Source: Candidatus Iainarchaeum sp. (GTDB lineage Archaea; Iainarchaeota; Iainarchaeia; Iainarchaeales; GCA-2688035). Taken from it: DNA of 64,000 nt. The notes under the pieces were generated by a model. It saw nothing but the letters and a program-made list of their open reading frames with translations, ran no database searches and had not been told where the DNA came from. Each line of letters opens with the position of its first letter. Position 1 is the stretch's first letter. Made by a program: the position numbers and the translations under genes. Shown one piece after another: positions 1-64,000 of this stretch. The stretch covers positions 26,797 to 90,796 of the forward strand of contig NZBU01000012.1 of NCBI GenBank assembly GCA_002688035.1. Reading direction: 5' to 3'.

Positions 1-1025
1 TCATCACCTAAAACTGGGAAACCATAGTGGTCGCTGTCAGCACAATTTGCTCGCTCAGGGGGATCTAAAACATTGTTGTCATCGCTCCCACAATATCTCG
101 CATAGAACGCGTTCTCTGTTTTTTGCAAGAACCCTTGTTCGTCTGCGCATGCAAAATAGCGTGCCATTGTTTCAATATTTCCTTTCGGCATATCTGCGGG
201 AAATAAATTCTTGCTCGCGTCTATTGGCAGGTAATGGTAGTCAAAGTCCATTCTCCCGCTATAATAATCTCTGTAAAAATTAACTGTTTCCGTTGATTTA
301 ATATAAGGAGTTCCATATGGGTCAACAAACAAGTCTACCTTCGCAAACATCTGCGCAGGATTTTCAGGAAGACATTCTTCTGTTCCAAGCAAGTAGTCGG
401 TATGTCTGCCTCCATCCAATCCAAGTTCTGGCAACACAAAAATATCGGTAATAATATCATATCCAACTTCAGTTGGATACTTTCTTGCAAGTAGCTCGAG
501 CAAACCGCGCAGTGTTATTGTCCCATTTGGAGTGCTTATCTGCAATTTGTCATCGCTTCTCACAATCATACTCTGCGAAATGCTTTCCCCATCTACAAGT
601 GCGACAGGCAATTTTGTAATACCTAGTTCCCCAATAATTCTTTTCCCGTCCTCGGTTGAAGCCTCAATTTTGTTTGCTGCAAAACCAATGCCGTTTTTGT
701 TCAGCAACAACACAAACGAGCCATCAATTTCACATCCAGGGCAGTCGTTCGAATAGATCAAAATAAATTTTACTGTCGAATCTACTGTTCCATTTCCAGT
801 ATGGAAATCATCAGGGTTAACAGTCTCGGGTGGCTGCGAAAGTTGCAATACCGCAATAACAACGAAGATGGCCAGTATTGCCACTAGTGCGACAATGATT
901 TTGTTCTCTTGGAACCAGTTGCCCTTCTTTGCAGCAGCTTTTTCACCTGTATTTTGCACTTTCACTATTTCTGCGCTTTTCACAGGTTTCTCAGTCTGAT
1001 TACCTTGGTTGTCTGTTTCAGCCAT
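1..1025 (-). CDS. Membrane-anchored thioredoxin-like protein with CPGC motif (C-terminus runs off window edge)
   Basis: Read by reverse complement: MAETDNQGNQTEKPVKSAEIV...NKIIVALVAILAIFVVIAVLQL (TM)...KFILIYSNDCPGCEIDGSF...ELGITKLPVALVDGE; open to position 1. Confidence 0.75.
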   Translation of the reverse strand, partial: MAETDNQGNQTEKPVKSAEIVKVQNTGEKAAAKKGNWFQENKIIVALVAILAIFVVIAVLQLSQPPETVNPDDFHTGNGTVDSTVKFILIYSNDCPGCEIDGSFVLLLNKNGIGFAANKIEASTEDGKRIIGELGITKLPVALVDGESISQSMIVRSDDKLQISTPNGTITLRGLLELLARKYPTEVGYDIITDIFVLPELGLDGGRHTDYLLGTEECLPENPAQMFAKVDLFVDPYGTPYIKSTETVNFYRDYYSGRMDFDYHYLPIDASKNLFPADMPKGNIETMARYFACADEQGFLQKTENAFYARYCGSDDNNVLDPPERANCADSDHYGFPVLGD

Positions 1026-1099
1026 AAAATCGCCTCAAAATTCGCCTATTCTTGAGTTAATTTATTGAATCTGCATGTTTTTAATAAACTATTGCTTTT

Positions 1100-1651
1100 T
1101 TGAGGCAAAGAGCAAAAAATAAAAAGCCTAGCAATAGGAAAGTATTTGGGGTTATGATGTCTTTAACGATATTTCTTGTAGTGCTAATAGGCGCATTGGT
1201 TTTAGGCAATATTTTGCTAGCCTTGATTAAGCCAGGGTCAGAGCAGCGAGCTGATAAAGCCGAACCAATTGAGCAGCCTAAGCTCGTTGAATCACAGGAA
1301 AAATTACCCGGCGTATTCAAATCAAATCCCTCTTTTGCGCAAGACACCGGGCAAGAGCGTGCCAACCAGCTCAACAAGCGCATTGATCGTCTTGAATCAC
1401 TTTTGCTGAAGATTAATGGCTCAAAATTCTTGGGCAAAAAGTTGAATGGAACAGTCATTGGACAAAAGCTTAGTGGCTACAACGAGTTTAAAGGAAACAC
1501 GAAAATTGAGATTGCAGCCCTCAAACAGGATATTGCCCGCGTGAAAAAAGAAATTGGTATAAAAGAAAAAAAGAATCCTGGTGAGGACTACCAGATCAAC
1601 GATAAAAAATTGCACGAGCTTGTATTTCAGACAGGCGCAGGCAAAAGCTAA
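1100..1651 (+). CDS. Hypothetical membrane-anchored coiled-coil protein
   Basis: ORF track; N-terminal basic stretch plus one TM, then Lys/Glu-rich coil. Confidence 0.55.
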   Translation: MRQRAKNKKPSNRKVFGVMMSLTIFLVVLIGALVLGNILLALIKPGSEQRADKAEPIEQPKLVESQEKLPGVFKSNPSFAQDTGQERANQLNKRIDRLESLLLKINGSKFLGKKLNGTVIGQKLSGYNEFKGNTKIEIAALKQDIARVKKEIGIKEKKNPGEDYQINDKKLHELVFQTGAGKS

Positions 1652-2140
1652 TTACTTTCTTTTTCTAAACAATATAGTTGGCAATAGTATCGCTCCAATC
1701 AATGCGATTATTCCTGTTGGGATTTTCATTTCTCCAAATTCTATCCCCATGAACTCTGGGACACAAGCTTGCGCAACATTACAGCCTGCGGCCCAATTAC
1801 AAAGCTTGTCTGTCCCACCTGTTGTTTGCCAACGTAAATTGCAAACACTCTCGGTGCCAATCGCTGTGCATTTTGTTACTGCTTCTCTTGTGCCGCAGTC
1901 TCCACCAACAACACATAGGGGGGTACAAGGGCTCTGGTCTTGACAGCTTGCGCCAAAGGTACATGCACTTCCATATCCTGCAACCAGATTATAAAAACTA
2001 GAGCAGCTCCCGCCTCCTTTTCCAAAACAAGTTGTTACACACCCTCCTCCAGTTGGGCAAGCCCCAGCTAAGGTATTCAATGTCATAGATAAAACAAATA
2101 ACAGTCCGAAAAGAAGTAAGGCAATTGTAAGCGATTTCAT
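1652..2140 (-). CDS. Secreted Cys-rich protein with C-terminal PEF..GIEF..TM-RKRK anchor (paralog of 55945..56433)
   Basis: Signal peptide, about a dozen Cys, C-term CVPEFMGIEFGEMKIPTGIIALIGAILLPTILFRKRK. Confidence 0.75.
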   Translation of the reverse strand: MKSLTIALLLFGLLFVLSMTLNTLAGACPTGGGCVTTCFGKGGGSCSSFYNLVAGYGSACTFGASCQDQSPCTPLCVVGGDCGTREAVTKCTAIGTESVCNLRWQTTGGTDKLCNWAAGCNVAQACVPEFMGIEFGEMKIPTGIIALIGAILLPTILFRKRK

Positions 2141-2177
2141 TCTATATTATTGATGTCTTTCTCTTATAAAATTCTGT

Positions 2178-2861
2178 CTAATTGTCCGTTCTCCAGCTTT
2201 TTCTAATTTCTTTGTCCTTGCTCTTGTCTCTTGCAGCCTTTGCAAGCACGCTTGCCGCGCCCACCACTGGGTTAAGATCATCGGCTTTTGGCATAAATTC
2301 TACTCCTTCTAAGCCTTGATTTAAGGGGCTTCCGTCAACCAAAATCCTGCCTTTGAAGCCTTTTTCCCTGAAATTCTGCACTATTTCAGCTATCATTTCA
2401 AGCTCTATATCATTCATTGTCCTGCCTTTTCCACGCAGACTATCTATCTCACCAGCTCTCTTTGACAGCACCAAATGCCCCTTAGAGTGCTTTAAAACCA
2501 CTTTTTTGGCCCTCCCAATTTTCCCTATTTTCTTGCTGTCACGAAGCTCCCTAAGTTCATTTGTGTTCCCAAGAACACCTGCAACAACAAAGGGCCCGAA
2601 GTTCTCACCGCGGCCTGTTTCATCAATTCCTACTAAAAGCTCTCCAACCGAGCCTATGTTATGTAGAAGTATGTCCTTGGTTTTCTCTGCGTCCTCACCC
2701 TGAATCAGCAGCTTTCCACTAGTGTAAAGCGTAACAACACTTTCCCCTATCTTAACACGCACGTCCTCATATTGGGTCTTGGTTTCAAGGGCTTCAAAGC
2801 CAGCCAAGTATTCCTTAACTGTTTTCTTCTCCTGTTCAGAAAAATTGAGGGAAATGTTCAT
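2178..2861 (-). CDS. rnhC: Ribonuclease HIII-like (RNase H type 2)
   Basis: GIDETGRGENFGPFVVAG, RDSKKI, LVDG, N-terminal TBP-like region VTLYTSGKLLIQG; start taken at internal Met (MNISLNF). Confidence 0.8.
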   Translation of the reverse strand: MNISLNFSEQEKKTVKEYLAGFEALETKTQYEDVRVKIGESVVTLYTSGKLLIQGEDAEKTKDILLHNIGSVGELLVGIDETGRGENFGPFVVAGVLGNTNELRELRDSKKIGKIGRAKKVVLKHSKGHLVLSKRAGEIDSLRGKGRTMNDIELEMIAEIVQNFREKGFKGRILVDGSPLNQGLEGVEFMPKADDLNPVVGAASVLAKAARDKSKDKEIRKSWRTDN

Positions 2862-2928
2862 GCAAAAGAATACTGCTTCCTTGAATTTAAATCTTTTCAA
2901 GCAGCTAATGATCTGACAGCCTTATGAT

Positions 2929-3573
2929 TCAAAGACTTGGCTTTTCTGTTTTTTTAAATACTATAAAAGAGTATACAACGGCCGCAAGCGCGGCAACCAA
3001 TACTGTTCCAACAGCAACCCAAACAACTTGTTCAATTAGAAGTGCAGCCAGTATTGTTAGTATTCCAGCCACCATAAATAATTTTCCACCAAGCTCATGT
3101 GTTTTATCCCAGACTTCATCATTAGCAAGTGTCCAAGGAGTTCTAATTCCAACAAAAAAGTTTCTCTTAAACTTTGGCATTAACCATCCAATCGCAGCGA
3201 ACATAAAACCCAAGGGTAGTACAAAAAGCTGTGAATAATTTGCGTTCACATCAAAGTTTGGTAGCAGCGTAACAATAAAGAATAGTCCAAAGAAAATTTG
3301 CAACACAAGCGCCATTTGCCAATACTGAGCTTCAAATGCCTTGAGGTTTTGTTTGAAAACCGCGATCTTTGGAATTACTATAAATATCAAAAAAACAAGA
3401 GCCATTATCATGGGGAATGCAAAAGCGCCAACCCAAGCATCTCCAAATCCATCTGCCTGCCCTGCGGCATTCCAATGTGTTGGAACAGTATTTGGCAACA
3501 TCGGGTAAACAAGAAAGCCACCTATAACTGCTACGATGAGCAGGGCAAATGCAAGTGCTTTTGAAACATTCAT
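2929..3573 (-). CDS. SdpI/DUF1648 family membrane protein
   Basis: LPNTVPTHWNAAGQADGFG near N-terminus, several TM segments. Confidence 0.75.
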   Translation of the reverse strand: MNVSKALAFALLIVAVIGGFLVYPMLPNTVPTHWNAAGQADGFGDAWVGAFAFPMIMALVFLIFIVIPKIAVFKQNLKAFEAQYWQMALVLQIFFGLFFIVTLLPNFDVNANYSQLFVLPLGFMFAAIGWLMPKFKRNFFVGIRTPWTLANDEVWDKTHELGGKLFMVAGILTILAALLIEQVVWVAVGTVLVAALAAVVYSFIVFKKTEKPSL

Positions 3574-3650
3574 TCATAATAATATGTACTTAACTTGTTT
3601 TTTATTGTTTCTAGTCATTCTTTTTCATTTGTGAGTTGCATCAAGTTGAG

Positions 3651-3712
3651 GGCTCAGGGTTGAGTTGTATCTTCACAGCTTGCGCTCGGTAGGTGTTAAC
3701 CTCATCATTGCC
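3651..3712 (-). ncRNA. Candidate C/D box sRNA
   Basis: Minus strand: GGC-A-ATGATGA(C)-12nt-CCGA(D')-spacer-GTGAAGA(C')-12nt-CTGA(D)-GCC. Confidence 0.4.
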
Positions 3713-3769
3713 GTATGTATCGTATGGTGTTAATGCCTTAAAATTAACGGTTGTTGGAAATAAAGCGTT

Positions 3770-4348
3770 TCAATTTATTTCTGAATGTCTAAAACAATTT
3801 ACTTCATGATCATTCACAACGCCGACAGACTGCAGGAACGCGTATATTATCGTGGATCCGACAAAATTCATACCTCTTTTTTTGAGGTCTTTTGATATCT
3901 TGTCAGACAGTGCAGTTTTTGCAGGTATTTGTTTCCAACTCTTATATCTATTTTTGATTGGTTTGCCTTCCACAAAACCCTGTAAATATTTACTGAACGA
4001 GCCGAATTCTTTTCTAATCTCAAGGAATGCCCTAGCATTCTTGATTGCCGATTCAATCTTCAACCTGTTCCTGATTATTCCTTCGTCTTTCATTAATCTT
4101 GCAACATCCCTTTTGCCATATTTTGCGATCTTAACAAAATCAAATCCGGAAAAAGCTTTCTTAAACTTCTCCCGCTTCTTAAGAATTGTCAGCCACGAAA
4201 GTCCGGCCTGAAAACCTTCAAGCAAAAGCATCTCAAAAAGTTTCCTGTCACTGTGCACTGGAGCGCCCCATTCCTTATCATGGTATTCTAAGTAAATTCT
4301 ATTATTTTCTGGCACCCACCCGCATCTTTTTTTCACTTGCTTGTTCAA
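3770..4348 (-). CDS. tag: DNA-3-methyladenine glycosylase I
   Basis: RCGWVPENNRIYLEYHDKEWGAPVHSDRKLFEMLLLEGFQAGLSWLTILKKR, typical Tag N-terminus. Confidence 0.9.
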   Translation of the reverse strand: MNKQVKKRCGWVPENNRIYLEYHDKEWGAPVHSDRKLFEMLLLEGFQAGLSWLTILKKREKFKKAFSGFDFVKIAKYGKRDVARLMKDEGIIRNRLKIESAIKNARAFLEIRKEFGSFSKYLQGFVEGKPIKNRYKSWKQIPAKTALSDKISKDLKKRGMNFVGSTIIYAFLQSVGVVNDHEVNCFRHSEIN

Positions 4349-4412
4349 AGTCTAAAACCTCTTTCAAACCAAGTTTTCCTCTAGGGTAAAGAGTGAAGAA
4401 ACATTGATTTTA

Positions 4413-4859
4413 TTACCTAACATTTCCCGCGTAGTACTGCCTTGGCTTATCAACAAATGTTTTCTTTAGTTTTTCAAAGCCAATGCTGCGGGAGATTCCA
4501 TGTGATGTGACCTTTCCGACAACTTCTCCTTTCTCATTAGTTACTGCTAAGCGCCTGATATTTTTTTCATTCATCAAAGTATAAGCCTCTTTAACCTTCT
4601 CGTTTTCTCCAATTGTTATGATTGGGGCGCTCATTATCTCCTCGACTTTAACAGTGGCTGAATCAAGGCCTTTTGCCACAACCTTTTTGAGAAAGTCCCT
4701 TTCTGTGAGAACCCCCACTGGCTTGCCCTCTTTTTCCACAAGCGTGCTACCTGTTCCTTTTTCCCTCATTAAGACAGCGGCATCCATTATAAGCGCATCA
4801 TGTTTGACGCGAAGAAATCTTGTCATATTATCTTTTACAGTCATGGCAATTCCCCCCAC
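4413..4859 (-). CDS. CBS-domain protein
   Basis: Two CBS-type repeats (GSTLVEKEGKPVGVLTERDFLKK; IRRLAVTNEKGEVVGKVTSHGIS). Confidence 0.85.
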   Translation of the reverse strand: MGGIAMTVKDNMTRFLRVKHDALIMDAAVLMREKGTGSTLVEKEGKPVGVLTERDFLKKVVAKGLDSATVKVEEIMSAPIITIGENEKVKEAYTLMNEKNIRRLAVTNEKGEVVGKVTSHGISRSIGFEKLKKTFVDKPRQYYAGNVR

Positions 4860-4951
4860 ATTTTAGTAATAATATGTCTTGAAAGAATAAAAACATTGCT
4901 TTCGGATTAAAAAAAATAAGTAGACTCAGGGTTGGATCGAAAATTATTTAA

Positions 4952-5263
4952 TTAGCCATTGGTTAATGCAAGGATAAAACTAGTATTTTCATTAGCCTTT
5001 AGGGAATGAACTGCATTCTCTTTCATATAGATAAATACGCCGGGTAACATGGGTATATCTTTTCCTTCAAGATTGAAGATTCCATCCCCCTCAATTACAT
5101 AAACAAATCCTTGTTTTGTGGATGTATGATTAGATATATCTGTTCCCTTAGCCATACAAAACAAAGTAATATTCAATTTATCATTCTTCACAATGTCTTT
5201 GCTCAAGATTCCTTTTTTTGGATATTCGATGAGTTCATTTATTTTTTCATCCATATTAATCAT
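4952..5263 (-). CDS. Cupin-domain protein
   Basis: NHTSTKQGFVYVIEGDGIFNLEGKDIPMLPGVFIYMKENAVHSLKA. Confidence 0.75.
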   Translation of the reverse strand: MINMDEKINELIEYPKKGILSKDIVKNDKLNITLFCMAKGTDISNHTSTKQGFVYVIEGDGIFNLEGKDIPMLPGVFIYMKENAVHSLKANENTSFILALTNG

Positions 5264-5285
5264 CTTCTCCAGTGCATTGATATGC

Positions 5286-5531
5286 TCAAAATGGCCATCT
5301 AAACAAATAAAAGGCAAGTAAGGTATGGGCTACAACAGAGAGAATAAAGCCCCACCAATAGTAACAGTGTTTGCTGTAAAACCATTGGAATTTCTTATTG
5401 GGCAAAAGCCTGTTCAATAACCAAACTCCGCCAATACATCTACAAGATAGTGCGACGAGCAGCAAAAACACTAAATTAGTTATACCTAAGAGGAAAATAA
5501 GTTTTATTCCAAGTGCATAATCTAATGCCAT
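5286..5531 (-). CDS. Small integral membrane protein with HCYYWW..AH helix
   Basis: 81 aa, at least 2 TM, KHCYYWWGFILSVVAHTLLAFY. Confidence 0.6.
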   Translation of the reverse strand: MALDYALGIKLIFLLGITNLVFLLLVALSCRCIGGVWLLNRLLPNKKFQWFYSKHCYYWWGFILSVVAHTLLAFYLFRWPF

Positions 5532-5546
5532 GTTTTGCCAATCCTT

Positions 5547-6017
5547 TTATTCTGCCAAATCTCCAATATAAAGAGGTTCGCTTCTTGTTCTTGCTCCTGA
5601 TGAATGTGGCGTCCCTGAACCCATCGGTCTTGTCTCAAACAAGGTTGTAGCATCTTTTCCACAACCTTCCAAGATTGCTATTCCGCCAGGGTGTGATGAA
5701 ATAAACTCTGTTACTGCATATACTTTACCGTCAAGTACCATCCAGCAATCAGTCTCAGTACTGTGTTCTGCTACTTCTTCCAAAGTGTATGTTGGCTGTA
5801 AATCTTCAGGAGGTATTGGTGGTGTGTTGTCATTGCTTGGGGGTGTAGGTGGTGTGTCGTCGTCAAGTGCAGGGGGTGGTGTTTGGCCATCAGTGTTTTC
5901 CGCATCTGTTTGAGTATCAGACTCGTCAACAGTATAGTCTGCTTCAGATTGAGTACAACCCGAAATAAGAAGCAAGACTACTAGCGCAACAATCAAAAAA
6001 ACCCAATTTGTTTTCAT
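5547..6017 (-). CDS. Lipoprotein with cytochrome b5-like heme-binding domain
   Basis: Lipobox [57 protein letters not shown]. Confidence 0.85.
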
Positions 6018-6035
6018 CCAATCTCGCCTATTCTT

Positions 6036-6539
6036 TTACAGTAATCCTTCTTTTATTTCTTTAGTAAACATTACAATATTTGTTTTCCCTAGCTTATCTG
6101 TTTCTATTACCCCGCGGTCAATAAGCCTTTGAACAATGCGATGCGATTTTACTTTACTCATTCCTGGGAGTCTTGTTAGCTCGGCCTGCAGTGCCTTTCC
6201 GTGATTCTCAATCAGCAGATTTACAAGTTTTTTCTCATCTAGATTGAGGAACTGTAAAAGCACCTCTGTATTGCTTTTCAGTGCTTCCTGTTTGATTTCG
6301 ACTTTACCAGTCATCAAGTAGTATGTTCCTGCACCAGCAATAAGTGCAATGCTTGCAATTAAAGGTATTGCTGCTATTAAAAAATCAAGTTGCTGTTTGT
6401 GTGGACAGGCACTTGTTCCTACTGCAGGACAAAAGTTTACATCACTCGTTTGTATAAGCAAAATGTTGACGCTGAATACTGTGTAAAGAAAGGCAACCAC
6501 TACAATAATGCCGATGATTAGTTTCTTGTTCTTGTCCAT
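6036..6539 (-). CDS. Membrane-anchored winged-helix regulator-like protein
   Basis: Two TM then LVNLLIENHGKALQAELTRLPGMSKVKSHRIVQRLIDRGVIETDKLGKTN. Confidence 0.65.
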   Translation of the reverse strand: MDKNKKLIIGIIVVVAFLYTVFSVNILLIQTSDVNFCPAVGTSACPHKQQLDFLIAAIPLIASIALIAGAGTYYLMTGKVEIKQEALKSNTEVLLQFLNLDEKKLVNLLIENHGKALQAELTRLPGMSKVKSHRIVQRLIDRGVIETDKLGKTNIVMFTKEIKEGLL

Positions 6540-6579
6540 GGTTAAAAACAATCTTTGCTGCAAAACAATTTAAATCTTT

Positions 6580-7407
6580 TTAATCGGTGATTTCTCCCCT
6601 TACTGAGATTATCTTTTGTTCAACAGGAATTTCTTTGCCTGAATCACCAAGTGCTTCTTCCACAATACTTTGTAAACCAAAGCAGCATGGAACTTCCATG
6701 TGTGCGATCGTAATGCTCTTGATATTGTTATCTTTGAAAATAGCGGTTAGCTTTTCTTTGTAAAATTTTACATCATCGAGCTTTGGGCAACCAATAACCA
6801 AAGATTTTCCTTCCAAGAATTCTGAATGAAAGTTCGCGTTTGCAAATGGAACACAGTCAGCTGCAATCAGCAAGTCAGCATCATTAAAGTATGAAGCATT
6901 GGGTGAGACCAGCATTAATTGCACTGGCCATTGCCCGAGTTCTGAGCGCTGTCTTGTCTGCTTTTCAGCCTCCTCGGCTTTCTCTTCCTTTCTAAAATCC
7001 TGCATTGCGCTTCCGGGGCAACTGTGTGGCAAAGGCGCTTTATCTTCTTTTTCAAGGGGATTATCAATCCCATTCTCTTCAAGGAATTCGGTGGCTTCTT
7101 TCAAATAACCTTCCTCGCCGTGCTCTTTCAAGTGCTCTAAATGTGCTTTGATCGTGTTTTCTCCCTTTTTTACAATCTCTTCCATTACCTTCTTCTCATC
7201 ATAGGGCTCTGCCTCTCTTTTAATAATGTGCATTGCTTCTTGCGGGCAGTGCCCAATGCACGCTCCTAATCCATCACAATGCAAATCACTCACAAGCCTT
7301 GCTTTGTCATCAATGATTTGTAATGCTCCCTCGGGACAATTTGGAATGCATTCTCCGCAACCATTACACTTTTCTTCATCAATTTCAATAATCTCTCTTT
7401 CCACCAT
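6580..7407 (-). CDS. 4Fe-4S ferredoxin-domain protein
   Basis: CNGCGECIPNCPEGAL and CDGLGACIGHCPQEAMHII. Confidence 0.85.
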   Translation of the reverse strand: MVEREIIEIDEEKCNGCGECIPNCPEGALQIIDDKARLVSDLHCDGLGACIGHCPQEAMHIIKREAEPYDEKKVMEEIVKKGENTIKAHLEHLKEHGEEGYLKEATEFLEENGIDNPLEKEDKAPLPHSCPGSAMQDFRKEEKAEEAEKQTRQRSELGQWPVQLMLVSPNASYFNDADLLIAADCVPFANANFHSEFLEGKSLVIGCPKLDDVKFYKEKLTAIFKDNNIKSITIAHMEVPCCFGLQSIVEEALGDSGKEIPVEQKIISVRGEITD

Positions 7408-7467
7408 TCTAAAATCCTCCTTGGTTTCAAAAGTATACTATGTAACGATTTATTTAAAACCGCGGAA

Positions 7468-7483
7468 GTTTCCATATGGAAAC
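7468..7483. promoter_or_regulatory. Perfect 16-bp palindrome GTTTCCATATGGAAAC
   Basis: Self-complementary; lies just upstream of the TATA-like TTTTAAATAA of the ferredoxin gene (minus). Confidence 0.5.
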
Positions 7484-7497
7484 CAGCTGCCTCTATT

Positions 7498-8247
7498 TTA
7501 TTTCAGTTGTTGAGTGTGAATTCCGCATTCTCCTCCGCACTTGCTCGTATTTTGCCATCTTCCATCTCTTTCAAGTTGCGAGTCGAAAATTGGGTTGGTG
7601 CATGGTCCGCATCCTAGCGACCTATAACGTCTCCCATCTGGGAATTCTTTGGAATACCAGGGATGCAACTTAATATTGTTGTCCTTAAGGTACTGCAGCA
7701 CATCCTGCTCTGTAAATTCCAGAATCGGATTAACCTTTATCAGGCCACCTTTTTCCTCTATCTCCCTGTAATTCTTCCTTGTTCTCCCCTCTGTATTTCT
7801 AAGGCCGCAGATCCAGGCATCAAGGTCTTTTACAGCCGCTTTTGTTGGATCTACCTTAAGCAGCCTACAGCACTCATCAGGACTTGCTTCATAAATCTCT
7901 TTACCTGTTCTCGCCTTTGATTCTGTCGAAACTCTGTTGAACTCTTCTGGTGGAAGAAGCTCCACATTCAAATCGTTTCCCTGCAGAACCTCTGGAATTG
8001 AATCAGCAACCAAATAAACTTTCAGGCCCAGATTCATTTCCCTGTTCATTTCCCTAAGATATTCAAATGTCTCATTTGGCTTGTACCTAGTCATAATGGA
8101 GAAGATCTCGATACTGGGATCGACTTGCCGTGCAAGATGCACAACAACCATACTGTCCTTTCCAAAAGAACAGGCAACACCAATTCTCTTGTGTTCCTTT
8201 ATTGCTTTTTCAACGATTTTTTTTGCGTGTTCGACTTTTTCATTCAT
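7498..8247 (-). CDS. cysH: Phosphoadenosine/adenosine phosphosulfate reductase family (CC..CxxC type)
   Basis: SFGKDSMVVVHLA; DECCRLLKVDP; GLRNTEGRTR; SLGCGPCT; CGIH; start at SD-preceded Met. Confidence 0.85.
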   Translation of the reverse strand: MNEKVEHAKKIVEKAIKEHKRIGVACSFGKDSMVVVHLARQVDPSIEIFSIMTRYKPNETFEYLREMNREMNLGLKVYLVADSIPEVLQGNDLNVELLPPEEFNRVSTESKARTGKEIYEASPDECCRLLKVDPTKAAVKDLDAWICGLRNTEGRTRKNYREIEEKGGLIKVNPILEFTEQDVLQYLKDNNIKLHPWYSKEFPDGRRYRSLGCGPCTNPIFDSQLERDGRWQNTSKCGGECGIHTQQLK

Positions 8248-8492
8248 TTTTATCTCCTCCAAAAAATTTCACAAAAAAATAATTCTACGCGTGGCGCAGA
8301 CAATTAAAGTAATGTGGGTTGCTGTTAGCAACATGCGCAAGGCTGCTCAAAATAGGAATAGATATCTTTTCTGTGATGAGCCTGCATAATATTCCCTGGG
8401 TGCTGAGTTTATTTACTAGTTTAGATAGCGGCAATGTTCTAATCATACAATATTAGAGTCTTATTCTTTTTATAATAATTGTTGATAGAAAG

Positions 8493-8506
8493 ATTCATAT
8501 ATGAAT
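8493..8506. promoter_or_regulatory. Perfect 14-bp palindrome ATTCATATATGAAT upstream of the copper operon
   Basis: Self-complementary, about 35 bp before the 8541 ORF. Confidence 0.4.
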
Positions 8507-8540
8507 ATACTGGTCTTACAGTCGTTTTTTCTCCGTAGAA

Positions 8541-9593
8541 ATGGTTTCATCAACCACTATATATGGTTTCAGCTCCAATGTTTGCGGTGATTTTGTGAAA
8601 AAAGAAGTTTCTTTGAAAATAAGTGGGATGCATTGCACCAGCTGCGAAAAGCTAATTCAAGACGGACTCTTGGAGCTCGAGGGTGTGGAAACTGTCCAAG
8701 TTAGTTTTGCAAATGAAAAAGCCAAAGTGGTTTTTGATGATAAAAAAGTCTCGCTTGACAAAATAGAGGGGGAAGTGCTGGAGCTTGGCTATGAAGTAAA
8801 AGGAAGCTCTGACAGCTCTACCAAAACAAAGAACACCACGGCCCAAAAGATGTCTATAAGGCAAGGTATTGTTTATGGCCTGGTTCCGCACATTGGATGC
8901 ATTGGTTTTATTGTGGCTTCAATTCTCGGAGCCACGATTGCGGTTGAATTCTTCAAGCCACTGCTCATGAATCCATGGTTCTTTCACATTCTCATATTGA
9001 TTTCAATCGGCTTTGCAACACTCTCCTCGGCATTCTATCTTAGAAAGCAAGGCATATTCTCAATGCAGGGCATTAAAAGAAAAAAGAAATATCTAGCCAC
9101 AATGTATGGGAGTACAGTTGGAATAAACCTAATCCTGTTCCTAGTGATTTTCCCGATGCTTGCAAACCTTGACACAGGATCTTTTGCCAATCCTACGGGT
9201 ATGGTTACCTTAGCGGGAGCGCAAGGCAATTCAACTGCTTCAGATTCACTTCTGCGTTTACAATCAAACATTCCTTGCCCAGGGCACGCTCCTTTAATCT
9301 CTGGCGAACTCAAGAGCATTGAGGGGATAACAGGGGTAAAGTATGAGTTTCCGAATTATTTTGATGTTGCATTTGACTCAAGCAAGACATCAAAGGATAA
9401 AATATTTGCTCTTGAGGTTTTTGAGATTTACACCGCAACACTAATAAGTGAGTCTCTTCCAGATCCAGAGGAGAAAGTTTCTTTCGCAGCAATACAAGAG
9501 GTTGAATCTCTTGGAACAGGAAACGTTCAGCCTTCAGGAACCTGTGGAGGGACTTGTGGCGGTGGCTGTGGTGGCTGCGGCTGTGGTGGATAA
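8541..9593 (+). CDS. HMA-domain membrane protein with Gly/Cys-rich tail
   Basis: ISGMHCTSCEKLIQDGLLELEGVETVQVSFANEKAKV; several TM; C-terminus GTCGGTCGGGCGGCGCGG. Confidence 0.75.
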   Translation: MVSSTTIYGFSSNVCGDFVKKEVSLKISGMHCTSCEKLIQDGLLELEGVETVQVSFANEKAKVVFDDKKVSLDKIEGEVLELGYEVKGSSDSSTKTKNTTAQKMSIRQGIVYGLVPHIGCIGFIVASILGATIAVEFFKPLLMNPWFFHILILISIGFATLSSAFYLRKQGIFSMQGIKRKKKYLATMYGSTVGINLILFLVIFPMLANLDTGSFANPTGMVTLAGAQGNSTASDSLLRLQSNIPCPGHAPLISGELKSIEGITGVKYEFPNYFDVAFDSSKTSKDKIFALEVFEIYTATLISESLPDPEEKVSFAAIQEVESLGTGNVQPSGTCGGTCGGGCGGCGCGG

Positions 9594-9617
9594 AATTATT
9601 TTTTGGAGGTATGAAAA

Positions 9618-10082
9618 ATGAAAATGGTGAATAAGGCAATATTTTTTACAGCGCTTCTGGCATTGCTGGTAGTTTCCGGATGTACATCGAACAATCCAAA
9701 CAGTGCAACAGATGCTGCAGACAATTCTGAACAAGCAACTTTTTCAATTCCTGTTGCAAGTATTGGCCAAGAAGCCAAGTGGTATGAGTATGAGTCAAAC
9801 GGCACTACGATAAGATTCTTTGCGGTAAAGGGTAGTGATGGTAGTGTGAAGACTGCGTTTGACGCTTGTGATGTTTGCAATTACTCTAAAAAAGGTTATT
9901 CGCAGCAAGGCAATTTTATGGTTTGCAATAATTGCGGGAACAAGTATCCAATTGATGGTCTTGGAACAGAGAACAAGAGACCTGGCGGATGCTGGCCAAG
10001 CTATTTGCCAAACGAAGTAGTTGGCGAAAATATTGTGATACAGAAAGCCAATCTCGAGAAAGGCAGTGCTTTCTTTGCTTAA
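9618..10082 (+). CDS. DUF2318-like Fe-S/metal lipoprotein
   Basis: Lipobox VVSGC; DACDVCNYSKKGYSQQGNFMVCNNCGNKYPIDGLG...GGCWPSYLP. Confidence 0.8.
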   Translation: MKMVNKAIFFTALLALLVVSGCTSNNPNSATDAADNSEQATFSIPVASIGQEAKWYEYESNGTTIRFFAVKGSDGSVKTAFDACDVCNYSKKGYSQQGNFMVCNNCGNKYPIDGLGTENKRPGGCWPSYLPNEVVGENIVIQKANLEKGSAFFA

Positions 10083-10145
10083 AGAAAAGGGGTTTGTGTT
10101 GGATTTAAATCAAGTTTCAACAAATTAGTTTGATGGTGTAAATAC

Positions 10146-12389
10146 GTGGGAAAGGAAAAAATCGAGACAGCAGGCATTCCAATTCAGGGAATGCATTGCG
10201 CAGCCTGTGCCGTAAGAATAGAGAAGGCATTGCATAAATCACAGGGCGTTGTAAAGGCTAACGTGAATTTTGCCAATGAAAAAGCCACCGTTGAATTTAA
10301 CCCTGCTAACTCCAGTCTTGAAGAAATCTATAATATAATAAAGGATGAGGGCTACGGTATTGTGCAGGGTGGTAAGGATAGTGAGAAAGAAGCAAGGCAG
10401 AAAGAAGTAAGTGATTACAAGAGAAAAGTTATTCTGGCTTTCTTGTTGAGCAGTCCGTTAATGTATATTATGATGGCTTCAATGCTTGGCTGGCCAATAC
10501 CGCAGATTATTATTGATAACAACGCGCTTGCACAATTCCTGCTCGCAACCCCTGTACTGATTGTCGGAAGACATTTCTTCATCCAGGGTTTCAAATCTCT
10601 GTTTAGACTAGTGCCTGACATGAACTCTCTTGTTGCAATAGGAGTAGGCTCTGCCTATACATACAGTTTTGTTGTAACAGTCTTCATATTATCAGGTTCA
10701 ACGCTTTTCTCTGCAATGGACTTATACTATGAGGTTGCTGCTTTTCTGATAAGCTTCATTCTTTTGGGGCGCTATTTTGAGGCAATTGCAAAGGGTAGGA
10801 CTTCCGAGGCGATAAAGAAGCTTTTAGGGTTACAGGTAAAGACTGCTCTTGTTGAAAGAGAGGGCAGGGAGATGGAGGTTCCTATAGAGAACGTTAAGGT
10901 TGGTGACATAGTGATTGTAAAGCCTGGCCAAAAAATTCCTGTGGACGGGAAAATCGTGAGTGGGCACAGCAGTGTTGATGAGTCAATGATTACAGGGGAA
11001 AGCATTCCAGTGGAAAAGATTGTTGGTGACACAGTGATTGGTGCAACCCTCAACAAAACCGGGAGCTTCAAGTTCAAGGCTGAGAAAGTAGGTAAAGATA
11101 CTGCTCTCTCTCAAATAATAAAGCTTGTGGAGGATGCCCAGGCAAGTAAGGCACCAATCCAGGATCTTGCTGACAAAATTTCAAATTACTTTGTGCCAAC
11201 TGTAATGGGGATTGCCATAATCGCGGCCTTAGCCTGGTTTTTTGTCGGTCAAGGTTTTCTTTTCTCTCTTGCAATTTTTATCACGGTTCTTATAATTGCT
11301 TGTCCCTGTGCAATGGGTCTTGCTACTCCAACCGCCGTAATGGTTGGAACAGGTAAAGGTGCGGAACAAGGAATACTTATAAAAAGTGCTGCATCTCTCC
11401 AAAAAGCCCAGGAGATTAATACGGTTGTATTTGATAAAACAGGCACGCTCACAAAAGGGGAACCCGAAGTAACTGACATATTTACTGAATCCTTGTCAAA
11501 GAAAGAAGTTTTGATGTATGCGGCTGTAGCAGAAAAGCGTTCAGAGCATCCTCTTGGAGAATCAATTGTGAACAAGGCAAAACAACAAAAGATTGTGCTA
11601 AAAGACCCAGCTAAATTTAATTCAATAACTGGCAAGGGTGTTGAAGCTAGTTTAGAAGGAAAAAATATTCTGCTTGGAAATCGCGCTTTAATGAAGGAAC
11701 GTAACATTTCGGTGGAAAAGTTTGAACCTAAGCTTGCTGAGTTTGAGTCAGATGGGAAAACTGCAATGCTTGTTGCAGTTAACAAAACTGCTGTTGGAAT
11801 AGTGGCGGTTGCAGATACTCTTAAAGAGTATTCAAAAGAAGCGGTTACAGCACTTCACCAAATGGGGAAACAGGTCGTGATGATTACCGGAGACAATAAG
11901 AGAACCGGTGAAGCAATAGCAAGACAGGTTGGAATCGATAAGGTTCTTGCAGAGGTGCTCCCCGAGGATAAAGCAAATGAGGTGAAGAAGCTTCAAAACA
12001 CAGGAGCAAAAGTTGCAATGGTTGGAGACGGTATAAATGATGCTCCTGCCCTTGTGCAGGCTGATGTTGGAATAGCAATTGGTTCAGGAACGGACATTGC
12101 AATTGAATCAGGAGACATAGTTCTTGTAAAAGATGATCTAAGAGACGTTGTGGTTGCAATAGACTTGAGTAGGTATGCAATGAACAAAATAAAGCAAAAT
12201 TTCTTCTGGGCTTTTGTCTACAACGTTGTTGGCATTCCAGTTGCAGCAGGTCTACTATACCCTTTCACCGGTTTGCTTTTGAGTCCTGTTATTGCAGGAA
12301 CCGCAATGGCTTTCAGTTCTGTAAGTGTGGTAAGCAATTCATTACTCATGAAACGCTATAAACCCAAAATAAAGACTCGCGGAAATTAA
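10146..12389 (+). CDS. copA: Copper-translocating P-type ATPase
   Basis: [59 protein letters not shown]. Confidence 0.95.
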
Positions 12390-12390
12390 T

Positions 12391-12519
12391 CTAATTTACA
12401 GCATGCTTGATAATCTCAGTAGTACAACTGTGCTTTTCTTTGCATCATTACTCGCATTTTTCTGCCCATTCGCGTTCGGCATAAGAAAAATCGCATGCCT
12501 CACAGTGAAATACTTGCAC
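12391..12519 (-). pseudogene. Small Zn-finger-like ORF interrupted by tandem in-frame TAA-TGA
   Basis: Minus frame: VQVFHCEACDFSYAEREWAEKCE**CKEKHSCTTEIIKHAVN*. Confidence 0.6.
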
Positions 12520-12553
12520 CCACCCTTCTCATATTCTTTAACCCTTAGAATCA

Positions 12554-12994
12554 CTATAGGTCTAGTTCATTAACCCACTCAGGAATCTTTTCGCCTTCAA
12601 CCTTATCATAGACTGGCCAATAAGGTTTGATGTCTATTACCGGTGTGTTGTCCAAAACATCAAGGCCCTTCACTGTTATCTTGTTGCCTTCTCTTCCAAG
12701 AAGCTTTACGGTTGTAATTGCAATAGGGTTTGGTCTGGCAGGGCATCTACAAGAAAAGATTCCAACCACTGGGACATTAGGATTTCCCTGGGGTTTGTGA
12801 GTTATTACGTGCTTCTTAACCTTGTCCATCCAATAAACAATTATAACATGGGAATAATCATCTATTCCATTAAGTGCATCAGTGAATTCTTCGTTAAGTA
12901 TTACTTCTGAAACTTCATTAGCAAAGCTTCCAAAGCGAGGTTCCTTAACATTACTTTTTACAAAACCAATTGGTTTCAAATTAATCTCGTTCAT
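12554..12994 (-). CDS. trmO: tRNA (N6-threonylcarbamoyladenosine37-N6)-methyltransferase family (TrmO/UPF0066)
   Basis: PIGFVKSNVKEPRFG; CRCPARPNPIAITTVKLL; VLDNTPVIDIKPYWP. Confidence 0.85.
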   Translation of the reverse strand: MNEINLKPIGFVKSNVKEPRFGSFANEVSEVILNEEFTDALNGIDDYSHVIIVYWMDKVKKHVITHKPQGNPNVPVVGIFSCRCPARPNPIAITTVKLLGREGNKITVKGLDVLDNTPVIDIKPYWPVYDKVEGEKIPEWVNELDL

Positions 12995-13005
12995 AGTAAC
13001 CTTGG

Positions 13006-14091
13006 TTATCCAAGTTCTTTAAACTCAATGCCTTTTCCAAGCGCAGCCATTTCTCTGAACACATAACTTCCGTCTTCTTCCCGTGTTCCAAGGCGCTGCA
13101 TCCAAATGCTTTCAAATGAAGGGTATATTGAGAGTTCTCCCTTCAGCACGATGGCCGGAACTTTTCCAATATTATAATCCTGAATTAAATCTGCCCCCTC
13201 GGTAGAACTAACATCAATTGTCTGCTCTTCTCCGATTGCGACAGCAAATCTTCCAAGAATGTTTTTGTGAACCATTACATCGTAACAATTCTCACAACTT
13301 TCATCAGCAAGATAGATAATATCAATTAGTCCCTTGGTTTCCCCATTAGTAACATCGATGTAGGGTGGTGCGCTTTCAATTATATAGTAACCACTTTCTG
13401 CCTGCAGACCAGCACTTTTAAGGCTGTCTAGGATTAGTGGGTAAGCATCGATATCATCTGAGAGTAATAGTGCAGGGGCCTTTCCAATACTGTAAGTCGT
13501 GGTAAGCTCCTTTCCCTCATCTGTTGCATAACCAACTGCCTTTTCTTCACCAACAAACACGCCATTCTCTGTCAACGAGTCAATAAAATAGCTTACATCT
13601 GCACAAACTTCACACTCATCAGCTTCAAGGATTATTGCCACGACTTTTCCAACAGTTTTGCCTGAACCAGTATCCTCGTAAGGGGCTGTTGGCTTGTCAA
13701 ACACAAGTGTCTCTCCCCTCTCCTCAAAGCCGTTTGCATTTACCCTTTCAACTTCTCCTTTGAGCACAATTGCTGGTAAACGCTTTATTCCTAATTCAAC
13801 TATAAGCTCTTTTGCTGCCGCAGAGTCTGCCTTTAGCCTTGTCTCACTTAGAATATTTAGGTCAGAGTTCTTGAGATTTGCTTCTGTTCCAGAAGCAGTT
13901 ACACATTCTTTACAGGAAGAGTCAATCAAAACAAGGTCTACTTTTGGAGAGGCTGACGCAAGCTTTACTTCCTCAAGCTTTGCTTTAAAGCTCTCTGAAA
14001 CTTGTGGAACAGTAAACACATTGAACAATACTAGTGCGAGTAATATCCCCATTCCTGCGTATAGGATTGTTTCGATTTCCTTATCCTTCAT
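13006..14091 (-). CDS. Secreted/membrane-anchored protein with three thioredoxin-like CxxC repeats
   Basis: CKEC, CEVC, CENC motifs each followed by a LPAIVLKGE/APALLLSDD/VPAIVLKGE segment. Confidence 0.75.
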   Translation of the reverse strand: MKDKEIETILYAGMGILLALVLFNVFTVPQVSESFKAKLEEVKLASASPKVDLVLIDSSCKECVTASGTEANLKNSDLNILSETRLKADSAAAKELIVELGIKRLPAIVLKGEVERVNANGFEERGETLVFDKPTAPYEDTGSGKTVGKVVAIILEADECEVCADVSYFIDSLTENGVFVGEEKAVGYATDEGKELTTTYSIGKAPALLLSDDIDAYPLILDSLKSAGLQAESGYYIIESAPPYIDVTNGETKGLIDIIYLADESCENCYDVMVHKNILGRFAVAIGEEQTIDVSSTEGADLIQDYNIGKVPAIVLKGELSIYPSFESIWMQRLGTREEDGSYVFREMAALGKGIEFKELG

Positions 14092-14103
14092 TTAAAAACA
14101 CCA

Positions 14104-14352
14104 CTAGCATCCGCCAACCATATTTGGAAGACTTTGTAGGTTATTCTGCAAATTACTTGAAGACGAAACTTTGACAGTGTCTTCTGACTGCAGGCTTAAA
14201 CCATCAAATTCATTGTTTATTTGTTCTTTAAGGTCTGCCAACTCAATTGCTTGCACGCCTGAAAATATTATCAGCAAGCCAAGCACGGCCATTAATACAA
14301 GAACTTTTGTGTTAGCTCCGGCCTTTTCGCTTTTCTTTGTTTCTACAACCAT
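14104..14352 (-). CDS. Small single-TM protein ending in LPNMVGGC
   Basis: 82 aa, TM at N-terminus, C-term ...SNLQNNLQSLPNMVGGC*. Confidence 0.7.
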   Translation of the reverse strand: MVVETKKSEKAGANTKVLVLMAVLGLLIIFSGVQAIELADLKEQINNEFDGLSLQSEDTVKVSSSSNLQNNLQSLPNMVGGC

Positions 14353-14353
14353 T

Positions 14354-15757
14354 TTAACAACCTCCTACCATTCCTGGTAAGTCTTTTAATTGTGAAGGGT
14401 CCTGCCCTGAAACCTGCACTCCCAAAGAAACCATATCTTGTGGGAACCACAATGTTTTCCAGCGCATAACCTCTCTCAAAACTTCTGCATCAGAGTACTC
14501 TGTGTCTCTCATTAAACCCAGTGTTATTGCTAACAGTGCTGGGTTGTGCTGACAACCACATTTTGATTTTCCAACCTCATTAATTCCCTGCGGTCCTATC
14601 CCACAGCAGTACTCACAGCTTATTCCACGGGGGGCCGCAGCTAATTTTAAGTAGCGCTGCCATACTTCAGGACTATTTTGCTCAACCTCGTCTGTAAATG
14701 AGTAATACCATTTAGCCAAGTAATTCAAACTGTTCACAGGATCGTCAAAAGTAATTCCCCCAAGTTCCTCACTATAGGGTGGAGTGCCAGTAGGGTACAT
14801 TGTTGCCATAACATCCTGGTCAGTTTTCGCACTCTTTAATTCCGGGAAAACTGTTGCAACTGCCATTGCTGTACTGTTTACTTCAAAAACATTTACTTTT
14901 GAAAGGTCTGCCCCGCCTACTCCATAGCCACCAGATGCCTTGGCCAGTGCCAAATCAAATGATTCTGAAATATCCCAAATTTGAACCTGGTTAAATAAAA
15001 GAATTGCAGTAACTACAAGCACACTGGCCATCAAAACATTATCCATACCCGGGCTTAGTATTGGTTTTGTTCCTGTTGTTGGGCAGGCAAGGCACTCTTT
15101 TGAATTAAGTTTGTATGATGCAAACACTAACAATGCAAGTGAAAGAACTTTTACTTCAAGTCCCTCTAACGGGAATATGGTCAGTCCTGCACCCACTCCA
15201 ACTAATGAAAGAACCAATGCGCCACAACTTGGGCAGCCCATTCCAACACCTGCAGCCACTATTCCCCCAAGGCCTGATGCACTTCCTTCTGGGTTGCGCA
15301 TGATATTGTAAGCATTAACAATCAGTAAGCTGGATAATGGAATTATAATAGCCAGCGGCAAAAAATTAACAAACGTGTATTTGAACCCGCTCATCTCGGT
15401 ATAGGAAAAGAGGCTGTATGAGGTGTTTGACAGCATCAGAATATAAGTGAGAATATATAGTGCGCCAGTCGTTCCAATGAATGCAAGCAGTCTTTTGTCA
15501 GTTGAAATAACGTGCTTGAATTTGTATGCGATAACTGTTGTTGCTAGCCCAAGTAAGAGTGAAACGCTTCCTGCAACTAGAAGAGTAAGCAAAGCGTACC
15601 TGCGCGAATTCTCCATGAAATAATTAAAAAGCAAAAATTGGCTGAATGGAAATGCCATTGTTAATATGGCAAAAAGCAAAAACGATCCAATGGTTACCCC
15701 GGTAAATATTTTCGCGTATTTTTTGTCAGCTAATAACTTTTTGGCAATTGGCAACAT
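14354..15757 (-). CDS. Polytopic membrane protein with CPSCG, CEYCCG, CGCQHN and C-terminal LPGMVGGC
   Basis: 467 aa; MGCPSCGALVLSLVGVG; ISCEYCCGIGPQGINEVGKSKCGCQHNPALLAI; ...LKDLPGMVGGC*. Confidence 0.75.
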   Translation of the reverse strand: MLPIAKKLLADKKYAKIFTGVTIGSFLLFAILTMAFPFSQFLLFNYFMENSRRYALLTLLVAGSVSLLLGLATTVIAYKFKHVISTDKRLLAFIGTTGALYILTYILMLSNTSYSLFSYTEMSGFKYTFVNFLPLAIIIPLSSLLIVNAYNIMRNPEGSASGLGGIVAAGVGMGCPSCGALVLSLVGVGAGLTIFPLEGLEVKVLSLALLVFASYKLNSKECLACPTTGTKPILSPGMDNVLMASVLVVTAILLFNQVQIWDISESFDLALAKASGGYGVGGADLSKVNVFEVNSTAMAVATVFPELKSAKTDQDVMATMYPTGTPPYSEELGGITFDDPVNSLNYLAKWYYSFTDEVEQNSPEVWQRYLKLAAAPRGISCEYCCGIGPQGINEVGKSKCGCQHNPALLAITLGLMRDTEYSDAEVLREVMRWKTLWFPQDMVSLGVQVSGQDPSQLKDLPGMVGGC

Positions 15758-15941
15758 GGTTTTCCCTTAGTTATTATTCTAGTGAAACTATATATATGCT
15801 TTTATAAAACCATCATAATTCTAAAATTAGCTCTATATCCCAAAGTATATTTTGCGAAACCGCAGGGTATTTAGATAATTTAAAACAATATATTTGCTAT
15901 CAAAAATATACTCCATCAAGTAACCTTCTGAGGGTGAAACT

Positions 15942-16052
15942 ATGGGGGCTGGATGTGGTTCCGAAGATCACGATAGTAAGGCAGAAGCTGGTCATAGTTG
16001 TCCTTGTGGTAGCGGCAAGAAGTATGAGGAATGTTGCGGAAGAGAGGAGTAA
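15942..16052 (+). CDS. SEC-C motif microprotein (36 aa)
   Basis: MGAGCGSEDHDSKAEAGHSCPCGSGKKYEECCGREE*, below ORF-track cutoff. Confidence 0.8.
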   Translation: MGAGCGSEDHDSKAEAGHSCPCGSGKKYEECCGREE

Positions 16053-16258
16053 CTAATTAGAAATACAAAAAATTCCTCTTCTTTTAATTGCCGGTCTGCT
16101 CATAATAGTTGGCTTGGCATATTTTGTTTATCAAGGATTGCCTATTTCTCAGTATGCTGACTTTGATAGTTCTTGGTATGCCCCAAGAGCCTTGCAAAAG
16201 AAGTTATAATCTTTACTACAGATTAGACAAATAGGCAAAAAAAGAATTGTGATGCTTA

Positions 16259-17335
16259 ATGGAAACCGAAAAACTTTTACTGCAACCCAAAGACATTAAG
16301 CCATCTGTTCGTAACTGGAGCGTTCAAGGAGTCCTAAATCCCGCTGTTGCTCGTTTGCCATCAAAAAAAATTGTTTTATTTGCGCGTGTTGCTGAGCGCT
16401 CAGCCCAACACGCAAAAGGTGCTCTCCATTGCCCGGTAATAACTCACAAGAAAGGATTCAGAATTGGCGAGGAGCGCATCAGCAGGAAAGATGTTGCCAG
16501 CGTGGACGGTAATGGTATCAGGCTTAAGAATGGCATTTGCAGACTTTCGACTTTTTCTCATTTAAGAAAAGTTGTCTTGAACAAAAACGGTTTTGATATT
16601 GAGTCCATTGCAGAGAAACCAACTTTTACTGGCACTCCGCACGAGGGTCAGTATGGGGTGGAGGACGCGAGAATAACAAAGCTCGGTCGAAAGTACTTGA
16701 TGACCTATGTTTCTGTTTCTAAAAATGAAGGAGTCTCAACTTCACTTGCAATTTCCAAGAATCTTTCGCAATGGAAGAGAATGGGTATAATTTTTAGGGA
16801 ACAAAACAAGGACTGCGTTATTTTTCCGGAAAAAATCAAGGGCAAGTATGTTGCCCTACATCGTCCTGAGGGATTCTTTGAATTCAGCCAACCGTCAATC
16901 TGGATTTCATACTCAAATGATCTCGTGTATTGGGGTAGAGAGAAAAGCATTATCCAGCCAAGGCCTAATTCTTGGGAGAGCCTGAGGATTGGAGCCGGAG
17001 CAGTTCCACTAAAGACCAGAGAGGGCTGGCTTGAAATTTATCATGGCGTTAAACAGGATGGTGGAAATAAAATTTATAGTGCAGGGGCAATTCTATTGGA
17101 TTTAAAGAATCCTGAAAAAATAATTGCCAGGTCTCCAAAAAACAAGCCCTTGTTCTCTCCATCCAAACAGTATGAAAAAATAGGGTTTGTCAACAATGTT
17201 GTGTTTCCAACAGGCGCGATAATTGATTTAAATAAAAAGGATTTGTTAATATATCTTGGTGCGGCTGATACTTCAATTGCCGTGAAGAGGATGGCTTTAA
17301 CTGAAGTATTCAACAACTTGGAATATATCAAATAG
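16259..17335 (+). CDS. Glycoside hydrolase family 130-like (mannooligosaccharide phosphorylase family)
   Basis: HEGQYGVEDARITKLGRKYLMTYVS; RIGAGAVPLKTREGWLEIYHGV; YLGAADTSIAV. Confidence 0.8.
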   Translation: METEKLLLQPKDIKPSVRNWSVQGVLNPAVARLPSKKIVLFARVAERSAQHAKGALHCPVITHKKGFRIGEERISRKDVASVDGNGIRLKNGICRLSTFSHLRKVVLNKNGFDIESIAEKPTFTGTPHEGQYGVEDARITKLGRKYLMTYVSVSKNEGVSTSLAISKNLSQWKRMGIIFREQNKDCVIFPEKIKGKYVALHRPEGFFEFSQPSIWISYSNDLVYWGREKSIIQPRPNSWESLRIGAGAVPLKTREGWLEIYHGVKQDGGNKIYSAGAILLDLKNPEKIIARSPKNKPLFSPSKQYEKIGFVNNVVFPTGAIIDLNKKDLLIYLGAADTSIAVKRMALTEVFNNLEYIK

Positions 17336-17340
17336 GATCT

Positions 17341-19200
17341 ATGGGAGATGGTTTGATGACAGAAAAACCAAATATGCAAGAACTTGAAAAGATTGGAAAA
17401 CTTGTCCGCTATTATATTTTGGAATCAACAACCGAAGCAGGTTCAGGGCACCCTACTTCATCGCTTTCTGCCGTAGAACTTACAACAACACTAATGTTTG
17501 GGGGATTTTTCAAATTTGATGCCGATAACCCAAAAAATCCAAATAATGATAGGCTCTTATTCTCAAAAGGGCATGCTTCTCCATTACTCTACTCGCTTTG
17601 GGCGCTTGCGGGAAAAGTTAGTGAGGAAGAACTTTTAACTCTTAGAAAATTTGGAAGCAAGTTTGAGGGACATCCAATGCCAAGCTTTGAATATGCTGAG
17701 GCAGCCACAGGCTCGCTTGGACAAGGATTGTCTGTTGGAGTAGGCATTGCAATTAACGGAAAGTACATTGGCAAGCTTCCTTACAAGGTCTTTGTTTTGC
17801 TTGGTGACAGCGAGATGGCTGAGGGCTCTGTGTGGGAAGCACTAGAACTGGCCGCATACCACAAACTCGATAATCTCATTGGCGTGCTTGATGTCAACAG
17901 GCTTGGGCAGAGCAGAGAAACAATGTATGGGCACGACTTAGAAGCCTATGCAAAGAGAGTTGGCTCTTTTGGATGGCATACAATAACAATTGACGGACAC
18001 AATATTGAAGAGGTCGCAAAAGCATATGAAGAAGCGTTGTCAACAAAAGAAAAGCCAGTAATGATTATTGCAAAAACTTTGAAGGGAAAAGGCGTTTCAT
18101 TTATTGAGAACAAGGACGGTCTCCATGGAAAACCATTAACCAAGGAACAATTACCAGAGGCATTGAAAGAACTTGGTGAAGTTGACAAAAGTGTGTTAGG
18201 GACAATTGCAAAGCCTGAAAACATGGAGCCTGCAAAGCCAGAGGTTAAGGGAAAGTTTGAGAAAGCTTCTTATGAGCCTGACACCGTGCTTGCAACAAGA
18301 AAAGTTTATGGTAAGGCGCTTGCCAGAATCTTCCCAAAATTCCAGAACATTGTTGCATTGGATGCAGAGGTCAGCAATTCAACTTTTTCAAAAACATTTA
18401 GGGATGAATATCCTGAAAGGTACTTTGAAATGTTTATTGCAGAGCAAAATATGGTTGGAACCGCAATCGGCCTCTCAAATCGTGGGAAGATTCCGTTTGT
18501 CTCAACATTTGCAGCATTCCTTTCCCGGGCTTACGATCAGATAAGGATGAGCCAATATTCTCAGGCAAACATAAAGATTGTTGGTTCTCATGTCGGCGTT
18601 TCCATAGGTCAGGATGGCCCATCTCAAATGGGTTTGGAGGACTTAGCAATGTTCCGTGCAATCCTAAATAGTGTTGTACTCTATCCAAGTGATGCGATTT
18701 CAGCTGACAAACTTGTTGAGGAAGCAGCAGCACACAAAGGGCTAGTTTATATCAGAACAACGAGAAAAGATACGCCACTTGTTTATGGCAATGATGAGGA
18801 ATTCAAAATTGGCGGAAGCAAAGTGGTGAAGAGCAGTAATAAGGACAGTGTAACTGTTGTTGCCGCAGGAATCACGCTACATGAAGCACTTGCCGCTTAC
18901 GAGGAACTCAAGGCAAAAGACATTAACATTAGAGTTATTGATCTTTATAGTGTAAAGCCTGTTGATTCCAAGACTTTGGAAAAAGCCACTAAAGAAACCA
19001 AAGCTATAATTACTGTGGAAGACCATTTTCCTGAAGGGGGTTTAGGTGAAGCGGTAAAAAGTGCTCTTGCAAATATGGGGGCAAAAGTGCATTCACTTGC
19101 CGTAACAAAAATGCCAAAGAGCGGTTCTCCAGATGAACTCCTCGAATATGAGGGTATTTCAAAATCTGCAATCGTAAAAAAAGTGGAAGAGGTTGTATGA
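17341..19200 (+). CDS. tkt: Transketolase (full length)
   Basis: SGHPTSSLSAVELTTTLMFG; GSLGQGLSVGVGIA; LGDSEMAEGSVWEAL; C-terminal Pyr domain. Confidence 0.92.
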   Translation: MGDGLMTEKPNMQELEKIGKLVRYYILESTTEAGSGHPTSSLSAVELTTTLMFGGFFKFDADNPKNPNNDRLLFSKGHASPLLYSLWALAGKVSEEELLTLRKFGSKFEGHPMPSFEYAEAATGSLGQGLSVGVGIAINGKYIGKLPYKVFVLLGDSEMAEGSVWEALELAAYHKLDNLIGVLDVNRLGQSRETMYGHDLEAYAKRVGSFGWHTITIDGHNIEEVAKAYEEALSTKEKPVMIIAKTLKGKGVSFIENKDGLHGKPLTKEQLPEALKELGEVDKSVLGTIAKPENMEPAKPEVKGKFEKASYEPDTVLATRKVYGKALARIFPKFQNIVALDAEVSNSTFSKTFRDEYPERYFEMFIAEQNMVGTAIGLSNRGKIPFVSTFAAFLSRAYDQIRMSQYSQANIKIVGSHVGVSIGQDGPSQMGLEDLAMFRAILNSVVLYPSDAISADKLVEEAAAHKGLVYIRTTRKDTPLVYGNDEEFKIGGSKVVKSSNKDSVTVVAAGITLHEALAAYEELKAKDINIRVIDLYSVKPVDSKTLEKATKETKAIITVEDHFPEGGLGEAVKSALANMGAKVHSLAVTKMPKSGSPDELLEYEGISKSAIVKKVEEVV

Positions 19201-19643
19201 AAATAATTCTTGGAGCGGATCACGCAGGATTTGCTTTAAAGGAACGCGTAAAAAAATATCTTGACCGCAAAGGAATTGCATTCGAAGACCTTGGCACCCA
19301 TTCTAAAAAATCAACCGATTATCCTGATTACGCTTTTAAAGTAGCAAAAAAAGTTGTACGCGCCAAGGGTTCGCGCGGTATACTTATTTGTGGAACTGGA
19401 ACCGGGATGGTTATTGCCGCAAATAAAATTAAGGGAGTGAGGGCTGTTGCATCTACTGATAACTACTCTGCAAAGATGTCTCGCAATGACAATGATACAA
19501 ATATCCTTGGGTTAAGAGGCAGATTTTCTTCATGGGAAAAAACCAGGAAACTTATTTCAGTCTGGATTAACACTCCATTCAGCGGAAAGAAGCGCCACAA
19601 AAGAAGAATAAATAAGATGGATCGGAGGGGAACAAGTGCCTGA
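19197..19643 (+). CDS. rpiB: Ribose-5-phosphate isomerase B
   Basis: ADHAGFALKERVKKYL; DLGTHSKKSTDYPDYA; RGILICGTGTGMVIAANKIKGVRA. Confidence 0.92.
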   Translation: MKIILGADHAGFALKERVKKYLDRKGIAFEDLGTHSKKSTDYPDYAFKVAKKVVRAKGSRGILICGTGTGMVIAANKIKGVRAVASTDNYSAKMSRNDNDTNILGLRGRFSSWEKTRKLISVWINTPFSGKKRHKRRINKMDRRGTSA

Positions 19644-20274
19644 GATAAAAATTATTCCCTCGCTAATTGCAGAAACCCAGGAAGAACTCGATGAAAGAAT
19701 AAATCATATTAAGGATGCGGCAAAGTGGCTGCAAATGGATATCATGGACAAAAAATTTGTTCCAAGCAGTTCAATTGAGTTTGATTTCGTGCTTCCAAAT
19801 GGGGTATGCAAATTTGAAGCCCACTTAATGCTTGAAGATCCGGTAACTTGGATAAATAAACACGCGCACAAGGTTGACACAATTCTCGTTCATATCGAGT
19901 CTTGTGAGGATCCTGAAGCAATAATTGAGATGGTTAAAGGTAAAGGGAAGAAAATGGGTTTTGCGCTTCGCCCTGAAACCCTTGTAAGCACGGTTGAAGA
20001 GTATTTGGATAAAATTGAAGAAGTTCTGTTTATGACTGTAGAACCAGGTTTTTATGGTGCAAAATTCCTGCCTGAAACACTGGACAAAGTAAAAGAACTA
20101 AGGGCAATAGATTCCAAAATTGACATCGAGGTTGACGGCGGAATCAGCCCTGAAACAATTCGTCTGGCTTTTGACGCAGGGGCAAATTATTTTATTTCAG
20201 GATCATATTTAATTAAATCAAATAATCCAAAAGAGGCCATCAAGTCAATGCTGAAACTCCTGCCTTCTCCATGA
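19636..20274 (+). CDS. rpe: Ribulose-phosphate 3-epimerase
   Basis: IIPSLIAETQEELDERI; LQMDIMDKKFVP; MTVEPGFYGAKFLPETLDKV; IEVDGGISPETI. Confidence 0.88.
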   Translation: MPEIKIIPSLIAETQEELDERINHIKDAAKWLQMDIMDKKFVPSSSIEFDFVLPNGVCKFEAHLMLEDPVTWINKHAHKVDTILVHIESCEDPEAIIEMVKGKGKKMGFALRPETLVSTVEEYLDKIEEVLFMTVEPGFYGAKFLPETLDKVKELRAIDSKIDIEVDGGISPETIRLAFDAGANYFISGSYLIKSNNPKEAIKSMLKLLPSP

Positions 20275-20338
20275 GTAATACTAGTTCCTTCTTTTTTTCT
20301 TTCTTTTTAAAACACTTTTCCTGAACAAGTTTTAGTGA

Positions 20339-20983
20339 ATGATTATGGAATCACTAGAGCAAGAGCTAAGGAAGTTACAGAAAACTACCGTGAGCAAGAA
20401 AGTAGGTCAGCGGTTGCGTGAATTCAAGTCTTTCGGCAAAAAAGATCCGAAAGAGTGGTTCTCAGAGCTGTGTTTCTGCCTTCTTACTGCCAATTCAAAG
20501 GCCCAATCAGCTCTCCAAATACAAGAAAAATTGGGTTCGGAGGGCTTTTGTAACGCCCGTTCTGAGGATGTGAAGAAGTGCATTATTTGGGCAAAGCATC
20601 GCTTCCACAACAACAAAACCAATTTCATTGTTCAGGCAAGAGAACACCTTGATATTAAGGAAAAGATCGAATTTATTGTAGCGCAGTCTGGAGAAGAGCA
20701 GGCAAGGGAGTGGCTTGTGCACAATATCAAAGGCCTGGGGTATAAGGAGGCTTCGCATTTCCTGCGCAATGTCGGCTACTTTAACTTGGCAATTCTTGAT
20801 AGGCATATCCTAAATCTGATGGCCGAGAACAAGATTATTTCTGAAAAACCAAAGAGTCTCACAAAAAAGAACTATTTGGAAATAGAGAAAAAGTTTCAAG
20901 CCCTTGCTTTAAAACTTGGATTAATTGTTGCAGAGCTTGATCTTTACATGTGGTATATGAAGACTGGTGAAGTCCTCAAGTAA
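20339..20983 (+). CDS. ogg: N-glycosylase/DNA lyase (archaeal Ogg2-type)
   Basis: WFSELCFCLLTANSKAQSALQIQ; GLGYKEASHFLRNVGYFNLAILDRHIL. Confidence 0.85.
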   Translation: MIMESLEQELRKLQKTTVSKKVGQRLREFKSFGKKDPKEWFSELCFCLLTANSKAQSALQIQEKLGSEGFCNARSEDVKKCIIWAKHRFHNNKTNFIVQAREHLDIKEKIEFIVAQSGEEQAREWLVHNIKGLGYKEASHFLRNVGYFNLAILDRHILNLMAENKIISEKPKSLTKKNYLEIEKKFQALALKLGLIVAELDLYMWYMKTGEVLK

Positions 20984-21517
20984 CTATCCTAGGATAAAAT
21001 CGTCTGTGCTTGTCCAAGCTGAAAAAAGCGCGTCCAAAAACTCGAAGTGCTCTGCCTCAAAGTCCGCAAGGTTGTTGAAGAATTCTTTTGCCTCATCCAA
21101 CTCTGCTTTGTTAGCTTGCGTTCTGTAGAATAGCTCTGCTTTTTTCTCTGCACGCATGGCCCAAAGTAAAATTGTTAATTCATTCTTCTCGCCGAATTCA
21201 TCTATATTCTCTTTCTTGTTTGGATAAATTTTTGGAGGGGCTGGTCCACGCAAATCCTCTTTGTTTATGACTGCAAACCTGCCATCTTCTTGGAGTTTCT
21301 GTGCAACAGTGTCAAGTATCTCAAAGTGCTTTTGTTCCTGGCTCGCGAGAAACTCAAAAGCAGTCTTAAGCTCTTTTTCCTCTGTTCTCTCCGCATTCCT
21401 CGCATAAAAGTCTCTGGCCCTAGTCTCAATCTCCTTTCCTATCGCAATAGCAGTGCTTATTTCTGTGCTGTAAGCTTTTGGTATATCAGTAAATCTCGTT
21501 ATTATTGTGTCATCCAT
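20984..21517 (-). CDS. Ferritin-like (rubrerythrin-type) diiron protein
   Basis: ExxH pairs: LASQEQKHFEIL and LADFEAEHFEFL. Confidence 0.75.
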   Translation of the reverse strand: MDDTIITRFTDIPKAYSTEISTAIAIGKEIETRARDFYARNAERTEEKELKTAFEFLASQEQKHFEILDTVAQKLQEDGRFAVINKEDLRGPAPPKIYPNKKENIDEFGEKNELTILLWAMRAEKKAELFYRTQANKAELDEAKEFFNNLADFEAEHFEFLDALFSAWTSTDDFILG

Positions 21518-21544
21518 TTTTACTTCCCCGTTCTTTGTTCTAAA

Positions 21545-21826
21545 TTATTTTTCTGCGTTTCCTGCTGCTGACTGTTCCTTGCCTGCGCCCCTTGTGCAAT
21601 AGTAGTTCCAGCGCAAAGACATTTGTCCTGTAATTGGGCAACTTGGACACAAACAACCTTTCTCTTCTTTGATTGCATTACTTTTTCCAAGTGCACAGAA
21701 AGCAAGTTCTGTTTCACCTGTTCCCTTATAACTTGGGCACTCTCCGCAAAATGTCTTACAGACTTCTTTTATTTTCTCGATTGCCTGCGTTCTCTCTTCC
21801 TCAGACATATCCTTCATTCCTTCCAT
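21545..21826 (-). CDS. DUF2769-like Cys-rich protein
   Basis: VCKTFCGECPSYKGTGETELAFCALGKS...GCLCPSCPI...YYCTRG. Confidence 0.75.
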   Translation of the reverse strand: MEGMKDMSEEERTQAIEKIKEVCKTFCGECPSYKGTGETELAFCALGKSNAIKEEKGCLCPSCPITGQMSLRWNYYCTRGAGKEQSAAGNAEK

Positions 21827-21859
21827 TTTCTCTTCGTATGTTCCTTCTATTCTTTCGCC

Positions 21860-22234
21860 TCACAATTCTTTTGTTCCTTTCCAGGTGCCGTGCATGTTAC
21901 AATGCGCCAGTGCCCTCAATTCGTGTAAGTGGTTTAGTGTAACTGTGAAAACTGCGGTTGGTGCGGCTCTCTCTGATGCAAAATCAACTCTTCCAATAAA
22001 AGTGTCTTCGCTGTACAATTCAATCCATGCTATAAAGTGTCCATGTTCATTTGGATGCGCCAAATATTCTCCAACTTTTACACTGACTTCAAAAGCTTCT
22101 CCCTCTTTTGGAGTTCCTGAAACACTTATTACAGGAGTATGCTTTTTCTCAAGGTCACTCATTTCCTCCGAGCTCTGGCTCTTTGCAAGGTTTATTCCAC
22201 AAAACAAATCCTCTTCACATTTAGGTCCAGCCAT
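21860..22234 (-). CDS. sor: Superoxide reductase (desulfoferrodoxin/neelaredoxin)
   Basis: EKKHTPVI; HPNEHGHFIAWIELY; HLHELRALAHCNMHGTW. Confidence 0.9.
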   Translation of the reverse strand: MAGPKCEEDLFCGINLAKSQSSEEMSDLEKKHTPVISVSGTPKEGEAFEVSVKVGEYLAHPNEHGHFIAWIELYSEDTFIGRVDFASERAAPTAVFTVTLNHLHELRALAHCNMHGTWKGTKEL

Positions 22235-22245
22235 ATTCTTTCCCC

Positions 22246-22770
22246 CTATGATTTAATTCTCTCACCGCTTAACTGCAAATGATCTTTTTCAACTAGTGTA
22301 AGCGCGGCAAAAATTTGTTTAACTCTCGTGTTCTCGGAGTCTACTGCAGCTTTGCTGTAAAACTCTATTGCCTTCTCCTCGCGATCGTGAGATTCTTTCA
22401 GGTTGTCTTGGTTTGAAACAGCGCATTCATCAGACTTTCCCATATCTTCCTTTGGAAGCTTTAGAATTTTTCGCCATATTGAGGCATGCTCAGCTTCAAC
22501 TTTTCCCAAAGCTTTGAACAACTGCTTGCCTTCCTCATTATCTGTCTTTTCTGCAGCACAAAAATAGAATATTGTATTTGAAATCTCAAGCTCCAATGCC
22601 TTTTCGGCATTTGCCCTGTCTTTCTCGTTTAATTCAACGTCAAATGTTTCCTTGTAATCTTTTGCTTCAACCATGAAATTCTCTTTGGCTCCGCAGAATG
22701 GGCACCTGCTAGGCTTCTCTTCCCCAATATAGGGGTTGCCACAGATTTTGCATCTAAAGAGTTTTATCAT
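22246..22770 (-). CDS. Rubrerythrin-like protein with N-terminal rubredoxin-like Zn/Fe site
   Basis: FRCKICGNPYIGEEKPSRCPFCGA plus ferritin-like domain. Confidence 0.8.
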   Translation of the reverse strand: MIKLFRCKICGNPYIGEEKPSRCPFCGAKENFMVEAKDYKETFDVELNEKDRANAEKALELEISNTIFYFCAAEKTDNEEGKQLFKALGKVEAEHASIWRKILKLPKEDMGKSDECAVSNQDNLKESHDREEKAIEFYSKAAVDSENTRVKQIFAALTLVEKDHLQLSGERIKS

Positions 22771-22782
22771 ATTTCTTTCTCC

Positions 22783-23286
22783 TTACTCAATCTTCTTAAA
22801 ATTCTCTTTCTTTGTCTTGCAGACCGGACACTCTTCCGGAGCTTCATTTTCCACAGTATGGCCACAGACTTGGCACACAAAAATTTCTTTCTTCTCAAGG
22901 TCAGTTTCTTGTTCTATTGATTCCAGTGCTTTCTTGTAGAGCTCTGCATGTTGCTTTTCAGCCTCGTTTGCTCCCTGGAATACAATCTTCGCAGCGGCTT
23001 CTCCTTCTTCTTCTGCATCACTAATCATTTTAGGGTACATTTCATTAAATTCATAGGTTTCCCCGGTAATGGCTTCCTTCAGGTTCTCGGCAGTGCTTTT
23101 AATGCCATCCATTGTCCTAAGGTGATTTAGTGCGTGTACTGTTTCAGCATCTGCAGCTGCTCTGAATACTTTTGCGACCTGCTCAAAGCCTTCTTCCTCT
23201 GCTTTTTTTGCAAAAGCCAAATATTTTCTGTTAGCCTGGCTCTCACCTGCAAAAGCTGCTTTCAAGTTTTCCTGAGTTTTACCCAT
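22783..23286 (-). CDS. rbr: Rubrerythrin
   Basis: AFAGESQANRKYLAFAKKAEEEG...FVCQVCGHTVENEAPEECPVC. Confidence 0.93.
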   Translation of the reverse strand: MGKTQENLKAAFAGESQANRKYLAFAKKAEEEGFEQVAKVFRAAADAETVHALNHLRTMDGIKSTAENLKEAITGETYEFNEMYPKMISDAEEEGEAAAKIVFQGANEAEKQHAELYKKALESIEQETDLEKKEIFVCQVCGHTVENEAPEECPVCKTKKENFKKIE

Positions 23287-23368
23287 ATTTGATCTCCTTC
23301 CCCAATTTTTTTAAGTATACTAATGTAAAACTTATTAAAACCAATTTGGTATCCGGAATGAAACCCTT

Positions 23369-23722
23369 TTATCTAGAGTAAGTTATTCCTGGAATTGGTT
23401 CATCTGCACTTTCCTGCTTTTTCTTTGTTTTCGCCGCTAAGTATTTCTTGAACATTTCCCAGAGTTCCTTCCCTGGCTTGCCCTTGAGAACCTTAATTAT
23501 TTCCTGGCGGGGAATAGCTGGAGAAACTCCCTTAATAGGATTATAGTCTACGAGTACTATGTCATGAATCTTTGTGCTTGGCGCAAGACTTGGCTCTATA
23601 TTTAGAACAAGCTCGTTACCATCCCACATTTCAATTACTGCCTGTACGCTTGCATCGCTTGCAATAACATCTTTCCCTGGCTTTATCACTTTTAGAACTT
23701 TTCCAACATGAAAATTGACCAC
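23369..23722 (-). CDS. Conserved hypothetical protein
   Basis: ORF track, clean spacing to neighbours. Confidence 0.6.
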   Translation of the reverse strand: MVNFHVGKVLKVIKPGKDVIASDASVQAVIEMWDGNELVLNIEPSLAPSTKIHDIVLVDYNPIKGVSPAIPRQEIIKVLKGKPGKELWEMFKKYLAAKTKKKQESADEPIPGITYSR

Positions 23723-23771
23723 TTCAAATCCCCCCTAGTCCAATAATAGTTTTTTATGATACTTAGTTCTT

Positions 23772-25511
23772 TTAAATGGTGAATTCATCTGAGTACTTGC
23801 GCTTCAGGAAATCCAATTCCAGGTGTTTGTGTTCCTTGAGATCACTTATCACAATTCCAATTTTTTCGGCTGCAATCTGGCTTGGAACAAGTACTATATC
23901 GGCCTTTTTCTCGTAGAGCTCACGTGCCTCTCCAACAGTTGAAGCAAGAATAATCAAATGCCGATCTGTTTTCTTTTTCTTATTAAATTCTCTGACAAGT
24001 CTCTCGTTTGTTTCAGGATCCATAACGGTCGAAACAATTATGTGCGGCTTTTTTCTCATTATATATTTAATTGTCTCGAGATCTGCGACATCACCATAAA
24101 TGCAATGGAAGTTATCTTTCATGCAGCGCTTTATTACTCTTGGATCATAGTCGACTAGCAAAACATCTTCTTTTGCTGTTTTCAAACTGCGGAAAAGTTT
24201 TTGGCCTGTTTCTCCAAATCCAAGCAGAATCAGGGGATAGGGCTTTGATTTCGCACTTGAAAGCTCATCCTCCCAGAACCTTGGCTTGTTTAGTATTGGA
24301 ATGTGCTTGAACAATTTTTCGTAAATCCTGTTGTTATAAAGTATGAAATATGTTGAGATGCTGATTGTTATTACTGCGACAAGAGTTACCATTGATGTGA
24401 GTTCGCCTGAAAGTTGCCCAACCTCTTCGCCCAGCAATATTACTATAAGTGAGAACTCGCTGATCTGCGCAAAGCCGGATGCAGTAAGAAAAGATGTTCT
24501 GCCCTTATATCCAAGAAAGGTCATTAGAATAAAGATAATCAATGGATTTCCAACCAAGACAATAAACGAAAAAACCAGAGCAGGCACAAGAACTGCTGAG
24601 GAGGTAAATGGTAAACTTAGTCCCAAGTAAACAAAGAATAACACAATAAAGAAGTCCCGCAGGTAACGAAGCTTTGCAAATACCTCGTAGCTATAAGGAA
24701 GAGAGGCGATTGAAACACCTGCAATAAATGCCCCGATCTCTTTTGATTGGATAAGAATCATTGAGAGTGATGCTAGTGCAAAGCACCAACTTATTCCACC
24801 CAAGAACAAGAGGTCTTGTGATCTTGCAAGGCTGTCAAATATTCTTTTGATTAGATACTTTGAAACAATCCAAACTACAATGGCAAGAAGTGCCAGCTTG
24901 AAAATAAAAACAAAGATTTGTTGTGAGAGAACAGCCTGTGTCCGCATTGTTGAAATAAATATTAGGGCAAGTATTGCCACAAAGTCCTGTACTAACAAGA
25001 AACCAATTGAAATCTTTGCATAAAGCGAATTAAGATCATGCTTGTCGGTCAACAGTTTTACTACAATAATGGTGCTGCTAAAGGTCAGAGCAAGTGCGAT
25101 ATAAGTTGACTCTATAAAACTAAAGCCAAAAACCATTGTGCCAACAACAAAACCAATTGTAAACGTGAAAGCAATTTGCCCCAAACCAGTGATTATACTT
25201 GTTCTCCCAATATCCTTGAGAACTTTTGGATCAAGATTTATTCCAACCAAAAACAATAGGAAGGCAATCCCTAGGTCTGAGAACACTAGTACCATATCGG
25301 TAAAGCTGATCACATCAAAGAATGTGCTTCCAAGCAGTACTCCTGTTACAATAAACGCCAAAATAGTGGGTTGCTTTAGCTTTCTGAAAATAATGCCAAG
25401 TATTACTGCCGCGATTATAACCGCGGATAGCTCCATAAAGAAGCCTGGTTCTGCAACAAGACCCAATGCTACTGCTTGTTCTGCAAGAAATCCCAGTATG
25501 GTTGAAGGCAT
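23772..25511 (-). CDS. KefB-type monovalent cation:proton antiporter with TrkA-N domain
   Basis: 11+ TM Na/H exchanger fold, LLGFGETGQKLFRSLKTAKEDVLLVDYDPR. Confidence 0.88.
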   Translation of the reverse strand: MPSTILGFLAEQAVALGLVAEPGFFMELSAVIIAAVILGIIFRKLKQPTILAFIVTGVLLGSTFFDVISFTDMVLVFSDLGIAFLLFLVGINLDPKVLKDIGRTSIITGLGQIAFTFTIGFVVGTMVFGFSFIESTYIALALTFSSTIIVVKLLTDKHDLNSLYAKISIGFLLVQDFVAILALIFISTMRTQAVLSQQIFVFIFKLALLAIVVWIVSKYLIKRIFDSLARSQDLLFLGGISWCFALASLSMILIQSKEIGAFIAGVSIASLPYSYEVFAKLRYLRDFFIVLFFVYLGLSLPFTSSAVLVPALVFSFIVLVGNPLIIFILMTFLGYKGRTSFLTASGFAQISEFSLIVILLGEEVGQLSGELTSMVTLVAVITISISTYFILYNNRIYEKLFKHIPILNKPRFWEDELSSAKSKPYPLILLGFGETGQKLFRSLKTAKEDVLLVDYDPRVIKRCMKDNFHCIYGDVADLETIKYIMRKKPHIIVSTVMDPETNERLVREFNKKKKTDRHLIILASTVGEARELYEKKADIVLVPSQIAAEKIGIVISDLKEHKHLELDFLKRKYSDEFTI

Positions 25512-25571
25512 GTATAAAGGACAGTCTAACTCATTTATAATGCTTTATTGTCGGCAAAAAATTAGGTATTT

Positions 25572-26018
25572 TTAGTTGTTTTTGCAGTATCTTTCTGTTC
25601 CCTTACTCCACAAACCATCGACACACTTTGCGCGCTGCCACTTTACCATGTATCCGTTTGCAAGGCACTTGATCTGTGTATCACCAATTCCAAGGGCGCA
25701 GAATTCTCCGTGGGCATACTCTTCTCCCTTATTGCAGCCGTCATACTGGAAATTAGCTTCTTTCTCGTGCTCAATTACAACGGTTTCTTCCATCCAAATA
25801 CAGCTTCTATGCGAGCTATCCTGCGCGCAGGGCTTGCACAAAATACTTCCTTCCTCATCAAAGCCGTAAACACACTTTCCTGCCGGACACTGCTGCGAAG
25901 CAGGCACAAAAATCTTTGCAATATCCTCGCCATAAGTAACCCCTATAAATCCTGCAAAGGCCACTAGGAAGATGACGAATATTATTGTTTTTCTTTCAAT
26001 GGCAATGCTTACCGACAT
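25572..26018 (-). CDS. Secreted hypothetical protein, Cys-rich
   Basis: Signal/TM followed by QQCPAGKCVYGFDEEGSILCKPCAQDSSHRSC. Confidence 0.55.
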   Translation of the reverse strand: MSVSIAIERKTIIFVIFLVAFAGFIGVTYGEDIAKIFVPASQQCPAGKCVYGFDEEGSILCKPCAQDSSHRSCIWMEETVVIEHEKEANFQYDGCNKGEEYAHGEFCALGIGDTQIKCLANGYMVKWQRAKCVDGLWSKGTERYCKNN

Positions 26019-26117
26019 AGTTCTAATTATGCTTTTTCTCTTAATAAAGCTATCTTGGCTTGGTTTCAAACTCAGAAAGCTTTAAATTTGGCAAAACCCT
26101 TTAGTATTTTGGTTTAT

Positions 26118-27050
26118 ATGCCTGAGCCAAGAGACCGAGGTTTTTTCGACAAGGTGAATAACGCATTCTTCGTGATAGTTGATAGTCTGTTTGATTTCAT
26201 GGAGAAGAAGGGATGGAACATTCCAATTGAAACCAGGTTCTTCTTCCATGCTCTCTTATTTATTGCATTATTCTACTTTGCCAGTTCTATTTTGATTGAA
26301 TCATTCTATTTTGTCGAAGCCTTGCTGATATTCCTGATCATATTGACATTTTCAATTGCAAACATTCGTCCAATACGACAGATCCTTGGCTACTATAGTA
26401 GTGATGAGAAAATTCGTTCAATCGTGAACAAGATCAACAACAACCAGGTTAGCATTAGGGCTGTAGTGGAACACTTAAGCAAAAATCTTTTGCCACCACA
26501 TCTCACGCTCAGTATTATTCATGCTTATCAAAAGAAAGCAAAAACCCTGCCACCGCGATTAATCAAGGCAGTGCTTCGCCAGCCACCAAGCCTTGATATT
26601 GTCACAGAAACAATAAAGAATGATTTGACAGATTCCGATTTCAGTGTGATGATGAGCCAATACAAGAACATGCTTAACAAGGACACTTTGTTAAAAGTGA
26701 TTAAAAGTCAAAAGCTCAGTGCCAACAAGATTCGTGATACACTGTTCTTTCAGGAGTCGGCTTACAAATCCATAAAAGAGATCGCGGCCTCAACAACCGA
26801 CAATGCCCTTATAGATGTTCTTGTGATTGAAAAAGAGGCTTACAGGGCCAAGCCTCTGCTCAAAAATTTTCTAAGAAACCACCACTTCTTTATTTCAATA
26901 ACCCTGCCTTTAATAATTGCCATGGCGGTTACAATCCCACTTTACTATAGTTATGGAATTGTCTCTGGCGTGATAGGGTTTACTCTTTGGGTAATCTTGT
27001 TTGAGTTCTTCCACGCATACTTTATACAGGAAATCTACTTCAGGGTGTAA
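26118..27050 (+). CDS. Hypothetical membrane protein
   Basis: ORF track; TM at both ends. Confidence 0.6.
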   Translation: MPEPRDRGFFDKVNNAFFVIVDSLFDFMEKKGWNIPIETRFFFHALLFIALFYFASSILIESFYFVEALLIFLIILTFSIANIRPIRQILGYYSSDEKIRSIVNKINNNQVSIRAVVEHLSKNLLPPHLTLSIIHAYQKKAKTLPPRLIKAVLRQPPSLDIVTETIKNDLTDSDFSVMMSQYKNMLNKDTLLKVIKSQKLSANKIRDTLFFQESAYKSIKEIAASTTDNALIDVLVIEKEAYRAKPLLKNFLRNHHFFISITLPLIIAMAVTIPLYYSYGIVSGVIGFTLWVILFEFFHAYFIQEIYFRV

Positions 27051-27053
27051 AAT

Positions 27054-27638
27054 TTGGCGTTGTTATTTGTAACTGGAAATGAGCATAAGTTTGATGAAGT
27101 AAGCGCTATGCTCAAAAGCTTTGATATTGAGCTTCATCGCAAATCATTTGATTTCATTGAACCGCCGCTCCCTACACTCAAAGCAATCGCGTTGTCTAAG
27201 GCTGAGCAGGCATTTGAAAAATTTAAGGTTCCACTCATTGTTGAGGATACAGGAATTTACTTTAAGGCCTACAACAATTTTCCAGGAACAGAACCAAAGC
27301 GTGCATTCAACGCACTTGGTCATGACGGTCTGCTCAGACTCCTCAAAGGCAAGAATCGAGAAGTATTCTTCCACACGGTCATCTGTTTTTATGAGGGCCA
27401 AAACGCCAAACACTTCTTTGAGGGAAAGCTGGAAGGAAAAGCAACAACAAAAGTAATCAAGCCAAATGCAAATGTAATGCCATACGAGAAAATCTTTATT
27501 CCAAAGGGAGAGAAGCGCTCTCTAGCAGAAATTCCACGTAGCGAAAAGAATGTCTTTTCGCATAGGGCAATTGCAACCCACAAACTCGGGAAATGGCTCA
27601 AAGAGAAGGCTTTGGACGACTTATTGGACTCAATATAA
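27054..27638 (+). CDS. Non-canonical purine NTP pyrophosphatase (RdgB/HAM1)
   Basis: LFVTGNEHKFDEV; VEDTGIYFKAYNNFPG; ISARE-like SEKNVFSHRAIA. Confidence 0.88.
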   Translation: MALLFVTGNEHKFDEVSAMLKSFDIELHRKSFDFIEPPLPTLKAIALSKAEQAFEKFKVPLIVEDTGIYFKAYNNFPGTEPKRAFNALGHDGLLRLLKGKNREVFFHTVICFYEGQNAKHFFEGKLEGKATTKVIKPNANVMPYEKIFIPKGEKRSLAEIPRSEKNVFSHRAIATHKLGKWLKEKALDDLLDSI

Positions 27639-27680
27639 GTTTCTTAAAGTTATGCCGCCACTTCTTATTTATCAAATAAT

Positions 27681-27796
27681 GCGGGGATCCCATAGCGGCA
27701 ATTGGGTCAGGCTTAGGCAGTTTGTTAGACTGTTTCTTCAAACTGAAGTGACCTGATGGCTTAGTGCCTTCGGGGGTTCGAGTCCTCCTCCCCGCA
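27681..27796 (+). tRNA. tRNA-Leu(UAG) with 33-nt intron at 37/38 (intron about 27718..27750)
   Basis: GCGGGGA/TCCCCGC acceptor, TCAGG/CCTGA anticodon stem, CTTAGG^..^A loop, class II arm GGC-TTAGT-GCC, GGTTCGAGTCC T-arm; intron stem CAGTTTG/CAAACTG. Confidence 0.9.
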
Positions 27797-27809
27797 AAAA
27801 TTAGTTTTG

Positions 27810-28442
27810 TTAAATTAGTCCTTTTTTTGGAAGGTCCTTTACTTTCTTCGCGCCTTTCTTCAACTTTGAGATTAGTCTCTCCCTTTCTTTCTCCCTTGGG
27901 AGTAGTACCCATCCGCCCTTGTCAATTTTTGCATTGGCCACGATGTGTATCAGGCCATCCTTGTCGCGGATCCTTGTTTTTCTCAAGTCCACTTCTACTA
28001 TTTCTCCTTCAACACTGCCAACTTTAATTCTGTCACCCAAGTCAAAGTGCTTGTCTCCTAACAAAAGGATTCCGCCAACAACATCTGCCAAAGAATCTTT
28101 TACTGCAAGCGCAATTGCAAGTCCTGCAAGTGTTCCACCAGCAATTAGTGTTGCAAATATTTCATCCTGCCCAAGCTGACCAACAAGCCACACAATAACA
28201 AAAAACCAGGCAATCCATCCGATAGCCCTGTAAGCAAGGTACTCCAAATCAGGGTTAAAGTCAACTTTGTCAAGAGCTTTTTTGATAAGTTTTTGTAAGA
28301 TATATATCCCGATGTATGCGGCGAAAAGTGTTCCACCAACAAATAGTAGTAATGGCAGAGCTCCGGCAAAAGTAGCATATACTTTGTCCAGCCCTGAAAA
28401 GATTGATTCAAATCCTACGAGTTCTCCGGCCATTGTAATCAC
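27810..28442 (-). CDS. MscS-family mechanosensitive channel
   Basis: AGGTLAGLAIALAVKDSLADVVGGILLLGDKHFDLGDRIKVGSVEGEIVEVDLRKTRI. Confidence 0.88.
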   Translation of the reverse strand: MITMAGELVGFESIFSGLDKVYATFAGALPLLLFVGGTLFAAYIGIYILQKLIKKALDKVDFNPDLEYLAYRAIGWIAWFFVIVWLVGQLGQDEIFATLIAGGTLAGLAIALAVKDSLADVVGGILLLGDKHFDLGDRIKVGSVEGEIVEVDLRKTRIRDKDGLIHIVANAKIDKGGWVLLPREKERERLISKLKKGAKKVKDLPKKGLI

Positions 28443-28494
28443 TTAATCCATTAGGCTGCTTTAGTTTAAATACTTTTTGTGGACGGCTTCTTTT

Positions 28495-28698
28495 ATGGGT
28501 GAATGTAAAAAAGATTCAAATAAGAGCAGGTGCAATTGTACTTATGAGCCTTGTTCGCGAAAAGGTGTTTGCTGTGACTGCATTACCTACCACTTGAAAA
28601 TGGATGAGCTTCCGGCATGCTGTTTTAGCAAGAGTGCAGAGCAGAGCTATGATCGAAGTATAGAAGCGTTTATTGAAGACTACAAAAACAGGAAATAG
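28495..28698 (+). CDS. DUF6485-like Cys-rich small protein
   Basis: [32 protein letters not shown]. Confidence 0.75.
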
Positions 28699-28707
28699 AT
28701 TTTTTAT

Positions 28708-29733
28708 CTAGTCTTTCTTGAGCAAGTCGCCGACATTAAATTTCTTTCTCTCGGGTTCTGGTTTTGGTTTCCAAGAGCCACCACCAAAAGCCCATTTTCC
28801 CTGGGACTGCGGTTCGTCTTTACTCGTGCTTGAGTCTTCAAGCACACTACTTGTTATCTCAGCGTCTTGATCGGAGGGACTGTAAATTGTTTTCTCTTTC
28901 TTCTTAAGTTTTGGCATTTTGGGCAGTGAAATTTTGCCCTTTGCAATCATAATTGCTATTGCGGCAATAACTATTAGTGCTCCGATGGTTGCAAGTGCTG
29001 TCTCATTCTGAATTGCCTTAAAAGAAATAAATCCTGTTGAAGTAAATTCCTCGGTCTCCTCTTCCATTGCAGCAAGCTTGCCGCCTTGTTCGTTAACTGT
29101 TTGCTCAAGTGCAGAAAGCTCTAAATCTGTTGCATCAGCACTTGTTTTCACTTCTCCCTGTATATTATCAAGAGTAGAATTAATTCCATCAATCTTATCC
29201 TGCAGCTCTGCTGAAGTTGCCTTTGCTGCCAGCGCACTCTCTAAGTCTACAACCTTTGCTTTCAAATCATCAATATCATTTGCATAACTCATTATTGTTT
29301 CTTTCAAAGAGTTGAACTGTGCGCTATACTGTTCCTCAAAATCTTTTGAAGCAGGAATAAAAACATCAATCTGTACGCTCTTTTGACCCTTACCAATCTC
29401 CTCAACCTTTACAGTGTTCTCGCCCTCTGCACTAAAACCGCTTACAAGCAAGTAAATTGTGTTGCTTTCAATTAGAGTGTTCTCTGTCAAATTCAGTACA
29501 ACGCTTTTGTCAACGCTCTTAACATAGATTTTGTTGCTGCTAACGGTTTCAAGCGAAACAATGGTGTTGTCATTTACTTGCACTATGGCCTCGTTAAAAG
29601 TGTCTAAAGCATCAAACTCAACTAAAATCGAGAAAGCAGTATTTGCTGCCACCTCTGCTGGCGCGCTAAGATTCATAGCACTTGCACTGCTGACAAGCAT
29701 AACCAATGCAATGGCAAAAAGAATTCTTTTCAT
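28708..29733 (-). CDS. Secreted coiled-coil protein with C-terminal TM and cytoplasmic tail
   Basis: Signal peptide, beta-rich N-terminal domain, long coil, TM ATIGALIVIAAIAIMIA, Lys-rich tail. Confidence 0.6.
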   Translation of the reverse strand: MKRILFAIALVMLVSSASAMNLSAPAEVAANTAFSILVEFDALDTFNEAIVQVNDNTIVSLETVSSNKIYVKSVDKSVVLNLTENTLIESNTIYLLVSGFSAEGENTVKVEEIGKGQKSVQIDVFIPASKDFEEQYSAQFNSLKETIMSYANDIDDLKAKVVDLESALAAKATSAELQDKIDGINSTLDNIQGEVKTSADATDLELSALEQTVNEQGGKLAAMEEETEEFTSTGFISFKAIQNETALATIGALIVIAAIAIMIAKGKISLPKMPKLKKKEKTIYSPSDQDAEITSSVLEDSSTSKDEPQSQGKWAFGGGSWKPKPEPERKKFNVGDLLKKD

Positions 29734-29794
29734 GTTGATCACATAAAATAGCGCCGTAATACTATTTAAATATTCCCTCGGAATCTTCAATTAG

Positions 29795-29867
29795 GGGCCT
29801 GTGGTCTAGTGGCTAGGATGCCGCCTTCACATGGCGGAGATCGGCGGTTCAATTCCGCCCAGGCCCA
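29795..29867 (+). tRNA. tRNA-Val(CAC)
   Basis: GGGCCTG/CAGGCCC acceptor; CCGCC-TTCACAT-GGCGG anticodon arm; GGCGGTTCAATTCCGCC T-arm. Confidence 0.93.
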
Positions 29868-29874
29868 TTTGGAA

Positions 29875-32187
29875 CTATTTTTTGTTGACCGTGTGCACAA
29901 AAAACAGGCCATTGGCATAAATTTTGTCAAGTTCTTCAAATTCAATGGTTTCGTGCCAGAGATTATTGCCAACCGGCTTCTCATCCAAAAAGATTGAGCG
30001 ATTCACCACATAGTCGATGTCATACTTATCTAAAATGGCTGGGTTCTCGGTTTTAATGAACTCAAAGCTATCAAGAATCATTTCCTCGTTAGCATATTCG
30101 ACAGCCAAATCCGCACTTGATTTCCTTTGTGTAAGATGGATGAACTGGTGTCCAAGATAGGGTTCGTTCAAGAAGTTCGCGTTTGTGGAAGTGTTCTCGC
30201 TAATATACTTGAAAGAACTTTGTGCTGCAGGAACAACAGGGTAGAATGAAATTGTAATCAAGAACATTAAGGCAAAAGTAACTGCGAAAAGCATTCCGAT
30301 TGAATATTCTGCCAAACGGTTTTCAAGCAAGCGCTTTGGAAACAGTAAGCCTATGAAAAGTGCGAATGCTGTTGTGGCAATAACATTTATCCGGTAAGAA
30401 ACAAACAACTGAATGGCAATGAACAACGTGAGGAACAAGCCCACGCGAATCGCAAACTTATCAACCTTAATCTCTTTTGTGAGAATGAATGGCACAATAT
30501 AAAGTGCAATCAATGCTACAAGTGGCAAGTAGTCCAAGAAAAAGCCATATATGGGAATGCTCCACAAGTAACCCCAGACATTGTACTGTGCTTGGTTTGG
30601 AAGGCCATAGCGCATTAGTGTTGGCAGGAAAAGTACAAGTGCTACAGCAATTCCAACTGTCAGCGCTTTCACACTTGTTTTGATTGTCTGCATCTTTGTG
30701 AGCACGATTGGGAGTGCCACAATGAACATTCCAAGAACCGGTGTTTGCACAAATGTTCCAAGTCCAAGTGCTATCCCACTATGCAAAGGTTTCTCCTTTC
30801 TAAGCAGGAAAAGGGAAGTGAAAAGGAAAGAATAACTTATCACATGCCTTATGTTAAAACTAAAATCGGCGAACATAAAACTCCCGAGGAAAAGAGCGAT
30901 GAGTGCCAAGTAACTTCTTTTATCTCCAAAGCCATAACTGCGGAAGAACAATAGTGCGGAGGCAATAAATGCTATTTGCGCTAGAATCATTATTATTGCA
31001 TAAGCCTGTTGGGTATCCAGCCCAGTAAGCCATGATACTCCCGGGTTAATGAAGAAATAACCCGACATATACCCAAATGGTTTGGTGCCGAGGAAACTGA
31101 ATGAATCGGTAAAAGGCACTTCTTCCTGAGTCATAATTGTTTGGCTCTGTCTCTCGTAGAATACGGTCCAAGAACTGTAATAGCTTGTTGTAAACATGTT
31201 GAAGAAAAATGAAGAAAATATAAGGATGAACAGCAGCAGCAAAAGTAGTGGTGAAACTTTCAAATAGTCCCTCAGGCTTTTCTTGCCAAGAGGGCATTTG
31301 TTCTCAAAGTTTTTTCTAAATGCGAGGGCTAGCACCAAGGTTATTATCGAAACGATTAGCAGGAAGTTGAATGCTGACAAAGCATTACCTAATTCCAAAC
31401 CAAAGAACACAACCATAAGTATTGTGAAAAATGAAAGAATGCTGTAAGAAAGCTTTTCAAGCAAATCTTGTTTTGGGAAAACAAAGAACGCCAGCACGCA
31501 AAGTAGTGCCGAAACAATTAGAATTCCAAGGAATGGGTTCATTGCAAAGCCGCGTTCTTTTGAAACTGTGAGAGTTTGTTCTGCTCCCTCGAATTGCACG
31601 CTAACCTTATTGCCCCCATCAGCCAAACTTATTCTCTCATCCGACTCAAAGTTTTCACCCGAAAAATAAACGCGATGATCAAGCTTGTCATTTACAAAAA
31701 TTTCCAATGGCTCGTAGGAGAGAGCGTCATTGTTTTCAACCTTGATGTTTATAGTGTCATTCTCAAGCTGCGTCACACTAATTGTTGGAGTTGTTCGCTC
31801 AACATTTTCCTTGAGAACTACATGGTAGAAGAGCCTGTGCACCCCAATCAATATTTCAACTTTATTATCGCCTCGTGAAAGATCTTCACTCGCAATGCAT
31901 TTCCCAAGCTCTTGTTCTTGGGCAAGATCAACTTCTCCTTTCCCTAGAACCTTGTCGTTTGCTATGACTGAGTATGCTGCGATGGTGGGCAAGTCATAAT
32001 TGCTCTGAATTTTGGCAGTGAAGCATGCTTGCTCTCCCACGGCTATTTCTTTGTCAAATCTGAGTAGGAATACCTCGCCATGATTGCTCTTTGTTGCCCA
32101 CTGACCCCAGTAAAGGGACCCAAGTAAGGTCAAGCTCAGAACAATGGCTACGGCTATAAAAGTAATCAAAAAGCTGTTTTTTTGCAT
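29875..32187 (-). CDS. Large polytopic membrane protein, glycosyltransferase/oligosaccharyltransferase-like topology
   Basis: N-terminal extracytoplasmic beta domain then 12+ TM. Confidence 0.55.
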   Translation of the reverse strand: MQKNSFLITFIAVAIVLSLTLLGSLYWGQWATKSNHGEVFLLRFDKEIAVGEQACFTAKIQSNYDLPTIAAYSVIANDKVLGKGEVDLAQEQELGKCIASEDLSRGDNKVEILIGVHRLFYHVVLKENVERTTPTISVTQLENDTINIKVENNDALSYEPLEIFVNDKLDHRVYFSGENFESDERISLADGGNKVSVQFEGAEQTLTVSKERGFAMNPFLGILIVSALLCVLAFFVFPKQDLLEKLSYSILSFFTILMVVFFGLELGNALSAFNFLLIVSIITLVLALAFRKNFENKCPLGKKSLRDYLKVSPLLLLLLFILIFSSFFFNMFTTSYYSSWTVFYERQSQTIMTQEEVPFTDSFSFLGTKPFGYMSGYFFINPGVSWLTGLDTQQAYAIIMILAQIAFIASALLFFRSYGFGDKRSYLALIALFLGSFMFADFSFNIRHVISYSFLFTSLFLLRKEKPLHSGIALGLGTFVQTPVLGMFIVALPIVLTKMQTIKTSVKALTVGIAVALVLFLPTLMRYGLPNQAQYNVWGYLWSIPIYGFFLDYLPLVALIALYIVPFILTKEIKVDKFAIRVGLFLTLFIAIQLFVSYRINVIATTAFALFIGLLFPKRLLENRLAEYSIGMLFAVTFALMFLITISFYPVVPAAQSSFKYISENTSTNANFLNEPYLGHQFIHLTQRKSSADLAVEYANEEMILDSFEFIKTENPAILDKYDIDYVVNRSIFLDEKPVGNNLWHETIEFEELDKIYANGLFFVHTVNKK

Positions 32188-32284
32188 GTTTTTTCATATA
32201 CAAATGGACGGGAAATATTTAAATTCCAAGCTTTTAAGCGCAAGAAATAAATACTGGCTTTACACTAGGTATTAGTGGTGGGGA

Positions 32285-32971
32285 ATGGACAGAGGAGAAT
32301 TTGCTAACCTAGTCAAGAGATTTGAGAAACAGCTTTTCAAGGCGAAAAGCGGTTTTAAAGAGGCCAGTGAAACCACTGCTTCATTCAAAGAATCAATCTC
32401 CTTCCTGGAACAAATTGAGCAGGAAATTTCCAAAAACCCTTCTTTTGCAAAGGACTTCCAGCTTCTTTCAATGGAAAACAGCAGTGTCTCAGCCTGGAAG
32501 AAGACCACTGCAATGGTTGATGCTTTGAAAACTCTTCTTGAAGAGGGAGAGGAGAGCCAGGCAAACGCAAATCGCTTCTTGGAATCTTTTAGAAACTCGC
32601 GAGCATATGCTTTTCCCGATTCAAAGTCAACAATTTCTTTTCTGCAGAGCCTTGCAGATATCTTTTCAATCTCAAAGTTCGAACTAAAGCCCCAATTTAT
32701 CGGAACTGTTGACATGGCTGTGATAACAAAAGACCTGAAGCTTAAAGCTGATAAAAATTTTATGAACTTCAATGTTACTGAGATCAAAAAAGTGATGAAA
32801 TCCTTGATTGACAACAAGGATGCCCGCAACCTTGTTTTGGAGGGTAGAGGCATAAAAGTGTTTTGGCAGAACCCGCGCTTGCTAAGAGTTGATGCAAAGC
32901 ATGATCAACTCAGGTCTTTGGATAAAGTGTGCAATGTTTTCCGTGGCGAGTGCGTGGAAAAAATAGTCTGA
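32285..32971 (+). CDS. Hypothetical protein
   Basis: ORF track; divergent/convergent fit with neighbours. Confidence 0.6.
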   Translation: MDRGEFANLVKRFEKQLFKAKSGFKEASETTASFKESISFLEQIEQEISKNPSFAKDFQLLSMENSSVSAWKKTTAMVDALKTLLEEGEESQANANRFLESFRNSRAYAFPDSKSTISFLQSLADIFSISKFELKPQFIGTVDMAVITKDLKLKADKNFMNFNVTEIKKVMKSLIDNKDARNLVLEGRGIKVFWQNPRLLRVDAKHDQLRSLDKVCNVFRGECVEKIV

Positions 32972-32973
32972 TT

Positions 32974-34269
32974 TTACTTTGTAAAAGCACTTGCCGTTAC
33001 TCCGGCATCCCAACTGAACCTTGGTCTAATTTTGACCATCCAAATTTTCTCAGTGTTATCATCAATGATTAGAGCATATCCCTTGCTCTTTGGCATCTCG
33101 GCATACAGGTGATCAAAATCCTGGTGCAAGTAACTTGGGCGTAAAGCGGCGACAGCTTCAATGTCTGGTTTTGAAGTCATTCTGTGCGAGATAAACAAAT
33201 CACATTGGCTTATTGCATCAGGATGCAGTTTGTTTGGGCGCTGTGTTGCAAGCAGCAAACTTAAGCCCGGTTGTCTCCCAACCCTCACCCATTCCAAAAG
33301 CACTTGTAGTGCAAGGTTATCAGAATCTTTTGGCATGAACATATGTGCCTCATCAATCAGCATCCACACAATTGGCATTGCCGATTCTCGCTTTTGTCCC
33401 TTTAACACTTTCATTTCCTCTTCTTTTCTAAATAGCATTCTTTCCTCAAACAGTTTTTTTCCAAGGAGTGCAACAATTATATCTCTTGTTCCCTCCATTC
33501 CAACTGCCTGCCTGTAAGCACTCACATCAATAACAGTTATTTCCCCGGCCTTTGCTATCTCACTAAGCCTTGTTCCCTCTTTCTCGATGATGCCCCAGGT
33601 CTTCGCAACTTTTAACCTGTTTATCATTGCCTGCTTTACGAGCTTTGTGCTCTCAGCATCATTCTTTATTGCGGCAATGAGCTCGTCAATTCCATAGTAG
33701 CTTCCAAGCTTTTTCTTCACTTCATCTACAACACGCGTAATAAGTACTCCTTCAGGATCCTTCCATGTTAGTTTGAACAAAGCCATCCACTCAACAGCAT
33801 CGAGCTCTGCTGCTTTCAGCGTAAACGCGCCACTGACAGGAAGTCCCTTTTCCTTGTAAAAATCGAGTTTTCCCTTTGGGACAAGAACCCTCACATTTGT
33901 TTCAGCTGGCTTTAAGTCCCAGTTCGCCAGCTCTTTCTCATTCTCTTTGTTTGCGAACTTAAGACTCCAGAATATTCCGACTGTGTCAATTGTTATAATA
34001 GAAATCCTGTTCTTTATCTCGGGCTCCAGCCTTGCAAACTCTTCAAGCATGACGGCCATCGTGTACGATTTCCCGCCTCCACGCTTGCCGCAAACTAGGA
34101 CAAGATGCGGTTTTGAGAGATCCATAAAGATTTTTCTGCCGAGAACAGGTTTTTCTCCCTTTGATAATAATACTTTTCCAATATAGCCTGTGCCCTTAAA
34201 TTTGTATTTGGCAATGTCTTTTGGGGAGCGCCCTACAATGGATTTGGATTTACCTAATTCAATAGCCAT
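32974..34269 (-). CDS. HerA-like (DUF87) ATPase
   Basis: VCGKRGGGKSYTMAVMLEE; WMLIDEAHMFMPKD; LLLATQRPNKLHPDAISQCDLFISHRM. Confidence 0.88.
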   Translation of the reverse strand: MAIELGKSKSIVGRSPKDIAKYKFKGTGYIGKVLLSKGEKPVLGRKIFMDLSKPHLVLVCGKRGGGKSYTMAVMLEEFARLEPEIKNRISIITIDTVGIFWSLKFANKENEKELANWDLKPAETNVRVLVPKGKLDFYKEKGLPVSGAFTLKAAELDAVEWMALFKLTWKDPEGVLITRVVDEVKKKLGSYYGIDELIAAIKNDAESTKLVKQAMINRLKVAKTWGIIEKEGTRLSEIAKAGEITVIDVSAYRQAVGMEGTRDIIVALLGKKLFEERMLFRKEEEMKVLKGQKRESAMPIVWMLIDEAHMFMPKDSDNLALQVLLEWVRVGRQPGLSLLLATQRPNKLHPDAISQCDLFISHRMTSKPDIEAVAALRPSYLHQDFDHLYAEMPKSKGYALIIDDNTEKIWMVKIRPRFSWDAGVTASAFTK

Positions 34270-34322
34270 GTTGCAAATAAGACGCAGTTAAGGTATTTAA
34301 ACTTTAACATCCTTTTATCTAA

Positions 34323-34808
34323 TTGATTCTTGTGGCAGCTGCATTGAAACAACAGGAAGAAGAATTAAGACTTCTAATTCGAAAGATTGATACTGAGATA
34401 GTTGCTTTTGAGAAGCTTAAGACCGAGGTCAGTGTGAAAAAAGCCAAGATAGAGAAGTCTGTTAATGTCGCAGGACTACAACCAGTTCCAATTAACATTG
34501 CGCCACACTCCGGTTCTGCTGATAATCTTGTGCGAGAGCTAGAGCAGCATGTTCTTGCTCTTAACAAAGTAAAGAATTTTATCAATGGCAAGTTGAAAGT
34601 AGTGATAAAGGAAGAGGAACTGCTTGCAGAACTCCAAAAAGAGTATGGAAAGGAAGTTAATATCAAAAAGCATCCTAACGGGGAGTTCGAATTGGTTTTC
34701 TCGGATGATGGGACAAAGGCGGCTTTCAAGGCGCTTGAAAAAAGCAAGGGCATGCTTGAAACCGTGAAGAAGAGCGTTCAATCTTTAACAGAAGAACAAA
34801 AAGAATAA
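34323..34808 (+). CDS. Coiled-coil hypothetical protein
   Basis: ORF track. Confidence 0.55.
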   Translation: MILVAAALKQQEEELRLLIRKIDTEIVAFEKLKTEVSVKKAKIEKSVNVAGLQPVPINIAPHSGSADNLVRELEQHVLALNKVKNFINGKLKVVIKEEELLAELQKEYGKEVNIKKHPNGEFELVFSDDGTKAAFKALEKSKGMLETVKKSVQSLTEEQKE

Positions 34809-34820
34809 TTTACTATTTTT

Positions 34821-35648
34821 CTAACGCAGGTATTCCAGCGTATTTTGAACTATTCCCGGTGTAAGCGCAGGGTCATAGTTGAAATAGATTGTTTTTCCCA
34901 GCAATGTTTTCTTTTCCATTATTGCAGGGAAGCTTTTTGACGAGCCCTCATCCTCAATTATGGCAACAGTGCTTCCAATAGGCTTAACATCAAAAGTCTT
35001 CAAAGAGTATGGCGGCAAACTCGGGCTTGCAGGAGCATTCTCTACTCCAATCATTATCTTGTGGGATATATCTTGTCTCTTGATCCTGCCTTGCAGTGAA
35101 ACAACGGTTTCACAGGTTGGCTTTTCGCCTTGTCCAATATCACATTCAACAGGCATAATTGTTCCAAAGTTTGATTTCCACCCAATAACATCTGCTGCAA
35201 CACTTCCTTCCGGCCCACTCCGATAAATTCCTGAATCTAATACTACGATGAGCTTTCCGCCTGTTCTAACAAAGTTCTCAATCGCTTCCCCAAACTGCCT
35301 GCTTACACTCTGTCCAAACGCGCTATCTGCTAAATGCTGATCTAAGAGCACGATGTCATACTGCTCTAATTGTTGCCCAGGGGTTGTCTCAAATTGAGTG
35401 GCATCTTGGATCTTATAATAAACCAAGCTGTTGTCCTGATCCAAAATTGTTACAAGTGCCTGGCTCGGCGCACCAATAATAAGCATCTCAGTTTTTGGAG
35501 TGGGGGTTTCTAAAGGAATTTTCCACACTCCACTGAAATAGACTGCTCCAACAATTATGAGGAATACTGCAAGAATTGCTAACTGTTTGTTCTTAGGAAT
35601 GTTCAGAGAGAATCCTTCTCCACCCATTTCCTCACCCATCTCACCCAT
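34821..35648 (-). CDS. Membrane-anchored GATase-like/DUF4350-like protein (paralog of 43500..44381)
   Basis: TM then LIIGAPS...YDIVLLDQHLAD...GGKLIVVLDSGIYRSG...NYDPALTPGIVQNTLEYLR*. Confidence 0.65.
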   Translation of the reverse strand: MGEMGEEMGGEGFSLNIPKNKQLAILAVFLIIVGAVYFSGVWKIPLETPTPKTEMLIIGAPSQALVTILDQDNSLVYYKIQDATQFETTPGQQLEQYDIVLLDQHLADSAFGQSVSRQFGEAIENFVRTGGKLIVVLDSGIYRSGPEGSVAADVIGWKSNFGTIMPVECDIGQGEKPTCETVVSLQGRIKRQDISHKIMIGVENAPASPSLPPYSLKTFDVKPIGSTVAIIEDEGSSKSFPAIMEKKTLLGKTIYFNYDPALTPGIVQNTLEYLR

Positions 35649-35722
35649 TACAATCAGAACTAATAAACCAAAACTTGAATATAAATGTTTGCCTTTGATG
35701 CTTGTGCCCGGTAACTATCTTT

Positions 35723-35739
35723 TGTGAAACAATTTCACA
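35723..35739. promoter_or_regulatory. Inverted repeat TGTGAAA-CAA-TTTCACA upstream of matrixin gene
   Basis: Perfect 7-bp arms, adjacent to AT-rich TATA-like tract. Confidence 0.4.
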
Positions 35740-35786
35740 TTTATACTTTAAACTCACCTATATTATAAAATAAAGGAGGGGAAAAT

Positions 35787-36686
35787 ATGAAAAAATATTT
35801 GTTTCTATTGGTTTTCTCGGCACTTGTTTTCTCAGTGTTAGTTCTGGCTTTGAAACCAGACTTTCAAGCTGTAGAGATAAGAAATCCTGTTACAAGCGAT
35901 GTGAAAAACGGTGTTGTGATACCGGCAAAAGCAGTTGAAGTAACTCCAAACATTTTCTATCTCGGAGCAACAACCGATGAGGGTAGAGTTGTAGAGGGTT
36001 ATGCAATAGTAACTCCAAAGAAAGCTAAAGCAAAGGGCACATGCAATAACAACAATGTGTGTGAGCCTGAACTTGGTGAAAAGAATAATTGCTCTGATTG
36101 TAGCGGTGGCGGAACTAATACAGGAGAAAGCACTTGTTATGGTTTCCTTGCAAAGGGTGCCAAATGGAAGACGACTGAACCATATGTTGTTAACCCATCT
36201 AACACAAGCGGTCTAAATGAAGCATTCGTAGCAAGTAATTTGGACACCGACATTGCTAAGTGGGAAAATGCAGCAGGCACCAATATTATTGGGGCAGGTT
36301 CTGTAACAAGTGATCTTCTTGTTGCCGATATGGTTGCAACTGACGGAAAAAACGAGGTTTACTTTGGCAGTATATCCGACTCAGGCGCAATTGCCATAAC
36401 AATTGTGTGGGGGATATTTAGGGGCCCACCGGGCCAGAGAGAGCTTGTTGAATGGGATCAAGTGTACGACCAAGTAGACTTCAATTGGAGTAGCAGTGGA
36501 GAAGCCGGAAAAATGGACTTTGAGAACATTGCAACCCATGAGTTAGGTCACAGCGTGGGACTAGGGGATTTGTATACTGTGGAGTGCTTGGAAGAAACGA
36601 TGTACGGATATGCATCTGAGGGTGAAACAAAAAAGAGAACCCTTGAATCCGGAGACATTACAGGAATACAAGAGCTTTACAACTAG
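35787..36686 (+). CDS. Secreted matrixin-like (metzincin) metalloprotease
   Basis: Signal peptide; HELGHSVGLGD zinc site and downstream ETMYGYAS Met-turn. Confidence 0.85.
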   Translation: MKKYLFLLVFSALVFSVLVLALKPDFQAVEIRNPVTSDVKNGVVIPAKAVEVTPNIFYLGATTDEGRVVEGYAIVTPKKAKAKGTCNNNNVCEPELGEKNNCSDCSGGGTNTGESTCYGFLAKGAKWKTTEPYVVNPSNTSGLNEAFVASNLDTDIAKWENAAGTNIIGAGSVTSDLLVADMVATDGKNEVYFGSISDSGAIAITIVWGIFRGPPGQRELVEWDQVYDQVDFNWSSSGEAGKMDFENIATHELGHSVGLGDLYTVECLEETMYGYASEGETKKRTLESGDITGIQELYN

Positions 36687-36687
36687 A

Positions 36688-36720
36688 TGGGCTGTAAGCC
36701 CACTCTTTTTCTTTTTTTTT
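36688..36720 (+). terminator. Hairpin TGGGCT-GTA-AGCCCA plus T-rich tract
   Basis: Directly after stop of 35787..36686. Confidence 0.65.
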
Positions 36721-36802
36721 AAGAATCAGAGAACTATTTGTCTGCAACAATAATTTATCTTGTCTTATTGCGAACGCAACAGTAGTTTTGCTTGTGCCAA
36801 TC

Positions 36803-37042
36803 CTAGCTACCCAGCGCTTTCTTTATTGCTTCAACATCGAAGCCAACAATTATTTTACCGTTTATATCCAGTACTGGTACACCCATTTGTCCGCTCTTCT
36901 TTATCATTTCGTTCATGGCGTCCTTATCGACTGAAACGTCCTTGTGTTCGTAAGGGATCTTGTTTTCGTCGAAAAACTCTTTTGCCATTTGGCACCAAGG
37001 ACATGTTGGGGTTGAATAAACTATTACTTTTGCATCAGCCAT
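36803..37042 (-). CDS. Glutaredoxin-like protein
   Basis: VYSTPTCPWCQMAKEFFDENKIPYEHKDVSVD...GVPVLDINGKIIVGFD. Confidence 0.9.
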   Translation of the reverse strand: MADAKVIVYSTPTCPWCQMAKEFFDENKIPYEHKDVSVDKDAMNEMIKKSGQMGVPVLDINGKIIVGFDVEAIKKALGS

Positions 37043-37133
37043 TTAATTCGCCTCCTAATGTTAAAATATTCACCAAACTATTTAAATGTCTTGTTTTGAA
37101 ATAGGGTTGAAAATTGTTATTTCATTTGTTACC

Positions 37134-37331
37134 CTACTCTAGAACTTCGCACATCTTTTCCTGCAGTTCGTCTTCCACCAAATTCTTGAGGTTTTTGTAC
37201 GCTTTCTTTCTTTCGCTTCTTTTCTTCAGCGCACTCAACTCGTCGCAGGTGAGACTTTCCACAAGTTCTTTTTCATCGTGTATTTGTTTTATGGTTATCG
37301 CCTCTTTAATTGAAAGGGATGGGGCAACCAC
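37134..37331 (-). CDS. Small hypothetical protein (GTG start)
   Basis: ORF track; Lys/Glu-rich. Confidence 0.35.
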   Translation of the reverse strand: MVAPSLSIKEAITIKQIHDEKELVESLTCDELSALKKRSERKKAYKNLKNLVEDELQEKMCEVLE

Positions 37332-37413
37332 GAACGGTGGTTGCCGCCTGAGGACACTCGCTTTTCACAGCGTTTGTCTTGCCTTGCTAAGGTTTTTTTG
37401 CGAGCCCTTCAGG
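37323..37413. other. Candidate structured RNA element, strand undetermined
   Basis: Hairpin GGCAACCAC-GAACG-GTGGTTGCC; nested CCTGA/TCAGG, CTCGC/GCGAG, CCTT/AAGG pairings. Confidence 0.4.
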
Positions 37414-37505
37414 GTTTGACAAAATATCCCAACACCTATAATTTATATACCCAATATACTTACGATACCTATCTATAAAAGGAGTATGGTTTCTATAATT
37501 ATATT

Positions 37506-37865
37506 ATGCAAAAAGAATGTCCTGTTTATGGAGTCGTAGATTTTGTCGGCAAGCGCTGGACTTTGCTAATTCTACTTGAGCTTTACAAGGGAGAGCACAA
37601 ACGCAAGCGTTATACCCATATAAAAAATTCTCTGCCAAATATAACGCCTAAAATTCTTTCAGCAAGACTAAAAGAACTTGAGAAACAGGGAATGCTCAAG
37701 AAACAAATTTCTGCAAAAACTTTTCCAATTAAATCAGAATATTATTTAACCCCGAGGGGAGAAGACTTTATTAAAATCATTAAAGGCATAAAACGCTGGG
37801 GCTTGAAATGGAAGATTAGTAACGAACATTGCGAGACCATGAATTGCGAAGAATGTGATTTTTGA
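37506..37865 (+). CDS. HxlR-family transcriptional regulator
   Basis: CPVYGVVDFVGKRWTLLILLEL...LPNITPKILSARLKELEKQGMLKK. Confidence 0.88.
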   Translation: MQKECPVYGVVDFVGKRWTLLILLELYKGEHKRKRYTHIKNSLPNITPKILSARLKELEKQGMLKKQISAKTFPIKSEYYLTPRGEDFIKIIKGIKRWGLKWKISNEHCETMNCEECDF

Positions 37866-38815
37866 TGACTGAAGAGGTATTTGACACAATAATTATCGGC
37901 GGTGGAGTAGCCGGATTGGGTGCGGCAGTTTACTGTGGCCGGTTTCAAATGAAAACCCTTATTCTAACTGAGAAAAAAGGCGGGACAATAATTCTTACAA
38001 AGGACATTGGGAATTACCCCGGCTTCAAGAATATTACGGGAATGGAGCTAGCGAAAAAGCTTGAGGAACATGTCAAAGAGTATGGTGTTGAAATTCAAAC
38101 AGGAAAAGTGACAAAAGTTGAATCTGACAAAGTCGAGGGAAATTGCTTCAAAGTATTTGTTGGTGAGAAAAGCTTTCTAACAAAAACAATAATCTTTGCA
38201 ACAGGAACCGAGTGGAAAAAACTTAAGGTTCCAGGTGAAGAAGAATTCACGGCAAAGGGAGTTCACTACTGCGCACTGTGTGACGGGGCAATCTATAAGG
38301 ATAAAGTAATCGGCGTTGTTGGTGGAAGCGACTCTGCAGCCAAAGAAGCTTTACTGTTAACTGAATATGGGAAAAAAGTTTTCATAATTTACCGTAAGGA
38401 AGAAATACGCGCAGAACCAATCAACTACGAGCGCGTAAAAGAGAACAAAAAAATAGAAATAATAAACAACACAAATGTTGTTGAGATTAAAGGCAACAAA
38501 ACAGTAACAGGAATTGTACTTGACAAGCCCTACAATGGTTCGAAAGAATTCAAACTTGACGCTCTCTTTGTTGAGATTGGACATATCCCACTCTCAAACC
38601 TGGCAAAAGACTTGGGTCTAGACCTCAATGATAAACATGAGATAAAAGTTGACAGGGATTCCAAGACAAACATAAACGGAGTGTTTGCTGCAGGAGATGT
38701 TGTTGACACCCGCTTCAAGCAGGCAATCACTGGAGTTGGAGAGGGCGTGCAAGCGGCTTTCTCCGCATACCAATATATTAATAATAACAAATTGACATCT
38801 GCGCCTAGTAACTGA
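37862..38815 (+). CDS. trxB: Thioredoxin reductase-like flavoprotein
   Basis: GGGVAGLGAAVYCGRF; YCALCDGAIYKDKVIGVVGGSDSA; NGVFAAGDVVD. Confidence 0.9.
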   Translation: MMTEEVFDTIIIGGGVAGLGAAVYCGRFQMKTLILTEKKGGTIILTKDIGNYPGFKNITGMELAKKLEEHVKEYGVEIQTGKVTKVESDKVEGNCFKVFVGEKSFLTKTIIFATGTEWKKLKVPGEEEFTAKGVHYCALCDGAIYKDKVIGVVGGSDSAAKEALLLTEYGKKVFIIYRKEEIRAEPINYERVKENKKIEIINNTNVVEIKGNKTVTGIVLDKPYNGSKEFKLDALFVEIGHIPLSNLAKDLGLDLNDKHEIKVDRDSKTNINGVFAAGDVVDTRFKQAITGVGEGVQAAFSAYQYINNNKLTSAPSN

Positions 38816-39084
38816 GGATTGAAGGCTCGCTTAAATTCAGAGTTGAGTCAAACAAGCGCCCAAGTTACACAGGCAAACTTCTTTCTTCTCTGCGGGAACA
38901 ATTTGGTGGCCATTCAATCAAAAAGCCAGAAATAAGACATTAACTAATTTTTGATTTTCACAGTTTTTCTTTTAGTTAATGTTTTCTTTTTTTAAAAAGA
39001 AAAAATTAAGGCAAAGGAGGGGGCATTGAATGGGAGGAGGTGTGCTCTAGCAAAGGAGGTGGGGGTTGGGAGTAGAATAGAAAT

Positions 39085-39606
39085 CTACAAATTCCTCGCT
39101 AAATACAGTACCTTCCTCCCTGATTGTATCTTATTCAAATGCCCGTCCTTAAACAGTTTGTTTAAGCGCTGAGATGCGGCATTACTTCCTTTGTAGCCAA
39201 GTTCTGCCCTAACTTCTTCGGCAGAAACCTGGCCCCGAGTGTGGACCAGATGGATTATCATCTGGTCCTGTTCTGGCAAGATCTGAGTTGAGGAGAGCTG
39301 TGGTTGGGGTGTTGGGGTTAAGGAGTTTGTGTTGTTCGCTGTACTCTCCGTCTTTAGTTTAAGCATGATCTGATCATATTTGTCAAAAATATTTTCCAAT
39401 ATCTTGTTTGTTTTTTCTCTTTCTTCAGCCAGCTTAAACAAAAGCATAGCCATAAACATGGGGTCCTTGTTGTGTTTGTATATTTCTTGGATATCCATGT
39501 TTAACTCATTGAACTTTGGGGACATCTTCTTTAGGATTTCCCCCTCCAAGACTTTGGAACTATCTTTGATTGAATCATGACTTTCCATTGTAGTATCATG
39601 ATACAC
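39085..39606 (-). CDS. Coiled-coil plus winged-helix putative regulator
   Basis: C-terminal IHLVHTRGQVSAEEVRAELGYKGSNAASQRLNKLFKDGHLNK. Confidence 0.65.
   Translation of the reverse strand: MYHDTTMESHDSIKDSSKVLEGEILKKMSPKFNELNMDIQEIYKHNKDPMFMAMLLFKLAEEREKTNKILENIFDKYDQIMLKLKTESTANNTNSLTPTPQPQLSSTQILPEQDQMIIHLVHTRGQVSAEEVRAELGYKGSNAASQRLNKLFKDGHLNKIQSGRKVLYLARNL
39593..39604. promoter_or_regulatory. Perfect palindrome GTATCATGATAC at start of the 39085..39606 gene
   Basis: Self-complementary; TCATGA half-sites recur at about 39574 and 39608. Confidence 0.45.
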
Positions 39607-39739
39607 TCATGACATATATAAAGCTTCCCTTTTCGGAGTCTTTGCACAAAAAGGGAGCACAATTTAGGATTTCAAACCCCTTTTTTGTGCAAAAGGTCAT
39701 CCTGCACATTAAGGGGTTTCTTGGAATTAATCAGGTTTT

Positions 39740-39763
39740 GGGCTATTTTGAGCCCTTTTTTTT
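39740..39763 (+). terminator. Hairpin GGGCT-ATTTTG-AGCCC plus T8
   Basis: Stem-loop followed by T run, with no annotated + strand gene upstream. Confidence 0.5.
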
Positions 39764-39781
39764 GTGCAGTTTCCCCACGGA

Positions 39782-40156
39782 TTATGTTTTTGCTGTTTCA
39801 AAAACAGGCTTGCTTTTCCAAGCGCACACTATAAGGACGACATAAATAATTGGCATAATTAAAGAGTCTGCAGGGTGCGAGAGGAGATAAATTATTTTAA
39901 CAATTCTCTCGATAAACCAAAACACAGGTAAGACTAAAGCCAAATAAAAACCAAACTTGCTTTTTTGAAATAATAAACCAATGGTGATTATTAATAATGC
40001 AAAATCTAACCCTATTTCAAAAGGCAACAGAGGATAACAGGTAACAAACTCAGAACTACAACCTAAAAACAACAGTCCTACAAAATTCAATATGCCAAGT
40101 AAAAAAACCACGCCCAGAAGAACTAAGCAAATTACCCACCAATCTTTTGATTGCAT
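39782..40156 (-). CDS. Small polytopic membrane protein
   Basis: ORF track; 4 TM. Confidence 0.55.
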   Translation of the reverse strand: MQSKDWWVICLVLLGVVFLLGILNFVGLLFLGCSSEFVTCYPLLPFEIGLDFALLIITIGLLFQKSKFGFYLALVLPVFWFIERIVKIIYLLSHPADSLIMPIIYVVLIVCAWKSKPVFETAKT

Positions 40157-40200
40157 TCACTTTTTTAATGTCTTTTCTTCTATTTTGATCTTTCGCCACT

Positions 40201-40232
40201 AACCCTTATTTGTGCAGAATAGGGGTTTTTTT
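40201..40232 (+). terminator. Hairpin AACCCTTATT-TGTGCAG-AATAGGGGTT plus T run
   Basis: Near-perfect 10-bp stem followed by T5+. Confidence 0.45.
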
Positions 40233-40306
40233 GTGTTCTGGTTAGGGGGAAATATTAGTTTATAATATTGGAATTAAATAAATACAAGTTTGATCTACAG
40301 TAAGGC

Positions 40307-40624
40307 ATGAACTTAGTTGATCGCTTGCTTGACTTGTTCGGATTGAATAGACTATTAAAGGTAAAAAATAGAAAGAAAGAGATTGAGAAAGGTATTGAAG
40401 AGTTTCTTGAAAGTGTTGAACAAAAAGAAGGAAAAGAGATTGCAAATCAAACAAGAGAGATCACTCTATTGAAAACATCCTCTTGGTTGTCCTTAACCGA
40501 TGAAAATATCATTAAAATATTGCATAGTATTGTTTCAGGATTAAAAGGTAAAACAGTACTTATGCCGCCAAGATTCCGAATTAAAGAGCCAAAGTTAAGC
40601 ATTCTTTTACCAGAAAAAAAATAA
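40307..40624 (+). CDS. Hypothetical protein, N-terminal half of a possibly split ORF
   Basis: ORF track; same frame as 40718..41020, separated by one TAA. Confidence 0.5.
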   Translation: MNLVDRLLDLFGLNRLLKVKNRKKEIEKGIEEFLESVEQKEGKEIANQTREITLLKTSSWLSLTDENIIKILHSIVSGLKGKTVLMPPRFRIKEPKLSILLPEKK

Positions 40625-40717
40625 TCGTCAAAGCCAACTGAGTATTACGAAATTTACAAAGAACTTCCACCCATTTGTAATGGAAATTGGTTACCTCATG
40701 AAGAATACTGCGCAAGA

Positions 40718-41020
40718 TTGCAAGCACATGAAAATAGTGAAAAATTTAAAGCGTTAAAAAGAAGATTACTGCTCAAGAGAGGAACTGAATGTGAATACTG
40801 CGGTAAAGAATCTGACCGAGAATCTGATTTTGATTTGCATCATGAAAGTTATAAACATGCAGGTGATGAACGCGATGATGAAGTTAAGATTGCTTGTCAT
40901 CAATGCCACTTTAAGCAAACAATGTTACAGAAAGGACTCACAACAGAGAACTATGTAAACCATATCCAAGATAGGTTTCAAAAAAAGCTTACAGACTATG
41001 AATACTATGAAATTTTTTAA
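40718..41020 (+). CDS. HNH endonuclease-like protein (open frame extends upstream to 40625)
   Basis: CEYCGKESDRESDFDLHHESYKHAGDERDDEVKIACHQCHFKQT. Confidence 0.7.
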   Translation: MQAHENSEKFKALKRRLLLKRGTECEYCGKESDRESDFDLHHESYKHAGDERDDEVKIACHQCHFKQTMLQKGLTTENYVNHIQDRFQKKLTDYEYYEIF

Positions 41021-41109
41021 TCTTTCTATTTAACTCTTATAACTCCTTTTTTGTGCAGTTTCGAGAAGTGGGCAATAAAGTTAAATACATTGGAAAATAA
41101 TCTATTAGT

Positions 41110-42492
41110 ATGCCTGCGAAGAAAAGACCACTGCTTGAAAGAATGGCTAGGGCCAGGAAGCTGAAAAGGATTCGTACAGAGCGAAAAGTAACTAAGTCTA
41201 GGCATGAAGGCATCAGGGTTTTAAGAAATATATCCGCAATAAGGCGGTTTAGGCAGGAGGCAAAAGGAAAAGCGGTAACAAGACTTGGCTTTGGCAAGGA
41301 GGAGAACCGTGCTTTTGAACATGTCGCGGGATTAATGCGTAAAAGTGGCTTGTCGGTTAGAACAGATGCGTTTGGAAATCTTTATGGTCGGCTTGAAGGC
41401 AAGAGTTCAAAAGTGGTTATGGTTGGCTCACATTTGGATAGTGTGAGGAGAGGCGGAGCATTTGATGGGGTTTATGGAGTTACTGCTGCACTTGAAGCCC
41501 TGAATAATATAAAGGCCACTGGAAACCCAGCCCATCCTATTGATCTTGTCGTATGGAGATGCGAGGAATCAGCCAGATTTAACAAAGCAATGCTTGGAAG
41601 CAATGCTGCTTTGGGCAAACTCACTGCCGAGGATTTAATACGAACAGACGCAAACGGTGTTACTCTTAGAAAAGCATTGGAACAAAATGGTTTAACTTAC
41701 AAGCCCGGACAGCAGCTAATTAATCCACAAAATGTCCTGTTATATATTGAGCCTCATGTTGAGCAAGGAGATATCCTGGCTCGTGCCAAAAGAAAAAGAA
41801 TTGGAATTGTAACAAGAATTGCAGGTCCTGAAAGATATGAACTTACTTTCAAAAGCCATTCGGCTCATTCTGGCGCAACTCCAATGGGGCGCAGGCACAG
41901 AAAGGATGCTAATGTGGCGGCCTCAAAGGCAACTGTTAAAACAAGAAACCTAGCTTTAAGAGCCAATCATATTTCAAGAATTTTAGGTCCAACTGTTTCG
42001 CAGGCAGTACACAAAGGCCCAATAGTCGGAACCGTAACCCAAATGAGAACAGTGCAAGGTAGCCTTAATACTATTCCAGGGATGGTCAGAACAACTCTTG
42101 ATGTAAGGGCCTTGTCTACGCATCAAAGAGGAAAGCTTGCAAAAAGAATAATTACGGGGGTTAGAAAAGCCGCGTTAAAAGAAGGGGTTTCACTAGATGT
42201 AAAAGAACTCTCCAGAAGTCCGCCTGTTTCAATGAGTGCCAAAAATGTTACTCTTCTTGAAAGAGTGTGCAGAGAAAATGGTATTGTCCATAGAAAGATG
42301 CCTTCCGGCGCAGGGCATGATGCATCCAATCTCCAGAAAGCAGGAATACCTAGCGCAATGTTCTTTGTGCCAAGCGAAGGTGGCTTTGCGCACAATCCTC
42401 ATGAAAGAACGCATATAAAAGATCTGGGTGCCGGCGTAGTCCTGCTAACAAAATTCTTACATGGCGTGGCTAAAGTTAGTCCTGTCAATTAG
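41110..42492 (+). CDS. Zn-dependent hydantoinase/carbamoylase (M20) family amidase
   Basis: VGSHLDSVRRGGAFDGVYGVTAALEAL; WRCEESARFNKAMLGS; GAGHDASNL. Confidence 0.88.
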   Translation: MPAKKRPLLERMARARKLKRIRTERKVTKSRHEGIRVLRNISAIRRFRQEAKGKAVTRLGFGKEENRAFEHVAGLMRKSGLSVRTDAFGNLYGRLEGKSSKVVMVGSHLDSVRRGGAFDGVYGVTAALEALNNIKATGNPAHPIDLVVWRCEESARFNKAMLGSNAALGKLTAEDLIRTDANGVTLRKALEQNGLTYKPGQQLINPQNVLLYIEPHVEQGDILARAKRKRIGIVTRIAGPERYELTFKSHSAHSGATPMGRRHRKDANVAASKATVKTRNLALRANHISRILGPTVSQAVHKGPIVGTVTQMRTVQGSLNTIPGMVRTTLDVRALSTHQRGKLAKRIITGVRKAALKEGVSLDVKELSRSPPVSMSAKNVTLLERVCRENGIVHRKMPSGAGHDASNLQKAGIPSAMFFVPSEGGFAHNPHERTHIKDLGAGVVLLTKFLHGVAKVSPVN

Positions 42493-42505
42493 TCTGTTTA
42501 TTAAT

Positions 42506-43012
42506 CTAAGAGAATGAGATTGCCACAGGCACTTTGAGAATCTTGTTTAGAATTTCCTCAAGCCTTTCTCTTTCTGATGCAATCTTTTTCATGTCGCGCT
42601 CGTCAATAATCGCTTTAAGTTCCTCGCCCTCTTGCTTGAAGACTTTGTTTACTGCCACAACTCTAATTCTACCCATCACTTGCTGGATAGTATCTTTTGG
42701 GTCAGAGAGTTCTACAACGCGAACCTTTTTCCCAAGGACCTTTTCAAGTGCCTTAATGTTCTTGCCTTCTCGGCCTATGAGGGCACCAACATTTCCCCTC
42801 GCGAAAATGATTATGATCTTTGGGAGTTCAAATGCGCGCACAAGCTCTGTTGCGAGCAAAAACTTCTTGTTCTCAAGCTTGTTAATTGCCTTGGCTAGCT
42901 CGAAATCAATTTGCGTAATCTGCCCGGCTTTTAGCTTTGCCTTGCAGATCATGCAGAGTTTCCCGTATTTTATGTCTTCTTTGCAAATAGGCCCTTTCAC
43001 TAAAAACACCAC
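42506..43012 (-). CDS. KH-domain NusA-like transcription factor
   Basis: ARGNVGALIGREGKNIKALEKVLGKKVRVVEL. Confidence 0.8.
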   Translation of the reverse strand: MVFLVKGPICKEDIKYGKLCMICKAKLKAGQITQIDFELAKAINKLENKKFLLATELVRAFELPKIIIIFARGNVGALIGREGKNIKALEKVLGKKVRVVELSDPKDTIQQVMGRIRVVAVNKVFKQEGEELKAIIDERDMKKIASERERLEEILNKILKVPVAISFS

Positions 43013-43073
43013 TTCTGAATAACTAAACTAAAATTAATAAGAATTGAAAGATGAAAAAGAAAGTCTTCCACTT

Positions 43074-43364
43074 TTATTTTAACAATTGTATTTCAATGGC
43101 AGAAACCTTTAGTAGGTTTCCTTCGTCTGTAGTAATCTCTTCAGTAGCAATCTTGATGTCATTGATTTTTGTATCGGTAACAAACTTGTTCTTCACAATT
43201 TCTGCTACATCAACAGCTCTGCTGATTGCTTTTCCACGAGCCTTGAGCATAACCTCGTTTGCTCCCTGGTTCATCTGAGTTACAACAGCCAGGACGTAGC
43301 TCATTGTTCCTTTTTTGCCCACAAAAACAACGTTTTCATTGCCACTTGATTTTTCCCCTGCCAT
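43074..43364 (-). CDS. albA: Alba family DNA/RNA-binding protein
   Basis: [45 protein letters not shown]. Confidence 0.9.
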
Positions 43365-43499
43365 TTTTCCCGCACCTCCGCGCGAACTACTGTTCAATGA
43401 AAAAGACAACAATTACGATTGTGTTGTCTCAAATCTATTGTACTGCACAATCATTTAAAGGCTATTGTTAAAAGAAAAGAAGGAGGTGGAAACCTGCTT

Positions 43500-44381
43500 T
43501 TATCGCAGGTATTCCAAGGTATTCTGCCATATGCCTGGCGTTAGTGCCGGGTCATAATTAAAGTATAGGCTCTTTCCCATAATCAAGCGCTTCTCGACTA
43601 TTGCAGGATAATAACTCTGTGTTACCTCGTTCTTGATGTAAGCAACTTGGTTTCCTGTTGGCTTTACATCAAAGGTGAACAAGGTCAATGGAGGGTAACT
43701 TGGGTCTGCCGGAGCAACCTCAATTCCTTGCATTATCCGGTGGTCAAAGTCATTCCTGTATACTCTTCCTACTGTGTGAATAGGTTGTTTACAGGTTGGA
43801 ACATCGTTTTGTGCCCTATCACATTCGGCTGGTATGATTTCGCCAAAGGTTGCTGTCCACCCAATAATGTCTGAGGCAATGCCTGTTCCATATATTCCGC
43901 CTGAACGGTAAATTCCTGAGTCCATTATTACTACAAGTTTTCCGCCTGTTTTAACATAGTTCTCAAGGGCTTCTCCAACTTGCCTACTTACACTGTGATC
44001 ATATGCGGTGGTTCCAATATGCTGGTCTAATACTACCATATCATACTGCGCCAGTTGCTCTTCGGGGGCAACATTTATTGAGGCAGCATCTCTAATCCTA
44101 GCATAAATAAGATCTTTGTCTTGGTCAAGCATTGCAAGCATTTGGGCTGATGGTTGTCCAATCACAAGCATTTGGATTGGCTCACTCTCCTCAAAAAACG
44201 GAATGTCTACGACATCAAACCTATTTAACAAAAAAACTGCTATAATAACAATCAGAATCAGGGGAATAAGTCCCTCTAAGTTTCTGGTAATCTTTGATTT
44301 TATTCCTTCATCATAACCGTAATCTGCTGCAGGAGCAGCTCCAGCGTCGCCCTCAGGATACATCTTATTCACCATCTCCAA
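43500..44381 (-). CDS. Membrane-anchored GATase-like/DUF4350-like protein (paralog of 34821..35648)
   Basis: LVIGQPSAQML...YDMVVLDQHIG...GGKLVVIMDSGIYRSGG...NYDPALTPGIWQNTLEYLR*. Confidence 0.65.
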   Translation of the reverse strand: MEMVNKMYPEGDAGAAPAADYGYDEGIKSKITRNLEGLIPLILIVIIAVFLLNRFDVVDIPFFEESEPIQMLVIGQPSAQMLAMLDQDKDLIYARIRDAASINVAPEEQLAQYDMVVLDQHIGTTAYDHSVSRQVGEALENYVKTGGKLVVIMDSGIYRSGGIYGTGIASDIIGWTATFGEIIPAECDRAQNDVPTCKQPIHTVGRVYRNDFDHRIMQGIEVAPADPSYPPLTLFTFDVKPTGNQVAYIKNEVTQSYYPAIVEKRLIMGKSLYFNYDPALTPGIWQNTLEYLR

Positions 44382-44488
44382 TTAATTTGTTAATCTATAC
44401 TATTCTTACCTTTCATTCTATTTAAACCTTTCTTTCTGCCCCAAATCAGGCAATTAAATAAATGCTTTTCTCATTTATAAAGCTTTCT

Positions 44489-45526
44489 CTAACCCTTGAT
44501 GATACCATAGTACATATTCTCTAATGGCAGCAAATATACACCTTTGTCAAAGCCCTCAAGTTTTGGGTTTGCATAGAGCTCAGGGGGCATTGCATAATAT
44601 ATCACTCTTTCACCAACTCCACTTGTTACAATCATTGGAGTGCTTCTGCTAAAATTAGCGTCTCTCAGGCCTGGGGGGGTGTCAAGGCTCGTGCCTGTGA
44701 CAATCTTGGTGCCAAAGTCAAGGCTCAGCACTTCTGTTGTTATGCCCCCGCTGAGCGTATTTACAATTGCAAAGTCCTCTTTGTCAAAGACCCAGAGTGG
44801 AAGCTCGACTGACATTCCTCTTATTAGCGGGTGTTCAAGACTTGGTTCTGGTTGTAGACTTCCGGCATAAACTGGCTTGTCGTTTTTGCAGGGGGAGATA
44901 TCACAAAAATTTCCCCTATAAGTTAGGGACAAAAGTTGGTCAAAAGAAATCATTAGGTCTCCTTGCTTTCTTGCCCAGGGCCCAAGCTTAATGTGTTCAT
45001 TGGTATCGTCTTGTCTCTCATTTAGATAAAGATATTCGTCTGTAACAATCTGTCCATTAACAATACTTTGCCCGAGTTCTGTTCCGGCATCCCCGGTCCA
45101 AACCAAGCGGCCACCTGTTCCATAATAATCTATGAATGCCCGCAATTTCTCGGTTGAAATCTTCCTAGCACGCTCTACTATAACCAAATGGTAGGGCCTA
45201 AGATTTCCAGTATTCACTCTATCAATGTGCAGGGTGTCAGCCCTCACGCCCAAAAACTCCGGGTTGGCAAGCATGTCCTGCAAACTACAGTACTCATCAG
45301 TACATCCTCCAATAGGGTTGCCCAGACCACTGTCACCATAAACTATGAGAACTCTTGGGCCTCCTGTAGCATAGCCCATGACTCCCCAGTAAAGCTCGCA
45401 CCCAAATGGAACCGAACTACACTTTGCAATACCTGTGAATACAAGTATGAAATAAAGAAGCACTAGCAAACCCACTAGTATTAGTATGTGCGAGCCATCC
45501 TTAATCATCTTTCTAATGTCTGTCAT
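44489..45526 (-). CDS. Divergent membrane-anchored GATase-like protein
   Basis: RVLIVYGDSGLGN...YHLVIVERARKISTEKLRAFIDYYGTGGRLVWTGDAGTELG. Confidence 0.55.
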   Translation of the reverse strand: MTDIRKMIKDGSHILILVGLLVLLYFILVFTGIAKCSSVPFGCELYWGVMGYATGGPRVLIVYGDSGLGNPIGGCTDEYCSLQDMLANPEFLGVRADTLHIDRVNTGNLRPYHLVIVERARKISTEKLRAFIDYYGTGGRLVWTGDAGTELGQSIVNGQIVTDEYLYLNERQDDTNEHIKLGPWARKQGDLMISFDQLLSLTYRGNFCDISPCKNDKPVYAGSLQPEPSLEHPLIRGMSVELPLWVFDKEDFAIVNTLSGGITTEVLSLDFGTKIVTGTSLDTPPGLRDANFSRSTPMIVTSGVGERVIYYAMPPELYANPKLEGFDKGVYLLPLENMYYGIIKG

Positions 45527-45549
45527 AAAATCACTCTGGAGCTAATAAT

Positions 45550-46725
45550 CTATTTGTTTTTAGTATTTAAAACAGTTGCTTTTGGTTCTTTGTCAAGCGG
45601 AATCGAGCGAATGGCTAGGGGTGCGATGAATGCTGTGATTGTTGAAAGCAGAATTAACGCGGTAATTATGTCTGCGCTCAGCAGTCCTGACTCAAGCGCT
45701 ACAAATGCAACGGCAAGTGTTGTGGATAACTGGGGAGTAGTGGCAAAGCCTATCAGCAGGCTTTCTTTTACCGAAAATTTGAGCAGGTATTTTCCACCTA
45801 TAAAACCACTGATTACCTTTGAGGCTATCAGGCCTGTTACTATCAGCGCGGATGAAATAAGTACTTGGGACGAGAGTAGTAATCCAAGGTCTAGCCCCAT
45901 GCCAATTATGAGGAAGAATATTGGGATGAAAAAACCATAGCTGATAGTCCTTATTTTCTCCTCCACTTTTCCCCTTATAGAGTCACTAAGTATTATGCCG
46001 ATTACAAATCCTGCAACAATAGCGTGCATTCCAAGTGATTCAAATAGAACTACTGTGGCAATCAGTATTGCGAAAACAAAGCGCAGCTGGCTCTCGAACA
46101 AATCTCGGCCTCTCTTGTTATAGTGGTATAATTGTTCTATTCTGGGAATGAGAAGTTTGAGCAGGAAAGGGATCAATATTATGAGTGGAATGTAAATGAT
46201 TAGTGGCAAAGCTGTTTTAGGTGTAAAGTTTTGCAGTACTATGGCGAACAGCAGCAAACTTATCATGTCCTCAAAAACCGTTGCCGAAACAATGGTTTCC
46301 CCAATCCTCCTGTTCAGTAACCCTCGTGCTTCAAGGGAAGGAATTATGATTGCAACAGAGGAGGAGATAAAAGCGATTCCAAGAATATAGGAGGTTATCA
46401 CACTCTGCGTTAAAAACCAGGCGATTCCAAAGCCGGTTGCAAACGGGATTACCCCATTTAGAAGTGCCAGCACGAATATTTCTTTTTCAAGGCGCTTGAA
46501 TGAACCGGTTTTTATTTCGCTGCCCGCAATAAACATTAGGAACACAAGGCCAATTCCACCCAGGAACGATATTGTGGGATCAACACTCACAATATTTAAA
46601 ACAGGTCCAATGATAACTCCAGCAACAATCAGAGCGGTAACATAGGGCAAATGCAGCCTCTTAAATAAGTCTGAGAAAATGAGTCCCGCGAATAGGAGGA
46701 CAAAAAAACTCAATAGTGCAGTCAT
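45550..46725 (-). CDS. Cation:proton antiporter (CPA2-type)
   Basis: 12 TM, FLGGIGLVFLMFIAGSEI, SSVAIIIPSLEARGLLNRRIGETIVSATVFEDMISL. Confidence 0.88.
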   Translation of the reverse strand: MTALLSFFVLLFAGLIFSDLFKRLHLPYVTALIVAGVIIGPVLNIVSVDPTISFLGGIGLVFLMFIAGSEIKTGSFKRLEKEIFVLALLNGVIPFATGFGIAWFLTQSVITSYILGIAFISSSVAIIIPSLEARGLLNRRIGETIVSATVFEDMISLLLFAIVLQNFTPKTALPLIIYIPLIILIPFLLKLLIPRIEQLYHYNKRGRDLFESQLRFVFAILIATVVLFESLGMHAIVAGFVIGIILSDSIRGKVEEKIRTISYGFFIPIFFLIIGMGLDLGLLLSSQVLISSALIVTGLIASKVISGFIGGKYLLKFSVKESLLIGFATTPQLSTTLAVAFVALESGLLSADIITALILLSTITAFIAPLAIRSIPLDKEPKATVLNTKNK

Positions 46726-46831
46726 CCGTTGTTTTATTATTGGAAGTGTTATAAATTAGTTTCCAAGGCCAAAGAGTCCGGACAAAAGCTTTAAAAAGAG
46801 CCCCCGGGACAATTTAGTTAAGTGATTCTAA

Positions 46832-47005
46832 ATGGTTAAACTGAAAAGAGGACCAACAACTACCGGTCCAAGCAGTTCGCTTGGAATAATGCGTTTCTTT
46901 GACGCAGATACCGCCGGCCCAAAGCTGAGTCCTGAATTTGTCGTAATAATCGCTGTAGCACTTATAGCTGTTGTTGTAGCTGCAAAGCTATTGCTTGGAT
47001 TCTAA
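46832..47005 (+). CDS. Preprotein translocase subunit Sec61-beta (SecG)
   Basis: MVKLKRGPTTTGPSSSLGIMRFFDADTAGPKLSPEFVVIIAVALIAVVVAAKLLLGF*, below ORF-track cutoff. Confidence 0.9.
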   Translation: MVKLKRGPTTTGPSSSLGIMRFFDADTAGPKLSPEFVVIIAVALIAVVVAAKLLLGF

Positions 47006-47970
47006 AGAGTTGAGCGTTCTTTTTCAACGAGTTGCTTTGCTTTCTTTATTTCGCTTGGATAATGCTTTCCTCTGTAAAGAACCTTTGCTTCAGCTTCACT
47101 TGCATTAAAGGCTTTCTTCAATATTTCTGTTGCCTTTTCGTGGTCAAAGCGCTTGCAGGAAACGACATCTATTTTTGCAAATCCCTGCAAAGGATAGGTG
47201 TGAATTGTGATGTGTGATTCAGCTATGATCACAAAACCGCTTAGGCCTGAGTCCTCTTTCTTTGGCGCCTTATATTCTATGATATGTGCTTCTGAAATTT
47301 TTTGCATTCCAATTTTTGCAGGAAACTCGTTCAAAATCTTTTCAACAAACTTTTTATCCCCAAGTTTCTTTGCATTGCACTTGTACAAGTCCAAAGCGAG
47401 CTGTGGCCCGTAGTCTGCACTAAATTTTTCGAGAAAAAGTGGCATTGCCTTATCAATTAAATTGTAAGCCAGGTCAAATGCGAAGAGCAGGAAAAAGTAT
47501 TCAAAGTTTCCTGTTACAAAGCCGATTGCAATGGCTCCAATCTCTAGTGAGAGCCTTACACTAACCACTTTCTCCACAAGCCTATTCACACTTTTATCTT
47601 TTTCCTTTATCTTATCAATAAAATCGTTTAGTATTTCATCTAAGAAACCGAGTAGCAAGAATATTACTAAAAATGGAAAGTTGATCGCCGGGAAGCCAAA
47701 GAGAGAAGCAAAAATGAATAGGGCTGCCACTGCAAACTGGTGCTCCCGTGAATCAATCTTTCCAGCTATAAGCACACCAATAGTAATTGCAATAATGATT
47801 GTTGCAAACTCGGTTGAAATGGTAATAAGAAATCCTGCCAATAGGCCATAGGTTATACCTGTTAGGTATGGTAGCACAGGGTGCTTTGACTTGAATGGCT
47901 CATCAACAAAGTTGTCTGTCATCTTTGTCAGCAGGCCATCCAGAAAAGCTAGCAGGTAGAAAAAAATCAC
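47002..47970 (-). CDS. S-adenosylmethionine decarboxylase (SpeD-like) fused to N-terminal membrane domain
   Basis: About 190-aa polytopic N-terminal region, then GFVIIAESHITIHTYPLQGFAKIDVVSCKRFDHEKA. Confidence 0.85.
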   Translation of the reverse strand: MIFFYLLAFLDGLLTKMTDNFVDEPFKSKHPVLPYLTGITYGLLAGFLITISTEFATIIIAITIGVLIAGKIDSREHQFAVAALFIFASLFGFPAINFPFLVIFLLLGFLDEILNDFIDKIKEKDKSVNRLVEKVVSVRLSLEIGAIAIGFVTGNFEYFFLLFAFDLAYNLIDKAMPLFLEKFSADYGPQLALDLYKCNAKKLGDKKFVEKILNEFPAKIGMQKISEAHIIEYKAPKKEDSGLSGFVIIAESHITIHTYPLQGFAKIDVVSCKRFDHEKATEILKKAFNASEAEAKVLYRGKHYPSEIKKAKQLVEKERSTL

Positions 47971-48884
47971 AGTACTCCCTTCTCTTTCAATGAAGCTGCA
48001 ATCAGTGGGAGTGCAATTGTTGCATCACAGTGCACTTGCACACTGCTCCCTTTCTCTTTTATTTTGCCCCAGCTCTTTGCTTCTTTTGTTTGTGCTCCTG
48101 AGAGCGAACCATCGTACTCGACAGCTGTTGAAACATAAACCGCGTAATCCAAGCCATCACGAACAAGGTTTGCGCCAATAATGTGGTGCTTGCTGATTCC
48201 CCCGCCAAGGATTATTGCTGCAGTTTTCTCAGCGTTGAGTACTGTGTCAGCCAGTCTCTTCATGTCCTTTGTAACATCAACCACAAAGTCTGCATGCTCC
48301 TGTTTGAAAAAGTACATTTGCAATCCAATTGCCCCATCCGTAATTCCCGGGCAAAAAACAGGAATGTTGTTTTTAGTGCAGTGATGCAAAAAGCTTTCCT
48401 CAGGAAGCGTGCTTCCAATAAACTCGTTCAACTCACTAGGGCTAGTGCTCTTATCTTGAGCATATAATTCGCTGAACCATGGCTGTATTTTTTCCTCAAG
48501 AATCTCAAAGCCTTTGTTTTCAACAAAAATGTTTCCAATTCTGTTAACTCCTTTCTTGTGGAGCTCAATGTCATCAACATTAAACGCGCCTTTCCCATAG
48601 GGCATAAAGCTCTTGATTATATCGTGGTCAATACTTCCAGCAGTTGTGACGATTGCATCAACAAACTTTTTCTCACACATCTCCCTCACTATTCCGCGCA
48701 GGCCTGATGCCATCATATTCGCGGTAAACCCAAGAAATATGGTGCAGTTCTCTTTTTTCATTTGTTCAATAAGCTCAACGGCTTCAGCAAGGTGCGATGC
48801 CTGGAACCCAGTGTCTTTCATCTGCCCAATAATATCTGCAGCGCCTTGCTTGTTGTTCAATTTAATATCGCTAATCTTTTCCAT
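47967..48884 (-). CDS. dys: Deoxyhypusine synthase
   Basis: FLGFTANMMASGLRGIVREM; VTTAGSIDHDIIKSF; VFCPGITDGAIGLQMYF; ILGGGISKHHIIGANLVRDGLDYAVYVSTA. Confidence 0.93.
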   Translation of the reverse strand: MEKISDIKLNNKQGAADIIGQMKDTGFQASHLAEAVELIEQMKKENCTIFLGFTANMMASGLRGIVREMCEKKFVDAIVTTAGSIDHDIIKSFMPYGKGAFNVDDIELHKKGVNRIGNIFVENKGFEILEEKIQPWFSELYAQDKSTSPSELNEFIGSTLPEESFLHHCTKNNIPVFCPGITDGAIGLQMYFFKQEHADFVVDVTKDMKRLADTVLNAEKTAAIILGGGISKHHIIGANLVRDGLDYAVYVSTAVEYDGSLSGAQTKEAKSWGKIKEKGSSVQVHCDATIALPLIAASLKEKGVL

Positions 48885-49001
48885 TTTTTACCACCTCCAA
48901 TTATATCTAGAAAAATTAGTGCAATGAAACTTTGTTAGGTGGTCTTGGTTTCATAGAAGAATTTGCTCCGAAAGTGTATTTAAAGCTTTCATTTGGCTTT
49001 T

Positions 49002-51875
49002 TTAGGCCTTTAATTCGATTGCAAACTCTCTTTCCAGCAGCGTCTCCATTTTCTTGCCTTCAACCACTTTCATCTTGGTGTTGGTGCCTTCCTCAATCTC
49101 TTTCTGGTATTTCTTGAGGAATTCTGGATCACTGCTAGCAATAAGAAGCTCTACTGTTTGCTGTGGCACAAGCTTTGCTTTTTTTCTCTCGTCCTGGATT
49201 TTCCTGCGCAGCTCCTGCAGCCCCCACTCTTCTTTGAGTGCGGCATCAGTTTCTGTGCTAAGCAAAGCAATTACTCCTGCAACCTCTGTTTCAGCATACT
49301 GGCCCTTAGGCTTTGCCTTTACCTCAACAGCCTTTTTCACATTACATGACCTTGCAATAATTGGCAGAACATTCTTGAATTCTTTTCCTGTCTTTGAAAC
49401 AATTGCAACTTCTTTGAGAGGCCATCTTCTCCTCAATTTCTCTTGCTCCCTTAGAGCAAGAACCGCCTGCACAATATCTATTGCATTAGCCATCTCTTTC
49501 TCAAGTTTCTCATTAACCATCTCTTTGTTGGTTGTGGGTAGTCCAAGCAAATGAACTGAGTCTGGTGCTTTTCCAACTGCAGTCTGTTTTAATTGCTGGT
49601 ATAAGTGTTCTGTTATATGCGGGGCAATTGGCGCAAGCAGTCTTAAGAGCGTGTCCAAGCAAACGCTCATCGTCCTGTTCACTGCATCATCCTCACGGGC
49701 CCTAACAAGCTTTATATATGTTCTGGAGAAATCCTCCATTACAAATTTCTCGATTGCCTGCACCCCCTTGTAGTAAGTGTAGGTCTCGTAAGCGTCAATG
49801 GCATCATTCACCGTGCTATAGAGCCTGCTGAGAATCCACTTATCCTCTACTTCCAACTCTTTTGTGTTCAATGGGCTAGAGTCAAGCAGTTTTACATCAA
49901 GGTACATGCTTGCATAATTGTAAGTGTTGAATAGAACATTGAAGAACTTGCCAATATCCCTAAAGTTATCCCAATTAAATGCAAAGTCCTCTCCTCTAGA
50001 ACTCTGCACAAGGTAGTAGCGCAGGAAGTCGGTGTTGTACTTTTCAATAACTTCTTTTGGCGAAACAATGTTTCCCTGGCTCTTTGACATCTTCCTTTTG
50101 TTCAAATCAAGAACAAGACCGTGAACCACAATATTCTTGAACGGCTTTTTGTCAAATGCAATTGTGCTAAGTATGAGCTCTGAGTTCCACCAGCCCCGGA
50201 ACTGGTCTGTTCCCTCCCAATTCAAGTCTGCGGGCCAAAACTTTTCAAATAGCTTTTTGTCACGAGGATATTCAAGCGCAGCCCAACTACTTACCCCTGA
50301 GTCAAACCAAACATCAAGAATTTCTGAAACCCTTTGCATCTCCTTCCCACACTTGCACTTTACCTTTACTTTGTCAATCATTGGCTTGTGCGGATCTGGA
50401 ATCTTTTGCCCAGTTTCTTTTTCCAACTCATCAACAGAACCAAACACGCGCTGTTCTCCACATTCACACTTCCAAACAGGAACAGGGCTTCCCCAATATC
50501 TTGCTCTTGAAATCGGCCAGTCTCCCAAATTCTCTAACCAGTCATGCATTCTTCCCTGCATAAACTTTGGAACCCAGTTGACTTCCCTGTTAAGTGAAAC
50601 CATCTTCTTCCTAATTTTTTCAACATTGAAAAAATATTGAGGGAGTGCGAGCATCAGTAGCGGGCTTTTGCATCTCCAGCAAAGAGGATAGTCGTGAGTA
50701 TAATCATGCTTGTAGACAAGCGCACCCATTTCCTCCAAATCTGCTATAATATCTTTGTCAACAACCCTTGCTTTTTCACCAGCATACTTTCCGGCCTCTT
50801 CTTTGAGCGAGCCATCTATGTTCACAGGGTTTATTGCCGGCAAACCAGCTTTTCTTCCTTCATCAAAATCCTCTTTTCCATGGCCAGGCGCGGTATGAAC
50901 CAAACCAGTTCCTTCATCCAGATTTACATGTCGCTCACTCAATATTACACGATAAGCGTTTTTCAGTTTTCCAAGTTTTAGGTTAGGGGTTAAAGGGTTC
51001 TTATACTGTGTTCCATCAAGCTCTTTTCCCTTAACAGTTTTCTCTATAGAGAAGCCGGCCTCAATACTATCCATTAATTCCTGTACTTTTTCCTTCGCAA
51101 TAATCCAGGTTTCTCCATTACTCATTTTCACAAAGTCGTACTCGTATTTTGGGTGCACCATTATCCCCATGTTTCCAGGTAGAGTCCATGGCGTTGTCGT
51201 CCAAATCAAAAAATAAGTGTTCTCCAAGTTCTTTGCCTTGAATTTCACATAGACTGCGGTATCAGTTTGCTTGCTGTACTCAATTTCGTTAAATGAAACA
51301 ACTGTTTCGCAGTGCGGGCAAACATGTACAGGGTATATTCCTTCTGTAAGAAATCCTTTATCCGCTCCCTGTTTGAATGTCCACCAAACAGTGTCAATAT
51401 ACTCGCGACTCAGTGTAAGATATGGGTTCTCCCAATCCATCCAAATCCCGAGGTTTTGGAATTCCCCATTCATTACATTAATAAATTCTGTTGCAAAGTG
51501 CCTGCACTCTTTTGTGAATTTCTCAACACCATAAGTTTCAATATCTTCCTTGCACTTAAAGCCGTGCTTTTGCTCAACCTTTATTTCTGTTGGAACTCCG
51601 TGCGTATCGTATCCTGCGCGGGCAAAAACATTGTAACCCATCATCCTGCGCGAGCGAATGCTAACATCCTTCAGAATCTTGTTAAGGGCTGTTCCCATGT
51701 GGATATGACCTGTTGCGTAAGGGGGACCGTCCATAAAATAGTATGGCTTCTTCTGTTTGGAAGACTGGACCTTAACCTTGTCGGCAATCTTCTCTTTGGC
51801 CCAGAACTTCTTGATTACATTCTCCTTTTCTCCGGAGTATGCTTCCAACTGCTTTTTTTCGCTCACATCATTCAC
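49002..51875 (-). CDS. ileS: Isoleucyl-tRNA synthetase
   Basis: MDGPPYATGHIHMGTALNKILKD; GYDTHGVPTE; NKRKMSKSQGNIVSP; GTG start. Confidence 0.95.
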   Translation of the reverse strand: MNDVSEKKQLEAYSGEKENVIKKFWAKEKIADKVKVQSSKQKKPYYFMDGPPYATGHIHMGTALNKILKDVSIRSRRMMGYNVFARAGYDTHGVPTEIKVEQKHGFKCKEDIETYGVEKFTKECRHFATEFINVMNGEFQNLGIWMDWENPYLTLSREYIDTVWWTFKQGADKGFLTEGIYPVHVCPHCETVVSFNEIEYSKQTDTAVYVKFKAKNLENTYFLIWTTTPWTLPGNMGIMVHPKYEYDFVKMSNGETWIIAKEKVQELMDSIEAGFSIEKTVKGKELDGTQYKNPLTPNLKLGKLKNAYRVILSERHVNLDEGTGLVHTAPGHGKEDFDEGRKAGLPAINPVNIDGSLKEEAGKYAGEKARVVDKDIIADLEEMGALVYKHDYTHDYPLCWRCKSPLLMLALPQYFFNVEKIRKKMVSLNREVNWVPKFMQGRMHDWLENLGDWPISRARYWGSPVPVWKCECGEQRVFGSVDELEKETGQKIPDPHKPMIDKVKVKCKCGKEMQRVSEILDVWFDSGVSSWAALEYPRDKKLFEKFWPADLNWEGTDQFRGWWNSELILSTIAFDKKPFKNIVVHGLVLDLNKRKMSKSQGNIVSPKEVIEKYNTDFLRYYLVQSSRGEDFAFNWDNFRDIGKFFNVLFNTYNYASMYLDVKLLDSSPLNTKELEVEDKWILSRLYSTVNDAIDAYETYTYYKGVQAIEKFVMEDFSRTYIKLVRAREDDAVNRTMSVCLDTLLRLLAPIAPHITEHLYQQLKQTAVGKAPDSVHLLGLPTTNKEMVNEKLEKEMANAIDIVQAVLALREQEKLRRRWPLKEVAIVSKTGKEFKNVLPIIARSCNVKKAVEVKAKPKGQYAETEVAGVIALLSTETDAALKEEWGLQELRRKIQDERKKAKLVPQQTVELLIASSDPEFLKKYQKEIEEGTNTKMKVVEGKKMETLLEREFAIELKA

Positions 51876-52024
51876 TTTCCTTTCTTCATTTTCTTCTCTT
51901 TCGCAGCTTTCATCTTTACTTTTTTTCTTCTTGCCATTTCCTGTGCATGCTTTTTTGGACCCACTTTCTTTTGCCTTACTTGTATTGTCCTTGCAGGCTT
52001 TTGACTTCTCCTATTTGCACGCAT
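51872..52024 (-). CDS. Basic 50-aa microprotein coupled to ileS
   Basis: MRANRRSQKPARTIQVRQKKVGPKKHAQEMARRKKVKMKAAKEKKMKKGK*; TGA overlaps ileS GTG start (GTGA). Confidence 0.6.
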   Translation of the reverse strand: MRANRRSQKPARTIQVRQKKVGPKKHAQEMARRKKVKMKAAKEKKMKKGK

Positions 52025-52047
52025 GATTTCACCCTGTGCTTTTATTT

Positions 52048-52121
52048 GGGTCTGGGAGGATTTGAACCCCCGACCTGCGGCGTATAAGACCGATGCTCTA
52101 GCCAGGCTGAGCTACAGACCC
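52048..52121 (-). tRNA. tRNA-Ile(UAU), by anticodon-loop reading
   Basis: GGGTCTG/CAGACCC acceptor; GCTC..GAGC D-stem; TCGGT-CTTATAC-GCCGC anticodon arm; GGGGGTTCAAATCCTCC T-arm. Confidence 0.8.
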
Positions 52122-52262
52122 GTTCAAGATTATTTGAGCTATTATTAGTTTTATATAGATAACTATGCAAATCAGAAGTAGTTTTATGCCAGTATCCGAC
52201 ATTCACCCAGTATTTGTGAATTCTTGTACATAAAAAAATTAGTCCCGGAAAACGTTAAAAAG

Positions 52263-52616
52263 CTATTCGTTGCTCAGCTCTTTCTCACTCAAATTGTTTT
52301 CCTCGTTGAGCCGAGCTGGACCCTCTGCGCTCTCCTCAATGCTCCCATACTTTCCAATGTTCAGCCTAATGCTGTGCTTAAAGATTGTAGTGTAAGCATT
52401 CTCAATTTTGTAGGTTCGGTCTTTCTCAATTTTTTCAATATTCTTGTCCCACAACGAGAGTAGAATGGATGCAGTTTCATCTCCCACCAGCAATTCTGCC
52501 ACACGATGCATTTCTCCACTATCTCTTAGCATTACTTCGCGCGGCTCTCCCGTGTCCCCTGCCTTCACAATCAGTGAAATCTTTTTCTGCAAGGGCTTTA
52601 TTTCCTCAACCTTCAT
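52263..52616 (-). CDS. OB-fold single-stranded nucleic-acid-binding protein
   Basis: ISLIVKAGDTGEPREVMLRDSGEMHRVAELLVGDETASILLSLWDKNIEKIEKDRTYKIENAY. Confidence 0.75.
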   Translation of the reverse strand: MKVEEIKPLQKKISLIVKAGDTGEPREVMLRDSGEMHRVAELLVGDETASILLSLWDKNIEKIEKDRTYKIENAYTTIFKHSIRLNIGKYGSIEESAEGPARLNEENNLSEKELSNE

Positions 52617-52664
52617 TTCAAACTTGGGGTGCCAATTTCTTTTAAACCTAGAGCGGTCTAGGCT

Positions 52665-52704
52665 TTTTTAAAAAAAATAAAAAAAGAGCGGGAACTAGCC
52701 CGCT
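52665..52704 (-). terminator. Hairpin AGCGGG-CTAGTT-CCCGCT plus T tract (minus)
   Basis: Starts at last base of stop codon of 52704..53456. Confidence 0.7.
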
Positions 52705-53456
52705 TACTTGATGCTTTTCTTTATTTCGCCTGCAAAGCTTTGTATTTCTTTCTTAAATGTCAGACCAAATGAGACACCGACAACAATACCAACCGCTATT
52801 GCAATGCTCCATAGGAATGGTGTCAGGAAGATCTGAAGCAACTGTACAAGAATCTGTACTTTAGCTTCTCCAAGCACAAGTGTAAGTGCGAGGATCCCCG
52901 CGAACAACACTACAATCAACTCGGTCATGCTTGAAACCATTTTCTTAAACCTGTGTTGAGTTGCATCCAGTGCATTCTTAAGGTATCTACCTAACAGCAA
53001 GCCAAGTATCATTACCAGCAATGCTGCTAGCACTTGCGGGATGTAGAAGACAAGTGCCTCTACAAATTGGCTTAGTCCCTGTAGCTTGATTGAGTCAGCT
53101 GCTACCCACAGTGAAACCCAAATAATATACCACTTGACAAAGCTTCCGATCAAAGCGGACATTTCTTTTCCGCCGATCGCCGCAGTAAGGTTTTGTTCAT
53201 CGATCCATTGGTCAATTTTGGTGCTTTGCAATATCTTTATTACTATCTTTTTTATTATCTTCCCGAGGAACCATCCGATTACAATTATGGCAATCGCAAG
53301 GATCAGCGCAGGAACAACGTCAACAAACGAATCCCAAATTTTGAAAGCTGCTTGCTTCATTCCATCACTAAACTGTGAAACCAAATCAACCATTGTTGAA
53401 TCACCAATTAATAGAACGCTTTTGCTCTTTTTAAATCTTTTCAGGGCTTCGTTCAT
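52704..53456 (-). CDS. MscS-like/conserved TM helix mechanosensitive channel-type protein
   Basis: VPALILAIAIIVIGWFLGKIIKKIVIKILQSTKIDQWI; multiple glycine-rich TM. Confidence 0.78.
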   Translation of the reverse strand: MNEALKRFKKSKSVLLIGDSTMVDLVSQFSDGMKQAAFKIWDSFVDVVPALILAIAIIVIGWFLGKIIKKIVIKILQSTKIDQWIDEQNLTAAIGGKEMSALIGSFVKWYIIWVSLWVAADSIKLQGLSQFVEALVFYIPQVLAALLVMILGLLLGRYLKNALDATQHRFKKMVSSMTELIVVLFAGILALTLVLGEAKVQILVQLLQIFLTPFLWSIAIAVGIVVGVSFGLTFKKEIQSFAGEIKKSIK

Positions 53457-53544
53457 TAGCCTTTTTCAAAAAGGTGGATTGACGAATAATTCTCCTTTGT
53501 GTCCACAATAAACCTTATTATTGATTTTGTTCCAATACTTTGGC

Positions 53545-54096
53545 ATGGTAATTGTTGCAACAGTTGGAATGCCCGGTTCAGGCAAAAGCGAAGCGGCTGA
53601 TGTCTTTATTGCAAAGGGCTTTGACTACATTCGCTTTGGCAAAATTGTTGTGTCCGAAGTCAAGAAGCGTGGGCTTCCAGTAGAAGAAGATTATGAAAGG
53701 CAGATTCGCGAGGAGTTTCGTGAAAGATATGGTATGGCTGCAATGGCCATTCTAAACATTCCAAAAATCGAGGCCTCGGTAAAAGCAAAGAATGATGTTT
53801 TGATTGACGGGCTTTACAGTTGGGAGGAACTAATTGTTTTGCGCGAACGCTTCCCAGGCCTAAAATTATTGGCTGTTTATGCTTCGCCTGAAACACGCGC
53901 CAAGCGCCTTGCAAAAAGAAAGATTAGGCCTTTGACTGCTGAGGAACTTTCATCTCGCGACAGGGCAGAAATTGAAAACTTGCACAAGGGTGGGCCTATA
54001 GCCATTGCTGATTACACTGTTTTAAATGAAACTACCAAACCAAATTTTTTGGCGGAAGTAAAAAAAATTGTGACAAAAATAAAAAGAAAAAAATAA
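53545..54096 (+). CDS. P-loop nucleoside kinase-like protein (UPF0200/dephospho-CoA kinase-like)
   Basis: VGMPGSGKSEAADVF; VLIDGLYSWEE; TRAKRLAKRK. Confidence 0.8.
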   Translation: MVIVATVGMPGSGKSEAADVFIAKGFDYIRFGKIVVSEVKKRGLPVEEDYERQIREEFRERYGMAAMAILNIPKIEASVKAKNDVLIDGLYSWEELIVLRERFPGLKLLAVYASPETRAKRLAKRKIRPLTAEELSSRDRAEIENLHKGGPIAIADYTVLNETTKPNFLAEVKKIVTKIKRKK

Positions 54097-54131
54097 AAAA
54101 ATAGAAAAAGGGGAATGATTTACATCATTCC
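54090..54131 (-). terminator. Hairpin GGAATGAT-GTAA-ATCATTCC plus T tract, stop codon in loop
   Basis: Perfect 8-bp stem at the end of the thermosome gene. Confidence 0.65.
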
Positions 54132-55766
54132 GCCCATGCCTGGTGGCATTCCGCCCATGCCTGGTGGCATTGGTGGCTCTTTGCCCTTGCTGCTTCCCGC
54201 GATTATGTCATCAATACGCAGAATCATTTCCGCGACCTCTGTTCCGGAAGCAATTGCTTGAGTCTTGACTTTCATTGGCTCAATGACGTTCTTTGCATTC
54301 ATATCGGCAAGCTTTCCTTTTATGACGTCAACTCCAATGTACTTTCCGTCCTTTGCTCTGTGCTTTGCTCTCAAGCTAACCAAAGTGTCCAAGGGATTCA
54401 TTCCTGCTGTTTCTGCAAGAGTCCTTGGAATTTCCTCTAGTGTGTTAGCGAAGGCTTCGATTGCAAGCTGTTCTCTTCCACCAATTGTGTGTGCGTAGTC
54501 GCGCAGCCTTGTGGCGATTTCAACTTCAATGCTTCCGCCTCCTGCGACAACTTTTCCACTTTTGATTACTGTTGCAACAGCCATCAAAGCGTCGTGAACA
54601 GCTCTCTCTGCTTCGTCCACCACATGCTCTGAACCGCCCCTTATGAGCATTGAAACACTCTTAGGGTTCTTGCAGCCCTCAACGAAAACCATGTCGTCTC
54701 CGGCAATCTTTTTCTCGCTCACTGTTGCGGCTTTACCAAGGTCTGAAGCTGAAAGATCTTCTAACCTTGTCACAATCGTTCCGCCTGTAGCTCTAATAAG
54801 AGCATCCATATCGGATTTCTTGACTCTACGTACAGCTGCAATTCCTTCTTTTGCAAGGAAGTGCTGTGCTAAATCATCAATGCCTTTCTGGCAGACAACA
54901 AAGTTTGCTCCGCTTTTCTTTATTTGCTCAACCATCTTTTTCAGCATGCCTTCTTCTTGGTCTAGGAAAGCCTGCATTTGTTCAGGTGAACTAATCTCGA
55001 TTTTTGCGTCTGTCTCTGTGCTCTTTATTTCAAGTGCAGCGTCAATCAAAGCGATTTTTGCATCACCGATTTTCTTTGGCATTCCACCTTGCACTATTTC
55101 CTTGTCTATTAAAAGGCCCTTGATTAGCTTGCTGTCTTCGAGTGAAGCGCCCTGCTTTTTCTCAACCTTGACATTGTCAATGTCGATGCCAATCTCGTTG
55201 TTCTCGTTGTCTGTAACCTGGACTATTGAGTTAACAACAAGGTCTGCTAGCTCTTCTGCTGCCTCTGCAGCCTTGCCGGTCATTGATGTTAGGGCAATGT
55301 TTCTCAAAGCTTTCTTGTCATCATACTTTACGTCCTCGGCCACTTTCTCAAGTTCTTCTCTGGCCTTTTTTGCCGCTAAACGGTAACCCTTTATGATAAT
55401 ACTTGGGTGTATGTCGTCATCAAGCAGTTCTTCTGCTCTCTTCAACATTCCGCCTGCCAAGACAACTGCACTAGTTGTACCATCGCCAACTTCATCGTCC
55501 TGTGTTTTTGCAACTTCCACCATCATTTTTCCTATTGGGTGGTCGATGCTCATTTCGTCCAAAATGGTTGCGCCATCATTACTAATGGTAACGTCTCCCA
55601 AATCGTCCACAATCATCTTGTCCATTCCCTTTGGTCCAAGAGTAGATTTTACTGCCTGGGCAACTGCCTTGGCAATCAAAATATTTATTCTCTGTGCGTC
55701 CCTTCCTCTAGTCCTTTTTGAACCCTCGGTTAGAAACACCACTGGTTGCTGAGCTGCTTCAGCCAT
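54120..55766 (-). CDS. thsA: Thermosome subunit (group II chaperonin)
   Basis: [57 protein letters not shown]-rich C-terminus. Confidence 0.97.
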
Positions 55767-55944
55767 GTATATCATCCTCCAAATTGTTCATTCTTTTAGC
55801 TAAAAACACTAAAAATAAGTGAAATAATTGATGGATATAAGTGTTTAAAAAGCCTCGCTTTTTTGATGGATATGCGTGTTGAAGAGCTTGCCTTTGGGAG
55901 CGAAATCATTAAATTTCCCAATATATATATATATATATTTTTGA

Positions 55945-56433
55945 ATGAGGGCAAGAATTTTGGTTTTGCTGGTTTTGCTGCTGCTAGTATTGTTTCCTGC
56001 AGTGAATGTTTTTGGGGCAGCTTGCGCTGGAAATTATGCAACATCGTGTGGCCCAAAGACTTCTGCAACTTGTAGTAACTATTATAGTTTAGGAAATGCG
56101 ACCGGTTACCAGTGCGCGTATACTATAGCATGTAAGGGATTCGGAGGTAGTTGCACTCCTCAGTGCACGGCTAATGGCAGAACAGCAACAGGTACGACAT
56201 GCGGTAATCTTACCACAGGCGTTTGCAACAACTACTTTTATGACCATGCAACAACTGACAAAGTATGTAAAACCTTTTTGGGAAGTTGTGTTGGAAAAAT
56301 AACATGCGTTCCAGAATTCTTTGGAATTGAATTTGACGCGGGCTATTTCCCAGAAATGCAAATTTCAACAGGTATAATTGCGTTAACAGCAGCAATCGCG
56401 CTGCCGACTTTCTTGCTTAGGAAGAAGCGTTAA
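55945..56433 (+). CDS. Secreted Cys-rich protein with C-terminal PEF..GIEF..TM-RKKR anchor (paralog of 1652..2140)
   Basis: CVPEFFGIEFDAGYFPEMQISTGIIALTAAIALPTFLLRKKR; 162 aa, same length as paralog. Confidence 0.75.
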   Translation: MRARILVLLVLLLLVLFPAVNVFGAACAGNYATSCGPKTSATCSNYYSLGNATGYQCAYTIACKGFGGSCTPQCTANGRTATGTTCGNLTTGVCNNYFYDHATTDKVCKTFLGSCVGKITCVPEFFGIEFDAGYFPEMQISTGIIALTAAIALPTFLLRKKR

Positions 56434-56464
56434 ATTTAAATTAACGTATTATATAAGTTTATAT

Positions 56465-56731
56465 ATGCCTACTAAGACTGTTTTGCATTATCCTCGACTT
56501 GACACGGTGTTAATGATAGAGGGCGCTATTAAGAATGCTAAGGAGTATTCTTCTAAAGCCGCGCTCTGGAAGAGCCTGCCGAAGAAGGTGATGTACCAGA
56601 CCTTTTGTCTGGTTCTTGAGTATTTGGAGCAATCAAACAAGATTCTGATTACAAAGGACAAGAGGATTATGTGGATTTTCGCTGATAACCGAAAACTTCA
56701 GAAGCTTTTAAAGGAAAGCGTTGGAATCTAA
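56465..56731 (+). CDS. Putative winged-helix antitoxin of type II TA module
   Basis: HYPRLDTVLMIEGAIKNAKEYSSKAALWKSLPKKVMYQTFCLVLEYLEQSNKI; directly precedes RelE-like ORF. Confidence 0.6.
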   Translation: MPTKTVLHYPRLDTVLMIEGAIKNAKEYSSKAALWKSLPKKVMYQTFCLVLEYLEQSNKILITKDKRIMWIFADNRKLQKLLKESVGI

Positions 56732-56734
56732 TTC

Positions 56735-57079
56735 TTGATGAACGAGATTCGATTTAGTAAAGAGTTCTCTAAGGATTTTTCAAAGCTTCAAAATAAAGCA
56801 GAGAAAGGGAAAAGTGAGGCAGAGTATTTGCTTCGGATTGTGGATCGGGGAATTGCTAAGCTTGCTTCTGACTTGGAAGCTGGAAAGAAGATTCCAGGAA
56901 GGCTTTGGCCAAAAGAATATGCTAAAGAGCATGATTTGCGAAATTTGTGGAAACTGAATTTAGATTCTTACTGGAGAATGCTTTACACCGTGGTGGGGAA
57001 CGAAGCCAAAATTGTTGGAATTGTTTTGGACGTTTTGGATCACAAGAAATACAGTAGAAAATTCGGTTACAAAAAATGA
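56735..57079 (+). CDS. RelE/ParE-fold-like toxin
   Basis: FSKEFSKDFSKL...LRNLWKLNLDSYWRMLYTVVGNEAKIVGIVLDVLDHKKYSRKFGY. Confidence 0.72.
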   Translation: MMNEIRFSKEFSKDFSKLQNKAEKGKSEAEYLLRIVDRGIAKLASDLEAGKKIPGRLWPKEYAKEHDLRNLWKLNLDSYWRMLYTVVGNEAKIVGIVLDVLDHKKYSRKFGYKK

Positions 57080-57119
57080 TTCTAGTTGTTTTTTAATCTC
57101 TTCCAACTAACTTTTCTTC

Positions 57120-59279
57120 ATGGAGTTCTTTGAGAAGCATTTCAGCAAAGTTGTGCTGTTCGCATTTTTTGTAAGTGGGGCAGCAGGCCTGATGTATGAG
57201 ATTATTTGGTTTCGCTACTTACAGATGATTTTTGGAACAACTGTTTATGCTGCAAGCACCATGCTTACAGCTTTTATGGCTGGCTTGGCTCTTGGATCAT
57301 GGCTTGTTGGGCGTTATGCTGACAAGCGCATCAAGAACCCTGCTGTTGCATTCTCCTATTGCCAGCTCTTAATTGGAATTTATGGAATAGGTTTGATATT
57401 TGTTTTCAACATGCTTCCAATGGTTTCAATTGTGTTGCAGGGAATCCTTGGTGGCCAGTTCTTCTTGTATTCATTGGCTAGGTTTGCGGCAATCTTTCTC
57501 TTGCTGATATTCCCAACAACTTTGATGGGTGCAACTTTTCCTCTTATTGCAAAGGCCTACGCAAAAAAGATGGATGAGCTAGGGAAGGACATTGCAAACG
57601 TTTACAGTGTAAATAGTATGGGTGCAATTATTGGGAGTTTTGCAGCAGGTTTTCTTGTAATTCCGCTAATTGGAATGCAAAACTCGGTTTTGCTTACAGC
57701 TTCCCTAAATCTTCTTTCTGCAGGGATTGTGCTGCTCAGCCAGAAAACAAACTGGAAAAAGGTTGCTCCGGCATTCATAATTTTTTTTTTATTGTTAGTT
57801 TTTCCCCCACAATTTGAGCCCCAAAATTTTCTTTCGCTGCAGCGCGTACCAGGCTTAGAACAATGGGAGCAGCAGAAAGTAAAGCAGGAACTGCTTTTTT
57901 TCGAGGACAGCATTTATGGCAATGTTTCGGTTATCCATAGTCAAGGAGGAGGCAGAGCACTTCTTACTGAGGGTAAAACAGATGCAAGTACAAATATGGG
58001 AGATATGCGAACACAGAAAATGATTGCACATATTCCAATACTCTTGCACGAAAATCCTAAAGAAGTTTTGTTGATTGGCCTTGGGGCCGGCTTTACGCTT
58101 CAGTCTGCTTTAACTTACGAGGGGGTTGAAAGGGTTGATGTTGTGGAGATAAATCCTTCAATGGTAAAAGGGGCAGATCTTTATTTCAGCGAGTTTACCG
58201 ACAACGCGCTTAGTAATGAGAAAACAAATCTTATTCTTGATGATGGTCGAAATTATTTGCTTTATACAAAAGAAAAGTATGATATTATTGCAAGCGAGCC
58301 AAGTAATCCTCATGTTTCAAGTGTTGCATTTCTTTTCACAAAAGAATATCTAGAAATGGCAAAAGCAAAATTGAAAGATGATGGAATAATGATTCAGTGG
58401 TTTCCTGCCTACGAGATTGCAGAAGTAGATTACAGGATAATGGCAAAAACATTTACAAGCGTTTTTCCGCACTATGTTTTGATTCAGAGCAATTCCAACC
58501 AAGCCGATACAATGGCGGTTGGAAGCTTTAAGCCGATTGAACTAAGTTTCTCAAAGATTAAAGAGAAGCTTGCGCAAAACCCGAAGTCTGCAAAAGATTT
58601 GATGGAAATAGGTTATAATGAGGACAATGTTTTGCTTGGCTTTACACTTAATGAAGAAAGGATGAAAGAGTTTGGCGCCGATGCGCCAGTAAACACTGAT
58701 GATAAAACGATCCTCGAGTTTAGCGCGCCTATCGCAAGGTTTTCAAAATCAAATGCAAAGAATGCTTTACTGAACTTTGCTGTGGAAAAAAAGTTGGATA
58801 AAGGTGAAGGCCTTATAGAGATCCCTTTTATTGACTTGCTTATTGAAGACGAATCATCTTTCTATCTAAACAAAGTTGGCGCAAAAATTGAAAAGTTTGA
58901 TGGCTTGCAAGCTGAGGGGGCAACCTTCTCAAGAGTTTTTCCTTTGAACCAAAATAATGATTTAAGCGGACAACATAGTATTAAAAACAAAGCCTTTTTG
59001 TCTTGGAACGGCTGTGGCATTGAGATTAGTGGCGGGCGAATCGAACAAAAGCAAAGTAAGGAAACAGAGGAAAATATTTTCAGTAATAGGGTTGGAGTAG
59101 ATGTTGAACCAGAGTGGATTAGTATTAAAGGCATTGATATTCTAACCTTTGAGCAGGACGATGTTTTGTTTGCGCAATTCTACTGTGAAGAGCAGTTTAA
59201 GCGTGTGATAGTAAGAGCAAATTGTTCACAGCACTCTTTGTTTGATGAGTTGCTTGATGGTTTGCAGTGCCTTAATTAG
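57120..59279 (+). CDS. Membrane-fused spermidine synthase-like protein
   Basis: SGAAGLMYEIIWFRYLQMIFGTTVYAASTMLTAFMAGLALGS TM region; VEINPSMVKGADLYF; ILDDGRNYLLYTKEKYDIIASEPSNPHVSS. Confidence 0.82.
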   Translation: MEFFEKHFSKVVLFAFFVSGAAGLMYEIIWFRYLQMIFGTTVYAASTMLTAFMAGLALGSWLVGRYADKRIKNPAVAFSYCQLLIGIYGIGLIFVFNMLPMVSIVLQGILGGQFFLYSLARFAAIFLLLIFPTTLMGATFPLIAKAYAKKMDELGKDIANVYSVNSMGAIIGSFAAGFLVIPLIGMQNSVLLTASLNLLSAGIVLLSQKTNWKKVAPAFIIFFLLLVFPPQFEPQNFLSLQRVPGLEQWEQQKVKQELLFFEDSIYGNVSVIHSQGGGRALLTEGKTDASTNMGDMRTQKMIAHIPILLHENPKEVLLIGLGAGFTLQSALTYEGVERVDVVEINPSMVKGADLYFSEFTDNALSNEKTNLILDDGRNYLLYTKEKYDIIASEPSNPHVSSVAFLFTKEYLEMAKAKLKDDGIMIQWFPAYEIAEVDYRIMAKTFTSVFPHYVLIQSNSNQADTMAVGSFKPIELSFSKIKEKLAQNPKSAKDLMEIGYNEDNVLLGFTLNEERMKEFGADAPVNTDDKTILEFSAPIARFSKSNAKNALLNFAVEKKLDKGEGLIEIPFIDLLIEDESSFYLNKVGAKIEKFDGLQAEGATFSRVFPLNQNNDLSGQHSIKNKAFLSWNGCGIEISGGRIEQKQSKETEENIFSNRVGVDVEPEWISIKGIDILTFEQDDVLFAQFYCEEQFKRVIVRANCSQHSLFDELLDGLQCLN

Positions 59280-59281
59280 TT

Positions 59282-60013
59282 TTAACTTTGCTTGACATAG
59301 TCTTTTATTATTCCAGCAGGCTTGCCGTCTCTTTTTATTATTCCTTCCTCAATCCACACGGCCCTGCCGCAGAACTTTTTCACATGTTCCATATTGTGTG
59401 AAACAAGCACAATTGTTTTGCCCTCTTTCTGTAGTTCCTTAAAAACATCCAGGCACTTTTTTTGGAAGTGTTCATCTCCAACAGAGAACACTTCATCAAT
59501 CAAAAATAGTTCGGCGTCACTGTGTATTGCTGTGCTGAATGCCAAGCGCATTCTCATTCCGCTTGAAAATTGTTTGAGTTTTACATCAACAAACTCCTCT
59601 AGCTCTGCAAATTCAATGATTTTTGAGAACTGTTCTTTCACCTGTTTTCTTGAGAATCCTAACAGTGCGCTGTAAAGGAAAACGTTCTCTCGCGCGGTAA
59701 GCTCTTCCTGAATTCCAACCCCCAATCCAAAGAGCGAAGCAGATTTCTCAATTACACTAATGCTGCCTGTTGTTGGAACAAGGATTCCTGCAATAAGTTT
59801 CAGAAGTGTTGTTTTCCCACTACCGTTTGCGCCGATTAACGCAATCGTTTCTCCCTCACTAAATTCAAGGCCAACATTCTTTACTGCCTCAAGTTTTCTG
59901 TAGCCAAGTTGTCCGTGGAGAAGTGCGGTAATGTGTTGCATGAAAAACTGTTTTCTTTCAAGTGGAAGTTTGAACACTTTTGAAACATTGTTCACTTGCA
60001 CGACTGCAGGCAT
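59282..60013 (-). CDS. Polysaccharide-export-type ABC transporter ATP-binding protein
   Basis: LIGANGSGKTTLLKLIAG; FSSGMRMRLAFSTAIHSDAELFLIDEVFSVGD. Confidence 0.9.
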   Translation of the reverse strand: MPAVVQVNNVSKVFKLPLERKQFFMQHITALLHGQLGYRKLEAVKNVGLEFSEGETIALIGANGSGKTTLLKLIAGILVPTTGSISVIEKSASLFGLGVGIQEELTARENVFLYSALLGFSRKQVKEQFSKIIEFAELEEFVDVKLKQFSSGMRMRLAFSTAIHSDAELFLIDEVFSVGDEHFQKKCLDVFKELQKEGKTIVLVSHNMEHVKKFCGRAVWIEEGIIKRDGKPAGIIKDYVKQS

Positions 60014-60771
60014 TACAATTCCTCCGCAAAATACTTTGACTGTCTGTTGAATAGGGCAATTCCAAGCACAAATACCACAATACTGACTCCAAATACAAGT
60101 GTAATGTCAAACAAAGGCGGAATGGTATTGTAAAGTGCCAATTCCCTTGCAGTGTTTATTATTGATACAAGCGGGTTTAGGAAAATTAATGTACGGTATT
60201 TCTCAGGGATGACTGCAAGGGGGTAAACTATAGGGGTCAACCAAAAGAATGCTCTTAGAAAGACTTCCCATATGTGCGCGATGTCCCTGGCTTTCACAAA
60301 CAGCACTGACAAAAAGAATGAAATTCCTGTTGCAAAAATAAGTATTTGTGTTGCAGGAATTATTAGGAGAAGAAAACCAATGTTGAGTGGCCCACCAAAT
60401 AGCAGTGCGAGAACAACGTAAGCCAAAATGTTTAGAGCAAAAGTGATGAGCGAGTTTAAGCAAGCACTGTAAACAATTATTTCGCGGGGAAAAGCAATTT
60501 TTTTTATGAACTCTGATTTGCTCCTCATGTTCAGAATACTTTTGCTTGTAGCATCTGAGAAAAAGTTCCAGATAATTATTCCAAGCAGCAAAAACCATGC
60601 GTAGTTTGCAACCTCAAACCTCTTGAGAAAAGAGAACACTGTGAACAAAACAGCAAACATAAGAAATGGCTTTGCAAAAACCCAGACAATTCCAAGCACC
60701 GAATCATAGTACCTTAGCTTGAAGTCAGCCAGGGTTATTTCCCTCAGCATATTAAAGTATGATGAAGCCAT
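60013..60771 (-). CDS. Polysaccharide-export-type ABC transporter permease
   Basis: ABC-2 type: LRYYDSVLGIVWVFAKPFLMFAVLFTVFS, RDIAHIWEVFLRAFFWLTPIVYP. Confidence 0.88.
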   Translation of the reverse strand: MASSYFNMLREITLADFKLRYYDSVLGIVWVFAKPFLMFAVLFTVFSFLKRFEVANYAWFLLLGIIIWNFFSDATSKSILNMRSKSEFIKKIAFPREIIVYSACLNSLITFALNILAYVVLALLFGGPLNIGFLLLIIPATQILIFATGISFFLSVLFVKARDIAHIWEVFLRAFFWLTPIVYPLAVIPEKYRTLIFLNPLVSIINTARELALYNTIPPLFDITLVFGVSIVVFVLGIALFNRQSKYFAEEL

Positions 60772-60810
60772 GCATACTCTTAGGGAGAATTATTTTTAAA
60801 AGCCCACTTC

Positions 60811-61635
60811 TTACTTGACGAATTTTCTCTGGACTTCGCTGATGAGAACATCACAGCTCAACTTTACACTCTCAAGTTGTTTTATGATTCTCTCTTTCTC
60901 CATCTCTATTTCGCCAATGCTCTCATATGTTTCAATTGACTCTCGGAACATTCCGCCATCAACATAGTTGTACTTGTAGGAGTTCATTTTCTCTGAAACT
61001 CTTTTCACAATGTTTCCGGCCCAGATGTTCAATCCCTTTTTAACTGGCCCCTTAATCTGCTTTCCCTCACTAAGATGTTGTCTTAGCTTATTTGTAATAG
61101 TTGCTTTTGGGAAAGGAAGTTTGTCAGACTCAAGTTTTAGCGCGCCAACTTTTCTCTTTGAGCCCTTGTCAATGTCTTCAACAAGCTTGTCGCAGTCTAC
61201 CTTTATTCTCTCCAGACCTGTTACAAGTTGTTCTCGCTCAATATCCATTTCCTGTATGCTTTCATATGGTGCGATGGCCTCTTTTAGCATCTGATAGTTA
61301 ACAAAAGTGTAAGGTTGTGAATCCATTTTCTCCGCAATGCGCTGAATCATTTTGCCGAGCCAAAGGTTCATCTCGTCTTTTACCTGACCCTTTATTTGCT
61401 TGCCTTTTGCAAGGTTCTCCCTTAGCCTATTAGTGATAGTTGCACGGGGAAAAGGCAGTTCTTTCTCAGGCGTTTCTTCTTGGGTATCGTCGTTTTCTTT
61501 GGCTTCTTCGCTGGCTTCCTCAACTTTTTCTTTCTCTACTTCGCCTTCCTGGCTTACCTCGGATTTCTCTTCTTCCAAGGCCTCGCCTTCCTCATTTATC
61601 CCAGTTTTTCCCAGTTTTTCCTCTTGTTCAGCCAT
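60811..61635 (-). CDS. Duplicated histone-fold-like protein with coil segments and acidic N-terminal tail
   Basis: Two repeats LPFPRATITNRLRENLAKGKQIKGQVKDEMNLWLGKMIQRIAEKM / LPFPKATITNKLRQHLSEGKQIKGPVKKGLNIWAGNIVKRVSEKM. Confidence 0.6.
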   Translation of the reverse strand: MAEQEEKLGKTGINEEGEALEEEKSEVSQEGEVEKEKVEEASEEAKENDDTQEETPEKELPFPRATITNRLRENLAKGKQIKGQVKDEMNLWLGKMIQRIAEKMDSQPYTFVNYQMLKEAIAPYESIQEMDIEREQLVTGLERIKVDCDKLVEDIDKGSKRKVGALKLESDKLPFPKATITNKLRQHLSEGKQIKGPVKKGLNIWAGNIVKRVSEKMNSYKYNYVDGGMFRESIETYESIGEIEMEKERIIKQLESVKLSCDVLISEVQRKFVK

Positions 61636-61745
61636 TAAAAATACCCCCCCATTATCAAAAATTCAATAGACTAGCACTAAAAATTGGTAATTATTTGCTA
61701 TTGCGAATAGATTTTAAACCCTTGCTTGAAGAAATAGTGATTGCC

Positions 61746-62174
61746 TTATTCTAGACCAAAGGAGTCTATTGCCTCGGTCTTCCACTCCATCAGAGTGTCT
61801 TCCTGTATAAAGTAGCCGTTAACGCCCTGTGTTGCATATTCTCCGTTAACATAGAGTGCGAGATAGTGGCCCTCAGGACTAGGGGTTCCCTCAATTCCTT
61901 TGACCATTGGCCCAAAACTGAATTCCTCAAAATCAACATCCATATTATCCTTCATCAAAATCCAAGCATTAACCCCTTTTGGAGTGCTGATTGCTTTCTC
62001 TGCAATAGTGTTTCCCTCGGCATCAAGGTATTTCACAGTGAGCACAACAGTGCTGCTCCCTTGCACCCCATTGTTTTCCTGCGGCGCTTCTTCCTGCTGC
62101 ACGCATCCTGCTGTAAGCAATAGCAATCCGATTAATAGGGCAAAAAATATTCTTTTTCCAATCATTTTTCTCAC
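61746..62174 (-). CDS. DUF4430 lipoprotein
   Basis: Lipobox LLTAGC; GVNAWILMKDN...YLALYVNGEYATQGVNGYFIQEDTLMEWK. Confidence 0.8.
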   Translation of the reverse strand: MRKMIGKRIFFALLIGLLLLTAGCVQQEEAPQENNGVQGSSTVVLTVKYLDAEGNTIAEKAISTPKGVNAWILMKDNMDVDFEEFSFGPMVKGIEGTPSPEGHYLALYVNGEYATQGVNGYFIQEDTLMEWKTEAIDSFGLE

Positions 62175-62719
62175 AACTCTTGAATCAGTGATGAAACCAT
62201 CTTTAGTCTCTGCGCAGCCTTTGCGACAAGGCCAAACAATTGTTTTCGCAAAGCAGGGTCAACAACAGTGACAATCATTATTGTTAGGGGAACAGCGCTT
62301 CCAAGGTGCATCATTGTAAATGGAATCTGGCCCAAGAATGCAATCTCAAAAGGAATCCTGAATAGAGCAGAGCTCATAACCGGTCCTGTTAAAAAATCAA
62401 ACAATAGCACGGCCACAATACTGCTTCCAGCATACTTCTTCAAACCAACTGTTTTTTGGCCCTTAAAGTAGTATCCGAAAAGAAGTGTAATCAAACCATA
62501 GCTAAGTGCGGTTCCAATCGTCCACATGCCAATCATTCCTGTGATAAAATCAAATGAGACCATTGCCAGTGCTGCAAAGAGTGCTGCCTGCCATGGCTTG
62601 TCGCGCTTGCCAAATGGCAACGCAAAACCAAGGATTGGATCGTTGTTTGGGAATATCCTCAGCAACCTGTAAAAGTTGCAGAAAACCAGTCCCCCCACAT
62701 ATCTCAAAGATTTTCTCAT
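62171..62719 (-). CDS. ECF-type S-component-like membrane protein
   Basis: NNDPILGFALPFGKRDKPWQAALFAALAMVSFDFITGMIG...; overlaps DUF4430 gene. Confidence 0.6.
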   Translation of the reverse strand: MRKSLRYVGGLVFCNFYRLLRIFPNNDPILGFALPFGKRDKPWQAALFAALAMVSFDFITGMIGMWTIGTALSYGLITLLFGYYFKGQKTVGLKKYAGSSIVAVLLFDFLTGPVMSSALFRIPFEIAFLGQIPFTMMHLGSAVPLTIMIVTVVDPALRKQLFGLVAKAAQRLKMVSSLIQEL

Positions 62720-62824
62720 GTTTTCACCAGAATATTATTCATATGCTCTTTTTAATTTAAATCCTTTTTGGTGCGAAACTGAAAACTATTTAAATAATGG
62801 AGAACACAATTGCTATGACCAAAA

Positions 62825-63130
62825 ATGCCTTTCCCCTGGTTTAAACGAAAAAAACCCAAGTCTGGAGCGCATTCAACAAAGAAGAAAAAGCCAGGTCCGG
62901 CAGCCGCGCCTGCCAAAGGCAGCTTGGCGTATTTTCATACTCAATATCCTCACCCAGAAACCGCGGTTGCTGTTTGGCTCGGGACTCACAAGATTGGCGG
63001 GCTTAGCACAAGAGACTTTTCAAAGACCCGCAATGTTGCAAAAGCGTTTATGGAAACCAAGCAACCAGTTACAGAAGAAGCTCTAAGAAACTTTGCACTA
63101 AACTATAAACCAGAACAGCGCAAGGGCTGA
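62825..63130 (+). CDS. Small basic hypothetical protein
   Basis: ORF track; own TATA-like upstream. Confidence 0.55.
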   Translation: MPFPWFKRKKPKSGAHSTKKKKPGPAAAPAKGSLAYFHTQYPHPETAVAVWLGTHKIGGLSTRDFSKTRNVAKAFMETKQPVTEEALRNFALNYKPEQRKG

Positions 63131-63179
63131 CTGGCCTGCGATAAAAGACTATAAAAACGTGCCCAATCACTATTATTAT

Positions 63180-63250
63180 TGCTCGGTAATGAAGATCTGA
63201 CGATGACACTGAGGAAACGATGAAGATAGATGGGCGAACTGAACCGAGCA
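63180..63250 (+). ncRNA. C/D box sRNA
   Basis: TGCTCGGT-A-ATGAAGA(C)-TCTGACGATGACA-CTGA(D')-GGAAACG-ATGAAGA(C')-TAGATGGGCGAA-CTGA(D)-ACCGAGCA; perfect 8-bp terminal stem. Confidence 0.88.
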
Positions 63251-63406
63251 AAAAAAACGCTTAAAACAGCCAAATTTGCCCTGTTTCGGGCTTTTTATGG
63301 TATAAGCTTTAAATACCTTTTTGTTAGGTAATATTGCTAGAAATGAGCATTTTGCGTTTTAAAGACGTAATTTGCGTTTAAAACACAACATTGGAGGTTG
63401 GATAAT

Positions 63407-63583
63407 ATGGGTGACTTATTAGTTGTTGGAAGTAAAGTAAAGGAAGCTGTTAAGGGCGCTGGCTGTAACATGGCTGGAAACTTCCCAGATGCAGCAAGTG
63501 CTGCTGTTGCTGACTTGGTTGCAAAGGCTTGTAAGAGAGCACAGTCAAATGGCAGAAAAACAGTAAGGCCAGAGGATTTGTAA
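63407..63583 (+). CDS. Short single histone-fold protein
   Basis: MGDLLVVGSKVKEAVKGAGCNMAGNFPDAASAAVADLVAKACKRAQSNGRKTVRPEDL*. Confidence 0.82.
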   Translation: MGDLLVVGSKVKEAVKGAGCNMAGNFPDAASAAVADLVAKACKRAQSNGRKTVRPEDL

Positions 63584-63625
63584 CATCCTCTAATTTTTCT
63601 TTTTTTTTCTTTTTCTCTTTTTTTT
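63571..63625 (+). terminator. Hairpin AGAGGAT-TTGTAAC-ATCCTCT plus long T tract, stop codon in loop
   Basis: Perfect 7-bp stem overlapping the histone stop, followed by T-rich run. Confidence 0.7.
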
Positions 63626-64000
63626 TCACGGCGTAATTCTTTGTATGGTATAATAGTTCACATCGTTCTCTGAGTCAACCACTGCCGCAGTAAAAATTGT
63701 TTTAATATTACCTGAGAGCCTAACCATCCTGCTTAGCTCTATCATACTTTTCCCATCATCCTGGGTAAAGACTTTTATGACCTGTTTGCTATGGGCTTGC
63801 CCTGGTCTTTTACCCCTAGGGTATACTCTAAAATCAAATCCAAATTTGAATCCTGTTTTTACACAGTATCCTCTCTCCCTCAAATCCTTGAACACAATAT
63901 ACTTTGAGTAAAAGCGCGCCTCCCTTGCGGCTGCATACTCCCTTAGCTTCTTCGCGCTCAGCTTTTTCCCAGCCTTCTTTACATCAATCTTTTTCTTCTC
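63626..64000 (-). CDS. endA: tRNA-splicing endonuclease catalytic domain (N-terminus beyond window)
   Basis: YSKYIVFKDLRERGYCVKTGFKFGFDFRVYPRGKRPGQAHSKQVIKVF. Confidence 0.88.
   Translation of the reverse strand, partial: EKKKIDVKKAGKKLSAKKLREYAAAREARFYSKYIVFKDLRERGYCVKTGFKFGFDFRVYPRGKRPGQAHSKQVIKVFTQDDGKSMIELSRMVRLSGNIKTIFTAAVVDSENDVNYYTIQRITP

Follow-up and report, generated by a model that had tools for sequence, protein, structure and literature searches.

A C-terminal MVGGC tail shared by membrane proteins of DPANN-type archaea probably marks a previously undescribed, copper-handling cell-surface thiol system

We observed that two adjacent membrane proteins encoded in the window (the whole stretch of 64,000 nucleotides that was analysed) share a C-terminal MVGGC tail, and that this tail marks what is probably a previously undescribed cell-surface thiol system that handles copper. 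The earlier note had read the tail as a functional site of an extracytoplasmic redox/metal system, and this reading is supported by the conservation and exclusivity of the tail, and by the thiol-redox genes (CcdA-like, multi-thioredoxin and DsbA) and copper genes (CopA and CuA) that accompany it. Among the three roles that had been suggested for it, i.e. a swinging thiol, a metal-transfer ligand or a modification site, the evidence leans towards a thiol arm in copper and thiol traffic.

In the window, the tail is found in a compact run of three minus-strand genes that encode proteins of 467, 82 and 361 aa, with gaps of 1 and 12 bases between them. The ORF translations bore out the shared ending, since the 467-aa protein (14354..15757) ends in LKDLPGMVGGC and the 82-aa protein (14104..14352) in LQSLPNMVGGC; the tails themselves occupy 14357..14371 (residues 463-467) and 14107..14121 (residues 78-82). 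As judged from its TM segments and Cys motifs, the large protein comprises an N-terminal polytopic module (residues 1-232, 15062..15757, from phmmer) with the motifs CPSC (residue 175) and CLAC (residue 222), a TM anchor, a predicted extracytoplasmic Cys module (approximately residues 305-445, 14423..14845, from the HMM and alignment of 94 homologues) and the MVGGC tail. The Cys module contains CEYCC (residues 381-385, 14603..14617) and CGCQH (residues 400-404, 14546..14560), both assigned by motif and alignment, and all three Cys motifs named previously (CPSCG, CEYCCG and CGCQHN) could thus be located. The small protein has a single N-in TM helix (residues 18-36, 14245..14301, from hydropathy), a low-complexity linker and the tail. 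Neither tail protein matched a family in Pfam or NCBIfam. Between this operon and the next gene, at approximately 15942-16055 on the plus strand, lies a 37-aa ORF that consists of little more than one SEC-C-like motif (CPCGSGKKYEECCG).

The first search with the large protein covered 59 relatives; the matches were to its C-terminal half, and a small protein with the same ending was present beside almost every one of them. The distribution was estimated across two DPANN-type phyla, using 473 genomes in non-overlapping sets of 93 (the window's phylum) and 380 (the one to which the Woesearchaeota MAG ETNP3_MAG_14 belongs). An HMM built from the C-terminal Cys module of the large protein (A1) was positive in 126 of the 473 genomes (21/93 in the window's phylum and 105/380 in the other). 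The tail was searched for independently, using the exact DNA pattern for MVGGC-stop, ATGGTNGGNGGNTGYTRR, with the reversed pattern as the control. This pattern was found in 119 of the 473 genomes (20/93 and 99/380, respectively), and the control gave 3 stray matches among the 380 genomes and none among the 93. All 119 tail-pattern genomes were also positive for the module (99/99 and 20/20), and the pattern was absent from the 347 module-negative genomes (0/275 and 0/72). The seven module-positive genomes that lacked the exact pattern were G052 and G104 (both with QVGGC), G294, G439 and G451 (where the module matches were weak and only partial), G173 and G415. Of the 150 tail sites listed, 148 had a large protein within 1.9 kb, and the remaining two were on a contig edge. 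From the overlap of the genome lists and this proximity we conclude that, in the 473 genomes searched, the tail is specific to this type of locus; MVGGC ends scattered at random among unrelated proteins were not seen. The codons varied at every degenerate position between tail copies, and the conservation therefore acts at the amino-acid level. Chance or a codon artefact as the source of the shared tail was ruled out by the reversed-pattern control and the varied codons.

Searches of plasmids and viral contigs gave no match, and a species-wide contig search with the window protein gave one close relative only. The window Cys module (14357-14971) was 47-54% identical to A4 homologues, most of which belong to the other phylum (e.g. 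L024 and L170-L182), and only about 30% identical to most homologues of its own order. The tail locus was also absent from 17 other genomes of the window's family. This higher cross-phylum identity, along with the absence from the family, suggests that the window locus may have been acquired horizontally.

We examined approximately 100 distinct small proteins. Their median length was 78 aa, 98 of 100 had one predicted TM segment, and the positive-inside rule predicted an N-in topology for 67 and N-out for 9. The layout was one TM helix followed by a variable low-complexity linker and the tail. The sequence entropy was near zero across the last five residues and above 2 bits at position -6, although the small proteins were chosen by their VGGC end and the invariance of the last four residues is partly by construction. 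Some of them carry additional motifs, either the M/H-rich W-T-E-x-E-K-M-x-Y-E-H/M-H-G or N-terminal CC/His stretches. On account of the N-in helix, the low-complexity linker and the tail, these proteins appear to be made for presenting a thiol, at their C-terminus, on the outside of the membrane.

The unbiased evidence for the tail comes from the genome-level exclusivity and from the large proteins, which were selected by HMM: 79 of 94 had the VGGC end, and about 15 had no tail or a divergent one. Taken with the roughly 100 small proteins, this establishes that the tail is kept in homologues of both genes. The earlier note had taken LP[NG]MVGGC as the shared unit; the 'LP' is not kept in the homologues, and the conserved unit is [M/Q]-V-G-[G/S]-C-COOH. 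In the alignment of the 94 large proteins, C119, C122, C123, C138, C140 and H142 (C-x2-CC...C-x-C-x-H) were invariant, as were two residues of a G-x-P motif. The terminal Cys was retained in the tail variants QVGGC, QVGSC (the end of the small neighbours of two second-copy large proteins) and MIGAC, and it is the sole chemically reactive residue that never varied among them. A few systems have Gln in place of the Met, which is therefore not an obligatory copper ligand; copper ligation by the tail Met would be optional.

This pattern of conservation also bears on whether the tail might be a docking or oligomerisation peptide, which would fit the groove of a shared partner, or hold the complex through a disulfide between small and large tails, with no transfer of metal or electrons. 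The Val and both Gly residues are nearly invariant while the Met is replaceable, the tail is common to large and small proteins that are encoded together, and a small protein keeps the tail in most loci whose large protein has lost it (11 of 13 counted), all of which would suit such a peptide. An invariant terminal Cys beside thioredoxin and CcdA-type enzymes speaks for chemistry more than for binding alone, and we consider docking alone to be improbable.

The large protein of the window is a fusion of the polytopic CPSC module with the Cys module, the former being a separate gene elsewhere. With residues 1-232 of the window's large protein, phmmer gave matches to a CP[ST]CG-type membrane protein that is encoded by a gene of its own in at least ten further MVGGC loci (L168, L159, L166, L102, L163, L155, L033, L027, L150, L029 and L165). 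The AlphaFold model of the Cys module, made with one additional sequence (L024), had a pLDDT of 50, and a sequence search of the PDB with the 94-member profile of the module returned leucine-rich-repeat noise only. Two divergent members were also seen: L191:6161-7030 ends in PDQVGGCF, one residue past the Cys, and has lost the CxxCC motif, and L074:38-658 is a paralogue with a MIGAC end in which a lipobox-like N-terminal start replaces the plain TM helix.

A short, sharply bounded and exactly conserved end on otherwise dissimilar proteins, placed after a variable linker, could also be expected of a modification or anchoring signal, with the C-terminal Cys being lipidated, prenylated, thioester-forming or transpeptidated (as in CaaX and Rab -GGCC tails, or archaeosortase signals). 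But the tail proteins already have an N-terminal TM anchor, and a C-terminal TM/basic sorting signal is absent. Sorting and lipidation signals are usually present on many proteins per genome, whereas this tail is limited to one locus type. No candidate for a modifying enzyme, and no enzyme family common to all loci, was present among the neighbours of the 78 MVGGC loci surveyed. A dedicated enzyme among these neighbours, and several unrelated substrates per genome, as characterize CaaX/Rab-type prenylation and archaeosortase systems, were not seen, and a modification signal seems quite unlikely.

For the 78 MVGGC loci, the genes up to 9 positions away were clustered. The neighbours included a polytopic CcdA-like protein with two invariant Cys (48/78 loci), a TM-anchored DUF7343/MarR regulator with two conserved Cys (44/78), a polytopic CPxC protein (44/78), a polytopic ACC-x-H protein (31/78), a multi-thioredoxin protein of the same family as the 361-aa protein of the window (29/78), DsbA (17/78), and an M48/M56 peptidase with a Penicillinase_R/BlaI repressor (12-13/78). 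The earlier note had asked if the tail co-occurs with the multi-CxxC protein, and the 29 loci answer this positively. In the CcdA/DsbD-like proteins (cluster 1), which are polytopic, a Cys near the N-terminus (PC) and a mid-protein Cys were conserved in 36/37 and 37/37 sequences, respectively. We call this neighbour only 'CcdA-like', since the one representative scanned had no Pfam match at E 0.01. The divergent BlaR1-like M48/M56 peptidase and BlaI genes (e.g. L037:776-1916, L039:2232-3337, L156:8216-8965 and L176:7540-7908) form a pair that could possibly sense the extracytoplasmic state.

The third gene of the window operon (13006..14091, minus strand) had been described as encoding three thioredoxin-like CxxC domains. 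We confirmed the three motifs (CKEC, CEVC and CENC) and could refine the description to a membrane-anchored, PDI/PDO-like protein. It has an N-terminal TM segment, and its matches to PDO_seleno_TRX (NCBIfam) and Thioredoxin_3 (Pfam) were weak and below the cut-off. The AlphaFold (AF2) model had three thioredoxin-like units (pLDDT 76), and Foldseek matched it to the archaeal PDO 1a8l and to eukaryotic PDIs. The whole-chain TM-scores were low, since the relative placement of the domains is unreliable in the model, and only the fold identity was used. Repeated thioredoxin folds with CxxC motifs, as seen here, are the defining feature of the PDI/PDO multi-thioredoxin proteins.

With CcdA-like, multi-thioredoxin and DsbA proteins as the commonest enzyme neighbours, the system might be a pure thiol-disulfide shuttle, in which the tail cysteine would act as a swinging redox thiol and carry electrons between CcdA/thioredoxin and the disulfides of surface proteins, copper being secondary. 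The redox neighbours do outnumber the copper markers, and the terminal Cys is invariant whereas the Met varies. However, there is one Cys per arm, so that no disulfide is possible within an arm. A shuttle also leaves unexplained the enrichment of CopA and CuA (see below), and the His, CC and Met motifs of the small proteins. We therefore regard it as doubtful that the shuttle is the whole function.

A copper marker (CopA, CuA, cupredoxin or YHS) was present within 9 genes in 27 of the 78 loci, and none was present in 51. At the genome level, the association was evaluated in the phylum of 380 genomes (99 with the tail and 281 without). CopA, called as TIGR01511 above its cut-off, was present in 88/99 tail-positive (89%) vs 139/281 tail-negative (49%) genomes (OR 8.2, p 5e-13, uncorrected for shared ancestry). 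CuA-like lipoproteins, called at E<=1e-20, were present in 56/99 (57%) vs 43/281 (15%) (OR 7.2, p 1e-14, likewise uncorrected for shared ancestry). All five CuA side-chain ligands (His, Cys, Cys, His and Met) were invariant in these proteins, and in 20 of the 56 genomes their gene and that of the large protein were no more than 10 kb apart. The CuA protein was undetected in about 43% of the tail-positive genomes, and the window's own MAG, which is 61% complete, gave no CuA match. Genome incompleteness as a confounder of the CopA association was ruled out using ribosomal protein S12, which was found in 38/40 tail-positive vs 38/40 tail-negative genomes.

In the window, a Cu-type P1B ATPase (CopA-like, with an HMA domain and CPC; 10146..12389, plus strand) lies outside the operon but is associated with the system, about 0.6 kb past the end of the thioredoxin gene and across a convergent TrmO gene. 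Two other plus-strand genes precede it. The first (8541..9593) encodes an HMA domain, a MerT-like membrane segment and a second HMA-like PCPGH domain, and is a probable metal-handling neighbour; its product ends in a GTCGGTCGGGCGGCGCGG-like Cys/Gly-rich tail that could possibly bind metal. The second (9618..10082) encodes an FtrD-like (PF10080), lipoprotein-like protein with CxxC pairs.

MerT/HMA-like proteins of this kind (8541-9593 in the window, and also in L024 and L182), and the conserved Cys pairs of several polytopic neighbours, raise the question of whether the metal might be another soft metal such as mercury, silver or arsenic, moved by the MerT-like and CPxC membrane proteins and captured by the tail thiol. 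We consider this very improbable. P-type ATPases occur near 13 of the 78 loci and are mostly of the CPC copper type (two were of the CPH type), CuA is enriched in the tail-positive genomes, and MerA and ArsA were not noticed near the loci.

Together, these observations point to the tail as a tethered thiol, a flexible arm in an extracytoplasmic copper/thiol relay, a reading to which we give somewhat less than an even chance. The small proteins (N-in TM helix and Ser/Ala/Gly/Pro linker) and the larger partner (TM anchor, Cys module C-x2-CC...C-x-C-x-H, linker and MVGGC-COOH) would hold out an identical terminal cysteine on flexible arms at the outer side of the membrane, and the shared V-G-G-C peptide would be recognised by common partners. 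The CcdA-like carrier would feed cytoplasmic electrons to the thioredoxin-fold neighbours, and these would keep both the Cys module and the cysteines of the tails in the reduced state. In that state the arms would then hand on Cu(I), or thiol electrons for metallation, between an exporter or chaperone and extracytoplasmic cuproproteins (e.g. CuA-type lipoproteins). In this scheme copper as the metal, the direction of transfer, and a direct contact of the tail with the thioredoxin protein or the Cys module are what we infer from the sequences and the gene context. More tentatively, MVGGC on membrane stalks along with the Cys-rich partner may represent, in DPANN-type archaea, a protein-borne thiol cofactor, i.e. 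a tethered mimic of a low-molecular-weight thiol, which would take electrons from CcdA/thioredoxin and deliver Cu(I) to CuA and related cuproproteins.

Thioredoxin reductase (GCUG), MerA (CC) and ribonucleotide reductase (CxxxxC) are known to have swinging thiol arms at the C-terminus. Like these arms, the MVGGC tail puts a reactive thiol on a flexible C-terminal extension; however, theirs bear a Cys pair or Sec and belong to soluble enzymes, whereas MVGGC ends in one Cys and is carried by a dedicated membrane stalk and by the partner of that stalk. The PCYCGC proteins (PF13798) similarly have a Cys/His-rich domain in a membrane protein or lipoprotein and are occasional neighbours of the MVGGC locus, but they lack the tail. 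Homology of the Cys module to PCYCGC, considered because of the C/H spacing and the neighbourhood, was rejected (hhalign probability 0.3%, E 0.18, and no hmmscan match). An archaeal 'CCCKCWH' family (A6; L178 and L192-L194) shares the C-x-C-x-H segment with the Cys module (hhalign probability 95%), but has no tail and a different N-terminal half, and is uncharacterised. These tail-less relatives are membrane proteins with GGPCCCKCWHWYAYEGLAKYLI (L178:6482-7084, L192:5944-6471 and L194:6502-7113).

In the bacterial CuA assembly relay (TlpA, ScoI, PCuAC/PcuC and CcdA), TlpA reduces ScoI and CoxB ahead of copper insertion (PMC6696091). The MVGGC loci likewise have a membrane-anchored thioredoxin-fold reductase, a CcdA-like carrier, copper genes and a CuA protein nearby, and the genetic link to a CuA protein and thiol reductases that is expected of Sco/PCuAC-type chaperones was seen in the CuA association and in the CcdA-like and thioredoxin neighbours described above. 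However, homology to Sco or PCuAC-type copper chaperones was absent from the Cys module and the small proteins (in Pfam and NCBIfam, and in the PDB for the module), a free Cys peptide forms the C-terminus of the arms, a heme-copper oxidase was not noticed, and the hosts are reduced-genome archaea. NosZ-like CuA proteins have been reported in ODZ DPANN archaea without known electron-transport partners, in a study that names ETNP3_MAG_14, the MAG of L024 (PMC10936187). As far as the available text of that paper goes, these NosZ/Cox2-like proteins are of the same kind as the cupredoxins near the MVGGC loci, and it contains no description of the tail proteins. The MVGGC locus is a candidate for their partner system. 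A literature search for 'MVGGC' gave no relevant paper, and 'C-terminal GGC' gave unrelated uses only. Since the tail proteins have the defining features of no known family, and no known system with the tail was found, the system would appear to be categorically new, with thioredoxin, CcdA-like and CopA parts of known kinds.

The locus is present in about a quarter of the sampled genomes of two phyla, and has an invariant Cys chemistry with no annotated family. Being so exclusive, the tail serves as an almost error-free marker of the system in genomes. Few surface enzymes are known from DPANN archaea, whose genomes are reduced, and the locus offers a tractable entry to their extracellular copper and thiol handling. 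If the tail is indeed a protein-borne thiol cofactor, a reactive thiol would here be placed on a membrane surface in a new way.
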